Positions 1 to 64,000 of a stretch of 64,000 nucleotides of DNA are shown in pieces; position 1 is the stretch's first letter, and every line of letters starts with the position of its first letter. Below the pieces are notes generated by a model. That model did not search any database and was not told where the DNA came from. It saw nothing but the letters and a program-made list of their open reading frames with translations. Location of the stretch: assembly GCA_030272155.1 (NCBI GenBank), contig CP126200.1, positions 4,154,001-4,218,000 on the forward strand, in the 5' to 3' direction. This stretch comes from Tetradesmus obliquus (lineage: Eukaryota; Chlorophyta; Chlorophyceae; Sphaeropleales; Scenedesmaceae). Both the position numbers and the translations under genes were made by a program.

Positions 1-1105
1 ATCAGCTGCTGCTCACAAACTGTTACCAGATGATGACACAGGTGTTTCAACGTCAATTGGATCCACCGCTGCCACACCAACCCATGGGTTGGCCGGCCAT
101 GGCAACACAGATGCGTACAAGCAAACTGCAGTCTCACTGTCAACAGCACTGTGCAACCACCTGCGGTCACCAGAGCAACCTTGTGGCGCTCAGAATCCCT
201 GTTGCTGCCTTGGGTTTGACCTGTGAGTAATAAGCACTAGAGCTGTGCAACTTCCGCAAAAACACTGTCAGGAAACCTTTTCGGCTGATCTGGGCTTGCC
301 ACAGACCAGCAGAGTTGCTGGCGCAATTGCAAGATTGAACTGGCGCTTGAGCACCATGCCAGACCAGGTGAGCTCGTGCACGAGCACCAGGAGCATGCAC
401 CTGCTGCGCACCACACTCATCATCATGCCTGCTTGCAATTTATGCATGCTCACATGCGCTGCACAGCACCTGCAGCCACAGGCATGCAGGTCAGTGAGTG
501 CCACAGCTGTCGGTTTGAATACACCGCTACACCGCAACACAGGTAGTATAGTGAGGCCAGGCACAGTGCATACGAGAGGCGCCCTGCTCACCCCATCAAC
601 CTGCGGCGTGCTGTCGACAACAGTGGTATATGCTGAGCAGACCAACAGGGATCATGCAAAACACAGTTGTCATACGTTGCTGGTGATACATATCAATGCT
701 GCCCAAACTATGCCAAAATCATCAGCCACAGGACGTCCCCAAACACGTGTCAGCACACACCATGTTCACTGTCACATGCCCACTGTACAGAACAGTGCTT
801 TTGAATCTGTACATGATCAATATGCTTGTAACAAATTGAACCCTTGCGCCTGATGCTTTTGCATTGCTGTGGCTGGTAAACGCCCCCCCCCAGGTATTCT
901 TTTTGTAGTAAACACACAATCAAGCCATCCAGTGCCAGCACACAGCCGAGCCATCCCATAGTAACATGAAGCCAGTGTCAGCCAGCGGCTGTGCATGCGG
1001 CCGTTTCCCGCTCAATTTCAAGCCAGCACCACACACCGGCACACCCCTGAGAGCCCGACTCAACTCGGATCAAACCCCCAGAACAGCCGCAGCCACATCA
1101 GCCCC
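1..1105. other. A/C-rich 3' flank of the bZIP gene, no gene seen
   Basis: I see no conserved protein here. The + strand is richer in A and C than in G and T, as expected if the minus-strand bZIP transcript continues leftwards as a long 3' UTR. The open frames present (for example + 245-853) are Cys/His/Thr-rich, have no recognisable domain and look like chance frames. Confidence 0.5.
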
Positions 1106-3251
1106 TCAGCAGAGCATCCACTGCTGCACAGGAAGCGCTGCCGCTGCTGCAGCTACCCTTCCAGCACCTGCTGCTGCTGCTGCTGCAGCCTGCTGCTCCT
1201 CATCTAGCCTGATCTGAGCCTGGTACAGTTCCTGTAGCTGCTGCAGCTGCTTGGCAGTGCCAACAGGCATGCCAGCAGCATCGTTCTGCTGCTGCTGTTG
1301 CTGCTGTTGGTCAGGGTCCTGCGTGTCAAGGGACTCGCCCTGCTCCTGCTGCTGCGCAACTGCGGCGAGCAGCGCTTTCTGCTGGTCCTGCACGATGTTG
1401 CGCAGCAGCACGTTCTGCTTCCGCAAAGAGGATAAGTCCACAGTGCCCTGCTCCACCTGCAGCCAGTTGTGTGCACACAGCATTCAACAGTAGATACATA
1501 GCGAAAAGAAGCCACGGCAATAGGCCATGCAACGAGACTGAAGGTCAGAGAAAGGTAGCGCGGTTACAACACAAGCACAGCAAGCGTCAAGCACCGCCCA
1601 GAGCGCCCATGCGTGCGCTTTCACAAACCGTACGTCAGGCTGACTGTGTCTGCACAGCATGAAGGGTATCACGCGTGCAGGCTATCCCACCTCAAGGGTG
1701 GCAACCAGTATGCGCGACAAACAACACAAACAGCTGTACGCGTCGCTGTACCAAACCACCCACAGCCGTGCGCGTCGCTGTATCAAACCAACCACAAACT
1801 TAACTCCCGCACCCACCTGCTTCGCCAGGTCATCCATGCGGACCTGCATCTGCTCAAGCATCGTCTTCTGCCGCGCCCGGAAGCGCCGCTGCGCCAAGCG
1901 GTTCTTCTCCTTCAGCCGGTCCTGCTTGCTGCGGCTGGCAGCAGCAGCGGCAGCAGCAGCAGCATCGTCCAGCCCGAGGCCCAGCCCTGAGAAGTCTCCA
2001 TAGCCGCCGCTGCCGCTGCCACCTGCCGTGCCACACAGCGAGCCTGCAGTGCCGTCACTCAGCGCATCGCCGCTGTATGCAGCCGCCACCGCAGCGGCCT
2101 CTACTGCTGCTGCTGCCGCTGCCGCCGCTGCTGCTGCTGCTGCCGCCACTGCTGGAGCAGGCACTGCTGCTGCTGCTGCTGCTGCTGCGGGAGGCTTCCT
2201 GCGTGCTGAGGGAGCAGCGCTGCCAGCGCCGCGCCCGCCGCGCCCTCGGCCCCTACCCCTTCCGCGCCTGCCGCCCGATGCTGCTGTTATATCTGCGCCA
2301 TACAAGTCAAAGTCTGGATCGGCTGGGTCCCCTGCATCTACCATGTCAGCCTCAGCAAATTCACTCGCTTCAGCATCAGCTGCTGCCGCTGCTGCTGCAT
2401 GGCGACTCCGCACGCCGTTGCCATTGCTGTTGCTGTTGGCAGCAGGTTGCTGCCGCGGAACGGGTGCCGCGTAGCTGCTGGCGGTTTCGATGCCGCTGGT
2501 GCTGGTCGTAGTGAGCGGCTTGCGCCTGTTGCGACGCACAGGCAGCTGCGGCGGCTGTGGTGCTGCTGCTGCTGCTGCTGGAGGCGGTTGATCCGCAGTG
2601 CTGCGAACGGGGTGACAGGGTTAGCAAACGAAAGCAGGCGGAGATTAAAAGCAAAAGAGCGACTGAAACAAGCAGGATGTGCCACAACAAGCACAGGTGG
2701 AGGTGTGTCAGTTAGTTGCCCCGAACAAGATGTGCCGCCGATGCCAGATAACACCTACAGCAGGCGATACAACACTTGATACTGGTAGGTTTGTGCGCAG
2801 ATGCTGAGTGATACACTGAGCAGTTGCCGGCGCATGTGGGGGTGTGGGTTGCACAGGTCGCAGGCTGCATCATGCGCTTGAGGAGCTGTTATGGCACAGA
2901 TCCCGACAAGCACCAGGCATGAAACACAAAGACGCCAGCACAGCGTCAATCAAAGATGACATCTCACCTGCCATTGGCTGCGATAGCTGCTGCTGCTGCC
3001 ACTGCCCAGTTGCCTGACAGCTGCTGCTGCTGGTCATTGATCAAAGAGTGCTGCTGCACACTGGGCTCGACTTTGAGTGGAGCCACCCAAGTATGTGTGG
3101 GGACACTGCTTGCTTGACCAAATGCCGATGCCGCTAATCCCATGAGAGCTGCAGCAAAGTGGTCGCCATGGGGTGCTACTGCCTGTGTCACTACTGGCCC
3201 TGCCTGCTGCGCATGCGGCTGCAGCTGCTGCTCTGGCAGGTGCGCACTCAT
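1106..3251 (-). CDS. bZIP transcription factor
   Basis: Nuclear DNA-binding protein of the basic leucine zipper family. Three exons on the minus strand: 3251-2968, 2600-1817 and 1456-1106, giving 472 residues; both introns are GT-AG and the phases agree. The start is the ATG at 3251 (MSAHLPEQQ). The middle holds Ala/Gln/Gly-rich stretches and an acidic piece (SEFAEADMVD). The basic region, with motif NRLAQRRFR (the N-x7-R signature), ends exon 2 and is followed by MLEQMQVRMDDLAKQ; the zipper continues across the second intron as VEQGTVDLSSLRKQNVLL. An intron therefore interrupts the zipper. The C-terminus is Gln/Ala-rich. The DNA target and partner cannot be told from the sequence. It is divergent from CWC25, with a shared intergenic region of about 640 bp. 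The N-terminal exon is less certain than the bZIP exons. Confidence 0.88.
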
Positions 3252-3892
3252 TGGGTGTTGCCACAGTCCCTGCAGACTTCACCGCACTAGGGCTGAGTGC
3301 CCCTCATGCGCATGCAGAGCCTGAGCTCAAGGTTGACTCATGGCGTGACGCAGCCGTTGTTGCGAAGCCTGTTGTAGGTGTTTTATAATGCAGTGGGCTG
3401 ATTGGGGCTATCAGACAACAGAGTTTGATCAAGCGCGGTCATGTACAGGAGACACGCGACCAGATTAGTGGTGGCCGGTGACAGTGTCACGTCTGGGCAG
3501 GAGCGACCACCTTTTCGATACCGATAAGACAGAAAATGATCAAGAAGACAAAGGATTTCAAGATCGGGTTACCCAGATTACTGGTGCCGCATGGCAGTAA
3601 GGACGACGCACTGTGTCACATAATGCTCTGGTCCGTGGGGTTTACAGACATTCGCATAATATGCCCGTACGTCTTGACCTGCCAATGTACAACAGCAGTA
3701 TGGTGTGCTTTGCTGTTGCTGCATGAGCTGTTAACCTTGTGCTACACAGCAGGCTGTTGCTGCAGCTGCACCCTTCCAAACAGCCCTGCACAGGTGGCAT
3801 TTGGCTGTTTGTGGCTTACCCTTTAGGTGTTATTAGGGGTGTTGATCGCTTCAAGCTAGCCCAACCGCAGCTGACTTCACAGGGAGGGCAAC
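3252..3892. promoter_or_regulatory. divergent intergenic region between bZIP and CWC25
   Basis: This stretch of about 640 bp lies between the start codons of two genes pointing away from each other, so both promoters should be here. An AT-rich patch near 3378-3392 (TTTTATAATG) is a possible TATA-like element for either gene. No coding potential was recognised. 5' UTR exons could occupy part of it. Confidence 0.4.
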
Positions 3893-6800
3893 ATGGGAGG
3901 TGGCGCGCCCCTAGCATTCCTCAACAAGAAAACATGGCATCCAGGTACTTTGTTCAAACTCATACAGATCAAACAGGCATGTTGTATAGCCTTTGTGTCT
4001 GACTTTCCGACATGCTTTACCACCTGTGGTGCTGCACATGAGCAGCACTTGCTTCACAGCACGCCTTGCTTCTGCTAGCGCTGCATACGCATGCCACAGC
4101 GGCTGCATGCTCCTCCTCTACTTTGAAAGCTGGTGCCTTGTCAACGTGTTCTTCTGGAACAGTTTCCTGCAAGCTGAACCTTGCGATGCACATATGCAGG
4201 GCGCATGCAAAACTTGGAGGAGGTATGGAAGCGAGAGCAGCAGGCGGAAGCAGAGCAGCGGAAGCTTGAGGAGCTGCGCAAGCAGTATGAAGATGAGAGG
4301 AAGAATGCAGAGTTCACTCAAATGGCTGAGGAGGCTGGCTACAAGTGAGAAGATCATGTGCTTGTAACAGCGCTTTGTAGGCACTGGCTGTCTCACTAGC
4401 CGCTGCAATGGCTGCACGCCAGCTGCCAGCTGAACGTGGCCAGTACTCTGCTGCTGATATAGTGCAGATGGCGGAGGAGGCGGGGCTACAAGCAAGCAAC
4501 ACCCATTGTCATATCCTGTGCTTGGCAGCTGCAACGTCCTTTGATGTTGTGTCAACAGTCCCTAGTAGAGCTGCATGCCAGCTGCCAGCTGCACAATGCC
4601 TGTGTGCCACTATTGAAGGTCAGGTTCAGGTGCTTGTGGCTGCATCAGCATTCCCTGGCTGCAGGCTGCACCAGCAGCAGCTTCAAAATACGTGTGCCGG
4701 CCCGGCTGGGCAGCACATCAGCAGTGGGGACTCAAGAGCGAGCCGTTGCTACTTGGCCACACCGCCACCACTGTGTTAACTCTCTTGGTGCTCGTTGCTT
4801 GCAGGAAAGACACCCGCCTGGATTGGATGTACGCAGGCAGCCTCGCAGCCAAGGCAGCAGCCGCCGCCGGCGCGCAGCAGCAGCAGCAGCAGCAGGCAGA
4901 GCAGCCGCTCATGGGCAAGCAGCCGGCGCCAGATGAGCATCTGTCTCGCGCGGAGCGTGCTGCTGCGCTGCCGAGCCTGCTGGCTGCAGCCACTCCTGCA
5001 AGCCAGAACGAGGCATGGGCCCGTTTGAATAATGACCCGCTGCTGGCGATAAAGAAGCAGGAACAAGATGCGCTGAAGCGTGTGCGGGAGAATCCCGTGA
5101 AGATGCAGCAGATCCTGAAGGAGGTGTGCGGGCGAGTGTGTTATGTATGTTATGTATGTTATACGAAGTTTGCGGAGTTTGCAGGAAAACACCTTGCAAA
5201 GCACAATGTGAAGTGATGCATGGCGTGTTTTTGTGAGATGCTAGGATGGCAGCTGTGCATGAGGATTTGCAGTGGGTGGTGCAGAGTGGATGGCAGTGAT
5301 TGTAAAGAAATATGCTGCTGAGCTCTGTTATGAAGGCGTGGCTGAAGCTGCTGTGTACAGGAGAGGCTTTAAATGACAGAACAGGACAGCAGATGAAGAG
5401 CTCACAGAGCAGGGTGGGCCCAGCGGCAGCTGTCAGTGTACACGACTGAGATGCAGCAGCGTGCAAGGAAGCTGTGCAGAGGGACAGGGCGGTTGTGAAC
5501 GCTAAGCAGGATGGTGGTGTTGTTGGTGTATCCTGCATTGTGTGTGACCTTGCACGTGGTGCCCTGCTGCCGCTGCTTGCCGCAGGTCGAGAAGGTGCGC
5601 GGCCACAAGCACAAGAAAGAGAAGAAAGAGAAAAAGGAAAAGAAGGAGAAACGAGACAAGAAGGACCGCAAGCGCAGCAGGTCACACTCTCATTCACGGT
5701 CTCGCTCAGCAAGCCCACCCAGGCACAGGCCAGCAGCAGCAGCAGCAGCAGCGATGCCGCCGCCGCCAGCCAGGGACGGCAGGCATTATGACAGTGGGCA
5801 TGCTGGTGGTGGCAGCAGCAGGGGCAGGAGCCCACCCAACAGGCCATCAGCAGCAGCAGCAGCAATGCAGGCCCCGCATGCGCGGGACAGCAGGCATTAT
5901 GACAGCGGGCATGCTGGCGGGGGCAGCAGCAGGGGCAGGAGCCCATCAGGCCAGGGAGACCGCGGCGGACGGGACAGGGGCGACTACCGCAGCAGCAGGC
6001 ACGAGCGCAGCCGCAGCAGGAGCAGGAGCAGGGGCAGGTCCCAACGGCACCCGCAGGAGCAGCAGCAGCAGAGCGAGCAGCGGGAGCACGAGCAGCGCCG
6101 CAGCAGCCAGCAGCACGGCAGCGGCAGCAGGGACCGCGGCAGTGGCGACAGGGACGCCGGCCGGCACCACAGCAGCAGCAGCAGCCATCAGCATCACCAC
6201 GAGTCCCATCACCATGAGCCCAGCAGAGGTGCAGCAGCAGCAGCAGCGGGGGGCGACGCAGCAGCTGCTGACAGCCGCTACGGCCTGAAGCTCGCGGCCG
6301 GGCACAGGCATGCGCCGCTGAACCCAGAGCAGCAGGCCGCAGATGCAGCAGCGCGCGCAGCCGCCACGCGGCAGCGACTGGCAGAGGCTGCTGCAGCGCG
6401 GGACGCTGAGGCTGCTGCGGCTGCTGCTGCGTCAGCGCAGCGGCGGCAGCGTACCGAGTACAAGCCTGGCAAGCTGAGTGCAGAGGAGAAGGCTGCGCGG
6501 CTGGCTGCGATGATGGGCGACGCTGCGGAGCATGACAGGCAGCGCCAGGAGCGGCTGCATCAGGTGGGGCGGGGTGTTCTGCCTGGGAAACCTAAACCCT
6601 AAACCTTTTGATTCAGCAGGGTTGAGTACGCATTGGTAGTGCGGTGAACAAAGGTTTTCGTAAACATGTCAAGCATGCATGCTAGCATTCACCTCTGTGT
6701 TGCCCTGATGTAGTGCATGTATGTGTCATGTCTGCCAGCTTGATGTAAAGTTGGACAGTCTAGCATGAAAAAAGCAAAGCTGATGATGTGTGTGGGCATG

Positions 6801-7236
6801 GATGCTGCTGCCTGCTTCTGCTTGAGGTTGCTGCTGACCCAGCCGACATGTTCATCTAGGCAGCTTGCACCCATGCACCTGTGCAATGCGCAGTGTGCTG
6901 CCTGGTCTCAGCACACACACTGCACGGCAGCGTTCTGCCTGCCCCAGTCACATGCCTGGCGCCCTGCGGCGACTGTGTGTGTTGCCCTGTCGTCTGTCCC
7001 TTTTCTAAACACCTGTTGCTTGTTGCTGCTTGTGGCTGCTGCTTGTTGCTCAGGCGCGTGCTGCTGAGGCAGATGACCAGAAGGGCGTGGCTGGCCTGCT
7101 GGCCAAGGCAGCAGCAGCCAAAGCAGAGGATGCGTTCAAATCTGCGGCGGCTGCAGAGGTGTTTGGCAGCTTGGCGGGTGGCGGCATGAGCTTGGACGCA
7201 CGCATCAGCAGCAGGAGGCATTACCAGGAGCGCTAG
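3893..7236 (+). CDS. CWC25: pre-mRNA-splicing factor CWC25
   Basis: Spliceosome component; CWC25 acts at the first catalytic step of splicing after Prp2 remodelling (family knowledge). Five exons: 3893-3944, 4200-4344, 4805-5123, 5586-6563 and 7054-7236, total 558 residues, all phases consistent. The family hallmarks are in order: MGGG...LNKKTWHPG at the start, NLEEVWKREQQAEAEQ with an acidic/basic helix in exon 2, LDWMYAG at the start of exon 3, then NPVKMQQILKE. Exon 4 is a Lys-rich segment (HKKEKKEKKEK) followed by an RS/Gln/His-rich region much longer than in yeast, containing an internal repeat, then an Ala-rich helix. The last exon ends SLDARISSRRHYQER, resembling the family C-terminus. 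The start is fixed by the conserved MGGG. Intron 2 carries a decayed copy of the exon 2 end. Confidence 0.93.
4468..4492 (+). repeat. decayed copy of CWC25 exon 2 end inside intron 2
   Basis: The last 24 bases of exon 2 (4322-4345, coding MAEEAGYK) recur here with only a few changes, coding MAEEAGLQ, about 145 bp downstream and inside the intron. The copy no longer has a GT donor (CAAG followed by CAAG). A second pair of related blocks (GCCAGCTGCCAGCTG near 4417 and 4576) shows that the intron has seen more than one local duplication. Confidence 0.75.
5139..5163 (+). repeat. short tandem TTATGTATG repeat in CWC25 intron 3
   Basis: Two and a half copies of a 9-base unit lie 16 bases after the exon 3 donor. 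It is probably a neutral microsatellite. Confidence 0.6.
5764..5960 (+). repeat. internal in-frame repeat in CWC25 exon 4
   Basis: Two copies of a unit of about 37 residues coding ARDxRHYDSGHAGGGSSRGR followed by SP-rich residues lie in tandem, offset by about 111 bases. The unit is kept in frame and has only a few synonymous or mild changes, so the duplication is recent or conserved. It belongs to the RS-like low-complexity region. Confidence 0.8.
6590..6605 (+). repeat. telomere-like CCTAAACCCTAAACC motif
   Basis: About two copies of a CCCTAAA-type motif lie 27 bases after the exon 4 donor of CWC25, inside its last intron. It is too short to be a true interstitial telomere tract. Confidence 0.5.
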
Positions 7237-8465
7237 GCCGGGGCGCGGCGGCGGCAAAGCCTTTGCTGTGACAGCAGCAGCAGCAGCAGCAGCAGCAATG
7301 TGCATTGCTGAGGCACCAATGCGTGGCGTGTGGAGGCGTGAGGCAGGACACATGCAGCAGTGGCAGCAGCATTTGCCCAGTCGTTGCACTATCGCTAAGG
7401 TTGGGTTGCAGGGTTGGTCAGTTTTTGCCGTGACGGAGTGTTGTTGCTGCTGGCTTTTCTGGCTGCTTCTGGTCGAGTGCATAGATCTAGTTGCTGGTTT
7501 GTGTACTAGCAGCTCGTTGTCGAGCCTGGAACTGTTGTTGCTGGAAGGTTATGGCAAATCTAAGTAAGGTGAATCGGCTGCAGCAGCGTCACTTGTTGCA
7601 GCGGCAAGCTCGAAGCTCTGAGAGAAACATTCTTACACCAGATTCCAGGTTGTAACTTGAACTCTACCGGTAAGGTGTCGCTCAGCAATACACCCGCAGA
7701 GAACAAACCATTAAGCTCTCACCACAGCAACTTCACATTAAATGAAAGCAGGAAGCTGTCCACCTGAGGGAGCAGGCGCGCTTTTAGAATGGATCGCATG
7801 GCAACTGGCAGAGTAGTTCACAGCATGCAGCAGTGCATGCGTCACTGCAGGACCTGGATGAGCCTGCAGTTATTACTATGAGCACGGTTTTGGCAAGTGG
7901 CGCGGGATGCCGGGGCTGTCCACACCGCTTGGGACAATGCTGGAGCGCGTAAGCGTTGCGCGAAGTCAAACCTAGGTCAACAACAAGCTGCGACACTCTC
8001 GTGACCTACTCCACCAACATGTTGTGTGCACTTCAGATCAACTCATTCAACTCGTGGAAACGTTGAGTAGCTTCGATGGAGCGCTGACGTTTGAGGCGCC
8101 GGCCTTTGTTCTCCCACACTTGACAGCTGTTGCGCCACCCACCAAGCACACGTTGAAGAACAAACCGCTACGTTCAGTTTGCATCAATATAATTGTTGAG
8201 ATCATCAAAGCACACCGGCATCCTTGAGCGTTCCACGAAAAGGTGCACTGTCTGGTCCCAGCAAAGCTACTAAGCAAAGCTACCGTGGAACTAAGAGATC
8301 TAAGGACAGATCTAGCTAATTCACCCCACTGAAAGTAGTTGGGTTGATCCCGCCACAACGGGTTTACGGGTTTCGTTTCAGCACGAAGGCTAAACAAGGC
8401 CCGAGCATATCGTGTGTCACTCTTTAGCATCTTTCGCTCTCTTTTAACATGAACATATAAGAAAT
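7237..8465. other. intergenic region between CWC25 and the SPOC gene
   Basis: This holds the CWC25 3' UTR and the promoter of the next gene, both on the + strand. TGTAA at 7651-7655 is a candidate poly(A) signal for CWC25, of the type used in green algae. A poly-Ala-coding CAG run at 7271-7296 lies just after the stop and is not part of the protein. No other gene was recognised. Confidence 0.45.
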
Positions 8466-10740
8466 ATGAGTCCGACGTGTTGCATCCTCAGCCTTCCCGG
8501 GCCTTTGTCGGTGCCTGGTCTGAATCAATTCTTCAAGGACAACGTGTCGTTAGATACAGCTAGCTCTCTTATCTTTACTGCGTTGTCAACTAAGCCGCAG
8601 CCCGCTCAGACAGCAGCACCAGTTCAGGCGTGGCTCCTGCCTCTGCAAGAGCTGGCCAGCGCACATAGGGTAGAGCGTGGCTCTGCGGCAGAACTCAGTG
8701 CATATCAGGCTCTCGTTAAGCGGCAAATTGAGGCCGCTCTGGAGGGCGTGGCAGGGGAACAGCCTTTAGGTCTGTCGGAGCAGCTGCAGAAGGCCCTGCG
8801 ACTTGTGAAGGCTGGCAAGACAAGCCAAGGGCATGCTGTAGCTGTTGAATTACTAGGCTTTGCGGGCCTGGCGGGACTGGCAGCAGTGTCAGGTAGGTCT
8901 CGCAAGTGTGCTGCCTGGAAGGGGCATGGACCTCTTGAGGCTTCGCAGAACGCATGGTTGCAGGATTTAAGTTTGGGTATCGGCCAACAGCAGCTGCGCA
9001 GAGCCCTGCTGTATGATGGCTTTCCTCTTCCGGTAGCGCTGCTTGAGTCACTTTCACGCAACTTACGCTGTGTTGTCCTTTATTCTTGGGCAGATGATTA
9101 TACGTGCTTGTTTTTTTGTCTTTCTTTGCAGCAATGCACGCCGTTTCTGCAACGATCGCATGCTTTCGGGATTGCGTTGTAGGAAGCATCTCGGTGTCGG
9201 TGGCCCTACCCTAACCTCGCGCGCCTGCAATGCACGTTTTACGCAGGTCCTTCGAGCTCGTGCAGCAGCGGCGGCTCGCTGTTCAAGGTGCCAGCCCTAC
9301 CAGCAAGGAAACGCAGCAGGGACGAGGAGGTGCAGCAGCAGCAGCAGGGTTCCTGCAGCAAGCAGGCAGCACAGCAGTTCCCAACCTTCAACAAGCAGCA
9401 GGGCGGCCAGCAGCAGTTCAGAAAGCACAGCGCGCCGAAGCGGCGGGCGACGCCACAGGTGCTGCCTGGCGCGCCGATCTGCTTGACCCCCAACGCCCCA
9501 CCCGCCAGCACCTCGCATGGCGACGCTGTGTGCGATGAGCAGCTGCTGTCCTGCTGGTGCCCAATCAGCGGCAAGCGCCAGCGCACAAGCGGCGACGGCA
9601 GCAGCGACGCAGCTGATGTGGCCTTCAGCAGCGACAGCAGCATCGCAAGCAGCGACAGCGGCGCCAGCAGCAGCGGCAAGGTTGTCCTGCAGCCGTCGCC
9701 TGCACAGCAGCAGCAGCAGCAGCAGGTAGACAGCAGCAGCAAGTCGCTGATCAGCGACACCATCAGCAGCCTGTCCCGTGCCAGCTCACCGCCAGCCTCA
9801 TCTGCAGCCATCCCCAAGCAGCAGCAGGGCCTGCTGCCCAAGTCGGGTGCCAACGGCAGCAGCAGCAGCGGCAGCCCCAAGTCAGCTGCAGCCGCAGCGC
9901 GTGCTGCCTCGCATGCTGAAGCAGCAGAGTCACTGCGGCGGCTGATCCATGAGGACCCCGGCCACAGCAAGCCTGCTGCGGACGTGCTGCTGTTTGGTAA
10001 GTCTGCGCAGCAGCCCATCAAGAACTGGACGGGCACCATCAAGCACAAGCATGCCGGGCGCGTGGTGGAGCTGTGCACGCTGTCGCTGCAGGTGAGGCGC
10101 CAGGTGTTGCGTGTGGCTGCAGGTGGCTGCAGCTGGCGCTCGGGTGCGTTAGCCCCAGGGTGCGGTAGCCCCAGGAATGCATCGCGGCAACAGCAAGCAG
10201 GGTTTCCTTGCAGGATGCAGTGTTGCTCCTGCCACAGCTGTTACTGCTGCTTCCTGGCCTGGCTTGGCCCTGTAGCAAGCAGCAGCAGCAGGCGTGGGAG
10301 CTGCCGGTCTGTCGGGGTGCTGCTGGCAGTTTGCCCAGCAGCTGCATGCGGGCATGCCAGCAGCCAGGGGCTGCTTCAGCCGGCGCCCTTTCATGGCAGA
10401 GCAGCTGCAGCCTGCAATGTGCTGCCACCGTTGCTCACACAAGCCCCTGCTGCTGCTGCTGCTGCTGCAGGTGCCGGAGCCCTTCCTGGAGGAGTTCCCG
10501 GCCGCGCTGTACGCGGCCGACCTGCGCCACCGGCGCTCAGTCTCGCTGGGGCGCCATGTGGTGTGCCGCGCGTCTCTTGGCACGCTGGGCGAGTCGCAGC
10601 TGGCTGCGCTGAGCGCGATGGCGCGCGGGCAGATGGTGGCGCTGTGCAGCCTGCAGACTGCGGAGCTGCACCTGGTGCCGTACTTTGACAACCGCAACCT
10701 GGTGCGCATGGTGGGCTTCCTCAAGATCAAGGCGGAGTGA
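8466..10740 (+). CDS. SPOC-domain-like nuclear protein
   Basis: Three exons: 8466-8892, 9247-10091 and 10471-10740, 513 residues, phases consistent. The N-terminal ~140 residues are mostly helical (WLLPLQELASAHRVERG, LSEQLQKALRLVKAGK). The middle is Ser/Gln-rich with a basic KRSRDEE stretch that could be a nuclear localisation signal. The C-terminus, from LLFGKSAQQPIKNWTGTIKH through RHVVCRASLG, LGESQLAALSAMARGQMV and AELHLVPYF, resembles SPOC domains of plant TFIIS/SPOC-type proteins (order W-x-G...; ISESQ-like helix; VELYLxP). SPOC domains bind phosphorylated Pol II tails or corepressors. The assignment is by eye and moderate; the exon structure is better supported than the function. A CTG run ends in the exon 3 acceptor. 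Confidence 0.62.
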
Positions 10741-13700
10741 GGAGGAGTGAGGAGGCGGGCGGCTGCAGCAGCTGCAGGACGGCATAAGACGTCGTGCCTG
10801 GTGCTTGAAGCGACACATTGTTAGAGGTCGGTGCGCACGTGTGGCGCGGAATGCAAGCGCTGTGCGCAGCCTAGGTGCTGTGGTGTAGCAGCAGCAGCAG
10901 CTGTGGTGTCATCGTGACTGTGGCGCATCGGGCTGTGCAAGCAGGGATGTTGGCATGGCTGCATCGTGTGATGATGCTGCGCCAGTGCTGCAGCAGAGCT
11001 ATGCGCAATGTGCAGCTGTAGCTCTGGGCTTGCAGCTCTGGCGTGACCCGTGCCGCCTGTGCAACAGGCAGCAGCGATTGGCGTAGTTTGCGCGTGCGCT
11101 CTTGTGCGGAGTGATTGCTGGGTGCCGCTGCGCCCCTGAGAGTTTTGGGTGCTGTGAATGCTCAGCAACCGTCATTAATGCCGCATCTACTCTGCCTCCT
11201 GTAGCAGCAAAGTTGGCTGCAGCCGCTGGCGTGGCGAGCTGTCGCCGGTTTTGCTGCTTGCCATGTCATTCCTCAAACGGTAGCAGCTGCAGCTTGGGGG
11301 ACTCTTTGTATTGACGAGCCGTTTGGGGATCTGGGTGCATGTTTTGTGACGCCAGGCGGGCACAGAGAGATAGAGAGAGATACTTTGATGTGGTGATGAC
11401 GAGGTGACAGCATGGGTTAGTTGTGTGGCTGCTGGTTGTCCTGCGGGAGCGTATGACGTGGCAGAGTGTGCACGCATGCGCAAGTGGCGCTGTGTCTGGG
11501 TACATGTGCTGACATGAGGCGTTGGCTGCTGTGTGACCACGTGTATCAACCCAGCGGTGCTCTCTAGCCAGCCACATTGGGCTATAGGCCTCTACAGCTT
11601 GTGCTGCTTTTGGTTGTGCTGTGCTGGTGGTTTGCGATGCGGGCTCCGCGGTTTGAGCAAAGTGCCTGCTTGCTGGCTTGTCCAGGAGCTGTACCACCGT
11701 CTAGTGTTGTACCATGTGCCAGGACTGGCACAGGGGCAGTGCAGTCTGCTTGCTTGCCTGCTTGCTGCGTAGCTGTGCACGTGGATGGCTGGCAACAGCA
11801 GCAGCAGCAGCAAGCTGGGCGAGCGTTGCGGCTGCCTGCCTGCCGCCATTGACTGCTGTTTGATGCCGTGACTTCACCCGACCCTGCTTCGTGTGCACGG
11901 CATGTTGTGTTGTGTGAGCACAGGCTGCTGTGCAACTGCTGGGCTTTTTCTTCTGGCGCACCGAGCTGCGCTGCTGCCCGTGTACAACTCCTGTGTGGTT
12001 CAGTTTCGGCTGCTGTTTGGTTGATGGTTTGGTGTGCCTGGCCTGCTAGCTTGTCTGCTCTGAGCTGGCTATGCGTGTACTTGGCTGCTGCGTGCTTCAG
12101 GGCAATTGCATGTTGGCCTGTATGCGGCTTGTGGCTTATTGCTGTATGGAATGCACGACGGTCCCTGGCGTTAGCTGTATGTTTGCTGCTACCTGACTTC
12201 CTGGTTGGCGTGCGGGACTCTTGCTGTAGGTGCGTTCTTTGCTTGTTTGCTGGTGCTGCATGTGTCGGGGGCTTGTCACATGGACGATGCCATGGTATGG
12301 AGCGAGTCTTTGGGGGATGGGGGGGCTGTATGTGTGCGAGTTGCTGTGTGCAGATTAATGGCAGAGAGTTGCGGGCACCCAAGCGGCCGGCGGGCGATTT
12401 GCAACACAATCGCCGCGCCCTGCAGTTTGTCCTTCTAGGAGAGTGCCTCAATTCTGGCAAGATCTGTGCTCCAACAACGCGCCTGCCGCGTTTGTCAGGA
12501 GGAGAGGCTTTTGGGGGGGGGCGATGGTTGAGACGGTGCTGGTCCTTGCTTCGTGCTTCGGTGGCGCGGCCACCTGTTGCGAGTCATGCAATGGTGATGC
12601 GTTTGCTGGGGTGCTTCTTCGAGCGTGGAGGCTGGGGTATTGATGCACATCAACAGGCTGCATGTGCTGTGCGGCTGGCCACTGTCCCTGTCTGGCAAAT
12701 CTGGCATAGTTTCCAGGGCTCTGGATTGCGCAGGTGGTCTTTCGGCGGGTGGTGTCGGTTGGGGCGGTGTCACATGACAGGGTCCTGCGTGTGTGTGTCT
12801 TCTTGCACCTGATCGAGCGTCGCCGTGCTGCCTGCCTGATGTTAACATGCATGGCAGCACACCACATTGGCATGCGGCGGCGCTCGCTGGTGCACACACT
12901 GCATTCTTTTTGCTCGCGTGCTCTGTTTTGTACATAACTCCTCCCTGCGGCGCAGGCGGCAGCCCACCGATGGGCCGCCGGTGCGTTGCTGGTGGGAATG
13001 GGCGGGTGGTGCGGCTTAGATGATGTGGTGGCTACGTGGCCCGGGGTGGCGACAGCTTGAGGCACAGGGCGCGCTGTGTGTGGCTTGCTCTGTGCCGGTG
13101 TGTTCCAGTCGCCTCGTAGCATGGAACGGCTGGTTGGTGTGGGTGGTAGAGGTTGCTGGCTGCTGCCAGTTCACCGCGTTGTTGCTCCGCCTGGATCACT
13201 TGTTGGCAGGATATGTGCGCACTTGGGTGCACCTGCTGCTGAACTGCGAGTAGGCATATGCAGAACTCTGGAACACGTGCACTTGTGCATTTCTGGAGGG
13301 CTGCTGCATGCATGGTTGCAAACAGGGCGCTGGACAGCTCAGGACTGTTGCTGCAGCCGCACCACACGGCCGTGGTGTAATCAAGGGTCGGCTCTTTCGC
13401 GGCACATGCCTGATTACGGCTATGTGCTGTGTGCTAAGGCTGTAGGAGGCTGTGGCTGCAGCAGACGTTGCTGGGTTGTCCGCGCACTTTGGAGCTTTTA
13501 CGTGTTAGCTAGCAACATTTCATGGTCGCGTGTTTGGCGCCGGGCAGAGACGGGCTGCTTCACTTGACTAGCTACCAGCTTGTTGCTTGCTTGCTTGCCA
13601 ACTAAGGCGGCGGCCGGCGAGGCCTGAAAGGCAGGGCTACTCTGCCGCCGTTCAGGTGACGCCCCGGTGGTGTGGCACTTGTACAGCCGTCAGCCAGCTC

Positions 13701-15547
13701 CTCGCTTGCTGTGGTACTTGATGGTTGCAGTGTGCTTGCGCGTCAGCCTTGTGTGCTAGGCTGGTGCTGGAGCAGCACTGCTCGCATTGCTGTGTGCGTT
13801 CCGCGCTCGGCCGCGAGTGAGGTATCACATGGTGCGCGGACGGCCGTGCCGTAGCGCCGATGCATCTGTCGTTGCTTTGTAGGTCCTGCGGCGATCCTGC
13901 ACGTGGCGCATGTGCAGTGAAGCTGCGCCCAGCTCTCTCTCACTTTGTCATTGCTTACAGGCTGAGGGCAGGTGTCGCGTGACCCGCTGATGCACCTGTT
14001 ATTGGAACCCAAGCTGTGTTGCATGGCGCTGCGGCGCGCCTGTGGCAAGTTGTTGCGCACGTTGTCGATCTGTCGGATGCGAGCAACACGCTCGCGCGCG
14101 CGCGACGTGAGCACTTGCCTTGGCGTGGTATGCTGCGGTGCTGTGCAAGAGTGCTTCGGGTTCAAGCAGCATTCAGCGCCTGTCCTCAACCTTGGAATTG
14201 TGGTGGTGTGGTGAGAATCAAAAGCAGCGAGGGCTGTTCAAGGTGCGCCTTACAGAGCTTGAATGACCTCGTTGGCGGCGGTCAGTCGGGCGGTGCCAGT
14301 TGCGCCTGGCGTCTATCTTTCTTCTGCTGTGAATTGCAACAAAAGGACCACAAAGTGACGCTGATTGTTCGTTTGCCGAGCCGCCGAGCGGTTTGGTTTG
14401 GGGGTGGATGTGCGAGGGTGCTTGGGGTCTCCACCTGTTTTGTTTTCCCTGATCTGGCGGCTTGTTGTGCAGAGTGTGCATCTTCGCGCGAGTCTGCATC
14501 CGTTCCTTCTGGGAGCCCTGCAACACTCCATCTTGCATCCATGCCTATTTTTTGCATCTCAGTGGGTTAAAGTTACACTGGTGTGCTGTGTGCTGGAGCC
14601 GCAGCGGTGGCTGTGCAGTTGATGGCGTGGATTTTGAGCCATCCGGGAATGCTGCGCGACACCTTATTGCTGATTGCTGCACTCAGGAAGCATGCCATGC
14701 ATGACGAGTCGGTCAGAATCAGAGGCAGACGCAAACGCAATAGCAACCCTACACAATTGTTTGTTTGTATGTTTCCACTTGCTGTTCCCGTGCGCGGCAA
14801 TGTGTTGGCTCTGTTGATCCCGCGCGTGCCCAGGCGTGAGAAGATGCAGCAATGCAGTGCTGCGATTGCTTCTACGACTGTTCATCTACGCTGATATGCT
14901 CATCAGGACTGTGGGCGGTGATGAAGGGTGTTGCGTTGCCCGGATAGCTTCATCACTCGGGAGTGGCGCTGGTAGCACTGCCACCTCATGCATGTCTGGT
15001 TTTGCGTGGTGTTTGCGGGGTGTTGTTCGCTTCGCATCCCTAAGCACTGCTCACTGCACATCACACATGGGCGTCATTGCGAACACTCAGGTTTTGTCGG
15101 CTGGCGTGTATTGTGGAGACAGCTGGTCAGCAGAAATGTCGTGACGCAGGCGCACAAGCTGCGCTTGCGGTGCATGCTTGCGTGCTGCCGGAAAGGATTT
15201 TGGAACCAACTTGGCTCGTTGCTGTGGCTGCAAGGTTTGAGGCTTGGAGGAGGGAGTTTTGTGACGGCTCCAAAAGTGGACTGTATTGCTGTGTTGTTTG
15301 GTGCTCCAGGCGTGCTTGCGGAGCGGAAAGTGGCAGTGGTGTGTCATGCTGTTGTTGTATGGGTATGGGAGCGCCTGGCAAGGGATGCCAAGATTGACAT
15401 CAAAGTTGCTGTGTGGTCGATGGTTTGGGATGCATATTATGAATTGGTTTGAGATGCATATTGTGTCTGGCTGGACGGGGAGTGTGTGTGCAGTGTGGTT
15501 GGAGCTTCTTGGGTAACGAGCATCAGTACTTCAAACGGCAAGCCGCT
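10741..15547 (+). other. T/G-rich 4.8-kb 3' flank, no protein gene seen
   Basis: The + strand is visibly enriched in T and G throughout, without a recognised domain. Open frames in it, such as + 11868-12812 (314 codons) and - 11582-12460 (292 codons), translate to Cys/Trp- or His/Thr-rich text typical of skewed non-coding DNA. The skew has the same sense as that after the GYF gene, so the simplest reading is a very long 3' UTR or read-through zone of the SPOC gene. A long non-coding RNA is the alternative. Confidence 0.45.
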
Positions 15548-15591
15548 TTGACCGGCCAGGCGGCCTGGCCGTCATGACAGATCCAGGTCAA
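15548..15591. terminator. nested palindromes at the strand-skew switch
   Basis: The sequence holds GGCCAGGC-G-GCCTGGCC (15554-15570, perfect arms with a one-base centre), then GTCATGAC (15571-15578, a perfect 8-base palindrome), all inside outer arms TTGACC (15548-15553) and GGTCAA (15586-15591). It lies where T/G-rich sequence gives way to A/C-rich sequence between two convergent genes. A role in ending transcription or as a boundary is inference. Confidence 0.4.
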
Positions 15592-18500
15592 GAGTGCTCC
15601 AAGCAGGGTGGGTCCAATTCAGAAGGGTCGAGTGTGACAGCTCAGCGACACGCCGCGTGGGCCACGTGTTTTGACTTGCGGTAACAGCCTGTGGGGCCTA
15701 ATGTATACAACTGAGAGAGGGTACTTACACATGGGTCCAGGCATCGCCTGAAAGTGTCCGCATCGCCACGGCCGTTGCCATGTACAATTATAACCCAGAT
15801 CAGTGTGCGAGCCACACCAGAACGAGACATGGTCAGGGACCAGAATCAACACAGTTGATGGGAGTGTACAGCAGTAAGGGTACTGCCTGAGAAGGACCTG
15901 CAAACACCGCCAGATGTCTCCCACTAAACCATGCGTAGCAGGCATGCGCTGCGCGGTTATTCGCAACAAGCCACATCTCCAGTGCCCCGCGCAGCAAAAC
16001 CACACCAGCGAGGTGTGCTGTAATCAGAGGCACACGTAGCTGTGCTGTGTTGCATCTGTATCGCACGAGACACACAGAACACAACATCGGACCGGTTGCA
16101 GCTGGCGGCCTCTATCAGCGCAGTGCTCATGTAAGAAAACACTCTGCGGTGCTGGGGTACCTGGCTGCTGACGCGCATAGCAGTCTCCAAAGCCCAAGGC
16201 AGACAACAGCAGCAGGGCATGTGTAGCTGTTTCAGCACAGCATGTCATAGCACAGCACGTACACGGCACACCACAGGTCGTGCCAAATGTCGTGTTGCAG
16301 GCACATGCGCCTCTGAACAGGTCGTGCGAAATGCCACGCTGTCGCGCTACTACTGTGCCATCTGCCACAGCGAATATACACAAATACAGACACAATGCCA
16401 GGGCGGTATGCAGGACTCGAGACTCGCAGGGCATGCGGCAAACAGCAGGTTGTGTCCATGCCAATAATGTTCAACAGGCAGATCCTCAGCCTGTGCCGCG
16501 GTGGGCAGGGCTAGCAATTCAGGTGCTGTGGTGTACACAAGGCATGTGGCACATGGTATGGGTGAGACGTGTGGCTGTTTTCCGTGCAGTATCTCGCCCC
16601 AAATTCAAGTTCTTCCAGCAGACAACAATGCAAGTGACCTGATTCTCAGACTCAGACCTGCACAGCTGTGCAGCATATGCAGTGCGCGCTGGGTGCTGTG
16701 CTGCAGACAAGGGCAGCACCCTACGCCAGGACATCCGAGCTTCCAACAACTGCAGCAGCTGGCACATTGGCAAGCGCAATGATCTCACGGCGTTCAAATC
16801 CTCGAAAACTGTGCACCCGCGTCTGCTGCTGCTGCTGCTGGCGTGCCCATGAGGGAGCCAGAGCACACAAACGGCGAGCAAACACATGCAGAAAAGTCTA
16901 CACGCAATGCAGCAGCACCAAACTGAGGCTGGCGGCTGCCAGGCTGTGTCGCCCTTGGGGCCTGCAATGATCACAAACGCGAATCACAGACAAAGCGTAC
17001 CATCAGCCTGAGAGCACACGCAGCCGTGCCTCAACTTTTACCAGGACAGTACTGCTCACAGGTAACCAGGTGTGTGCGCACCTCAGTACTAGTTTTGCTG
17101 CTGCTGCGTGCACATGGCCTCCTGGAGTTGTAACAGAAATGACAGTCATTCCACGTCAATGTAACATACGCAAAGCAAGGCGCCATTGCACACTGGGTTT
17201 GGCAGTCCATGCTGTAAATAGAAAGCTACGAATGATCGCATCACAGGGTCTGGCAGCAGGTTTGGGAGACCCACGGATGCAATGCAAGCTCAGCACCCAA
17301 AAGTTACTGAGTGCATACATGCACAAGAAGATAACTCTATGCAACGATGCACACCGCCAGACTTCGATTCTGTGTGCTGTGATGACACCCACGCAGCACC
17401 ATAGTACATCTGTTGAATGTGCTGCAACGGCAGCCGACCAGCAACCACACGGTCGGTGTGTTCTGACTCAAAGCCAACAGCTGGCGCCTGCCACGGCCTT
17501 CGCAAGTATTTAAAAAACAAGCTAGGAAATGCATGCAAGAGCTGGCCATGCCTCAAAAAGTCTAGTGCCCGGTTTCCGCCACAACTCAAAAGCCACCGCC
17601 GGAGGGCGCAACTGGCAAACATTGCCAGCCTTCAAAAACGCAAGTGATCACAAAGGGGGGTTTGGCGCACAACCGCTAGCCAGTGCTGTGCTGTGCGCAG
17701 CGCAGCACCAGCAGATCGCAAACTCGACAAACGCGCCACAACAGGGGCGAACAGGTGCTACGACTGCTGTTCAAGACAAAGGCGGGGCACTGCCCCGCAC
17801 AACCTCAAAGCTGCAAAAAAGGGCCCACAGTTGGGCGCAGTGGGAAGCTCAGCAGACAGAAAGAAGGAACAGGGTGGCAACCACCATCAGGCAGTGAGGG
17901 CCGGCACATGCAACCACGCAAACACAAACACCATGTTGCAGTGCCAGCAAGCTCAGCAGAGTGAGGCGACCCACCCAGGACACAGTCTGGGATAGGTCAG
18001 GCAGCACAGGCATGTACCACACATTGGTGAAGTGAGCAGGCCGAGCCCCTCAGGCTGCAATAACAAGTATTCTTGATGCAGCAAGCTGGGAGCGCATAGT
18101 TGAGTCAACACCACTGGCACCGTGAAGCGTTTTGTTCAGTGGAACAACAGCGACGCAAAGCTTCCACGAACAACAACAGCCACGGCGGCCATAACAAACA
18201 AGCAGGGCAGGGGCCGCACCGTGGCCTGCCGTACACTGCAGCGCCATGCTAATGCGTTGGCCTGGCCTGCTGGCTATTCAGGCCGGTGCAACACAAAATA
18301 AAACACCTCACAATCAGGCCAGCTGCGCTGCTGATAGCAACACGCGACTGCAGCCAAGGAAATGTTCGCCATGTTTGGCCTATCTCAAAACCCAAAACAC
18401 CAGACCTCCACACCCTCAACCACCATCCAACGCCAGACACAAGCAGTCGCAGCGGCCAGCAGTTTGTTGCGGCAAGCGTGTTCAAGCCATATGTTTGAGC

Positions 18501-21500
18501 CACCAATGCACTGCCATGACTGCAGCGGCAGGTAGCAGCCTCAGGTTTTGGGGTCAGTTCAAAGCCCTACCACACAAGAGCCATCACCAAAACAGCCGCA
18601 GAAGTGTTCTAGTGGCCGTGGCAATGCACCGTACAACTGGATCTATCCTGACAAGTGGATCCACTAAGCACATTGACACTACGCCAATGAAGAGGCATCA
18701 GTGAACGACCTAAGCCCACAGGGAAACTCACTTTGGTGAGCATCCTGACACCTGCAGCGGTCTGGTGCAGGCATCGCCACATGGGTGCACCAAGCAAAAA
18801 AGCTGCAGGGGTCAACAAACAGGGCAGCTGCAACTCCACAAAGTCACGGCCAAAACCGCAGGAATCCTCATAACCCTGCACGTGAACACAGCATAGGCAC
18901 GTGGCACAGCAGGTACGCGCAAAACCTCGTCCTGAACCGCCGCAGCAAGTGAAACCCAGCACATGTATGGAACCAGATGCGAGACAGTATGCATGCAGCC
19001 GCCGCAAACCAGACAGTGACTCCGAGCCAGCACTGCCAGCAGCAGTGCTAGTGCCTAGGCAGGTTCAGTCCTGTATATGGTATTGTATTGTACTGTATAG
19101 AGCCACCCCAAGCATACAATGCTTAGCTGGCGTCCCTGCGGCAAGCATATTGTGACATGAGTGCTGCTGCAAGGCTGCAAAGCCATCATACCGAAAGCCC
19201 CATGCAGCATGCATGCTGGTAGAGCTGCATAAATGATTGCCCTGCACCCTTCAAGAATGCAGCCAGCAGTGCATAAATTGGAGCGCACTGATCACAGAGC
19301 CTGTGGCCGCCACGCCTGATTGCTTAGCGGCAGCAGTCATTCAGAACCAGGATACACTGCCGAGAAGAGACACAGCAGGTGATGCACTGGACTGACAGCA
19401 GCAGCCGTATGGCTGCTCAGCGTGACCGGCAGAATTGCCTGCACGCAGAACTGCGGCAGTCACATCGCAGCAACTGCGGGACACGCAAGTGGCTGGCAGC
19501 ATGCAAATGCATGAGCCACTGCAGCAGCCGCTGTTCTGCGCAGCTTCAAACGAGCATGCTGGCTGCGGCCTGATGCATTCTAGGCATAAGGTGCAGCAGC
19601 CATGAGACATACCATAGCATCCCCGTCCTTCAAGTCATAAGCAGCGCAAAACAAATGCACAGACGCATGGCGCTGCATGAGCACAGAACACCCAGCATGC
19701 ATATGCATGTCGTATCTACACCTGTGCATGTACACAGCAACTCTATGTAACAAAGAAAGCTCCTTCATGATGATCACGTTTGGCCTAGGAGTTTGTGACG
19801 GCAGGGGCGGAGCTGTGCATACAAGCTCCGCCGCTGAAATCAAACGCAGAAATGAAGCACAGCGGGTGGCAACCTTTGCACCACACAAATGATGCTCGGC
19901 TGGCCTGCGCCGCCCGGTCAGGGCCGGCTTCAAAACCCATGACATGGCAGACACATCAATATGACACTGTTATGTGACAAGCCCCGCTTCGCGCGGCAAC
20001 ACAACGTGCATGCACGCCAAGTCAGACAGCAGCATCACGCGAGGCATCATGTTGACCCAGGCTGCAGCAGCCTGGAGTGCACATGCACACACTGCCACCA
20101 GCGTGCATGCTGCTGGATAGCTGGCAGGCCGTGAGGTGCTGCGATCAAGGCATGTGCACAAACACATGTCTGACAGAGGCGCGAGCATAGTCTTATGTAA
20201 ATGAAACAAATGCCGGACTGGCAGCCCTTGGGCGCTGCATTCATGCAAGATATAACGTTAACTCGAGCATTAGGATGCTCAGAATCAAGCTATGCATCGG
20301 GCTTTCAGGGCCCCCTCATAACCAGCAGCCAGGCGTGCCGCCACAGGCGCAGATAAAGCAACCGTCGTGTGCAGCAAACGCGCCAGCAACTGCAGCCTCT
20401 ACTCAACTATGGCAAGTGACTCGATGCATAGCCAGCAAGCGTTGAATCCCAAAATTTGATCATCCAAAAAACCCTGGCTGGCAGTCTACACCGAAGCGTC
20501 CGCAATGCGTACCGCAACAATGCAGACATATATGTACCAAGTGACGGTGCCACAACCACCAACCACACAGGCATCAAGGCTGAATGTCTGGCACCGCTTC
20601 TGTGAGACCTCCATAAAACAAACACAGCCCTGCATTGCAGCTGCTGTACATATATACACATACATGTTTACACATGCCTATTGAATAAGACCCCATGCAA
20701 CCCCCGCAGACGCTGCCACCACCCAGCCGCGCAGCACGTTCTCCTTGTGCCGGATCGCCTTCCGCCACCAGGTGCCGGCAACAACGCTGCTGTCGCAGCG
20801 GAACCCCCTGCGTGTTCGATGCATCCAGGCATAACCCCACCACCTCCACCACCATAAACACCACTCATAATGCATGAAGTGCGGCGGGGTGTGCAGAGCT
20901 GCTACGAGCAGCATCACACAATCCAAACACACGTGCCGGCACTGAGTGTCCTAAATCGCTGCCGCCCACCCTGCCGGCCCTTGCAAGCCCTAGCAGACTC
21001 GCCCCAAGCAAAAAGCTGCCCCACTCAACAAAACCCATACGCTAACACCAGCTGCGCATGTGTTGGCGCGCACAAGTGCATCCAGAGGCACCCCGCCACC
21101 AAACCGCATCGCAGCGCTGACAGCAAACACACCACTTGGTGCTGCAACAGCAGTTCCAAGGGGGCATGGCAATGCGGCGCGGCCTGCGCCACGCGTCGTG
21201 ATGGTGTGTGTGGTGTGTGATGCCATCCGCGCGGGGACGCGTGTCACACAATGATATTGCTGTTGAGCAATCAATCAGCAAGTGGTGATGTGAAGGCTCG
21301 CATGAGCCACACAAAATAACTCCAGATAACTCCCATCCTAGATGCAAAGACAGTGACCATGCACACCCAAGCTGATGACAGCAATGCAGCCATGCAAAGT
21401 GGCTGCACAGCCAGCGGACAATGCTCGAAAGCATGCCGTACCCCACACCTCATGTTCCGCGCTAAGCTTGGGCACTTGCGCACAGTATCTGCACAGATAC

Positions 21501-21713
21501 TGTGCGCAACATGCCACCATCGCATATATACATCTATCAAGCATGCGCAAGTATGCAGCGAGTGCCTGTGATGCTGTACAATCAAGAAGTCCAGCCACAT
21601 ACCCAACATGTTTGCTGCAACTGCATTACGCACCCACACGCCCAACAACACCCAGACGGACCGCAGCAACTGCCTCCTACCCACATACTGTGCGCCACGC
21701 ACGTATGGTGCAA
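15592..21713 (-). other. A/C-rich 6.1-kb 3' flank of the SBP gene
   Basis: The + strand is A/C-rich, the mirror image of the preceding flank, as expected for minus-strand transcription leftwards from the SBP gene. TTACA at 15725-15729 (TGTAA on the minus strand) is a candidate poly(A) signal close to the skew switch. No conserved protein, tRNA or transposon was recognised. Confidence 0.45.
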
Positions 21714-21797
21714 CTACACGAAGAAGCACACCCCGTTGGAAAACACACCGCACGACCCGATTGGCATCTGCTGCTGCTGCTGCTGCCAGCAGGGCGC

Positions 21798-21828
<31 letters not shown>

Positions 21829-22159
21829 GGCTGGCAGCCCCAGCTGAACTCAGCAGCTTCAAAGCTTGCTGCACAAGTGACACGAGCAGGCGCGCCGCAG
21901 GTGGCAGCAGCAGCAGCAGGGAAGGCCGCAGCGCTGTCATTCTGCAGCACCTGTAGCTGCAGGATCTTGTGCTCCATTGCCTGGTACTCATGGTGCAGAG
22001 CATCTAGCTTTGCCAGCAGCACCTCGAGGTGCTCACCAGCCCTGACAGGCTTGTCACTAAGAGTGTTAGTAACACTGTTAGTAACAGGTCTGATCAGCGG
22101 CGCTGACGCAGCGAGGTGAGGCACAGGCATGGGCGCGGCCGGCATGTGCGGAAACACCA

Positions 22160-22206
<47 letters not shown>

Positions 22207-23408
22207 AGGTTTGCCATCATGAATGGGCTGCTGTGGCATGGTGCAGGCAGCAGCGGCACATGCATGCCTGCATTGGCCTGAGGAGCACTGGCGGAGGAGA
22301 AGAATGCTGCCAGGTCAACTGCTGCAGCTGGTGGTGCCATGCACAGAGGCATACTGCTGGCGATGCTGGACAGAGCAGCACTCATGCCCATGCTGCAGAA
22401 GCTTGCAGGTGCTGCTGCTGCTGCAGCAGCAGCAGCAGCAGCAGGCGGCAGAGAGGTCATCAGCTGCCGCTGCAGCAGCTGCCGCTGCAGCAGCTGCCGC
22501 GCCTGGCGGTGCTGCTGCAGCTGACCCTCGAGCTGCTGCTGCCGCAGCGCCAGCTGCTGCTGCTCCTCCAGCTGCTGCAGCGCCAGCATCTGGCAGTGTG
22601 TTGCAGCCTGCGCAGCAAGTGCGGTAGCATGCGGTGGCAGGTGCAGCGCCACTCCTGCTGCTGCTGGTGGTGGTGCTGCAAGCACCGCAGGCCCTGCTGC
22701 TGCTGAGGTGGCTGACCCCCAGCCAGCCACTGAAGCCTCTGCTGCATTCAGCAGCTCGTGTTCCAGCAGTGAAGCCAGGTCATCAGATGCGGCCTGTGCA
22801 TCTAATGCCTCAAGCTCATCTGCCACTAGCTGCATGCTGTCTGCATAGCTGCCATTGGCGAGCTCCTGGTGCAGAAGGGCCTCAAAGAACCCTGTCTGCA
22901 TCACCGGACCTGACATCACCTCCTCTACTGGCACAACTTGCCTCGCGGCGCAGCTCAGCCCATCTGCTGCTGCTGCTGCTGCCATGGGGCCGCTGAGGCT
23001 CTGCGCAGCGCAGAGCTGGGACTCAGGGCCAGCTGCGTCAGTTGACTGCAGCCTCGCTACTGCTGTTGACTGCGGGGCGCTGCTGCCGCTGTTGCTGCTG
23101 CCACATGAGAGGCTAGCTGGCGACTGGCAGCACACCATTGGCTGCTGGCCTGCCACTGGGGCAGCAGCAGCAGCAGCAGCAGCAGCTGCTGTGGCCTCCA
23201 GAGAGGTCTGCTGCTGCAGGGGAGCCTCTGCCGACCAATGAGTGCTCTGCTGCTGCTGCTGCTGCTGGCTGTCTGAGCCCTCGTCTTTGCCCTCAATGAT
23301 GTATGGCAGGTGCTGCTGCTGCTGCTTGCGCTGCTGGTGCCCGCTGCCGTTGCTGCTGTGGCTGCGGCGCCTGGCCAGGGCGGTGCGGCAGCTGCGCTTG
23401 TTGCCACT

Positions 23409-23475
<67 letters not shown>

Positions 23476-24734
23476 GTTCCAAAGATGATCAGACGCAAGG
23501 GCAGAGGCATATGCATAGCATCAAGGCGACGCTTGCCAGCGTGTGTATGCAGGCTGGCGCAGAATGCCCCCTGCACACTGCAAGCCCACCCAGACAGCTC
23601 AGCCAGGCTGGCATTGGCACTTTGTGTCCTGCCTAGGCACAGCAAGGCACTTGCTTCTCTCCTGAACACGCTGATGGCACATTCTTCCTGCAAACACTTC
23701 CAGACAGCTGGCAGTGGCACAGCTGGCACTGTGCACCCCGCCCAAGCACTTGCTTATCACCTGAACACGCTGATGGCACATGTACAGCACAGGCTTCCTG
23801 CAAACAGTGCTAGACAGCTGGCAGTGGCACTTTGCACCCCGCCCAGGCACTTGCTTCTCATTTCACTTGCTTCTCATCTCACCTGAACATGTCCAGGCTC
23901 TCCAGTTTGCCGCACTGCTGGCAGTACCTGAACAGTGCATCGCCCTTGTCCTTACAGCGGATGGCTGAAGCCTGCAGCACCAGCACCAACGCGGCAGCAG
24001 CGCTGGTAAGCCCCCTTGATGAACGCCCTGCATGTTGGAGTCATGCTCGCTGGCAGTGTGGCACAAAGGCATCTAGCAGACCCCTTGTTGAACACCCCTG
24101 CATGTTGCAGTCATGCTTGCTGAGGATGATCTTCCAAGCTGGATGTCCTGTGTGACTGCAAGTACAAACATCAGGCAACGTTTGATGCTTGATCTTATGT
24201 ATGATTGAGCGAACGCGGCTCCCAAGCCCAGGCGCGATAATGTGAGCAAGGCGTGTGCCGGGGAGTGCACCGCATGCCAACCCCACCTTCATGTGCATGT
24301 CGCACAGCTTTTTCTTAGCATGGTACCTCCTGCCAATCGACGACACATCCACTGTGCACCCGACAGCCTGCAGCAGGAGCAGAGGCAAGTGCAAAGTCAA
24401 GCGGGCGACCCGGGGCTCGAACAACACGATCCGGAAGCGCTCGTGCCATTGAAAAGTTGAATTGGTATGAGTAAATTCTTGGTGCGACAGATCAGGCTGT
24501 GTCGTGGCTTACGCAGACGCAGATGAGTCCAGCCTGGTGGAGCGCCCGGTCCCTCCCGGCATCACTAACCTGGCAAAGCTTGACCTTATGTAAGACGCGT
24601 AGCGGCACTATTGTCGTTGATGACAGCCTCTCAGGTATGCTAGTGTCACCTGCGTGCGTGCGGAAGCAGGCACAGAAGATACTTTTCGCCCTGCATATCT
24701 TGGCGACGTCATCACTTCCTGGCCACGATGAAGC
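21714..24734 (-). CDS. SBP-box (SPL-type) transcription factor, 5' end not found
   Basis: Plant and algal DNA-binding regulator with a two-zinc SBP domain recognising GTAC cores (family knowledge). Exons seen: 24734-24570, 24367-24287, 23971-23883 and 23406-21714; the SBP domain is split over all four and the phases fit. Zinc site 1: Cys in KLCQ, Cys in AVGC, Cys in KKKLC, His in CDMHMK. Zinc site 2: RYCQQCGKLESLDMF then GNKRSC; the usual His after CQQC (CSRFH in land plants) is Glu here. The tail has acidic and helical segments, poly-Gln and poly-Ala runs, and a late coiled coil (HLEVLLAKLDALHHEYQ). The stop is TAG at 21714. Upstream exons including the start codon lie beyond 24734 and were not identified; the first listed exon opens at an acceptor, not at an ATG. 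Confidence 0.87.
23410..23472 (+). repeat. (CAG)21 microsatellite forming the SBP exon 4 3' splice site
   Basis: Twenty-one perfect CAG units on the + strand read as CTG on the coding strand and end directly in the CTGCAG acceptor of the last SBP exon (exon starts 23406). The tract occupies the place of the polypyrimidine tract. Such runs are length-unstable, so splicing efficiency may vary between strains (inference). Confidence 0.85.
23640..23895 (-). repeat. tandem copies of the SBP exon 3 donor junction in the intron
   Basis: A unit of about 100 bp recurs, marked on the + strand by GCACTTGCTTCTC...CCTGAACA at about 23647, 23745 and 23850. The right-most copy overlaps the true junction (exon end at 23883, CAG|GTGAG). 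The left copies keep the CCTGAACA block, that is the exon end and donor, and add shared flanks (GACAGCTGGCAGTGGCAC). They lie in the intron between SBP exons 3 and 4. Confidence 0.75.
24011..24122. repeat. two copies of a ~42-bp block in an SBP intron
   Basis: The block CCCTTGATGAACGCCCTGC with its following TTGGAGTCATGCTCGCTG (24011-24052) recurs with a few changes at 24081-24122, period about 70 bp. It lies in the intron between SBP exons 2 and 3. Confidence 0.65.
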
Positions 24735-25955
24735 CTACAAGCATGCTCATTTGGCTATGTACATAGTGTAAATTCGATTCAGAGCTGGTGAACGCCTGCA
24801 TCACCTAGATAATATCCACCAAGGCTGTCGCGGAGCCTGCCTCCTGCTGTGCTGCATCACAGCACAACATCCGGACCTGACGTCTGTGTTGGAATGTATT
24901 CTCACCTATTGTATTGATTTGATCGGCCTCTTTACACATCTCGGAAACTTGAAGGCTAGTGCTCTAGTCGGTGTTTCCTAGTCACTTACAACTTTGATCG
25001 GACTTTCATAGCCTCAAATACTACATTAAGGATACACAGGTGAGTGCGGTGAAGGTAGCAACTGCTCTAGGCACCAATGTGTAACAAAGATACAAATGGC
25101 GGAGGCACAAGGCGACCCTCAGAATGACCTTTTCCACGGCGCAGAGAACAGGCCGTAAACAGCTATAGAACACTTCATTGCAATTTTTGTATATCAAAGC
25201 AGGCCGTGCATGGCTGTTTCTGCGCGCTAATCCATCCCTGTGCTAAGCCAGCTGAGAAGTGCACCCTGCACTTGCGCACCGGAGGCAACTGGCACAATGC
25301 GGCATGCCTGACACCAAACCGTGTCCACGCCCGTACACATCTTTCATGAACTAGGCACCGCAAAGATTACTAAGGAGGCGCCGTTGGCATCACGTCACCA
25401 GTTGTCGAATTTACACTGCTGCTGCTGCTGTCGAACCCAGTCGGGGTTGCACCGCAGCTTGGCTGCTGTGCTTCCATTGTCAGCCGGTTCTAGCAAGTTC
25501 ACGCTGGAATGGTCTCATTTGCAGCACACACCAGTGCAGCCCTCAAACTGCCCGGATGCGATCTAAGTCTTGACGCGTCATGCCATTAGACATGCCACAT
25601 GCATGACAGCCCACTCAGAGCATCCGGAGACTTTTTGTTGGCTGGTGTCTCCTGGTCCAGCAGTGCTTGTAAGGTGAGTTAATCTAGGTTCATTTCTATT
25701 CTGGAGCCGTATAACTCATATTGTTAAATGTCGTGCCACAAGGCTGCGATGCAGCTACTGCAACTGTCACAACTACTGCACAGTGCACACGGCAGTGGGC
25801 TGCCTGGCGGGTGAGGGGCGATGCAAAGCAGCGCCGCGCTTCAGATGAGAACGCACACCAGCATGCATGAGGCATGGCAGTGTAGCAAACCGGCCCAATA
25901 TTTGTTGTGTCACACATTGCAAAGGTTGCATGACACGCAACTTGAGGCGACCCAC
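24735..25955. other. region upstream of the visible SBP exons
   Basis: The missing 5' exons and promoter of the SBP gene are expected here, perhaps with the end of the next minus-strand gene. The sequence is less GC-rich than the neighbouring exons. No frame with a recognisable domain was found. Confidence 0.35.
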
Positions 25956-27366
25956 CAAGCACATCCAGACTAGCTCTCCCTGATGAAGTAATTCATTATC
26001 GTTATCACGCAACTTCAGCAGCATGCTGTCACCAGTTCTAGGGCACTGCCTGCTCTGCTGCAACGTCTGCATCAACACATGCCGCTCCATTGCCGCTGCC
26101 AGCTTCTGGTTTGCTGCTGCTAAGGCTGTGGCAATCTTGAGCAGCACGCACTCCAGCATCTGCAGCTGTTTCCTGCTGCTGCTTGTGGAGTGGTAGACCC
26201 GCAATGCCTGCACCGCTGGCTGTCGCCTGCACGTGTTGTAGCTGCTGCTGCGGCGGGCTTGCTGCTGCTGCTGCTGCCTGAAGCCCATGCATTCCGTGCT
26301 GCGTTGCGCCTGCCAGCACCTGTGCGCGCAACTGTGCCTGCAGTGCTTGTTGCTGAAGAGGGCTGCTCAACCCTGCAACACACACAGCGTGCAGGCAGAT
26401 CATGAGGGATGGCAGCAAGCACGCTGAGTTTCTGACAGTCCACCACCAGCATTCCCCACGACCTAGCCGGGTCAATGTGGTTCAAAACACCTGCTCCTAT
26501 TCCAACAGGTAACAACATCTTGATGTATGCGCGTGCAGGCCTTGTCTTTGACGTTGCACAGCTGCTGCTATGGCAGGGAGAACACCACCACCCACTAGTG
26601 TATGTTGAGTCGCCCCTACCGGTGTTTAACAGAGCAAAGCATCTAGCTTTGGAATCACTGCAATAAGTTTGTCCTTCTACATCTACCAAAGCTGCTGCGC
26701 TGCGCACGCTGCTGGCATGAGAAAGTTGGCAGATTGACGCATGTTAGGCAGCACACTGTCTCACCATTGGACATAATAAACGAGAGGGGCAACCCAGTGG
26801 GTGCCAGTGCTGGAGCTGGCCGCATGGTGGCATCAGCGAGCTGCAGGCGCACAGCAGGTTTCAGCCAGACGCAAGGCAGCAGACATACACACCTGAGCGT
26901 GCCACTGCATATGCCAACTGTTTGAATGGATGCAGAAATTGATCAACTATGGTACAAGGGTCTAGCTGCGCATAACACATGCTGTGGGTTAGCACTGCAT
27001 GGTTGCTAGAGCTGCGGGCTTGCTTGTTGCCACAACATACATGCTGCTGCACCGCCACTACCACATGCTGCCCCTGTTAGCAAGCTACAGCACGCGTTGC
27101 TCTGCAAGCTGCACCGAGTGTCCAAGCCTGGCCAGCAGCATGATTGAGCAATGTTGAGCAATGATTGAGCACCTGCTTTGCCAGCAGGTTGAGGCCCACG
27201 GCTTGGTTCATTATGCACAGCTCGTCCAGTGCCAGTTGCTGCGCTTTATCGCGCAGGTCTTGCGCTCTCCTTGCAATGTCTGCAGCCCCCGCGACGCTCT
27301 CCTGCATGGGAGCATGCAGCAGCATCGCAGCTTTGTCGGTGCCCAATCGCACAGATATGGTGATTG
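25956..27366 (-). CDS. putative helical protein, partial model
   Basis: Two candidate exons on the minus strand. 27366-27173 codes ITISVRLGTDKAAML...ESVAGAADIARRAQDLRDKAQQLA, with donor CAG|GTGCTC. 26159-25956 codes MLECVLLKIATALAAANQ...LAAAMERHVLMQTLQQSR. Both are strongly helix-forming and in phase if joined directly. No family is recognised. The frame from 26475 to 26160 is Gln/Ala-rich and could be an extra exon in a different phase. Start and stop are not fixed. It could also be the 5' part of the SBP gene. Just after the first donor there are three copies of a GCTCAA-containing unit of about 11 bp. Confidence 0.35.
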
Positions 27367-28564
27367 CTAACAGCAGGCGGTGTTCATGCGTCAGCAGTGT
27401 CCAGCGTTGCCAAAGGCGCTCAGAATCCGTGAACGTGCACAGCGCTCACTGCTTGGCAAGCAGTACAACAAACTAGTGAGTGCACAGAGGCCTACAAGCG
27501 CTGCACACTGTTATTGCTGTCACTGAATGCATGTTGGGTGTTGAAGCAGCGGCGTGCAGGAGTTCAAAGTACAAGAAGATAGTCAGCACCTCCACGCAAG
27601 TGCGCTCACTTGTATTGAGGTGGTGGGCTGATGCATGCTGTACCGCAACATCGACCGTCGATGAAAGAACTACTTCTATGTACTGTAGTTTAACAGTAAT
27701 GTTGTGATAAGGCGTTGTCTGCTGAACGCGGGCCAGGTGGATGTAAAGCCGGCGAGTTGATGTCAGTGGTGTGCAGCATCAGCTTTGTCAGAAGCAGTTA
27801 GGAATTCCAACTATAAATAATGTTCCAACAATTTTAGTACATTTGTCTGGATGTACTTCGCGTTCGGAGTCGTCGACCAGCGACAGCTGGGAAATTCAGA
27901 AAGTGACCGCTTGTCATGACAAGCGCTGATGTGCACGTACGGGCTGAAGCATACCACCAATGATCATTCAGTGACAATAATCTGCGGAAATGCTGCAGCA
28001 GTGTCCGTACTGGTGCAGAGGCCCCCGTCGAGCGTAATAATAGGCCTGAGGCCTGTTTGTGGCTTGATCACTTCACCCTCTTCACCTCAATCCTCCTAAC
28101 CAGCCCAGCAATAGACGGGTGACTTTCCAAAGCTGAGTATCACGGCAATGAGATGCACAACAACCTCTTACACCATGTTGAACGACCTGCTGTACACTGA
28201 CTGTACCGCCAGGCACCGTGCCTATAGAACCGTGCCTGTGACATCCCGATTGCTCCACCAACACACCAGCTGCACTGGACAACACCGTATCTTGTTTTGC
28301 AGCATGACAAAACACTTTGCAATGGCTGAAGCGTGCTACACAAACGTGGTCTGGGTGACACCGTTACATGGCACGACAGCACCGTGCGTGGCGCTTTTGT
28401 CACAACTTATCGCACTACAGGAGCCGCTCCTGTGACGCGACGTCACTGCTGCCAGTGCTGCAAGGGCTGCTGCTGCCGCCGCTGCCGCTGCCAATAAACC
28501 ACGCTCAACTGACGCTGCTGCACCACATGCCTGCCATTTCATAGGAGGCTGAGCCGGCTGCTGC
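27367..28564. other. intergenic region, no gene recognised
   Basis: This 1.2-kb stretch lies downstream of the minus-strand uL3 gene and should hold its 3' UTR. TTACA at 28168-28172 (TGTAA on the minus strand) is a candidate poly(A) signal. Short upstream exons of the putative helical protein may also be here. Confidence 0.35.
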
Positions 28565-29636
28565 TTAGTCGCCCTTCCAGTCAGCCTCGAAGTATCCCAC
28601 GTCCTCACGATACACCTGCACAGCAGCACACGACAGCAGGTCACAGTTTGGCTATTGATTGGTGAACTGCATGATTGAAACGATCATCAAGCAGAAGCTG
28701 CATCAGCACCAGCAGCCAAACACACAGGGCTACAAAGCCATCGCGTCACTGGCTGCTCCCAGAAGTTAGCCTGCTTGCATGTTGCCAATTTGCATTGCAG
28801 CTGCATTGTTGCAGCTTGCTCGCACACACCGCCGCACTGCCACACAGCCTCTAATCCTAGTTAGACACACCACCTTCCGGCGCCAGCTTACGTCCACTGC
28901 ATACATGCACAACGTGAAGCCTCTGTCTACAGCCACACTCACCCTGTACGGGTCCTGCCTGTCGCTGCGCGCCACCTGCACCTCAGGCAATGCCTCGCCA
29001 AGGAACGTCGGGAACGGCAGCTGCGCTGCTTGGCGCTCAGCCCACTTCCAACGGAATGCATCACGCACGTATACAAAGCTGCCCTGCGGGCCGGGCACCT
29101 GCCCGCGCACAAACAGCAGGTTGCGCGTGGGGTCGACCTGCGCAGCGACAGCGGCAGCAGCAGCAGCGAAGGTCGCACGCCCGCTTTGTACATCGAGCTG
29201 TTCTCAAGGGTCACGCGCTCACCTTGTGCACCCAGATGTTATTTGAGGTCACGTGCTCACCTTGTAGATCAGATGTTTTCAGAGTCGCGCGCCCGCCTGG
29301 TACATTAACCGTCTTGAACGTTAAAGGTTCGCGCCGGCTTTGTGCATCCAGCTGTTCTCAAGGGCCACACGCTCACCTTGTACACTCATATTGATTTGAA
29401 GGTCACGCAATCACCTTGTGCACCCACATGTTTCTGGCCACACGCTCACCGTGCACACCCAGATGTTTTGAAAGGTCACGCAATCACCTTGTACACCCAC
29501 AAGTAACTAGTCACAAGCTCACCTTGTACACCCAGATGTTTTTGAAGGTCACGCGCTCGCAGCCCAGGTGGCCCGGCATCTTCTTGCCTTTCCACACCTT
29601 GCCAGGGTCAGTCCTGCCTCCAATGGAGCCCGGAGC

Positions 29637-29668
<32 letters not shown>

Positions 29669-31723
29669 TGTCACCGGCAGCATTTGGCGCAGCTGACAAG
29701 AAGTACATTGCTATGCAGCACCAAGGCACAGCACTGTATCCGCACCAGCAGCCTTAGCATGGGACTCCACATGGGACGCCTAGGGTGAACACAAGCAACG
29801 GCAGCAGCAGGCGACGCCAAAAGGCAGCAGTGCCGCGCGCGCCGTTGGCACCAAGAACTGTCATAGCCTCCTGCCCCGCGCAGCGCAAGGCCGCAGCGCA
29901 GCAGACAGACCTACAGGCAGGCAGGCAGGCAGGCATACAGCCGCAGTAGTAGCAGAGACACAGACGCCCAAACAATGCGCGTTAGGTTGCCCCTGCCGCC
30001 CTTGCATGAATGCCGCGCGCACAGTCGGGTCCACCCAGCGTACGGCCCTGCCTTGTACTGCGTAACTGCACAGTCGGCACCTACCTGTGGTGCTTTGTGT
30101 TGCCGTGTGTCGCATTCTGTCCGGCAAAGTTCCAGCGCTTCATTACTCCAGCAAAGCCCTTGCCCTTGGTGACGCCAGAAATGTCGAGGTACTGCCCTGC
30201 CTTGAAATGCGCAGCGCCGATCACTGTGCCCGCAGGCAGCAGCGCATCCTCAGTCACCTGCACACCAATCCAAACAGCAAACAACGCCAGTCAGCAGCTG
30301 ACTGCCCAGATCCTGTAAGCTTCGTAGCGTACACAGCGAGTGCCGCAGCCTTGGTCTAGGCGATGCCCCAGCAAGGAAAGGCCTGCAACCTCCACCTGCA
30401 GCACTGCTGATGCATGCTGGCCGGCCGGCGTGTACGCGCGCTGCGGCGCAGACACAAATGCACTGTACCATCATGACACGATACAAACAACAACAATCTT
30501 AATGCAGGCGCGCACTGCCTGTAGCGCTGCCCACTTGCAGGCCGTTCACCTTGCACTCCCAGAGCTTGCGCTTGGGTGTCACACCCGCCGCAGCGTATTC
30601 GCCTAACTGGCGCGGGTGCAGCTGCTTGGGCCGCTTCGCGCTGCAGCCCAGCACCAGAGCGGTCACGCCGTCGCGCTGCTGGTGCTTGTGGCGCACCACC
30701 TGGCAGCAGCAGCAGCAGCAGCAGCAGCGGCGGCGGCGGCAGTAGCAGCAGCGGCAGCAGTACATGAGTGACGCGGCACAGGCATTGTGCAATGGTGCTG
30801 CGCACCAGGTGCTGGCGTTACTCAGGAAGCTGGGTCGGCCGTAACTGTGGCAGCCGTGCAAGCGTGGGGAATGCACACCAGGAGCTATACACTGCGTGCT
30901 GGCACACTGCAAGAGTGCTACCGGCACTCTTGAGGTGCTAGCAGCCGTCAACAGATGTATGCTGCATCAGCTGGCCAGTACAGCTGCAGCACTCTGCTGC
31001 ATACACACACGCGCACAAACAAGACACAATTGAGCTGCCCCCTGTATACAGCCGATCAATTGCTGCCACAGCACACTGCATTCACCATGCCTTAAACTGC
31101 GATTACCATGCCTGGCACTGTCATTCCACACTGCAGCTCACCGTGCACTCGTCGATCCACAGCACCGTCAGCGGCACGCGCGCCCCGTATTCATCCCAGT
31201 CCTGCATCATGCCTGCCTTGAATGCGATCACGCCTGCGCGCCGCGACTCAAACTGCATGGGCCGCTCCTCTAGTGGCGGCGGCGCAGGCCGAACTGCATC
31301 ATTGATACGTGACTGTGCTATGAGCTCGGCTATCTCAGGAGGAAGCGTGGGGTTGTCTATTGAGCGCGTGGCACGCCAGCTGAAGTGCCTGCAAGGCTGC
31401 AGTTGGTGGTGCTGGTGGTGCTGCTGCCACATTGGAGGTGACAGCTGGCCCTGCTGCTGCCGCTGCTGCTGTTGTATTTGCTGCTGCCAGGGCTGCGCTG
31501 ATGCCTGCTCCTGCGCACTGCAGCAGCTGCTGCTGCTGCTGCTGCTGAAGTGGCTGCATTGATGTTGTCGTGGTGGTTCACTACTGCTGCTTGCATCCTT
31601 CTGTTGCTGGCCTGCATCCTGCAACACCCATGGACACTGCGCTGTTGCCTGGACTGAGGCACTAGCCCTGCCTACTAGTGAGCTCAGCGAGCTCAAGCAG
31701 CGCTTGCTGCTGCTAAGAAGCAT
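28565..31723 (-). CDS. organellar 50S ribosomal protein uL3, probably mitochondrial
   Basis: Bacterial-type ribosomal protein L3, a large-subunit protein reaching the peptidyl-transferase region. Six exons: 31723-31142, 30699-30550, 30257-30085, 29637-29523, 29137-28943 and 28615-28565, 421 residues, all phases consistent. Signature segments: [17 protein letters not shown] (N-terminal barrel), KPKQ-like [37 protein letters not shown] (the Gln matches the PrmB-methylated Gln150 of E. coli L3), [34 protein letters not shown]. About 115 extra N-terminal residues, starting [19 protein letters not shown] and containing [11 protein letters not shown], suggest an organellar leader with a Gln-rich insert; HFS suggests mitochondria over plastid (inference). 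The C-terminal extension ends ADWKGD. Exons 2 and 4 follow CTG-rich acceptors. Intron 4 is a tandem array. Confidence 0.92.
29170..29522 (-). repeat. array of ~9 decayed copies of the uL3 exon 4 end filling intron 4
   Basis: The true junction (29517-29555) reads, on the + strand, CTCACCTTGTACACCCAGATG then TTTTTGAAGGTCACGCGCTC. Recognisable copies follow leftwards at about 29483-29516, 29443-29482, 29411-29442, 29372-29410, 29336-29371, 29291-29335 (poor), 29255-29290, 29217-29254 and 29175-29216. The unit is about 36-40 bp and most copies keep CACC, the GGTG of the donor. The intron is 385 bp, so the array is nearly all of it. Confidence 0.85.
29914..29935 (+). repeat. (CAGG)5 tetranucleotide repeat
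   Basis: Five perfect CAGG units in intron 3 of the uL3 gene. It appears to be a simple-sequence repeat only. Confidence 0.8.
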
Positions 31724-32481
31724 TGCTTGCGAGAAGCAGCAACGGATCTGCTGCTATCGGTGCTGCCAGGCCGGGGGACATCAACTGAGTGTTTGACAGC
31801 AGGCCGGCCAGCACCCCATCCAGGTCTAAACCGTGTCAAGACAATTATCGAGTTTAAAGTTGCAACTACAATAAATTTTAAGCAGTGAGTTTGAACGCTG
31901 TGATTTGGTGGGCGGGCTAGCAAAACCTGAACAGCACTAGGCACACGAGGCACACCCCACAAGCTGCGCGAGGCAGGTTGTCGCGCCCATATGTTCGTTC
32001 ATCTGCTTTCAGGCCCTTCTTGGCACTCAAACTCGCACAGCTGGTTTACCAGCCAAGCGGGGCTGTGCTTTTGCAAATTTGTTTGGGTTGCGCTGCACTG
32101 GCTTGTGCAAAGTACTCATTCTATATTCACTAGATTCATTGTGTGCTGCTGTCAGCGATCAGAGCCTCCCGTGTAGGGACAGACAGCAACAACATCACAG
32201 TGGGCCTAGTCCTCAAAGCGATCCGAGTCTGTGCGCCCTGAGACAAAGGCCATCAAAGTATGATACTGTTTTCAGCGCCCCACTTTGGTACTTTTGGCGG
32301 CACCACTGGACTCTAGGCAAACAGCCTGTTGCCTCGCGCTGGTGAGCCTGCCGAGGATGCACAGGCAGCGCAGTGGAATGCTTTACTACCTTTTCAGATA
32401 GCACAGGGAGATCATTGCTTGCCTCAGCCGATTCTGACAGATCCCGCGCTGTTGCAGGCGCACGGCTTTTGTGATATCGGT
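31724..32481. promoter_or_regulatory. divergent intergenic region between uL3 and the GYF gene
   Basis: About 760 bp between two genes that point apart. It includes an AT-rich segment near 31860-31885 (ACAATAAATTTTAAG). The GYF frame stays open up to about 32329 without an ATG, and CTGTTGCAG at 32450-32458 is a plausible acceptor, so a 5' exon of the GYF gene may lie inside this region. Confidence 0.4.
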
Positions 32482-35400
32482 ATGGCCTCAGCAGAGGCGC
32501 GCCTGTTCACCGCGGGCCTTTCATCGGCCGATGAGTGGCCGAAGTGGTACTACCAGGACCTCACCGGCGACCTGCAGGGGCCCTTCGATGCACAAACCAT
32601 GATCAGGTGGTACCAGGAGCACCAGCTGCCCCTAGACCTCAAGTGTGCCGGCATCCATCCTCAGGACAGCAGCACGGCCCCAACCAACTACTCACACTTT
32701 CAGCGCCTGCAGACACTCATGGATAACGCAGAGGCAGGCCTGCAGTACATGCCGCTGCGTGTCACCAAAGGCATCACAGAAGAAGGCCCAGCAACACCCA
32801 CCAAGGGCGGCACCAGGGGTCCTGCAGGCCCGTTGTTGAACCATCTGCTGCCGCAGCAGCCCGGCAGCATCAGCGTAGTGCTGGCACAGCAGCTGGCAGC
32901 AGTGGGAGGGCCCGCAGCCGCAGCAGCAGGCGGCCAGCTCTTGCAGGACACCCGGCCTGATGTGACGCGTGCCCTGGACCAGCGCACAGCTGCAGGCCTG
33001 GGGCAGCTCTCGCAGCAGCAGTTGCACATGCAGGGCCAGGGCCTGCTGCAGCAGCTGCACGCACAGCAGCAGCCACCTCAGCAGCAGCAGCAGATGCGCG
33101 GACCGCAGCAGCAGCGCAGCGGGTCGGCACCTCGCCAACTGCAGCAGCAGCAGCAGCAGCCTGGCCGTGCAGCGAGCGCTGGCAGGCACGCTGGTGCTGT
33201 TGCATCTTTCCATGAGCAGCACCTGCAGCAGCTGCAGCCAGGTGCACCAGGTGCAGCAGCAGCAGCTGCTCCTGCTCCTGCAGGACCATCCCCAGCAGGT
33301 GACGGCTCAGCAGCAGCAGCAGAGCCCGATGTGCAGCCAGGCAGCGAGGCTTGGGTTGCTGCGTTGACCAAGCTGTTGACCAGGGAGGGCTTCTCAGGCA
33401 AAGATGCAGACATCAAGTGGCGCCTCATCCTCGCCAGTGGAGACCGCGTGGGCCCTTTCAGCACCGACCAGATGACAGACTGGCTGCTGCGCGGCGCAGC
33501 ACCCAAAGGCATCAACAAGCAGCAAGCCGGGCAGTCTACGGCAAACCCCGGCGCGCTGCAGCTCTGCGGCATCCTGTCTGCGGACTACAACGCGCAGCGG
33601 CTGCCTGGCATGAAGTTCTTCAAGCCGCTGAGTCAGCTGGTGCCTGCGGTTGCAGCAGGGCTTGCATACGAGGCCGTGAACAAGCACGACCTGCAGCGGG
33701 GACTGCCAAAGCCGAAGTGGAATGAGGCACCCGGCCCTGGCGGCAGCAGCGGGCCTGCAGCGGCAGCGCCGCCCTTGCCAGGCCCTCAGCCGGGAGCCAA
33801 AGGTGGGCAGCAGCAGGGCGGCAAGGCAGGCAAAGCAGCGCGCGCAGCAAGTGCAGGCAGCAATGGGAAGGGTGGCGCTGCTGCCCGCGGGCAGCAGCAG
33901 CAGCAGCAGCAAGTGGCCAGGCCACGCAGCGGGTCGGCCGCAGGCATGGCAGCAGCAGCTGCTGCTGCCGGTTTGGATGGCCCTGTTCCTGCAAGCGAAA
34001 AGGCGGCCTTCCGGCACCCTATGGCGCTGCGGCAGCAGCAGCGCCAGCAGCAGCAGGAGGAGGCGCTATCTGCTGCAGCTGCTGCTGCGAGTGAGGCGCT
34101 GGGTGGCGGCCCGAGGGCACAGCAGCAGCAGCAGGGGCGCGGCCCGAGCCCGGGTGGTGTCGGGATGCCTGGCGGCAAGGGTTTTGACAAGGGGGCTGGC
34201 CAGGGTTCAGGGTTTGGGTCCCGGCCCAACAGCTTCACTGGGGGCAGCGCCTCGAGAGGCATCCTGATGGCAGCAGACAGCATGGGTGGTGCCGCTGCGG
34301 CGGCTGCAGCAGCGCAGCAGCAGCAGCTGCAGCCTGGCGCCGCGAATGCTGCGCAGGTGGCTGCCATGGCTGCTGCAGCAGGTCAGCTGGGTCCTGCGGG
34401 CTTGGCGCAGCTGAGGCAGCAGCAGGCAGCGCAGCAGGTGCAGATGCAGATGCAGGGGCTATCAGTGGGCACGCCTACGGCTGCTGCGTTCCTGCAAGGC
34501 GCACAGGGCATGCCGCAAGCTATCTGGATGGGCAAGCAGCAGCAGGGGCAGGTGCCCGGCCAGGCTGTAGCGGGCATGTTTGCAGCGCAGCAGTCTGTGC
34601 TTGGCTACCAGATGCAGGCAGGCTATGCAGCCCTGGCACATCAGGCAGCTGGCGCAGGCGCGGGCGAGGACGTGCTCGCAAACGGCCAGCTGCCGCGCAC
34701 CAGCAGCAGCAGCGGCAGCGCGCCGCAGCAGCAGCAGCAGCAGCAGCAAGGCCCGGATGGCAAAGCAAGCAGGGTGTCTTCTGCGAGCTCCCAGGGCCCT
34801 TATGCAGGCTACCAGCAGGCTGGCGCTGCAGCAAATGGCTCCATGCAGGCCGCTGAGCAGCAGCAGCAGCCGCTGACGCCTGCGCTGATGCAGGCAGCGG
34901 CACTGCTGTTCCTGCACATGGAGCAGCAGGCGCAGCAACAGGCGCAGCAGCAGCCCGGCGGCAGCCAGGTCCGCTGGTGGGTGCAGCGCAGCGAGCGCGC
35001 ATATTCCGGCCCCTTCAGCGGCATGCAGATGTACCAGTCATATCTGCAGCCAGCGCCGCACATGCGCTTCACTGACGGCACGCTGATTGCTGCGATGTTA
35101 GGCGGAACGGGCGGCCGGGACGTGCCGCCTGCGAGAGCCTTTGTGCCACTGTCTGCGCTGCTGGAGGCTGCCACGCATGGCTACTGCCTGCTGCCCATGC
35201 CTGCAAAGGATGCAGCGCAGTACAACAGCCCCAATGGCCCTCCGCTGCAGGCTCGGCACTTCACCAGCGGCGCAGTCGTGCAGCTGCAGCAGGTCCTGCA
35301 GGCGCCCCTGCAGCAGTACTACCAGCAGCAGCAGCAGGGGCCTGGGCAGCAGCGGCAGCAGCAGCTGCGGCAGAGCATGGATGGCGGCGACCTTGCAGGA

Positions 35401-37290
35401 AAGCAGCAGCAGCAGCGGAAGGGCATGATGCATGGCGCGTCACCGTCGCCGCAGCATGGCGGCCCTGGTGCTGGCGGCAGCAGGATGGCTGCTGGCGGCA
35501 TGCCGCCTAGCCCAGCCAAAAGCCGGGGCCCCAATGCAGCCCTCAGCCAGCAGCAGCAGCAGCAGATGATGCAGCAGCAGCAGCCCGGCATGCAGGCAGC
35601 AGCAGCAGCGCCTGGCAGCATCCAATTCATGCAAGGGCCGAACGGAACCCTTGTGGCTGTGCAGGCAGGTGGCCCTGCAATGCAGGCGCTGCCAGCCGGT
35701 GCGGCGATGCTGCCTGCAGCAGCAGGCATGGGAGGCATGCCCATGCTGGCAGCACAGGGGCTGCCATCCGCCGACCCGCTGGCAGTCGCATCAGCGCTCT
35801 TCACAGCCGGCAATACCCCGCCGCCGATGGCGCCCGTGTGGTACCTGCTAAGCCCTGCGGCTGAAACCCACGCAGCGCCTAAAGCGCAGGGCCCGTACGA
35901 GCCCACAGACATGCTGGCGATGTTTAAGGAGGGAAGGCTGGGTCCGGCCTCGCTGGTGTGTGCCACGCACCGCGCTGCACAGGGGCAGCAGCAGGCGTCG
36001 CCGCCTACTACTGCCTTCCAGCCACTGCAGGCGCTGCTTGCAACTACCAGCAGTGATATGCTGTGCCACCAGCTCAGCGCAGCAGCAGCGATGGGCGGCC
36101 ACATGGGTCAGGTGCTGCCAGCTGCAGCACTCATGCAGGGCGGGCAGCTAGGAGCGATGGGGCAGGTCCCCATGCTGATCCAGGTGCCTGTTTCAGGTGG
36201 GCAGGGCGGCGCTGCAATGCTGGCTGTGCCGGCAGGCATGCAGCTGCAGATGCAGCAGCTGCACCAGATGCAGATGCAGGGCATGCCGCAAGCGGGCATG
36301 GCAGTGAGCCCTGCATTTGTGCAGCAGCAGGGCGGCATGCTGCTGCAGCAGCAGCCCATGACTCCCGCTGCAGCAGCGGCGGCTGCCCAGCAGCAGCAGC
36401 AGCAGCAAGCCCCAGAGGGCCGCAGCAACAGTGCCAGCAGCGCTGCAGCAGCAGCGCCGCCGCAGCAGCAGCAGCAACAAGCCCAGAGGTCAGGCGCTGT
36501 GCCGACCCGCGTCGACACATGGGGGTCGCTGGATGCTCATGAGAAGCTGTCAGCCGTTGGCGCTGCTGGCAGTCAGCCTCAGCAGCAGCAGCAGCAGCAG
36601 CAGCAGCACCATCTGGGCCAGCACATGAGTGCAGGGGCTCAGGCTGTTGAGGCAGCACTTGCGACTAGCCGGCGTGGAAGCTCTGACAGCCACTTCTCGC
36701 ACGGCGGCCCACACAGCAGCAGCTCTGGAATGATGGGCATGGGCGCTCTGTGGATGCAGCAGCAGCAGCACCATCAGAGCGGCCCGCGCAGCAGCAGCGG
36801 CAGCGGCAACTTTGCTCAGTTCCCGCAGCAGCAGCAGCAGCAGCAGCAGATGCTGCTGCAGCAGCACTTGGTGCGCCGCACCAGCAGCGGCAGCAGCAGG
36901 AGCAACCCTGCCAGCGGACCCGCCAGCACAGGCGGCGATGCCGCAGCTGCTGCTGTGGCTGCTGCACTTGCACATGGTGGGGCTGCATCAGCTGGTATGG
37001 TACTGCCCATGGTTAGTGCGCCAGGCGCTGCGTACAGCCTGCCAATGCAGTATGCTGGAACAGCACACCCTGCACAGCAGCAGCAGCAGCAGCTGCACTC
37101 GGCCATGCTTGCTGGCATGGCGCAGGCTGCAGCGATGGCGGGAATCCCGGAGCACCAGCAGCAGCGGCTGCCGCAGCAGGCTGCAGCAGTACCTGCGCAG
37201 GCAGAGGAGGCGCCGGCAGGCGAAGCAGCAGCAGCAGCAGCTCCTGAGGGCTCTGAGGGGTCCCAGACATCTGCCACCTCTCAGGCTTAG
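32482..37290 (+). CDS. giant Q-rich protein with four GYF-like modules
   Basis: A single long exon of 1,602 residues from the first in-frame ATG (GMASAEARL); the frame is open further upstream to 32329, so a spliced N-terminus is possible. GYF domains bind proline-rich peptides and occur in translational repressors and RNA-linked scaffolds. Four modules are visible. Residues ~19-60 hold KWYYQDLTGDLQGPF..MIRWY (closest to the canonical domain). Residues ~310-365 hold IKWRLILASGDRVGPFS..MTDWL, ~829-872 hold VRWWVQRSERAYSGPFSG, and ~1115-1165 hold PVWYLLSP..AQGPYEPTDML. Each keeps aromatic-x-aromatic, then GPF/GPY, then a helix ending in an aromatic or hydrophobic residue. Between them lie very long poly-Gln/Ala/Gly linkers with Met-Gln repeats. 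No other domain was recognised. A role as a disordered RNP-granule scaffold is inference. Confidence 0.88.
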   Translation: MASAEARLFTAGLSSADEWPKWYYQDLTGDLQGPFDAQTMIRWYQEHQLPLDLKCAGIHPQDSSTAPTNYSHFQRLQTLMDNAEAGLQYMPLRVTKGITEEGPATPTKGGTRGPAGPLLNHLLPQQPGSISVVLAQQLAAVGGPAAAAAGGQLLQDTRPDVTRALDQRTAAGLGQLSQQQLHMQGQGLLQQLHAQQQPPQQQQQMRGPQQQRSGSAPRQLQQQQQQPGRAASAGRHAGAVASFHEQHLQQLQPGAPGAAAAAAPAPAGPSPAGDGSAAAAEPDVQPGSEAWVAALTKLLTREGFSGKDADIKWRLILASGDRVGPFSTDQMTDWLLRGAAPKGINKQQAGQSTANPGALQLCGILSADYNAQRLPGMKFFKPLSQLVPAVAAGLAYEAVNKHDLQRGLPKPKWNEAPGPGGSSGPAAAAPPLPGPQPGAKGGQQQGGKAGKAARAASAGSNGKGGAAARGQQQQQQQVARPRSGSAAGMAAAAAAAGLDGPVPASEKAAFRHPMALRQQQRQQQQEEALSAAAAAASEALGGGPRAQQQQQGRGPSPGGVGMPGGKGFDKGAGQGSGFGSRPNSFTGGSASRGILMAADSMGGAAAAAAAAQQQQLQPGAANAAQVAAMAAAAGQLGPAGLAQLRQQQAAQQVQMQMQGLSVGTPTAAAFLQGAQGMPQAIWMGKQQQGQVPGQAVAGMFAAQQSVLGYQMQAGYAALAHQAAGAGAGEDVLANGQLPRTSSSSGSAPQQQQQQQQGPDGKASRVSSASSQGPYAGYQQAGAAANGSMQAAEQQQQPLTPALMQAAALLFLHMEQQAQQQAQQQPGGSQVRWWVQRSERAYSGPFSGMQMYQSYLQPAPHMRFTDGTLIAAMLGGTGGRDVPPARAFVPLSALLEAATHGYCLLPMPAKDAAQYNSPNGPPLQARHFTSGAVVQLQQVLQAPLQQYYQQQQQGPGQQRQQQLRQSMDGGDLAGKQQQQRKGMMHGASPSPQHGGPGAGGSRMAAGGMPPSPAKSRGPNAALSQQQQQQMMQQQQPGMQAAAAAPGSIQFMQGPNGTLVAVQAGGPAMQALPAGAAMLPAAAGMGGMPMLAAQGLPSADPLAVASALFTAGNTPPPMAPVWYLLSPAAETHAAPKAQGPYEPTDMLAMFKEGRLGPASLVCATHRAAQGQQQASPPTTAFQPLQALLATTSSDMLCHQLSAAAAMGGHMGQVLPAAALMQGGQLGAMGQVPMLIQVPVSGGQGGAAMLAVPAGMQLQMQQLHQMQMQGMPQAGMAVSPAFVQQQGGMLLQQQPMTPAAAAAAAQQQQQQQAPEGRSNSASSAAAAAPPQQQQQQAQRSGAVPTRVDTWGSLDAHEKLSAVGAAGSQPQQQQQQQQQHHLGQHMSAGAQAVEAALATSRRGSSDSHFSHGGPHSSSSGMMGMGALWMQQQQHHQSGPRSSSGSGNFAQFPQQQQQQQQMLLQQHLVRRTSSGSSRSNPASGPASTGGDAAAAAVAAALAHGGAASAGMVLPMVSAPGAAYSLPMQYAGTAHPAQQQQQQLHSAMLAGMAQAAAMAGIPEHQQQRLPQQAAAVPAQAEEAPAGEAAAAAAPEGSEGSQTSATSQA

Positions 37291-40200
37291 GTTTAGGTTC
37301 TGGCGATTGCGCACAGCTTGTGCAGCAGCAGGAGTAGCAGCAGCAGCAAGCGTGTGTTGTGATGGCGACTGAGCTGCTGGCTTGTGGCGGGGTTGGAGGT
37401 GTGGTATGGTTGATCATGAGGACAGCTGTTGGGCGGTGGCAGAGTGCGAGCAACCCGTGCTCTTGGTGGTTTCGTGGTGTCAAGGGTCTGTTGAGCAGGG
37501 TGTTTTGCAGGTTGCCTCGCAAGAAGTACTGGAAGGGTTTACCCCTGCGGCGTGTTGAGATTTGTTGATGTTGCAGTTTTCAGGGAGTTGAATGCTTGCG
37601 GTTTGGAAGGCTAGCAGAGTGGGCTAGTGTGCTTGCAGGACACATATTGATCTGGTGGACTTGCCTGCTTGGGACCTCGGGAGTTGCACTTGATGCTCAC
37701 TGATTCGGCAGTTGCTGGGTATGACAGCGCCTCCTGCTGTTGCTGTTGCTGTTGTTGTCGTGCATACAGCTGTGCCATGCGCCGGCCAGTTGCCTGCACC
37801 TCAACGCTGCTGAGCTTTGGGCTACCAGTGTGCGGTTCTCTTTAGCATTTAGGTTTTTTGTTGGCGGCACACAGAGATTGACGTGTTTTCTGACGGGGTG
37901 CAATGCGCAGGCACACTGAAGGCATGTATCCTGCAACTCTTTGTACTGCATGCCTAGGCATGGGACCGGCGGATTGTATGGTGGTTATGTGTAGCTGCTG
38001 ACAGGTGTGGCTGGGGCTGCTTTTGTATGTGCTGAGCAGCAGGGCTTTTGAGGTATGCGTGCGTTGATGGATAGTTTCAGGCGTGCTTTGGCAGCTGTGG
38101 TTGGACCCCTTGCCTGGTTTAAGGGTTTAGGTGCGTTATGAGATGCCGGCCTGTTGTATCACAGCAGCTGGGAGGATCTATTTGGCTTGTTTGGGTGGCT
38201 GGATGCTTCCTGTTGCAGCTGTCGCAACGGGTGCAGTTAGGCGGGTACTGCATCACCTGGATCGCAAATCACAGCACAGGATCTGGAGGATATCACAGGC
38301 ATTTGAGTTGTGGCTGCTGATAGTATTTATGTGGTGTCCCTGGGTGTGGGTAGGGGCCAGGTCTCAGCTGACGTGTCACAGCTGTTTGCCTTTGGCAGAG
38401 CAGTTTCCTAATGGAAGGGTGGTGCAGTCTATTTTCAACCACTGTTTCAGCCTGGTAAGGTGGTGCTTTGGTATCTGCAATGCTGCAGAAACCATCGCTG
38501 CTGCTGCAGTGCACTGGGTGCGACTGCTGTGCGGCGTGTTGCAAATCATGCGAGCGGCGACCGCCATACACAGCAGGGCTTGAGTCAGTTTTACCGTCAG
38601 GGCCATTGTGGCCATTTGTGTATTGACTATGCAGCGTTGGTGTGCGGCTGCTGCGAGCAAATAGCTCGTCAGGCAACGGGCCGTGCTGCTCTTGTGCTTC
38701 GGTGGTTCAAGCGTCTTGGTGTGCTGCTGTTGCTGCTTGCTGCTGGGGCGGGGTTGCACGTGCACGCGCGCCGAGAGCTTCATTTGGATGCAGCAGCGTA
38801 TTGCGAGGTGGCCTCTGCATGGCTGCTGGCAGATGGGCATTGGAGGATGATGGTGTGCTGTGTTGGGCTGCGCGTTTCTGCGTGGTTCAAAGGTGGTGCG
38901 GTGAGGGCCGACTGCTGCACAGCCATGTGCAGCATGGGTGCTTGGATACCTGGCCCAAAGCACCAGAGGAGGTTGAGGCACTGTTGTGTGCCGGTGTGTG
39001 TGTATTCATGATTGCGCCTGTGTGCGTGTGCTGTTCTTTGCTGCTTGTGTGGTGCTTTGGCAGCGACGTTTGTACCTTATAGCAGTGGTTTGTGCACTCA
39101 CAATATAAGTACACCACAGTGTGGCTGTTTTTCGGCGGTTGTGCGCAAGTCCTGGCCAAGGATTTGCAGCACACACCTGCTGCGAAGCTCTGCTGTTTTG
39201 CCTGTTGCTTGTACAGCTAGCTTTTAGCGGATGCAGCGCTTGTGTGTTGTGTGCCTTGCCTGCCCCAGCAGGAAGCAGAGGGCAGCTGTTCCCTCTGGGC
39301 TTACCGCATGCAGATGCTGTCGCCGCTGTCGATATATCTTCAACATACAGGCCTTCCTAGCTAGTGGTGGCGAATGCATAGCGCGGGCGGTGCTAGTATA
39401 TCATGCCCTATGGCTCTCAGATGTGCCAGTTGTTGTGGCAGGGCGCTGTTGTCAGGGTAGCATGTGCCGCAGGGAGGGGCCGATTCCGCTGCTGTACTTG
39501 CGGCTGAGGCGCTTATGGTGCTGTACGTGCATGTAGTCCCCAGCACTTGTGTGCTGCCATGTCACACCTTATCATGTGCGGTGCTGTTGTCAGTTCTGTG
39601 ATGGTCGACGTACCTCGTGTCACCACGCTTCAGCACTCGCCATGTTACACAACCACAGCACATCAACGTGCCTTGGGTGGTCTTGCGGATTCTTCTGGCT
39701 GCTGTGCCTTGCGGACCGGGGTGACGTGGTAGGTTAGGGTTTTGGGTGGGTCTTAGGCTGGCTGCTGCATCTCAGTCTCACGGGGACCAAACAAAGTATA
39801 TCCTGTTCTTAAACCCGTTGTCATGCACTGGCAGCACTGCATTCTTGCAGGCTTCTAGGCATGCTTTCCAGTTGGCTCAGTCATGATGCCTTATGGGCGG
39901 GTGCAGGCAGTTATGTAGCGCAGCACTTTGGGCACTGGCAGATGCACTTAGTTTTGTTCGGGCTGTCGCTGAAAGCATTGCGTGCGAACTACTGATGTTG
40001 TATGCGTGCTGCGGTTGGCAGCAATCGCACCCAAATTCAATGTCAGGCATTGTCCTCTCACACACTGCGTAGCGTCATTGTTGTTTCTGCTGCTGGCTCC
40101 TCAGCGGCAACACACTTGGCTGTCAGTGTTGTTTGCGTGTTGCCCTGATTGACCTAGATCTGTATGATGGTTTATTCGCCAGCCTTCTCTATGAAGAGCT

Positions 40201-40957
40201 TTGTGAGGTTTTTGCAGATCCTAGACTGCGCTGTAGACTCAGTCCAGGGAAGGAGTTCGCACCCTGATGCAAGCTCATGCTTGCCCAGTATTTTGTTGCT
40301 GCATGTCACTGTAAATAAGCGCGGATGAGGTGCTGTGCTTGGAAGGTTTTATCCAGCAACTGTGAGTTGCTTCAATGAAGGGCATGAACAGCTTGAATTA
40401 GGTCCGGCAAAAAGCGGTCCTGACAGTAGCAGTGTTGGTGAGGCTGACCAGCGACTTTTACATCCTTTCTCCGTCTAAACACTGGCCGCACGCAGGCTGC
40501 ACCAAAGCATTTGACCTGGCTGCTGGCAAGCCCGCTACTTCTGGAGCGGAGCTACGGCAGCAACCCTGCTGCTGTGCAGCAAGCCACGTCATGATGGCAG
40601 TCCGACGGACTCAAGCTGTGTCAGGCTGTCATACCCAGTAGCTGCGAAGTGGCTGGCAACACCGTACCCGGACAAATAAACTTCCAGGAGTGCGCGTTTC
40701 CAGTCTTTTGAGGAGTCCGGAAACAGCCCACCAACGTCCCCCATCGAAACAAGATCATCTCACGACACGCATTAAAGTGTGATTGTCTGCTTGCCTGCAA
40801 ACACAAGTAAAGCAACACGGTCAATGCGAGCAGTGAGCATGCCGCACTCCACAGGTAAGGCGTTTGCAGCAGCAGGCTGCTGTTGCTGCTGCTTCCATTA
40901 CCTGCATGCTGCACGTGGCGTTGAGGTCTTCAGCACCTTCAATATCATAACATATGC
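37291..40957 (+). other. T/G-rich 3-kb flank of the GYF gene, then promoter of the next gene
   Basis: From the GYF stop to about 40.3 kb the + strand is T/G-rich and lacks a convincing protein. TGTAA at 40310-40314 coincides with the place where the skew fades, which suggests one 3' UTR of about 3 kb ending there. The remaining ~600 bp before 40958 would be the promoter of the ADP-ribosylglycohydrolase-like gene. GGTTAGGGTTTTGGG at about 39733 is a chance telomere-like motif. Confidence 0.45.
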
Positions 40958-42226
40958 ATGTGTTTCACCTGCTGCACCTTTTTGTGTCCCTGCCTCCCGT
41001 CAGCGCTAGCCAGCAGCAGCAACAGCAGCAGGACTGCGCAGCACAGGCAACGCCTGCAATGCTGTGCGCTGCCTCAAATACGGGCTATCCGCCCATGCAT
41101 GCAGCAGCATCTGCAGCTGCAGCAGCCCTGCTCAGCAGTGCAGCAACACAGCAGTACGTTGAGCAGCCGCAGGCAGCGGCAGCAGCACCTAGTAACAGCA
41201 GCCCTCGCAGGGCCCCCTAGTGCAACAGCGCCGCCGCCAGAAGCACCCTCTGCAAGTACATCTGCAGCAGCAGCAGTAGCAGCATCAGGAGCGGGAGCAG
41301 CAGCAGCAGCAGCAGCAGCGGCAGCTGTAGCAGATCCCTGCCTCGATTTGTACGGCGTCCAGGATCGTGCAGTGGGTGCCCTGGTGGGGTCTATGTGCGG
41401 CAATGCGTTGGGTGCGCAAGTGGAGCCTGAAAAGCACTACAGGCTGGCGCGGCTGTTCCCTGAAGGGCTGCAGGTGTGCAAGCAGCAGCAGCGGCAGCAG
41501 CAGCAGCAGCAGCAACGACACTGATACATTGTGTTGAGTGCGTGAGCAGGGCGTGCGCCGCACCATTGGCTAGCTTGCATGCATGCTTATGTACAACGGT
41601 ACAGTGTGCGCTCCCAGGTACAGTTCAGAAAAGGGTTGTGTGGTGCACAGACTGTGCATACAGCATCAGAGATGTGATGTCCTGTTTACACCTCAGGATA
41701 GAGTTGTGCACTGAGTGTGCTGTACCCATGCATCCGTGTTGCTACTGCCGAGGGACACACGCACCAATTGCGCACACAGAACTGTGTATGCACGCGCCTT
41801 TTGCTGCCCTGCAGGATATGTCCTGGTCATTTGATGTGGGCCCCAACCCGCTTCCGCCGGGCCATGTGACAGGCGACTTTGTGACCATGCTGGCAGTAGC
41901 TTGGTCTCTTGTGCGGCAGCAGCAGGCAGACGCGTTTGACATGTTGGACTGCCTTGCATCGAGCTACAGCCCAGGCAGTGCGGCGCGCTACAGCCCTTAC
42001 AACGCGCTTGCCTTAGAGGGGCTCAGCGAAGGTGTGTGGGGCTGCTAACGTGTCACAGTACTGTGCAACATGGCCGTTGCAGTACTTTGTAAAGAGGCGT
42101 TATCTTTGCGAGTAGGAATGTCAGGCTTGGGGCATGTATGGCGAGTTTTGAATAGTGATGATGTTGCAGGCGTGTGCTGAGCAAACTGGTTTGATTGGAC
42201 ACACGGGAAGCCGTGGTGCGAATGGA

Positions 42227-42267
<41 letters not shown>

Positions 42268-44153
42268 TGCTGTGTTACTGCGCAGGGACCAACCCCTTCC
42301 TGCTGGCGAAGCATGCGGAGCAATACCTGGCAGTCACCCCCAGCCGTGCGTCCCAGTCATGCTCACATAGGCCAGACAGGCAGCTGCACGGCACCGAAGA
42401 CTTTTCAGGTACAGCTGGGGGACGCTGCTGTAGACCTAAGCCCCCTGTCAGGCGCTGCTGCGCCAAGCAGAGGGCGTACGCAGTGATTGGCAGCACCAAA
42501 CATACGGCTGTTGTTCAGCTGACTTGTTGCTTTGCATGTGCAATTTGCGCTGCATATGTTGACAGGTCAACCGCTGTATGTTTGCACACCGTCACAGGAC
42601 GACGAGTTAACAGCATGTACTGCCGTGCACAATACTTTGGCCTCCGTTATCTGCAAAGCAACATCCTTTCCGCAAGCCATGCATGCCGCATGTGCCTTGA
42701 GTGCCGCGGTTGTGCTGACCGTGCTGCTCCTTGCAGGCGTGATCCGGGCAATCCCGGTGGGCGTTGCGTACAGGGATGCCTCTGCAGATGTGCTACGAGA
42801 GGCAGCAGATGCAGCCGTGGTGTTCACACACCCGACAGAGCGCGGCAGTGAGGGCGCTGTGGCAATTGCAGCAGCTGTGGCGTGGCTGACCAAGTGCGCA
42901 GCGCCGCTGTTTGTTACTGTTTGGGTGCTTCAAAGATGTTTGACCAGAATTGTGTGCAATTGATAACATTAGCTGTGCCAACCTGCTGCATACATTTGGT
43001 TTGTGCTTGCCATACATGTGTCAGCTGTGATACTAGGTGCAGCAAACCTTGTTACAGGGCTCCTCCAACCCTCCAGCTTGCGGTGCGGCGCGTGTCTCAC
43101 GTAACGCCAGCGTTGCTGCTGCTATTGTCATCCTTTTGTCATGCTGTGGCTCAGGGCCGACCCTGCGACAGCAACACCTCAGCAGCTGCTGGAGCACCTG
43201 CTGACTGTGTCAAAGTCCTCACCAGATATGACTGCCAAGCTGCAGCTGCTGCAGCAGCGGCTGCCCCTCATGGTTGACCTGGGCCTTGTAACAGACTGGA
43301 GAGCTTTTTGGGGCTCTGCGTACTGGTCAAACTTCACGGCAACCGCCAATCTGCTGTGGAAGCAGAACCTGGCCATGCAGGTGAGGCAGTGCAGCTGTGG
43401 TGCTGCTGCGCTGGACAGCGCAGCACAGTATGTACCGTTGCTGTGCCCTGCGGCATTGCTGTGCCATGTGCCTTGCCATCTATCTGCCTGCTGTTCCTGT
43501 GTATCAGGCAGCATGCATGTGGGCAGCATATTCGGCTGATGCATCTCTGCCATGCGGCCTGCAGTGTTCTTTGAACCTGCACTAGCTGTGCCACAGCTGC
43601 ACAGTGGTCAAAGTCAAACACATGCCTGATGTACACTGAGCTGCGCGTGCTGCCCCGCGCCTCGCTGCGCACACAATGTTTGCAGGGGACGCAAGCGGCA
43701 TCGCTGGCACTGTGGGTGATGCTTAGCAGCTGGCAGCACCCAAAGCAGGCTGTAATGCTTGCAGCTAGCCTTGGCGGTTATGCTGCAATTACGGGAGCCC
43801 TTGCAGGAGCACTTGCAGGAGCGCTGCATGGCTGCTCCTGGGTGCCGCAGGCCTGGTGGAGTGTCCTGCAAGAGCAGCAGCTGCAGCCGAAGCAGATGCA
43901 GCAGCAGGCAGAGGAGGAGGGTGAGGAGCTGCAGCTGCAGGGAGAGGAGACAGCAGTGATGGGTGCTGCTGTTGAAGTAGAGCAGCAGCAGGTGGTGCTT
44001 GCAGGACAGCAGGGGGTGGGGGGTGGCGTTGAAGAAGAAGCAGAGGATGAAGACTCTCTGTCCACGCTGCGAGTGGGCAAGTATGCAGTCGTGGTGCTGG
44101 GCAACGAGCTTGCAGGAGTGAGTGCGCAGCAAGTGCCGCGCATACTGGGCTGA
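40958..44153 (+). CDS. ADP-ribosylglycohydrolase-family protein, metal sites degenerate
   Basis: Belongs to the ARH/DraG family, which removes ADP-ribose from proteins using two metal ions. Six exons: 40958-41473, 41815-42031, 42286-42408, 42737-42893, 43155-43380 and 43686-44153, 568 residues, phases consistent. Family landmarks: RAVGALVGSMCGNALGAQVE, GHVTGDFVTMLAVAWSLV, YSPYNALALEGLSEG, NPFLLAKHAEQYL, VIRAIPVGVAYR, KQAVMLAASLGGYAAITGAL. In active members the second is TDDT and the last is GGDTDT; here they read TGDF and GGYAAIT, so most acidic metal ligands are gone and the protein is probably not an active hydrolase. The ~125-residue N-terminus is low-complexity and may hold a leader. The C-terminus has an acidic Gln/Glu insert and ends GVSAQQVPRILG. 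Exon 3 is the least certain. Confidence 0.85.
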
Positions 44154-45246
44154 GCAGTGTCCTCTGGTTGCGGTGCGCAGCGGCTCGTGCGAGTGCTATC
44201 ACTTGGCAGGGCTTGGGCTGCAGCCTTTGCGCACTCCAGCTGGCTGACATGTGCGCAAGTATGCATCCACCGTAGTCCTCGGGCCTTGGTAGGTGTCTTA
44301 TTTCGTTCTTATACCTGTTGAGGGAGAGGCATGAGCTGGACTCCAGTGCCGCACTGTGGGCCACAGTGTGAAGTCAACGCTGACACCGACCTGGTCCAAT
44401 GTATCCATAGTCATTTTGGCAAGTATGGTCGAATTGCCATGCCATGTAAATTGGACGATTCCAAGCATGGTAAAAGCATAACTTTGCACCTTCAAGCAAT
44501 GCTGGTCCAGAAGCCCCCCGCCCTAGGGCTCCTGGCGCTCCCAGTGGGCTGAGGATGCAGGCACAGCAGTCCAGAAGAACGGGATCTTGCGACAGACATA
44601 CCTGTGGGCGCAAAGAAGGTGTACAGGGCAGCAGCAACGTCAACAAATGGCACTACCCAAGCGGATAGGCACTTGTGACTGCTGCACCCTGTCTTCATGT
44701 AGTCCAGGGTAGACCATGTAAACACAACGTTGTGTCCAGCCTGGCAGGCACCCTACGCTTTTGCTATTTGTAATGTCTGCAACTCATAATACGCGAGGTG
44801 CGCAGGCATTTCAGGGAGGACGAACCTTGTACAGCCGAGCTGGCTGCAGCGGAACTGGAAAGCTGCCCCCACTGTGGCATGATGCCTTTCACAGTGAGGA
44901 CCCTGCAGTCAACATGGAACCCCCTCACGCGCAGTTGCCTTGCAGACTTAGCAGAATCGTGCCTGAAAACAGCGAACCATGTTGCACGACCTGCTTCAAG
45001 CAATTCTTGCTGACCCAGCCTGCTTGCTTGCTGACAGCGCTGCTACTGCAGCTGAAGCCTGAACACCAGCCCTGGCTATGTTAGCTGATCACTGACGCAA
45101 CTGAGATTGGCGCTGGCAGGTGACCAAGTCCTCTTGGTCTTGATTTGACTTGTAAAGACCGCTAGCCTCTGCAATCTGAGACACCTTCAGTGAACAGAAC
45201 TGCAGTCCTGGTGTCGTGTCTTCTGTAGTGTTCTCGTGTTCCCAGC
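44154..45246. other. intergenic region with dispersed-repeat copy
   Basis: About 1.1 kb between two + strand genes. It holds a copy of a dispersed repeat family (44263-44500, listed separately), and TGTAA at 44445-44449 inside that copy might serve as a poly(A) signal for the upstream gene. No protein was recognised. Confidence 0.4.
44263..44500 (+). repeat. dispersed repeat copy 1 (modules A, C, D)
   Basis: Module A (GCATCCAnnGTAGTCCTC then GGTnGGTG and TCTTATAC) at 44263-44315, module C-like (GATTCCAAGCATGGTAAAAGCA) near 44456-44477, and module D (GCACCTTCAAGCAATG) at about 44486-44501. The same modules occur in the same order in three other places in this window. The element class is unknown. 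Confidence 0.55.
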
Positions 45247-46240
45247 ATGGAAGCCCCTCCTCCACCCTTCGCAAACGATGGCAGTTTTCTAGAAAAGTTC
45301 AAGAATATGCAGAAAGCGGAGCAGCCGAGTGCGGCATCTACTGATGCGTCCGAGGCAGCTGCTGACGTTCCATCGCCTCCAGCAACCAGCAAACAGGCAG
45401 ACGATCCAGACTTCCAGCCGTCAACCTCATTCTCAGGCGCCAGGGAGGGCTTTGTGTTCAAGACTGGTGGGTGCGATGGGTGACAGCAGCAGCTGCAGCT
45501 GCAGCACTATGCCCAGCGCCCACGTCATGCAATCCATTCCAAGCGTGCTCTTGCACATCAACAACATGTTCGTAAAGCCTCAATGTCCCCTAAGTGCGGT
45601 AGAGCCTCCACCTGCAACGCACCACAACAGGCGAGCAGGGCACAGGTTACTACAAGGACGCGCCGCTACACTTGCAGCACAAGCAGAAGTCAAAGCCAGT
45701 GGCGCTGAAAAGCAACTCCATAGTCAAAGGCTTGCAGCGGCGAACAGCAGGCCTGCCAGACGCCAAGCGGCAGAAGAAAGGTGGGCGGAGCTGCAGGGTG
45801 GCAGCAGCAGGCAGCTGGGACAGCAGCATGCGCGCGCATGTATTCATCATGCATGCGTGCTGCTGATCAGGAGCACTCTAGCCGCTGGCTATGGCCTGCT
45901 GCTTCAGATCTTTGCCCCGCACATGAACCCCAACAGCAGCGCGGGCTGCGCATCACTTCAGCCCTGCAGTTCCTGCAGCCAGCATTGCTGGCCCAGCATG
46001 CCTGTGTACTCGTGCCTGTGCGGCTGCCACGCGGGCTGTCAAGGGCCATGCGGGCTGCTAACTGCCAAGGCTGCACTGTGTGTCCTGCAAACCACAAACC
46101 GGCCTCTTGCGCTACCGTGTCGGACCGCGGCTGCTCCAGAAGACGACAGCAGCAAGCCGAGCTATTTGAAGGAGATGGACCGCTACAGGTCCATGGCTTG
46201 CAGCGCTGACACCAAGCATGACAGGCCCCTAGTGAAGTAA
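45247..46240 (+). CDS. small protein of unknown function, GYYKD and DRPLVK motifs
   Basis: Three exons: 45247-45466, 45631-45780 and 46140-46240, 156 residues, phases consistent. The start is the ATG of MEAPPPPFANDGSFLEKFKNM. Exon 1 ends EGFVFKTG; exon 2 continues GEQGTGYYKDAPLHL, then a basic stretch KGLQRRTAGLPDAKRQKK that looks like a nuclear localisation signal; exon 3 codes SYLKEMDRYRSMACS and ends KHDRPLVK. The run FVFKTG-GxGYYKD followed by a basic stretch and a terminal DRPLVK resembles a small conserved eukaryotic protein, but I cannot name the family with certainty. No catalytic residues are evident. A nuclear location is inferred only from the basic run. Confidence 0.72.
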
Positions 46241-47103
46241 GCCTGCCGGTGTGGAGGAAGAGTCTGCAGCTGTACATGTAGGCGTGCAAGTGCAGCGGTG
46301 TGGAGTAAAAAACACGTGCGGAGTAAAACACGTGCGGAGTAAAAAGGCCGAGTAGCAGATGCAGCTTGCATTTGTGCGGCTGGTAGCCGCGGCCCAGCTG
46401 CCAAGTGGACGCCAGCCGTGCACTGCTTACTGTGGCCGCAGCAGTGTGGTGCGGACGTATGTGTTGTGCTTGGGTTAGCGGGAGCGATGAGTTGTGTTGT
46501 CTTGCACATGCTTGCTGGTGGGGCAGCGGTTGGGTGCAGAGCATTCACTCAGCATCTGCAGCAGCAGCCTACGCACTTTTGTATGCGCACTGAGACGTCA
46601 ATGTCGGTTCTGCCCCTACTGTCATACCCTGTGGCAGCCTGGCTAACACATGCAGCATCATTGCGCTGGGCGTGCTGCAACATGTGGTACATGCTAGCCG
46701 CTAGCAGGCCGCTGCTGTTGCATGCAACTTGCTCCAGGCATACATGTGCAGTACATCTGTGGAAGACACAGCACTGCATGTGTGTGTGTGTGTTACGTCA
46801 TGTAGTTTACGCAGCTATCTCAGCTGTTGTGTTGTAGGCGGCGCCAGTGGGCGTCCATTAGGGTTGTGTGGGCCTGATCACAGTCGTAAGACCATGGTAC
46901 GTTTTCTGCTGTCTAGACAGATTGATCTGCTGCTGGTTCAGTAGGAGCAGTGTATCGAAGCAGTGGCGCATCATCATGATGAGCTCACACCAGCCAACGG
47001 CGGCGTCATGTTTGTGTGTGTCACTTGTACACAAGTACTAGTGTACTTAAGTGGGCCTCTGTTACGGTAACACATGTATATAATGTTTGTATAGAATTCA
47101 TCA
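46241..47103 (+). other. T/G-rich 3' flank of the small conserved gene
   Basis: No gene seen. The + strand is T/G-rich up to about 47.1 kb, where the palindromic TGTAA element lies. Short CGTGCGGAGTAAAA repeats stand at 46305-46340. Confidence 0.4.
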
Positions 47104-47117
47104 TTTTACATGTAAAA
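47104..47117. terminator. palindromic two-way poly(A) signal TTTTACATGTAAAA
   Basis: A perfect 14-base palindrome that reads TGTAA on both strands. It stands where the T/G-rich flank of a + gene meets the A/C-rich flank of a - gene. TGTAA is the usual green-algal poly(A) signal, so one element could end transcripts from both sides (inference). Confidence 0.5.
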
Positions 47118-47205
47118 GGAAGGATGTATAAGGCTCCAGGATCACAAAAGACCGTGGTAAATGCATTGTTGCGCACCTTCAAGCAATGCATGTTCAAAAC
47201 GGTGC
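47118..47205 (+). repeat. dispersed repeat copy 2 (modules C, D)
   Basis: Module C (GGCTCCAGGATCACAAAAGA then CCGTGGTAAATGCAT) at about 47131-47167 is followed by module D (GCACCTTCAAGCAATG) at about 47175-47190. Compare the copies at 44.3, 54.9 and 57.0 kb. Confidence 0.6.
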
Positions 47206-47788
47206 ATCGCAGCAGACTCATGCATGATGGGACGACTCATAACTTTTGGGGGGCCAGTTCAGGCCATGTGAGTACTCATTATGCTGCATCATCCTTGCAA
47301 CTTGCATTGAATGATTGACCTGCATGCACGTTAAAACCCTTGAATACGACTCACTGTGACAGGGCGAAGCAGGTGGCGTATGTGCGCGCACAGCCTGATA
47401 CACCTGCCAGCAGTGCCACAGTGAACATGCGCATGTCGTTACTCCACACCTGGCAGGGGTAGATCACAGAGGATAGTGCCCCATTCACGCACGAGTCGCC
47501 GGCGGTGCGTTTGCATCAAGCCTGTTTGCTGTACATGTGCCACCAGCAGTAGCCCTCCCAGGGCGCTCACATGAGAGCACGCATGCATGCATACACGCTT
47601 GCAGTGTAGCTGGAGGCACATGACATGTGCCTGCAGACTGTAACTGCAGCGGCTACCAGTAGTGGTACAATTGTGTACACTACGGCAGCCTCACCAGGCC
47701 CTGCTCTGTTGACGCACAACATCATGATCCGATCATGATCAGTGTGGGAGGCCCTTGCCAAGGCCGCCTCAGGCTCGACACAACGAAT

Positions 47789-47847
47789 TCCAAGGTTCCA
47801 CAAACGCAGATCCACACAAGGAAATCCAAGGTTCCACAAACGCAGAT
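47789..47847 (+). repeat. 36-bp tandem duplication
   Basis: TCCAAGGTTCCACAAACGCA plus GAT occurs at 47789-47811 and again, identically, at 47825-47847. The perfect match suggests a recent event. Confidence 0.8.
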
Positions 47848-48223
47848 TGCAAAACACCATCCGTCTGTCGTACCACGATCAGGTAGTACCTGAAGCACGG
47901 CCTCTGCAGGGCCAAAGCCCTTTGACTGATGAGGTGGCGGCGCTGAGCCGCATCTGACGATTCAACGATGATGCCAACATCAACAACAATGATGCATACG
48001 CGACGAGCCAGTGCTGCAGTACAAACGTGTTAAACTGTCATATCACAAACGAGAATATCAGTGTGACGCAGGAGCCCTGTCACAGGGAGCGCTAGACAGC
48101 ACGCTGTACATGTGAACGGGCCCGATCAAAGAGCGTGAGAAACGCCTCGTGCATGTAGCACCACAGTGACATGCACGCTGCACAACAGGCGTCACGTGAA
48201 TGGTCAGATAGTGACTGTTGTGC

Positions 48224-48272
48224 CACGACTACACTACGCACTGCGCCGCGTGCGCAATGGCGTGTAGTCGTG
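48224..48272. repeat. inverted repeat able to form a stable hairpin
   Basis: Arms CACGACTACAC (48224-48234) and GTGTAGTCGTG (48262-48272) are perfect complements; the next bases inward (TACGCAC and GTGCGCA) pair at 6 of 7 positions. The stem is thus about 18 bp with a small GC-rich loop. It could be a small-RNA precursor, a miniature transposon remnant or an RNA 3'-end structure; the sequence does not decide. Confidence 0.6.
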
Positions 48273-49527
48273 TGCCAGCTGCATACACAGCGGCTGTGAC
48301 CAGCATTGCGCCGCGTGAGGTGGGTGAACAGCCGCACAACTAACGTTATGACCACACAAGTCACAAGCCGTGTGCTGCACTGCGTGATGACAACAATTGC
48401 ATCCAAAGGGCCGATGACGGCCAACAAATGACTAGATGGTAGTACCAAGCACGGCAGTACATGCAACTGCATCCAGCAGGCTGCAAGCAGCACAAAAGCA
48501 CAAGCCTGTAATGCTACTAATGCTCTGGTGTCATCAAAACTGACGCAACAACCACTCCAAACCAGAGTCACCGTCTGGGTGCATTGCATGGCCCAACACA
48601 CACGCAATTCTAGCTGGCTGCACATTCCAGGCTAGCAGCGTCATGCTGCTTGGCCAACGCAGCTGCTAAAACCAACGCAGCGTGCTTTTAGCAGCCATGC
48701 AACAGGACCAGGCAGCTGTGCCCGGTTTGCGCTACGCCTGCTGTACACCACACACCATGTGGCACACATGTGATCCAGCAACAGCATTCCATACATGCGT
48801 TTTATCCGCGATTCAGAGGAACCTGCCCCGATGCTGAGCGTACATACACAGCACCATCCACTAAAACAGTGCAAGGGCCCGGGGGCATATGGTCCAGCTC
48901 CAGTCAGCTTTAGCTGGCAAACATGTCAGTGATGCACTGCGGTGTCCTGTTGACAAGAGCCGGCAGCTGCGCAAAGCGGATTCAGAACATTTGCTCAGGA
49001 ACCTGCTCGCAACTGCGCAAAGAGGAATCAGAACATTGTTGTAAAACCTGCTCGCAGGTGGACTAGGCAAGCTGTTTTGACACCTGTGCAGCCTCGTATG
49101 CGCGGCGTTGTGTGTATAAAAACAGCATACAGCTCTTAGAAACCACTCAACATCAGTCCAGCAATCCGGAGATGAAACAGATGATGCCATGCATGCTAGA
49201 GCACAGAAGGGTGCAAGGGAAGCAGCAGGCAATGCTGCAGTCACCCCCTTTCAGGCATCCATTTCCCTGCCCCTTGCTGTGCTTTCAACCAAATGTCATT
49301 TCCCAAACCCAGGTATCTGCCTGCATATCAGGCAGACACAACAGCCAACCTGCCAAATACCCAGCCTTACTGTGTGACTGCCTTTGTTATAAAAAAAAGC
49401 CCGCACAAGTAACACGAGGAAACCCCAACTTCGCATTGGCAATATGCTGCCACTGCTGCCTCAACCAGCTGCACATTGGGACCAAAACAGCACGTGCACT
49501 GGCACGTGTAGGTGCAGTGTCTGTTGT

Positions 49528-49528
<1 letters not shown>

Positions 49529-49573
<45 letters not shown>
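49529..49573 (+). repeat. (CAG)15 microsatellite outside genes
   Basis: Fifteen perfect CAG units in the A/C-rich flank, with no coding context. Confidence 0.9.
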
Positions 49574-49575
<2 letters not shown>

Positions 49576-50823
49576 CTAGTCGTGCAGTGCTGACACCCCA
49601 CAAGCTGATGCTGCAGGCCACACACATTTTCACCAACAGCACCCGCAATGCACGCTGACGGCACAACTGCACACATTGTTGGCAAGCACCGACAGCTGCC
49701 CTCCCCTGCGTAGTACAAGCACGCGGAATGTTTGCTGCACCGGGCAGGCATGCACAGCACGGGCCACCCCAGCAATTTTGAGTATGTACAAGGATGCAAG
49801 AATCGACGATGGCCGCGCGGATGTTGTCAGCACTCAATGCAGACCCCATGATTTGCCCACAGCAGGTGTGATCACCCAAAGCAAGCCTCAAACAGGACAG
49901 CACTGGCTGGAGCAACAGTGGTCAGGTTGATGGCAGGAGGCCTCTGAGTTGGCACTTGCCATTCGGAAGGTGCAATGCCAAGTGCCAGAATGCCAACTAC
50001 GGCATTGGCCGTGCAACCTTCCTCTTCACAACGAGCAGCAGCCAGCCACCTGCCTGTCTGATGTTCCTGTAATAGACAGCTGATGCGATCTCTGCAAACC
50101 CATGCTGCACATACAGCATATCTCTGCCACCTCGGGGAAAAAGACAGCTGGTGTGTGTGCTGATTGGGTGCATGATGGCGTTGCGCAAATATGCAGCACT
50201 GCACACATGCAAAGGATGTCCCAACAGCCCACCACAGACTTCTACTGTGCATCAGGTGGGTGGGTGGTGCTCGAGCGATCAGAGCAATTTGGCGCCAAAA
50301 GGCACAGCCAAAAGACATCTACATGGTAAGGCAGCATAGTCTTCCCTGCAGAATGCCGCTGCAGCAGAAATGTACAGGCAGCTGCTGCAGCTGAGGCAGC
50401 TGCACATTGCACACAGATGCCACAGGACACGCAGGAAGTAGCTGGACCCATGCGTGGCTGTTGGCAGTGACTGACTGCCAAGCAACACACCACCTTCAGC
50501 TGACGAACACCACATATGCATGCATCAGCACACACAAGCGGTGATGCTGTTCTTTACCTCTGCTATCCAGCAGTAACCAAAATATCATGTCACTGTAGCG
50601 TGCAGTTGATCCCCAAACGCCCTTAGCGCACTTGCAGCCAGATACACTTTCAATCCTACCCAAGGAGCTATCATGTGAGGACCCCCTTCACTAGGGCCCT
50701 GGGCACACATTTTGGCGCGTACTTATGGTGGATTATGGTGCACATGTGGAAGCATTCAACCCACACATGCCAGGCCCTGATGCGCGTTTCGATGCAACAC
50801 ATTATGCATGAGCTCAACTTTGT

Positions 50824-50824
<1 letters not shown>

Positions 50825-50889
<65 letters not shown>
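50825..50889 (+). repeat. (CA)32 dinucleotide repeat
   Basis: Uninterrupted CA repeat of 65 bases, preceded by TGTG. A length-variable microsatellite. Confidence 0.95.
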
Positions 50890-50891
<2 letters not shown>

Positions 50892-52998
50892 CAGAATCCC
50901 AGCAGTGACAATAGTCACCACACACCCCGCTCAAAAGCTCTTGTGAAAGCATTTGGCACAACCTCACGATCTTGGAAAAGTGACATACATCAACAGCACA
51001 ACTGCCCCTAGGTTAGGTGCACTTGTCTGCCTTTGCACGCATACCACAGCTTCTAGCATACCATGGGCTGCCAGATAGGCTTGCAGTGAGCAAATCAACA
51101 TGCTGACAAAGCCAGGTACCTTGTCTGCATGCAGCTGTGCCACCACGGACCCTCCAGGGTGAAACAAGCCCTCATCGCAGCAACACTACTAGTAGGTGGT
51201 GTGTGTTGCTGCAGCAAACACACGCAAGGCAAAATTGTGGCTATAGCAGCGCTGCAGGCGTGTCAGCTACAGCTGCGTCATATGCAGCTGAAGCTAGCAC
51301 CGCAACGACTCGAGCCATATTAATCTGGCCAGCGCGTGCACATTGGCGTCAAAAATGCAAACAGTTTGGATCACACCTGGAGGCGTGCATTGTTTCGGCT
51401 GACATACGGCAGCTAATGCTGCTCAACGGAACAACCAATGCCTGTGCCACCAGGGAAGGTGCCTCTAAGTGCCATCTGAAGACAGCATTCAAAGCCTGGT
51501 TCTGTGGTGACGTATGCAGCATGAACACACCGTGTAACCCCGCTATCTATCCATCTTCAGCGCATGGTCCAGCAGGTGAATCCTGTACAAATCCGCTGCC
51601 CAGAACCATACTGCTATACCATGATGAAGCACTTACGCAGGGTGCCAAGGCACATATGACACCCAGCGATGAATACAACTGCGGAGGAGTGACATCCACC
51701 TGGCAGCTGATGGCACAGCAGCCACGCTGCACCACCTCTTACAAGCTCCTCAACAATATTGGTGCTGCACAGCAACCAGCTCTGTGTTGGTGCCAGTGCA
51801 CCAGCATGCAACGTGCCAGAGCATGCATCAGGACTCAAAACCTGAAAAGCACTGCAGGTACTTTTGTACTTGCAAGCACCATGCGGCTTGGCACTTTTGT
51901 ACTTCAAGGCATGGGCCACAGATGTATGCATGTGTGCATGCCAGGCAACACCATGATAGCATTGGGATGCAGCTGGCAGCAGACAGAATACCACGAGCAA
52001 GCAGCGCGCATTGCGCATTGGTGGGCAACCCAACAGTCGGTGTGTAATGCACAGACGATTCACCAGGCACACAGCAGCCTGTAGAACCTTCCTAGAAGAT
52101 ACTTGCCCGCAACAGCGTACTGGCAAAGCTGCTGCCAACATCAATGCAAGAAACCACAGCGCAGTACACAGCATCCCACTGAGACACCCGGGAGTCTGAT
52201 GATTCCCCAAGTATCGCATAGGCCTGCTTACACCATCTCAAATGGTGATGACATTCAAACAGAAGACAGGGATAGTGACTAGATCCTCACTGCAAAATGC
52301 CGCCTACAACACAACCAGCTCTTGATCGACACACTGCAACATGCTGCCCCGTATGCCGCATGTGGGCATGCATGCATTCACCAGCAGAGCTGGCTTCGGA
52401 CAACACACACCAGACATGTGCGCACTCATACACAAGCCACGACACCCAAGACACACAGTGAAACCGCCGTGTCAAATCTCATATCATGTGCAAGCTACGT
52501 AGCACAGCGCTTTCTAGGCGCGTTCTGTACATGCCTGCCACATGCAGTGCTTTGATACTCATCCACTTCCACGCACAAAAACCGCCACCAAACAAGCCAA
52601 GCCTGAGACAACACAATCTCACAGTTCAAGTGGGATTGGCGGTAGCTTTGGTGTGCGTCAGCAGGGCAGCCAAACAACAAACTCGACGCGCTGCGTTCTG
52701 TTCAGAGTTTAGTGCAGCTGCCATCTGCTGCGCAAACACCTCATTTGATGAGCCCAAGCTGCTACACGATCAAGCAAGACCCTCACTGACAGACAATGAC
52801 CGCCAAATTGTCAAGAACCCGAATGTTCTGCACCATTGCTCCAGCGGTTCTTGTGGCAATGCGCTCGAGCCTCCAGCACGTTCCTGCCTTTCACCACCTT
52901 CACGTGCCTCCGTGCGCTGTCGTCATCTGTTTGGAACACACCAGGGGCTGCAGCCTGAGCAGATCCATCAGCAGCGGTACATGCTGCAGCCCGTGTCC

Positions 52999-53528
52999 TC
53001 AGTGTCCGCCTCCCTGTGTGGCATGCGGCACACCTGCCGTGCCAGCGGCAGCTCTCTGCTGCTGCTGTGACAGCAGTTGCTGCTGCTGAGACAGCAGCAT
53101 GCCCTGTGCAGCAAGCTTTGTGGCAGTCTGCAGCCGCGCCGCAGCCTGCTGCACCGCCACTGTGGCAATGTCCATGGCTTTTTCAGCGAGCGCGATGTCT
53201 GCTGCTGACAGCGCGGCGCGCACCACATGCATGCTGCTGTTCACGCATTGGATGGCGCACTGAGATGCCGAGAGCAATGTAGGCAGCGCCGCATCTTCCT
53301 GCAGGGCATAGTTCACACCAGAAGTCAAGGTGAGCTTTTCAAACAATTTGGGTGCTTAGGAAGTGATGTGGCATTTAGTCACTGCATTTGCACTGGGGCG
53401 GCCACCAGTGGCACTGGGTCTGGCAAGGCAACAGCATGGCGTGCATGTGGCGCAGGTGACGGCTGCTGTGGCAGTTCTGCTGCATGCTTGAGCAGCCCAT
53501 GTGCGCCAAAGCAGCAGCAGCAGCAGCA

Positions 53529-53593
<65 letters not shown>

Positions 53594-54083
53594 GCCCTCG
53601 GCAGCCACAACGGCTTCTGATTGAGCACATCACACAATGGTACTGAGTGCGTCTGCAGGATTCGCAGTACAGCCTGTAGCTGTGGCGCGGCAGGCAGCAG
53701 CTAGCGTCAACCCACCGTGCACACACTGCTGGCGCGCAGCCTCTGCAGGATGTGAACCAGCTCCAGCAGCGCCTGATGCCTGCTCAGTTCGCTGCTGCTA
53801 GGGCTGCTGCAGCTGCCTGCAGGCACATACATGCTGCCGCCAGCAGATGCAGCCGCAGGGCTGCTGGTAGGGGCAGCTGCTGCGTACGCGGGCAGCGCTG
53901 CGCTCCTGGCGGGCGCCTGTCCCTGTGCAGCTGCCCAGGGATGGGGCAGACCAAGGTTCTGCAGGTTGCGGCTATCAGTGCTGGGCTGGGGTTTGTGGGG
54001 CTGTGCAAAGCGCGCAGCTGCGTGGTTGTAGGCGGCCGTGCTGTGCACTCGTGCTGACAGCTCTGCTTGCTCGGATGGGCTTG
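52999..54083 (-). CDS. putative Ala-rich helical protein, partial model
   Basis: Two candidate exons: 54083-53716, coding SPSEQAELSARVHSTAAYN...SSSELSRHQALLELVHILQRLRA with donor ACG|GTGGGT, and 53298-52999, coding EDAALPTLLSASQCA...MHVVRAALSAADIALAEKAM...VAVQQAAARLQTATKLAAQ followed by Gln-rich repeats and a stop. Joined directly they are in phase. Both halves are helix-rich, but no family is recognised. A third exon between them (THSVPLCDVLNQKPLW) is possible, but its downstream end runs into a CAG/CTG repeat. The upstream part is missing. The gene is tandem with the membrane protein to its right. Confidence 0.4.
53512..53592. repeat. (CAG)6(CTG)21 trinucleotide palindrome
   Basis: Six CAG units run straight into twenty-one CTG units, so the DNA is an inverted repeat as well as a microsatellite. 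It lies in the presumed intron of the Ala-rich gene. Such sequence folds into hairpins on both strands and is expected to be unstable. Confidence 0.92.
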
Positions 54084-55237
54084 CTGGTACGAGGCACCTC
54101 AGAGAGGGCCTGGGGCATGCCAGCTCATGTGTTGGTGCCTGAGCAGCATGAAACAGGCAGGCGCGCACTTCGATGGCTGAAGTAATTTGATAGTTCTTTC
54201 TGCTTGCAGACTGCTGCGTTCGCAGGGCAGGGGCTGCTTTCGCAGATGACTCATGGACATACAGTGATACCTGGGCGACACCATCGACACCACATCGGTG
54301 CGAGCAGCTGCCATGACAAATTGAGATTCGATCATTGAACACCCGGCTGACTTTCTCACCTCATCCACATCCATCCAGCAGCAGAAGCTGTGCTTGTCGA
54401 CACTGCTACAGCTAGCAGCGCCTTGAATGAAGCCTGCAATGGCAGTTAACCATAACAGGCCGTGCGACAGTGTGACAGTGAACCAATTAGAGCGTCTGCA
54501 GCTCAGCTTAGGCGCTTGGTGGGCTCTTGACTGGCAGTCAAGCGACAGAAAAATTGCAATGGGCCCATCCCGGGGTGATACCCTACCAGGTGCAGCACAC
54601 GTGTGATGCATGTCAGCCCAAGTAGGTGAACAGCTTCGAATCAGCTTAACTGATGCAGCAGTGCTGAACATCAGGATTGCTCGAGCTGCACACCTGCAAA
54701 GCACCGCACTGGCATGAGCGGCTGCAGCAGCTGGACATCTGAGATGAAATTGCTGATATTCTGCCTGCCGCTCGACTTCAAACAGCTTTGGGCAGCAGGA
54801 GCGCTGGTCAAGGCGCTTCAGAAACACCCTCTATTGACTGCTGTACAGGCTGCACGCCTGCTTGCGGCAAGCAGTCCAACCGGGACACCACACATCATCA
54901 CATCATCATCATCATCATCATGTTACCCATCAAGCCATAGCTCAACGCCATCGGCCCGGGACGCCACACATGCAAAAGGACAAATTCGTGCGGCTCCAGG
55001 ATCCAAATGGACCGTGGTAAATGCATACATGTCCGTGCACGGCCACCGCACAGCACGACGTACAGCAGCACGACCAAACGGCTCAGCACACCATGCTGGT
55101 GTTATGCCAGACACCTAAGGGTTCTGCTTCTGCTACAACTGCTGCGGCACTGAATGCTGCCTACTAGGGCTTGGTAAGGCAGCTGGCAGCTGCAAGCTGT
55201 GCCTCAGAATGCCTCATCATCATTCTCTTCATGCGCC
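54084..55237. other. region between the Ala-rich gene and the membrane protein
   Basis: This 1.15-kb stretch holds the 3' flank of the membrane-protein gene and presumably the 5' exons of the Ala-rich gene, which I could not identify. It also holds a dispersed-repeat copy and a CAT microsatellite. Confidence 0.35.
54896..55035 (+). repeat. dispersed repeat copy 3 (modules B, C) with CAT microsatellite
   Basis: A CAT run (54896-54920) leads into module B (CATGTTACCCATCAAGCCAT then AGCTC), and module C (GGCTCCAGGATCCAAATGGA then CCGTGGTAAATGCAT) ends at about 55026. Module B also follows TCATCATCATG in the 57-kb copy, so the CAT run seems to belong to the element. Confidence 0.6.
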
Positions 55238-55365
55238 TCATGCCTCCGGCTTCTTCTTTGCAAAGAAGTACTGGAAGTCGCACACCAGCACTGTAGCGAT
55301 GCCAGTGCTCATCAGCATGCGGTACAACTTCTGCACCAGCGGCACACCTGCAGGTGCGGCAGGGC

Positions 55366-55405
<40 letters not shown>

Positions 55406-58400
55406 GAAGGCAATGAGCCGGCAGCTGTAGCAGCAGAATTGCCGCTACCGGCCTCCAGAAGTAGTGCCACAATCAGTATCAAACCTACCGGTCAAAGCAG
55501 CAAAGGCCCTGCGCAGGCTCACTTGCAAGCCCACCAGCGGCTTGTGACAAGCACTTGATGCACAGCTTTTGCGCAACTCCGTGAGTCGCATCTAACTTAA
55601 ACTACATCAGCATGCCCATGTGAATATTTGCCATGCATGCACGGCCCGCCTGTGCTGCACTACTCCTTGCAGCAGCAGCCGCCAGTGCTGGCAGACAACG
55701 ATCAGTGACTGAAGCAGCGCTGCAGCACTTCCACACTGTATTATATACTTGAGCTGGCAGCTCAAGTACCGCTGAGTCGACCACATCACTGCTTGACCAA
55801 CCATGTGCACCTGCAGCTGCTGACTCACCGGCTAGCGACATATAGCCATATGCTGCCAGTTGCAGCACAGCCACTACTGCCATCGCCAGGTTGAGCTGCC
55901 GAAAGGTGGAGGCGGCAAGACGGCCCCTGTCTGCTGCGTCCTTCAGAGTGTACCACACGATACCTGCAGGGCACGCAGCAGGATGCAAGAGGAGGATGCA
56001 AGGGGAGGATGCAAGGCTCGGCTTGCTTTTTGGAAACCGTGGATGCCAGAGTGTTCAGCGACAACTTCCTGTGCAGCGACATCAACGCAGAAGACATTCA
56101 AGTGCACGCCGGGCATGCAGGCGCAGCAACTGCAGAAGCACATGTGGATCCTGGCACCATCTTAGATGGTACCAGCCTCAACACGGTGAGCACATTGCAA
56201 GCAACCGTAACCATCAAGCGCGCCATCCGCACCTTATGCAATCACTCTGTTGCCGCAGCGGCAGCAGCAGCTGCACCTGCTCACCTGCTAGAACCATACC
56301 ACCCCCTCGCGCCTGCTTCAGCAGCACCGCCACCGGCCCCTCGTCAAGCAAAAACAGCGGCGTGCCGGGGCTGGGGAACTGCCAGAAGAACATGTACAGC
56401 GCCAGGGCAGCACACAGCGAGTAAAAGCCGCCTGCGCAGCAGCAACAGGCAGCATGCGGCCATATATCAGCAAGTGTCTGAGCGACTGCTGCATTTATCC
56501 TAATCCAAGCAAGGATGCATCGGCAGGCACGCGTGCAGCTGCTCGAAGTGATGGTGGTGCGTGCACAGCCTGTGGTGGAGCCATGCAGCAGCTGTCAACA
56601 CCAGTTGGAGCGAGCCCCGGCTCATGCCAGGGCAATTGTACAGCTCGCAGCACAGCCTCAGCCCTGGAACGTGTTGTCGACCCTAGCAGAGCATGCGGTT
56701 TCTTTGCAGGTCATGGCATCGGCAGAGCCACTATGTGGCTAGAGTCACTCACTCACAAGCAGCAAGCGTCTCGGGTGCGAGCGCCAACGCAGTCACTCAC
56801 TAACACAGTCACTCAGTCACTCAAAGTCACTCATCAACAAGTAACAAGTGTCACTCACTAACAAGTGTCTTGGGTGCGATCAGGTCCCTGAGGTTCCCCA
56901 GGAATGACTTGATGATGGTTGGCAGGGAGAAGCCGCCAGCGCTGACTGCATACACCCTGCCCGCCACAAACGCAGTTGCGCCGAGCAGTGCCAGGCAGCA
57001 CCTGCAGAGTTGACAGTAACGACACATGGCGCGCAGTTACGCATCCAATGTAGTCCTCAGGACTCGGTGGGTGCCTTGATGCACTCTTATACATGAAGCA
57101 GCAGTACAGCAGGTTTATCATCATCATGTTACCCATCAAGTCATAGCTTACTTTATAGGGGAGGGTGTGCCCGTTGCAACATTTATGCAGGGTAGTTTGT
57201 AAGTTACTGTGTGGCATCAACGCACAGCAGCTTGTACGGTTGTTGAATGAACCTGCTTCAGCAGGGGCTTGCAGTAGATTCTCGGGGGAGCAGCGAGCAC
57301 AGGAGACGTAGCTTGTGCACAAAGTGCACAAATTGTAGTCACATTTTAGTAACACACCGTGTGCTGCTGCCAGAGCTGCCAGGCCGGGCTTCAGTTCCTC
57401 CAAGAGCACATAAGGTGATGCCACGGCTGAGATGTAACTATGCTGTCTATGCTCTCTATCAGACTCACATCAGTGATGGCTTGGTTAGCAGCGCTCGCTC
57501 CCGTATCGCAAGCGCAGCAAACACGATGCTCTGGTACATCACGCCCAGGTTGAGGCGCTTGTAGGTGTCTGATGACAGCCTGCCATGCGCTGCAGCCTCC
57601 TGCAGGCACCAGAGCATATAACAAAACAAACGGAGCACTGTTTACTGATTGATGGCGTAAGGTTGCTGTGCAAGCAGGTGGGCCACCATTGGTAAACATA
57701 TTCCATGTGGGTAGCTGTGTGGGAGAGTGTGGCTGCGATGTGTGCCACAAGGCGTATGTATCATGCAGGCAGGGGAGCACACACATGCGAGGCGGCGGTG
57801 AGCAGACAGCTTGCTTCTGGCTGAAACAAGGATGTGCTATGGGGCCACGTGACTGCCGCCGGCAGTTTTGAGGATGAGCTGAGCGCTGCCAAAGCTCACT
57901 AGCAGTTAATAGCAGTTACAGGTAATGAGGAACGCGACACCCTATTTGAGGCTGGTGATGCACACATGCTTCTTGCAGCACGTGGCATGCATGTCAGTTG
58001 CAGGGGTTTCGAGCCTGTCGCTCTGTCCTGCAAAGCACACACCTTGAGGCAGACCAGGCATGCCACAATCAGCCACAGGTATGCTCCGGGCGCAATAACA
58101 AGCTGCATGGCTGTGGCTGTCGTCGGCAGCCAGTCGAATAAGTTAGCCATGGCCCATCCAGGGACAAAGCACGTGGCACCAGCTGCTGCTGAGTGCACCA
58201 GCGTCAGGGCTGAGTACGCTGACTTCTGCTGCTCTGGAGACGCCAGCAGCACTGCGGTCAGCACAGAAGCAAGTGCGGCAGGGTCAACCCGAATGAGCGA
58301 TCACGAGGTCAGTGAAGTCAGGTGTGTGCATGTCACGTGCACATGATGTGCAGGGCAGTTACAACTGACAGTAGCCACAGACGTTCGTGGCAGTTACAGC

Positions 58401-58647
58401 AGGCAGTCAAGAACAACGTCAGGGTAGCAGGCTTTCAATGCTGTTTCCGTGCCTGCTCACCTGCTGCTGGACTACTTGATGAAGCTCCATCTGATGCAGA
58501 CGCTGCCACAAGTGTGTGTAGAAGGGGCTTCAGCTGCCTGCCCCTTGAGGAGGTTATGCTTGGTTGACGCACGAAATGCGGTGCTGTTGTGAGCATTGCA
58601 GCCTGCTTTGAGCTGCTGGCAGCTCTGTGTACGGCTGAGAGACTCAT
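55238..58647 (-). CDS. integral membrane protein with plastid-type leader
   Basis: Seven exons: 58647-58461, 58251-58043, 57599-57469, 57001-56859, 56431-56285, 55963-55829 and 55347-55238, 353 residues, all phases consistent. The first 60 residues (MSLSAVHRAASSSKQ... LVAASASDG) are rich in Ser, Ala and Arg and poor in acids, like a chloroplast transit peptide. Hydrophobic spans follow: LTLVHSAAAGATCFVPGWAM, LVIAPGAYLWLIVACLVC, VMYQSIVFAALAI, CCLALLGATAFVAGRVYAV, GFYSLCAALALYMFFWQF, LAMAVVAVLQLAAYGYM, and a last MLMSTGIATVLVCDFQYFF. Two related segments, EAAAHGRLSSDTYKRLNL and KDAADRGRLAASTFRQLNL, suggest internal duplication. The C-terminus is AKKPEA. No family name is certain; a plastid envelope or thylakoid location is inference. 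It is divergent from FY, with about 470 bp between start codons. Confidence 0.78.
56745..56880 (-). repeat. tandem copies of the membrane-protein exon 4 donor junction
   Basis: The true junction (+ strand, about 56851-56880) contains GTCACTCACTAACAAGTGTC followed by TTGGGTGCGA. A copy at 56746-56785 contains GTCACTCACTCACAAGCAG then AAGCGTCTCGGGTGCGA. Between them lie several GTCACTCA units, each a decayed GTGAGTGAC donor piece on the coding strand. They fill the first ~110 bp of intron 4. Confidence 0.75.
57035..57150 (+). repeat. dispersed repeat copy 4 (modules A, B) in an intron
   Basis: Module A (GCATCCAATGTAGTCCTCAG then GTGGGTGCC and TCTTATACATG) is followed by module B (CATCATCATGTTACCCATC then AAGTCATAGCTT). 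It lies in intron 3 of the membrane-protein gene, opposite to the gene's strand. Confidence 0.6.
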
Positions 58648-59115
58648 GCTGGCAGCAAACAGGTAGGGTTGTTTGATGTTGGTGTACAGCAGCAGCCTGC
58701 ATCGCTAAGAACACGCAGGAAACAAATACAATGCCTGTCAGCACTCGATCAAAGAATCACTCTGCCCGTTATTGGCGCTGCGAGCACGAAAACCTGTCAC
58801 TGTGATGGGTGTCCGAACGTCTTCTCAGCAGAAAGGCCTCTGTGGTAGTCAAAGTCATCTCACACTATCTTAAAACACATAACTAAGTTGTCGCCCGCAG
58901 AGGCACTGCTCACACCAGACAGCGCCTGCACACCTGCTGCACCACCGGAAACAATTTTGCTCGTGATTTGATCGTTTTCCAAAGAGCAATACATATTGAA
59001 CTGGTTTCTGAGGCAACCAGGGCGGTGCCCTGGTGCCTGGGTGTAATAGGAGAATAGGACAGCTGCAGCAGTAGCTCAAGGAGCAGCAGTTCAAGCACAG
59101 ACGGCAGCTGCTGGC
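58648..59115. promoter_or_regulatory. divergent promoter region of the membrane protein and FY
   Basis: About 470 bp between two start codons that point apart, so both promoters and 5' UTRs lie here. No motif strong enough to name was seen. Confidence 0.45.
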
Positions 59116-62100
59116 ATGTCAACCGCAGTTGTCGCCAGACCAGCGCCACCTAGCGAGCCAGAGAAGCAGATTCAAAAGGCAATCCAGAAGTGAGCAGCGC
59201 ATGGCCATTGCTGTGCAGGAATCACCCGCACAGCAGTAGCAGCTGCACTCAGCATGCACGCCGCATCGTCTCGCATTGCAATGAGGGCATGACGTTTGTT
59301 GCAGGACTATGAAAGTGGCCAGTGCGTAGCCAGAAGACTTGCAGCTTGCGGCTTGCTCTGCATTGGTGCTCCACCGAACGCCCACTGCTTGCTTGCTGAG
59401 CGATGCTCGTGTTGCGATCCTGCAGGCGGATTGTTGACCCAGCTGCGCCATATGTCAAGGTCCTGCAGGTGTGACAGTTGATCAGGCGCAACAGGGTCAG
59501 CAGCAGCGGCACTTGAAACACGGCGGCGTCACCGGCACTGCAGCACCAACTTGAACAATGCTGTCAAAGACGCACGCAGCGGCAAATCACCACAGCCATG
59601 CTTCAGCAGCAACTGCAGGCAGAAAGCATACTCCTTGGCCTTGCGCTGCGACCACTAGCTGTTTTCAGGAGTAGATGTGATCTGCGCTCTGACATACACA
59701 ATACTTCACATGATATACGCCCAACACGTGCTGCTGCTGCTGCTGCTCTGGCTCTTGTCTGCGTTGTGCTGCTGTTGGCGACAGAGCCGCAGCAGCCAGC
59801 TCAGCCGCCGCACAGCTCCATGGCTGCAGCCCACCATGGCAGGCTCGCTGGAGGTGGGCGGCTGATTGAAGTCAACTGTTGTGATGCATACTGGTGTTAT
59901 TGTTGCTGCACTCGATACTGATGTAGTTAAGCAGCTGGAGGTGGGCGGCTGACTGCTTTGTGACGCATACTGGTGTGGTTGTTGCGCAACAACGTGCAGC
60001 ATGCTGCATGCATCACATACTGGTTTAGTGAACCAGCTGCAGCAATGCTGTGTAGCAGCTGGCCAGGCAGCACAGCCCTGATGACCTCAAGGCCAGTTGT
60101 TGTCATTTGAAAAGGGGTGCCGTCTAGCCATAGCCTGCTGCACCCGTACTACTTACAGCAGCAGTTGGGATAAAAGGATAACCCATGCATCGGCAGTCGC
60201 AGCAGCTGCTGGTGTGGCAGCATACACAGCGCCAGCAGCATGCTTGGACCTAGCACGGCAACTGATTACACATCATGCAGTGACTTTTTGCAGCATACAG
60301 CAGCCGAATGTCTCAAACAACGGACCTTGCTTGTCCTGCAAGCATCTCGCACAGCAAGCACGCGCTGCCTTGTCCGCTTAGTGAACTTCTACTGTCTGCG
60401 TGCTCGTCCTCGCCTGGATCTTTTCCCTGCTGCCGCGTGGCCTGCAGCTGCTGCCCCCTGTGGCATACCGCAGCTGCCCAGTGTCCAGCATCACCAGCAA
60501 GTATGTGCACACCTGCCAGAACCGCACGCGCTGCGCCGTCAACTGCCTGAACTGGACACCAGATGGGCGGCGCTGCATAACAGGCGACAACATCGGGCAG
60601 CTGACCCTGTGGAATAGCACAGACTTCAAGTTTGAGCAAACTCTGCAGGTGAGCTGCGTGCGCCAGCAGGCTGCACAGAGGAGGTCAGTGACTGCTCATC
60701 ATGATGATAGCAAGATAACAACTGAGCCATAGCACTGATCATTACTGAAGTGTGGGACTGCTACTGCTCACGAGCATGCTGTGCCTGGCCTGTATGCGAG
60801 ACAAACAGGTCAGCAGTCACATGCAGCCGTGCTCTTGACTTTCCTGCAAGCCGTGACTCGCGCTGTGCGCTGCCGCCGCTGCCATACTAAGCCGTACTGA
60901 TGGCGAGTTTGCTGCTATGCTGCTGCGTTGCTTTTCCTGTGCAGTCCCAAGATAAGGGTGTGCGTGCTGTGACCTTCTCGCACAATGGCTCTTTCCTGTT
61001 CACCTGCGATGACACAGGCGCGGTGAGTAGCTGCTTCCGGCGTGTTTAGGCGTGTTGCTTTCAGCCTGTTGGAAGCCTACGGCCTTAAAAATGTGCTAGC
61101 CTAGAGTGTGAGATCAAGGGAGCCACCTGCCGCCAGGCGCTGTTGTGCCAGCACGTTTTCATGCACAGCAGCCGCATTTGCCCTCTCGGCTGCTGCACAA
61201 AGCTGCACATCGCGCTAGACAAGTGTGTAGCTGCATCTGCAGGTCCTGCAGGTCTCCATAGCACCGGCACCCAATCAAGCTGCCAACTTCTGCAAGTGTC
61301 TACGTGCACCTCAGCGCATGGCACTTGCACACCCCACGTCCATGGCCTGGCAGATGTCACCACTGACGCCTGCCTACTGCTGCGCTGTTGATAGCACGTA
61401 TGGTAACTCTAGACGCCATTGGTGCTGCTGCCCCCGCTGCTGCAGGTGCGGATCCTCAAGTCTACATTGGCGCCGCTAGATAGCATTGCAGCTCACCAAG
61501 AGGCGTGCAGGGCAGTAGCTGTGGCGCCAACCGACGTCAAGTTTGCCACCTGCAGCGATGACCAGAGCGTCAAAGTGTGGGACCTCGCCACCTTGTCGGC
61601 AGACAGGACGCTGACAGGTGCGCCCTGCTCTGCTGCAGCGTACTTTGCTGTGTACAGCATCACAAGTTGTGCCAAGGTGTGGGACCTGGCCACCTGAGCG
61701 GCAGAGACAATGCTGCCAGGTGCACACACGTTTACGTTGTTGGCTGCGGTGCTCAACAACGCCGCACTTCATCGACAGCTTGCCTTGTCTTCTGCAGGCC
61801 ATGGCAGTGATGTGCGCTACGTGGACTGGCACCCCAGCAGCTCTCTGCTCGCCAGCAGCGGCAGGGATGCGTTGATAAAGATGTGGGATGCCCGGGAGGA
61901 GCCCTCTGCAGCAGGCCTGGCCACTCTGCATGGCCACAAGGGGCCTGTCAACCAGGTGGGTGGTGTTTGCATTTTGCGCTTGTTTTTTTGCTCTATTTGC
62001 TGCTTTTTTGTGGTGGATGTCACAGCCATGTGTCAGATGATTGTTGTGGCTCACAGCAGAGCTGGTCCTCAAGATTGCACCAGGACCCACGTGTGCCCTG

Positions 62101-62571
62101 CTTGCCGCTGGATAGGTTTTGTGAACAGCATTGGATGCGGCAGTGCAGCCAGCAAGCGCAAACGGTGCACTCGCCTTCAATGCGCAGGTATACAGAGGCT
62201 GGACCTGTCATCAGCGTGAAATTGATGGCTGCTGGCGGCTGATTGTGGCAGCTCATTGATTGATACAGGAAAATGGTGTACTGATGTATGGAAAAGCGGG
62301 AGTTAATGTTTTGCTGCGAAGCCATGCCAGATCAACACACCCGCTGCTACCTCCTGACTGCTGCTGCTGCTGCTCTTTCAACTCTGCGCAGGTCAAGTGG
62401 AATGCCAACGGCACCTGGCTGCTGTCGGGCAGCAGGGACCAGACAGTGCGTGTGTGGGACATACGGCACACCAAGAAGGAGCTGCACAGCTGGCAGGGCC
62501 ACACGCGCGAAGTGTACTCAGTGGCGTGGCACCCTGTGCACTTGGAGCTGCTGGCTTCAGGTGGGCGGCAG

Positions 62572-62612
<41 letters not shown>

Positions 62613-63031
62613 GGCTAGTTAGTGCGCAGAGTGGGTGGAACTGCAGCAGGGTTGGTTGGTGCGCCGTAGTTGATCTGCTGCAGTAGGCTGCCGGGTTTTG
62701 CATGACCGCTAGTGGGATGCAAACTACCCTGCTCCAGGCAAACTTATGCCTTGCGATACATGCATGCTTGCGGCAAGCCTGCCACCAGGCACTCACACAT
62801 AATTTTAGCCTGTTAGCCTGTTGCGAGCGTCAGCATTGGCTGCTAGGCTGCGCGCCTGCTTGCCCATTGTGCGGCATGACTGTGCCTTTTGCTGCAGGTG
62901 ATGGCAACGGCACGCTGATGTTCTGCATGGTGGGCCAGCAGCAGCCGCTGACCAAGGTGGAGCTGGCACACGAGGCGTCCATCCTGGGGCTGGGCTTCCA
63001 CCCCATTGGCCACATGCTGGCGACATGTGAG

Positions 63032-63069
<38 letters not shown>

Positions 63070-64000
63070 ATGGTGAATGAGGGGCCTGCGTGTACAGTAC
63101 AGTACGTGTTCTGCTGAGTTGCTGTTGCAGGGTGGCAACGAAGCTCTGGCAAACATGATGTCATGCAATGCCAGCATATCTATGTGTCAGCAGCATGACC
63201 AAGGCATAGCCAGCTCATCACACCATGTGACCGTATGCGTCTACTGCAATGGCCGCACTGCGAGCACGCAGTGCCACGCTCGTGCAGCAATGTCAGGCAC
63301 CCTGACGGCTGCAGCGCTTGCTGCTGATGTGCTTGCAGGCTCGATGGAGGCGTGCACAAAGATGTGGGTGCGGCCGAGGCCAGGTGCGCGGAGCAGCAGG
63401 CTGCTGGATGGGACTGTGGGGTGTGCATGGAATGATTGACGGGCCTGTGCCGGCCGTGGCAGTCTGCCACATGGTGATGGTGAAGGTGCATGCAGCATGA
63501 CTCCCAGGCTTGTAGCAAGCTGTCACAAGGGTGTGCAAGGGCAAACGCATGGATTGATTGGAGATCCTATCAGCACTGAGGCACACAGTACTGCGCGTGT
63601 TTCACCTTACTGCGCCCAGCAGTATGCATGGCTGCGGCCTTTCATGCTGCGTTGCTGCCACCCACCCCACCACCAACAACAATTCGCCGCCCCTGACTCG
63701 CAGGCGACCCCTGGCGCGATGCCAAGCAGGGGGAGCAGGACGACGCCTCAGTATACTCGGATCTGCTGGCGTCTGCAGCAGCAGGACAGCAGGGCGCAGC
63801 AGCGGGCGCTGCCGCCGCTGCCGGGCAGCTGCCTGGCGGCATTGCAGTGCAGCTTCCAGGGGGAGGCGGCATTCCTGGCTTGGGCGTGCCAGGTGTGTTG
63901 AATGACATGTTAAATAACATACACAGTAAACGCAAAGCTGCGCACTTGTGTGCTGTGTGCATCCCGACATGACTTGAGCACATCAGGCCAGCGCGTGTTG
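59116..64000 (+). CDS. FY: polyadenylation factor FY/WDR33/Pfs2, cut by window end
   Basis: WD40 subunit of the cleavage and polyadenylation machinery that, with CPSF30, reads the poly(A) signal. Exons: 59116-59189, 59426-59468, 60448-60648, 60945-61022, 61446-61617, 61798-61955, 62392-62560, 62898-63026, 63339-63383 and 63704 to at least 63892. The N-terminus reads MSTAVVARPAPPSEPEKQI then KAIQKRIVDPAAPYVKVLQ. WD repeats follow with close FY matches: KYVHTCQNRTRCAVN, WTPDGRRCITGD, CSDDQSVKVWDL, VDWHPSSSLLASSGRDALIK, VKWNANGTWLLSGSRDQTVR, VAWHPVHLELLASG, LGFHPIGHMLAT, KMWVRPRPGD. The WQRDxRD linker expected before LLPPVAY was not found; a small exon between 59469 and 60447 is likely. After 63892 either a donor (CCAG|GTGTGT) or read-through occurs. 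The intron at 61618-61797 holds a copy of the preceding exon's end. Confidence 0.92.
61673..61726 (+). repeat. decayed copy of an FY exon end, donor included
   Basis: The exon end at 61571-61623 (CAAAGTGTGGGACCTCGCC ... CTGACAG|GTGCGC) recurs here as CAAGGTGTGGGACCTGGCC ... CTGCCAG|GTGCAC inside the downstream intron. The copy has an in-frame TGA within the WD-repeat text, so it is not a usable exon, but its donor is intact. Confidence 0.85.

Follow-up and report, generated by a model that had tools for sequence, protein, structure and literature searches.

An intron of the Tetradesmus obliquus uL3m gene, very probably lengthened by a minisatellite grown out of its own 5′ splice junction

Minisatellites whose repeat unit spans an exon-intron boundary have been described in amphioxus, where these "mirage" minisatellites occur in Adh3, in the globin genes BflGb6 and BflGb9, and in PGBD5 (PMC3087553; PMC3902484). 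According to the accessible parts of these accounts, many of the units carry splice signals, splicing is normal, and the Adh3 units measure 10–72 bp. Tandem copies of exon segments with AGGT beside an intron were reported for ATP2A1 and a potato RdRp gene, where the available text presents the intron as new (PMC4974935). Introns made of tandem repeats of 24 nt that reach into the exon were found in the fission yeast genes SPOG_01682 and SOCG_00815, and were reported as gained in the portions of the two accounts accessible here, with the splicing of SPOG_01682 left unresolved (PMC3629103; PMC4974935). In green algae, tandem repeats were found to be more frequent near the intron-exon junctions of Chlamydomonas reinhardtii and Volvox carteri introns, in an account whose accessible part is without units spanning the junction or their origin (PMC3887541), and a search of open-licence PMC papers found no account of arrays that span the junction in any green alga.

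The array described here occupies intron 4 of the uL3m gene of T. obliquus, within a 64,000-nucleotide stretch of DNA (the window; contig CP126200.1, positions 4,154,001 to 4,218,000). By analogy, the amphioxus mirages appear to be its closest known kind: it is a tandem array of short units, the unit crosses the exon-intron boundary, and the outermost copy (E) is the real one. It differs in its host, a green alga rather than a cephalochordate, in filling nearly the whole intron, and in being older and more decayed (58–90% identity, versus 81–100% in the available description of BflGb6). It shares the tandem exon-segment copies of ATP2A1 and potato RdRp and the repeat reaching into the exon of the fission yeast cases; however, the introns there are new or reported as gained, whereas intron 4 of uL3m was not gained, and relatives that lack detectable repeats have an intron at its position. 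The array belongs to a known kind and extends it to a new group; its mechanism is ordinary.

The uL3m gene lies on the minus strand, and its six coding exons join into an open 975-nt frame of 324 aa (Table 1). The top matches of the protein bear PF00297, several among them being named mitochondrial large-subunit protein uL3m, and the best named relative is that of Monoraphidium minutum (66%). The relative P0001 extends further at the N-terminus, and the true start may lie upstream of 31432. A Pfam search with two single exons matched neither (0/2), because the exons are too short. Contig 5 of the genome bears a second L3 gene. CTG runs were observed directly 5′ of the acceptors of intron 3 (29641-29668) and intron 1 (30703-30760), and likewise of intron 4; those of introns 3 and 1 may stand in for the pyrimidine tract.

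Table 1. Features of the uL3m gene, of the array in its intron 4, and of other arrays in the genome. Positions refer to the window unless a locus name precedes them; identities are to copy E.
Feature	Position	Strand	Remarks
uL3m gene, six coding exons	28565..31432	minus	joined 975-nt reading frame
Exon 1	31432-31142	minus	joined frame
Exon 2	30699-30550	minus	joined frame
Exon 3	30257-30085	minus	joined frame
Exon 4	29637-29523	minus	joined frame
Exon 5	29137-28943	minus	joined frame
Exon 6	28615-28565	minus	joined frame
Intron 4, 385 bp, GTGAGC...GCGCAG, phase 0	29522-29138	minus	joined frame; K|V join seen spliced in P0001
Exon copy E, last 36 nt of exon 4 and donor GT	29521..29558	minus	reference for identities
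Copy 1, 35 bp	29486..29520	minus	74%; adjoins donor
Copy 2, 38 bp	29448..29485	minus	84%
Copy 3, 35 bp	29413..29447	minus	79%
Copy 4, 38 bp	29375..29412	minus	82%
Copy 5, 38 bp	29337..29374	minus	71%
Copy 6, 42 bp	29295..29336	minus	58%; most decayed
Copy 7, 36 bp	29259..29294	minus	77%
Copy 8, 38 bp	29221..29258	minus	90%; best
Copy 9, 38 bp	29183..29220	minus	76%; reading recurs in P0129
Partial copy 10, 15 nt	29168..29182	minus	runs into CTG-rich stretch
CTG-rich 3′ end of intron 4 and acceptor	29138..29167	minus	outside repeat
Array in DUF92 gene, random sample	L022:5798-6157		unit = 20-25 nt exon + 15 nt true intron
Array behind RecX-like exon end, ~100-bp units	L018:6493-7039		donor GTGCG
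Array of 86-bp units	L016:1572-1978	minus	last copy runs into open frame
Long array, 42-bp unit with AGGTGAG	G000:C3:1276511-1277315		19 overlapping rows

A unit of 35–42 bp, made up of the final 36 nt of exon 4 and its donor GT, recurs in intron 4 as nine full copies and a partial one; together they span about 355 of the 385 bases. An earlier, sequence-only reading had described about nine decayed copies of 36–40 bp. Tandem Repeats Finder agrees with the array given in Table 1 (29209-29558, 9.3 copies of period 38, score 161; 29363-29554, period 73, score 270; 29178-29459, period 154, score 329). The similarity also stands far above that of shuffled sequence, as the earlier reading required: the 38-nt exon/donor segment scored 54 against intron 4, compared to a mean of 15.1 and a maximum of 26 in 1000 dinucleotide shuffles. 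Copies 1 and 3 are 80%, copies 2 and 4 82%, and copies 5 and 9 89% identical, and the pairs 1+2 and 3+4 resemble a double unit of 73 bp that was itself duplicated. The proposed gradient, in which copy quality declines with distance from the donor, was not recovered; identity to E showed no trend with position along the intron (Spearman rho −0.02, p 0.97, n = 9), and the best copy is copy 8. Nor was the array caught before its copies eroded, as had been supposed, since these are 58–90% like the exon, whereas other arrays in the genome are nearly perfect.

The explanation that we regard as very probable is that a pre-existing spliceosomal intron of uL3m was lengthened by a minisatellite grown out of its own 5′ splice junction. 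The donor GTGAGC shares GAGC with a site 38 nt away in exon 4, and this short identity would have led to tandem duplication of the intervening segment by replication slippage or microhomology-mediated repair, a step not provable in the decayed array because the donor consensus itself supplies GAG. Further rounds, some with double units, would have raised the number to about ten copies. The spliceosome would have stayed with the upstream-most donor, so that all downstream sequence would be removed as intron and drift, while copy E would be held by coding selection; the array itself is presumably neutral. This account builds on direct observation of the array, of its unit boundaries, of the same position being occupied in relatives, and of splicing from the first donor in a relative that is nearly identical. 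Support also comes from elsewhere in the genome, where the same plan, with microhomology of 3–9 bp, was found in six young arrays.

Use of the first donor was seen in P0001, a 386-aa protein that is 97% identical over 98%, carries the unit only once, lies on a 1677-nt contig, and has K joined directly to V. The contig is cDNA-sized; a gene that covers at least 2868 bp would not fit into 1677 nt, and the K-V join implies that the array, if present there, is removed from the first donor. Normal splicing despite repeated splice signals, a property of the mirages, is thus observed in this 97%-identical relative, and its predicted protein indicates that only the first, exonic donor is used there.

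Creation of the intron was the other half of the earlier proposal, which had allowed for either creation or expansion by tandem duplication of the exon junction; expansion is supported, whereas creation is not, given relatives that have an intron at the same position without a detectable repeat. Under Rogers' model, an AGGT-bearing segment of an ancestral ...AAG GTC GAC... exon would have been duplicated to yield both donor and acceptor, with the array growing later. The exon junction AAG|GTC does put AGGT at the right place, the array starts right at the donor and stops 30 nt short of the acceptor, and the fission yeast introns of 24-nt repeats are on record, as far as the accessible text goes (PMC3629103). 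The age of the position was assessed through predicted proteins of relatives, from metagenomic and other assemblies, which often read through introns. An in-frame V...Q insert, the shape expected of GTG...CAG introns read through in frame, was found exactly between K and V in three of 120 aligned uL3 proteins (P0006, P0069, and P0078); P0019 (Haematococcus) has another insert at this junction, and P0004 lacks the stretch after it. The 115 proteins without an insert are uninformative, because spliced models or prokaryotic proteins must lack it. All seven exon-4 matches continue beyond K into differing sequence that begins with V, and in 11 of 12 exon-5 matches V is preceded by foreign sequence with Q at its end, the twelfth, P0003, being a spliced protein.

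No junction repeat was detected in the nine relatives with a long enough intron read-through, in a degenerate comparison with 200 shuffles each: between 18 and 160 of the 200 shuffles reached the score, the lowest count (18/200) being that of P0126 and P0134, compared to 1/200 for the positive control, uL3m of T. obliquus. Repeats in the parts of these introns beyond the read-through are possible. As judged from these proteins of chlorophyte relatives, the phase-0 position is common to Sphaeropleales-like and Chlamydomonadales-like proteins (a grouping inferred from named matches) and older than the array, unless introns were inserted in parallel at one proto-splice site, a formal possibility. 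Whether the position is unique to the lineage had been raised as a check, and an old, widely shared position free of repeats had been named beforehand as the outcome that speaks against the proposal. P0126, one of the seven exon-4 matches, is labelled Pelagomonas calceolata, and its exon-4 part equals that of Dunaliella salina P0021; it is probably a contaminant.

Further observations bear on creation. The acceptor lies in CTG-rich sequence, outside the array copies and beyond partial copy 10, such that donor and acceptor do not both derive from unit copies; a fully eroded last copy is possible. The same array plan also occurs with genuine intron as part of the unit, L022 being an example. Creation of intron 4 by duplication is thus largely refuted, and we consider it very unlikely. 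P0129, on an unspliced, independent contig with an exon 5 that is 99% identical to that of T. obliquus, has before exon 5 a stretch ending in Q that reads as T. obliquus copies 9 and 10 do, and the array is therefore older than the split from the P0129 lineage. In P0128, from another species, part of exon 5 recurs in frame and in decayed form upstream of the real exon 5, a duplication at the opposite end of the same intron.

The repeated donors might instead be functional, with clustered 5′ splice sites, decoy or alternative, adjusting uL3m expression via unproductive splicing. GTGAG or GTGAT, preceded by AAG or ACG, forms the end of six intron copies, and each would give an early stop, splicing from later donors leading to a stop at codon 246 in all six tested. 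However, GT has been lost from three of the nine copies, and the donor columns are not conserved in excess of the rest of the unit (7.4 versus 6.9 of 9, p 0.29), as drift predicts; a role of this kind seems improbable. An assembly artefact, to which tandem repeats in general are prone, is more improbable still, given that the copies diverge from one another by 10–50% and that P0129, from an independent contig, reads like copies 9 and 10 beside exon 5. A mobile intron element (introner), a class that creates introns in diverse eukaryotes according to the accessible part of one account (PMC9860276), or a transposon-derived repeat resembling the exon by chance, can practically be dismissed, because the unit is uL3m's own coding sequence, the 561-bp array region matched only itself, rather than sequence in many genes, in a lower-bound search of the genome (104,662,953 bases, 17 contigs), and the other arrays in the genome are each built from their own exon.

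The uL3m array does not stand alone; look-alike arrays were read in further T. obliquus genes. A scan for AGGTGAG repeats returned 620 places (391+229), versus 11+15 for the reversed pattern. This contrast was rejected as proof of enrichment, because the two heptamers are not equally common: AGGTGAG is ~4.5 times commoner than GAGTGGA (86 versus 19 in 264 kb), and chance pairs alone are expected to yield about 146–172 of the 620. The 100 of the 620 that were listed (up to contig 3) comprised 48 places, 15 of them with overlapping rows; one is a GGTGA microsatellite, and six (L029-L034) were picked from the remaining 14 for their coding-looking units.

Eight arrays besides that of uL3m (L018, L022, and L029-L034) follow the same plan, three of them with Pfam-supported exons. 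The six targeted arrays are nearly perfect and combine the exon end of another gene with a GTGAG donor; the upstream-most copy reads as the exon end and is followed by copies each with a donor, and in L032 it is a decayed copy of the exon end directly upstream. The exons matched the ceramidase C-terminal domain (L031, joined across the array), PP-binding (L032), and DUF92 (L022, from the random sample, joined across the array), whereas the RecX match of L018 fell slightly under the Pfam cut-off. The exons of L029, L030, L033, and L034 were assigned by reading frame, the Pfam scan having covered L029, L033, and L034 among these. Residual identity at the unit ends of the six targeted arrays amounts to 4, 4, 9, 3, 4, and 6 bp, a measure for which L022, L018, and uL3m are too compound. 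The unit of L022 contains true intron, implying that this array arose at an existing junction.

In a random sample of 200 kb (L009-L028), a score of at least 300 was reached by three arrays, and all three are at junctions, in what is a very small sample: L018 and L022 are at 5′ junctions, and L016, without Pfam support, probably spans a 3′ splice junction. Two further arrays have scores of at least 200 and look like repeats of coding sequence kept in frame. In a frequency-matched control, the sample held nine tandem AGGTGAG pairs, some within the same array, compared to a control mean of 1.9, and 22 of 950 control heptamers reached nine; for clusters of three or more, 162/950 reached the one observed. 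With the window added, which was chosen for the uL3m array, the counts were 2/1006 (pairs) and 26/1006 (clusters). At this level of control, the enrichment of AGGTGAG is suggestive.

We tentatively raise the possibility, on balance doubtful at present, that tandem duplication mediated by microhomology has a genome-wide hotspot at the splice junctions of T. obliquus, especially at 5′ junctions. Many introns would then gain length at their ends as their own exons are copied into them, and would be continually refreshed from coding sequence, and duplication introns that look newborn would usually be old and padded. The hotspot is a lead, short of a result.

AGGT-bearing exon copies that fill an intron look like proof of intron birth, yet the uL3m intron is older than its array, and the position in relatives needs to be checked before such introns are counted as gains. 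The uL3m array is useful both as a warning and as a pointer to a possibly widespread process. If the pattern of junction arrays proves general, this alga would be a system in which the growth of introns from splice junctions can be watched and tested.
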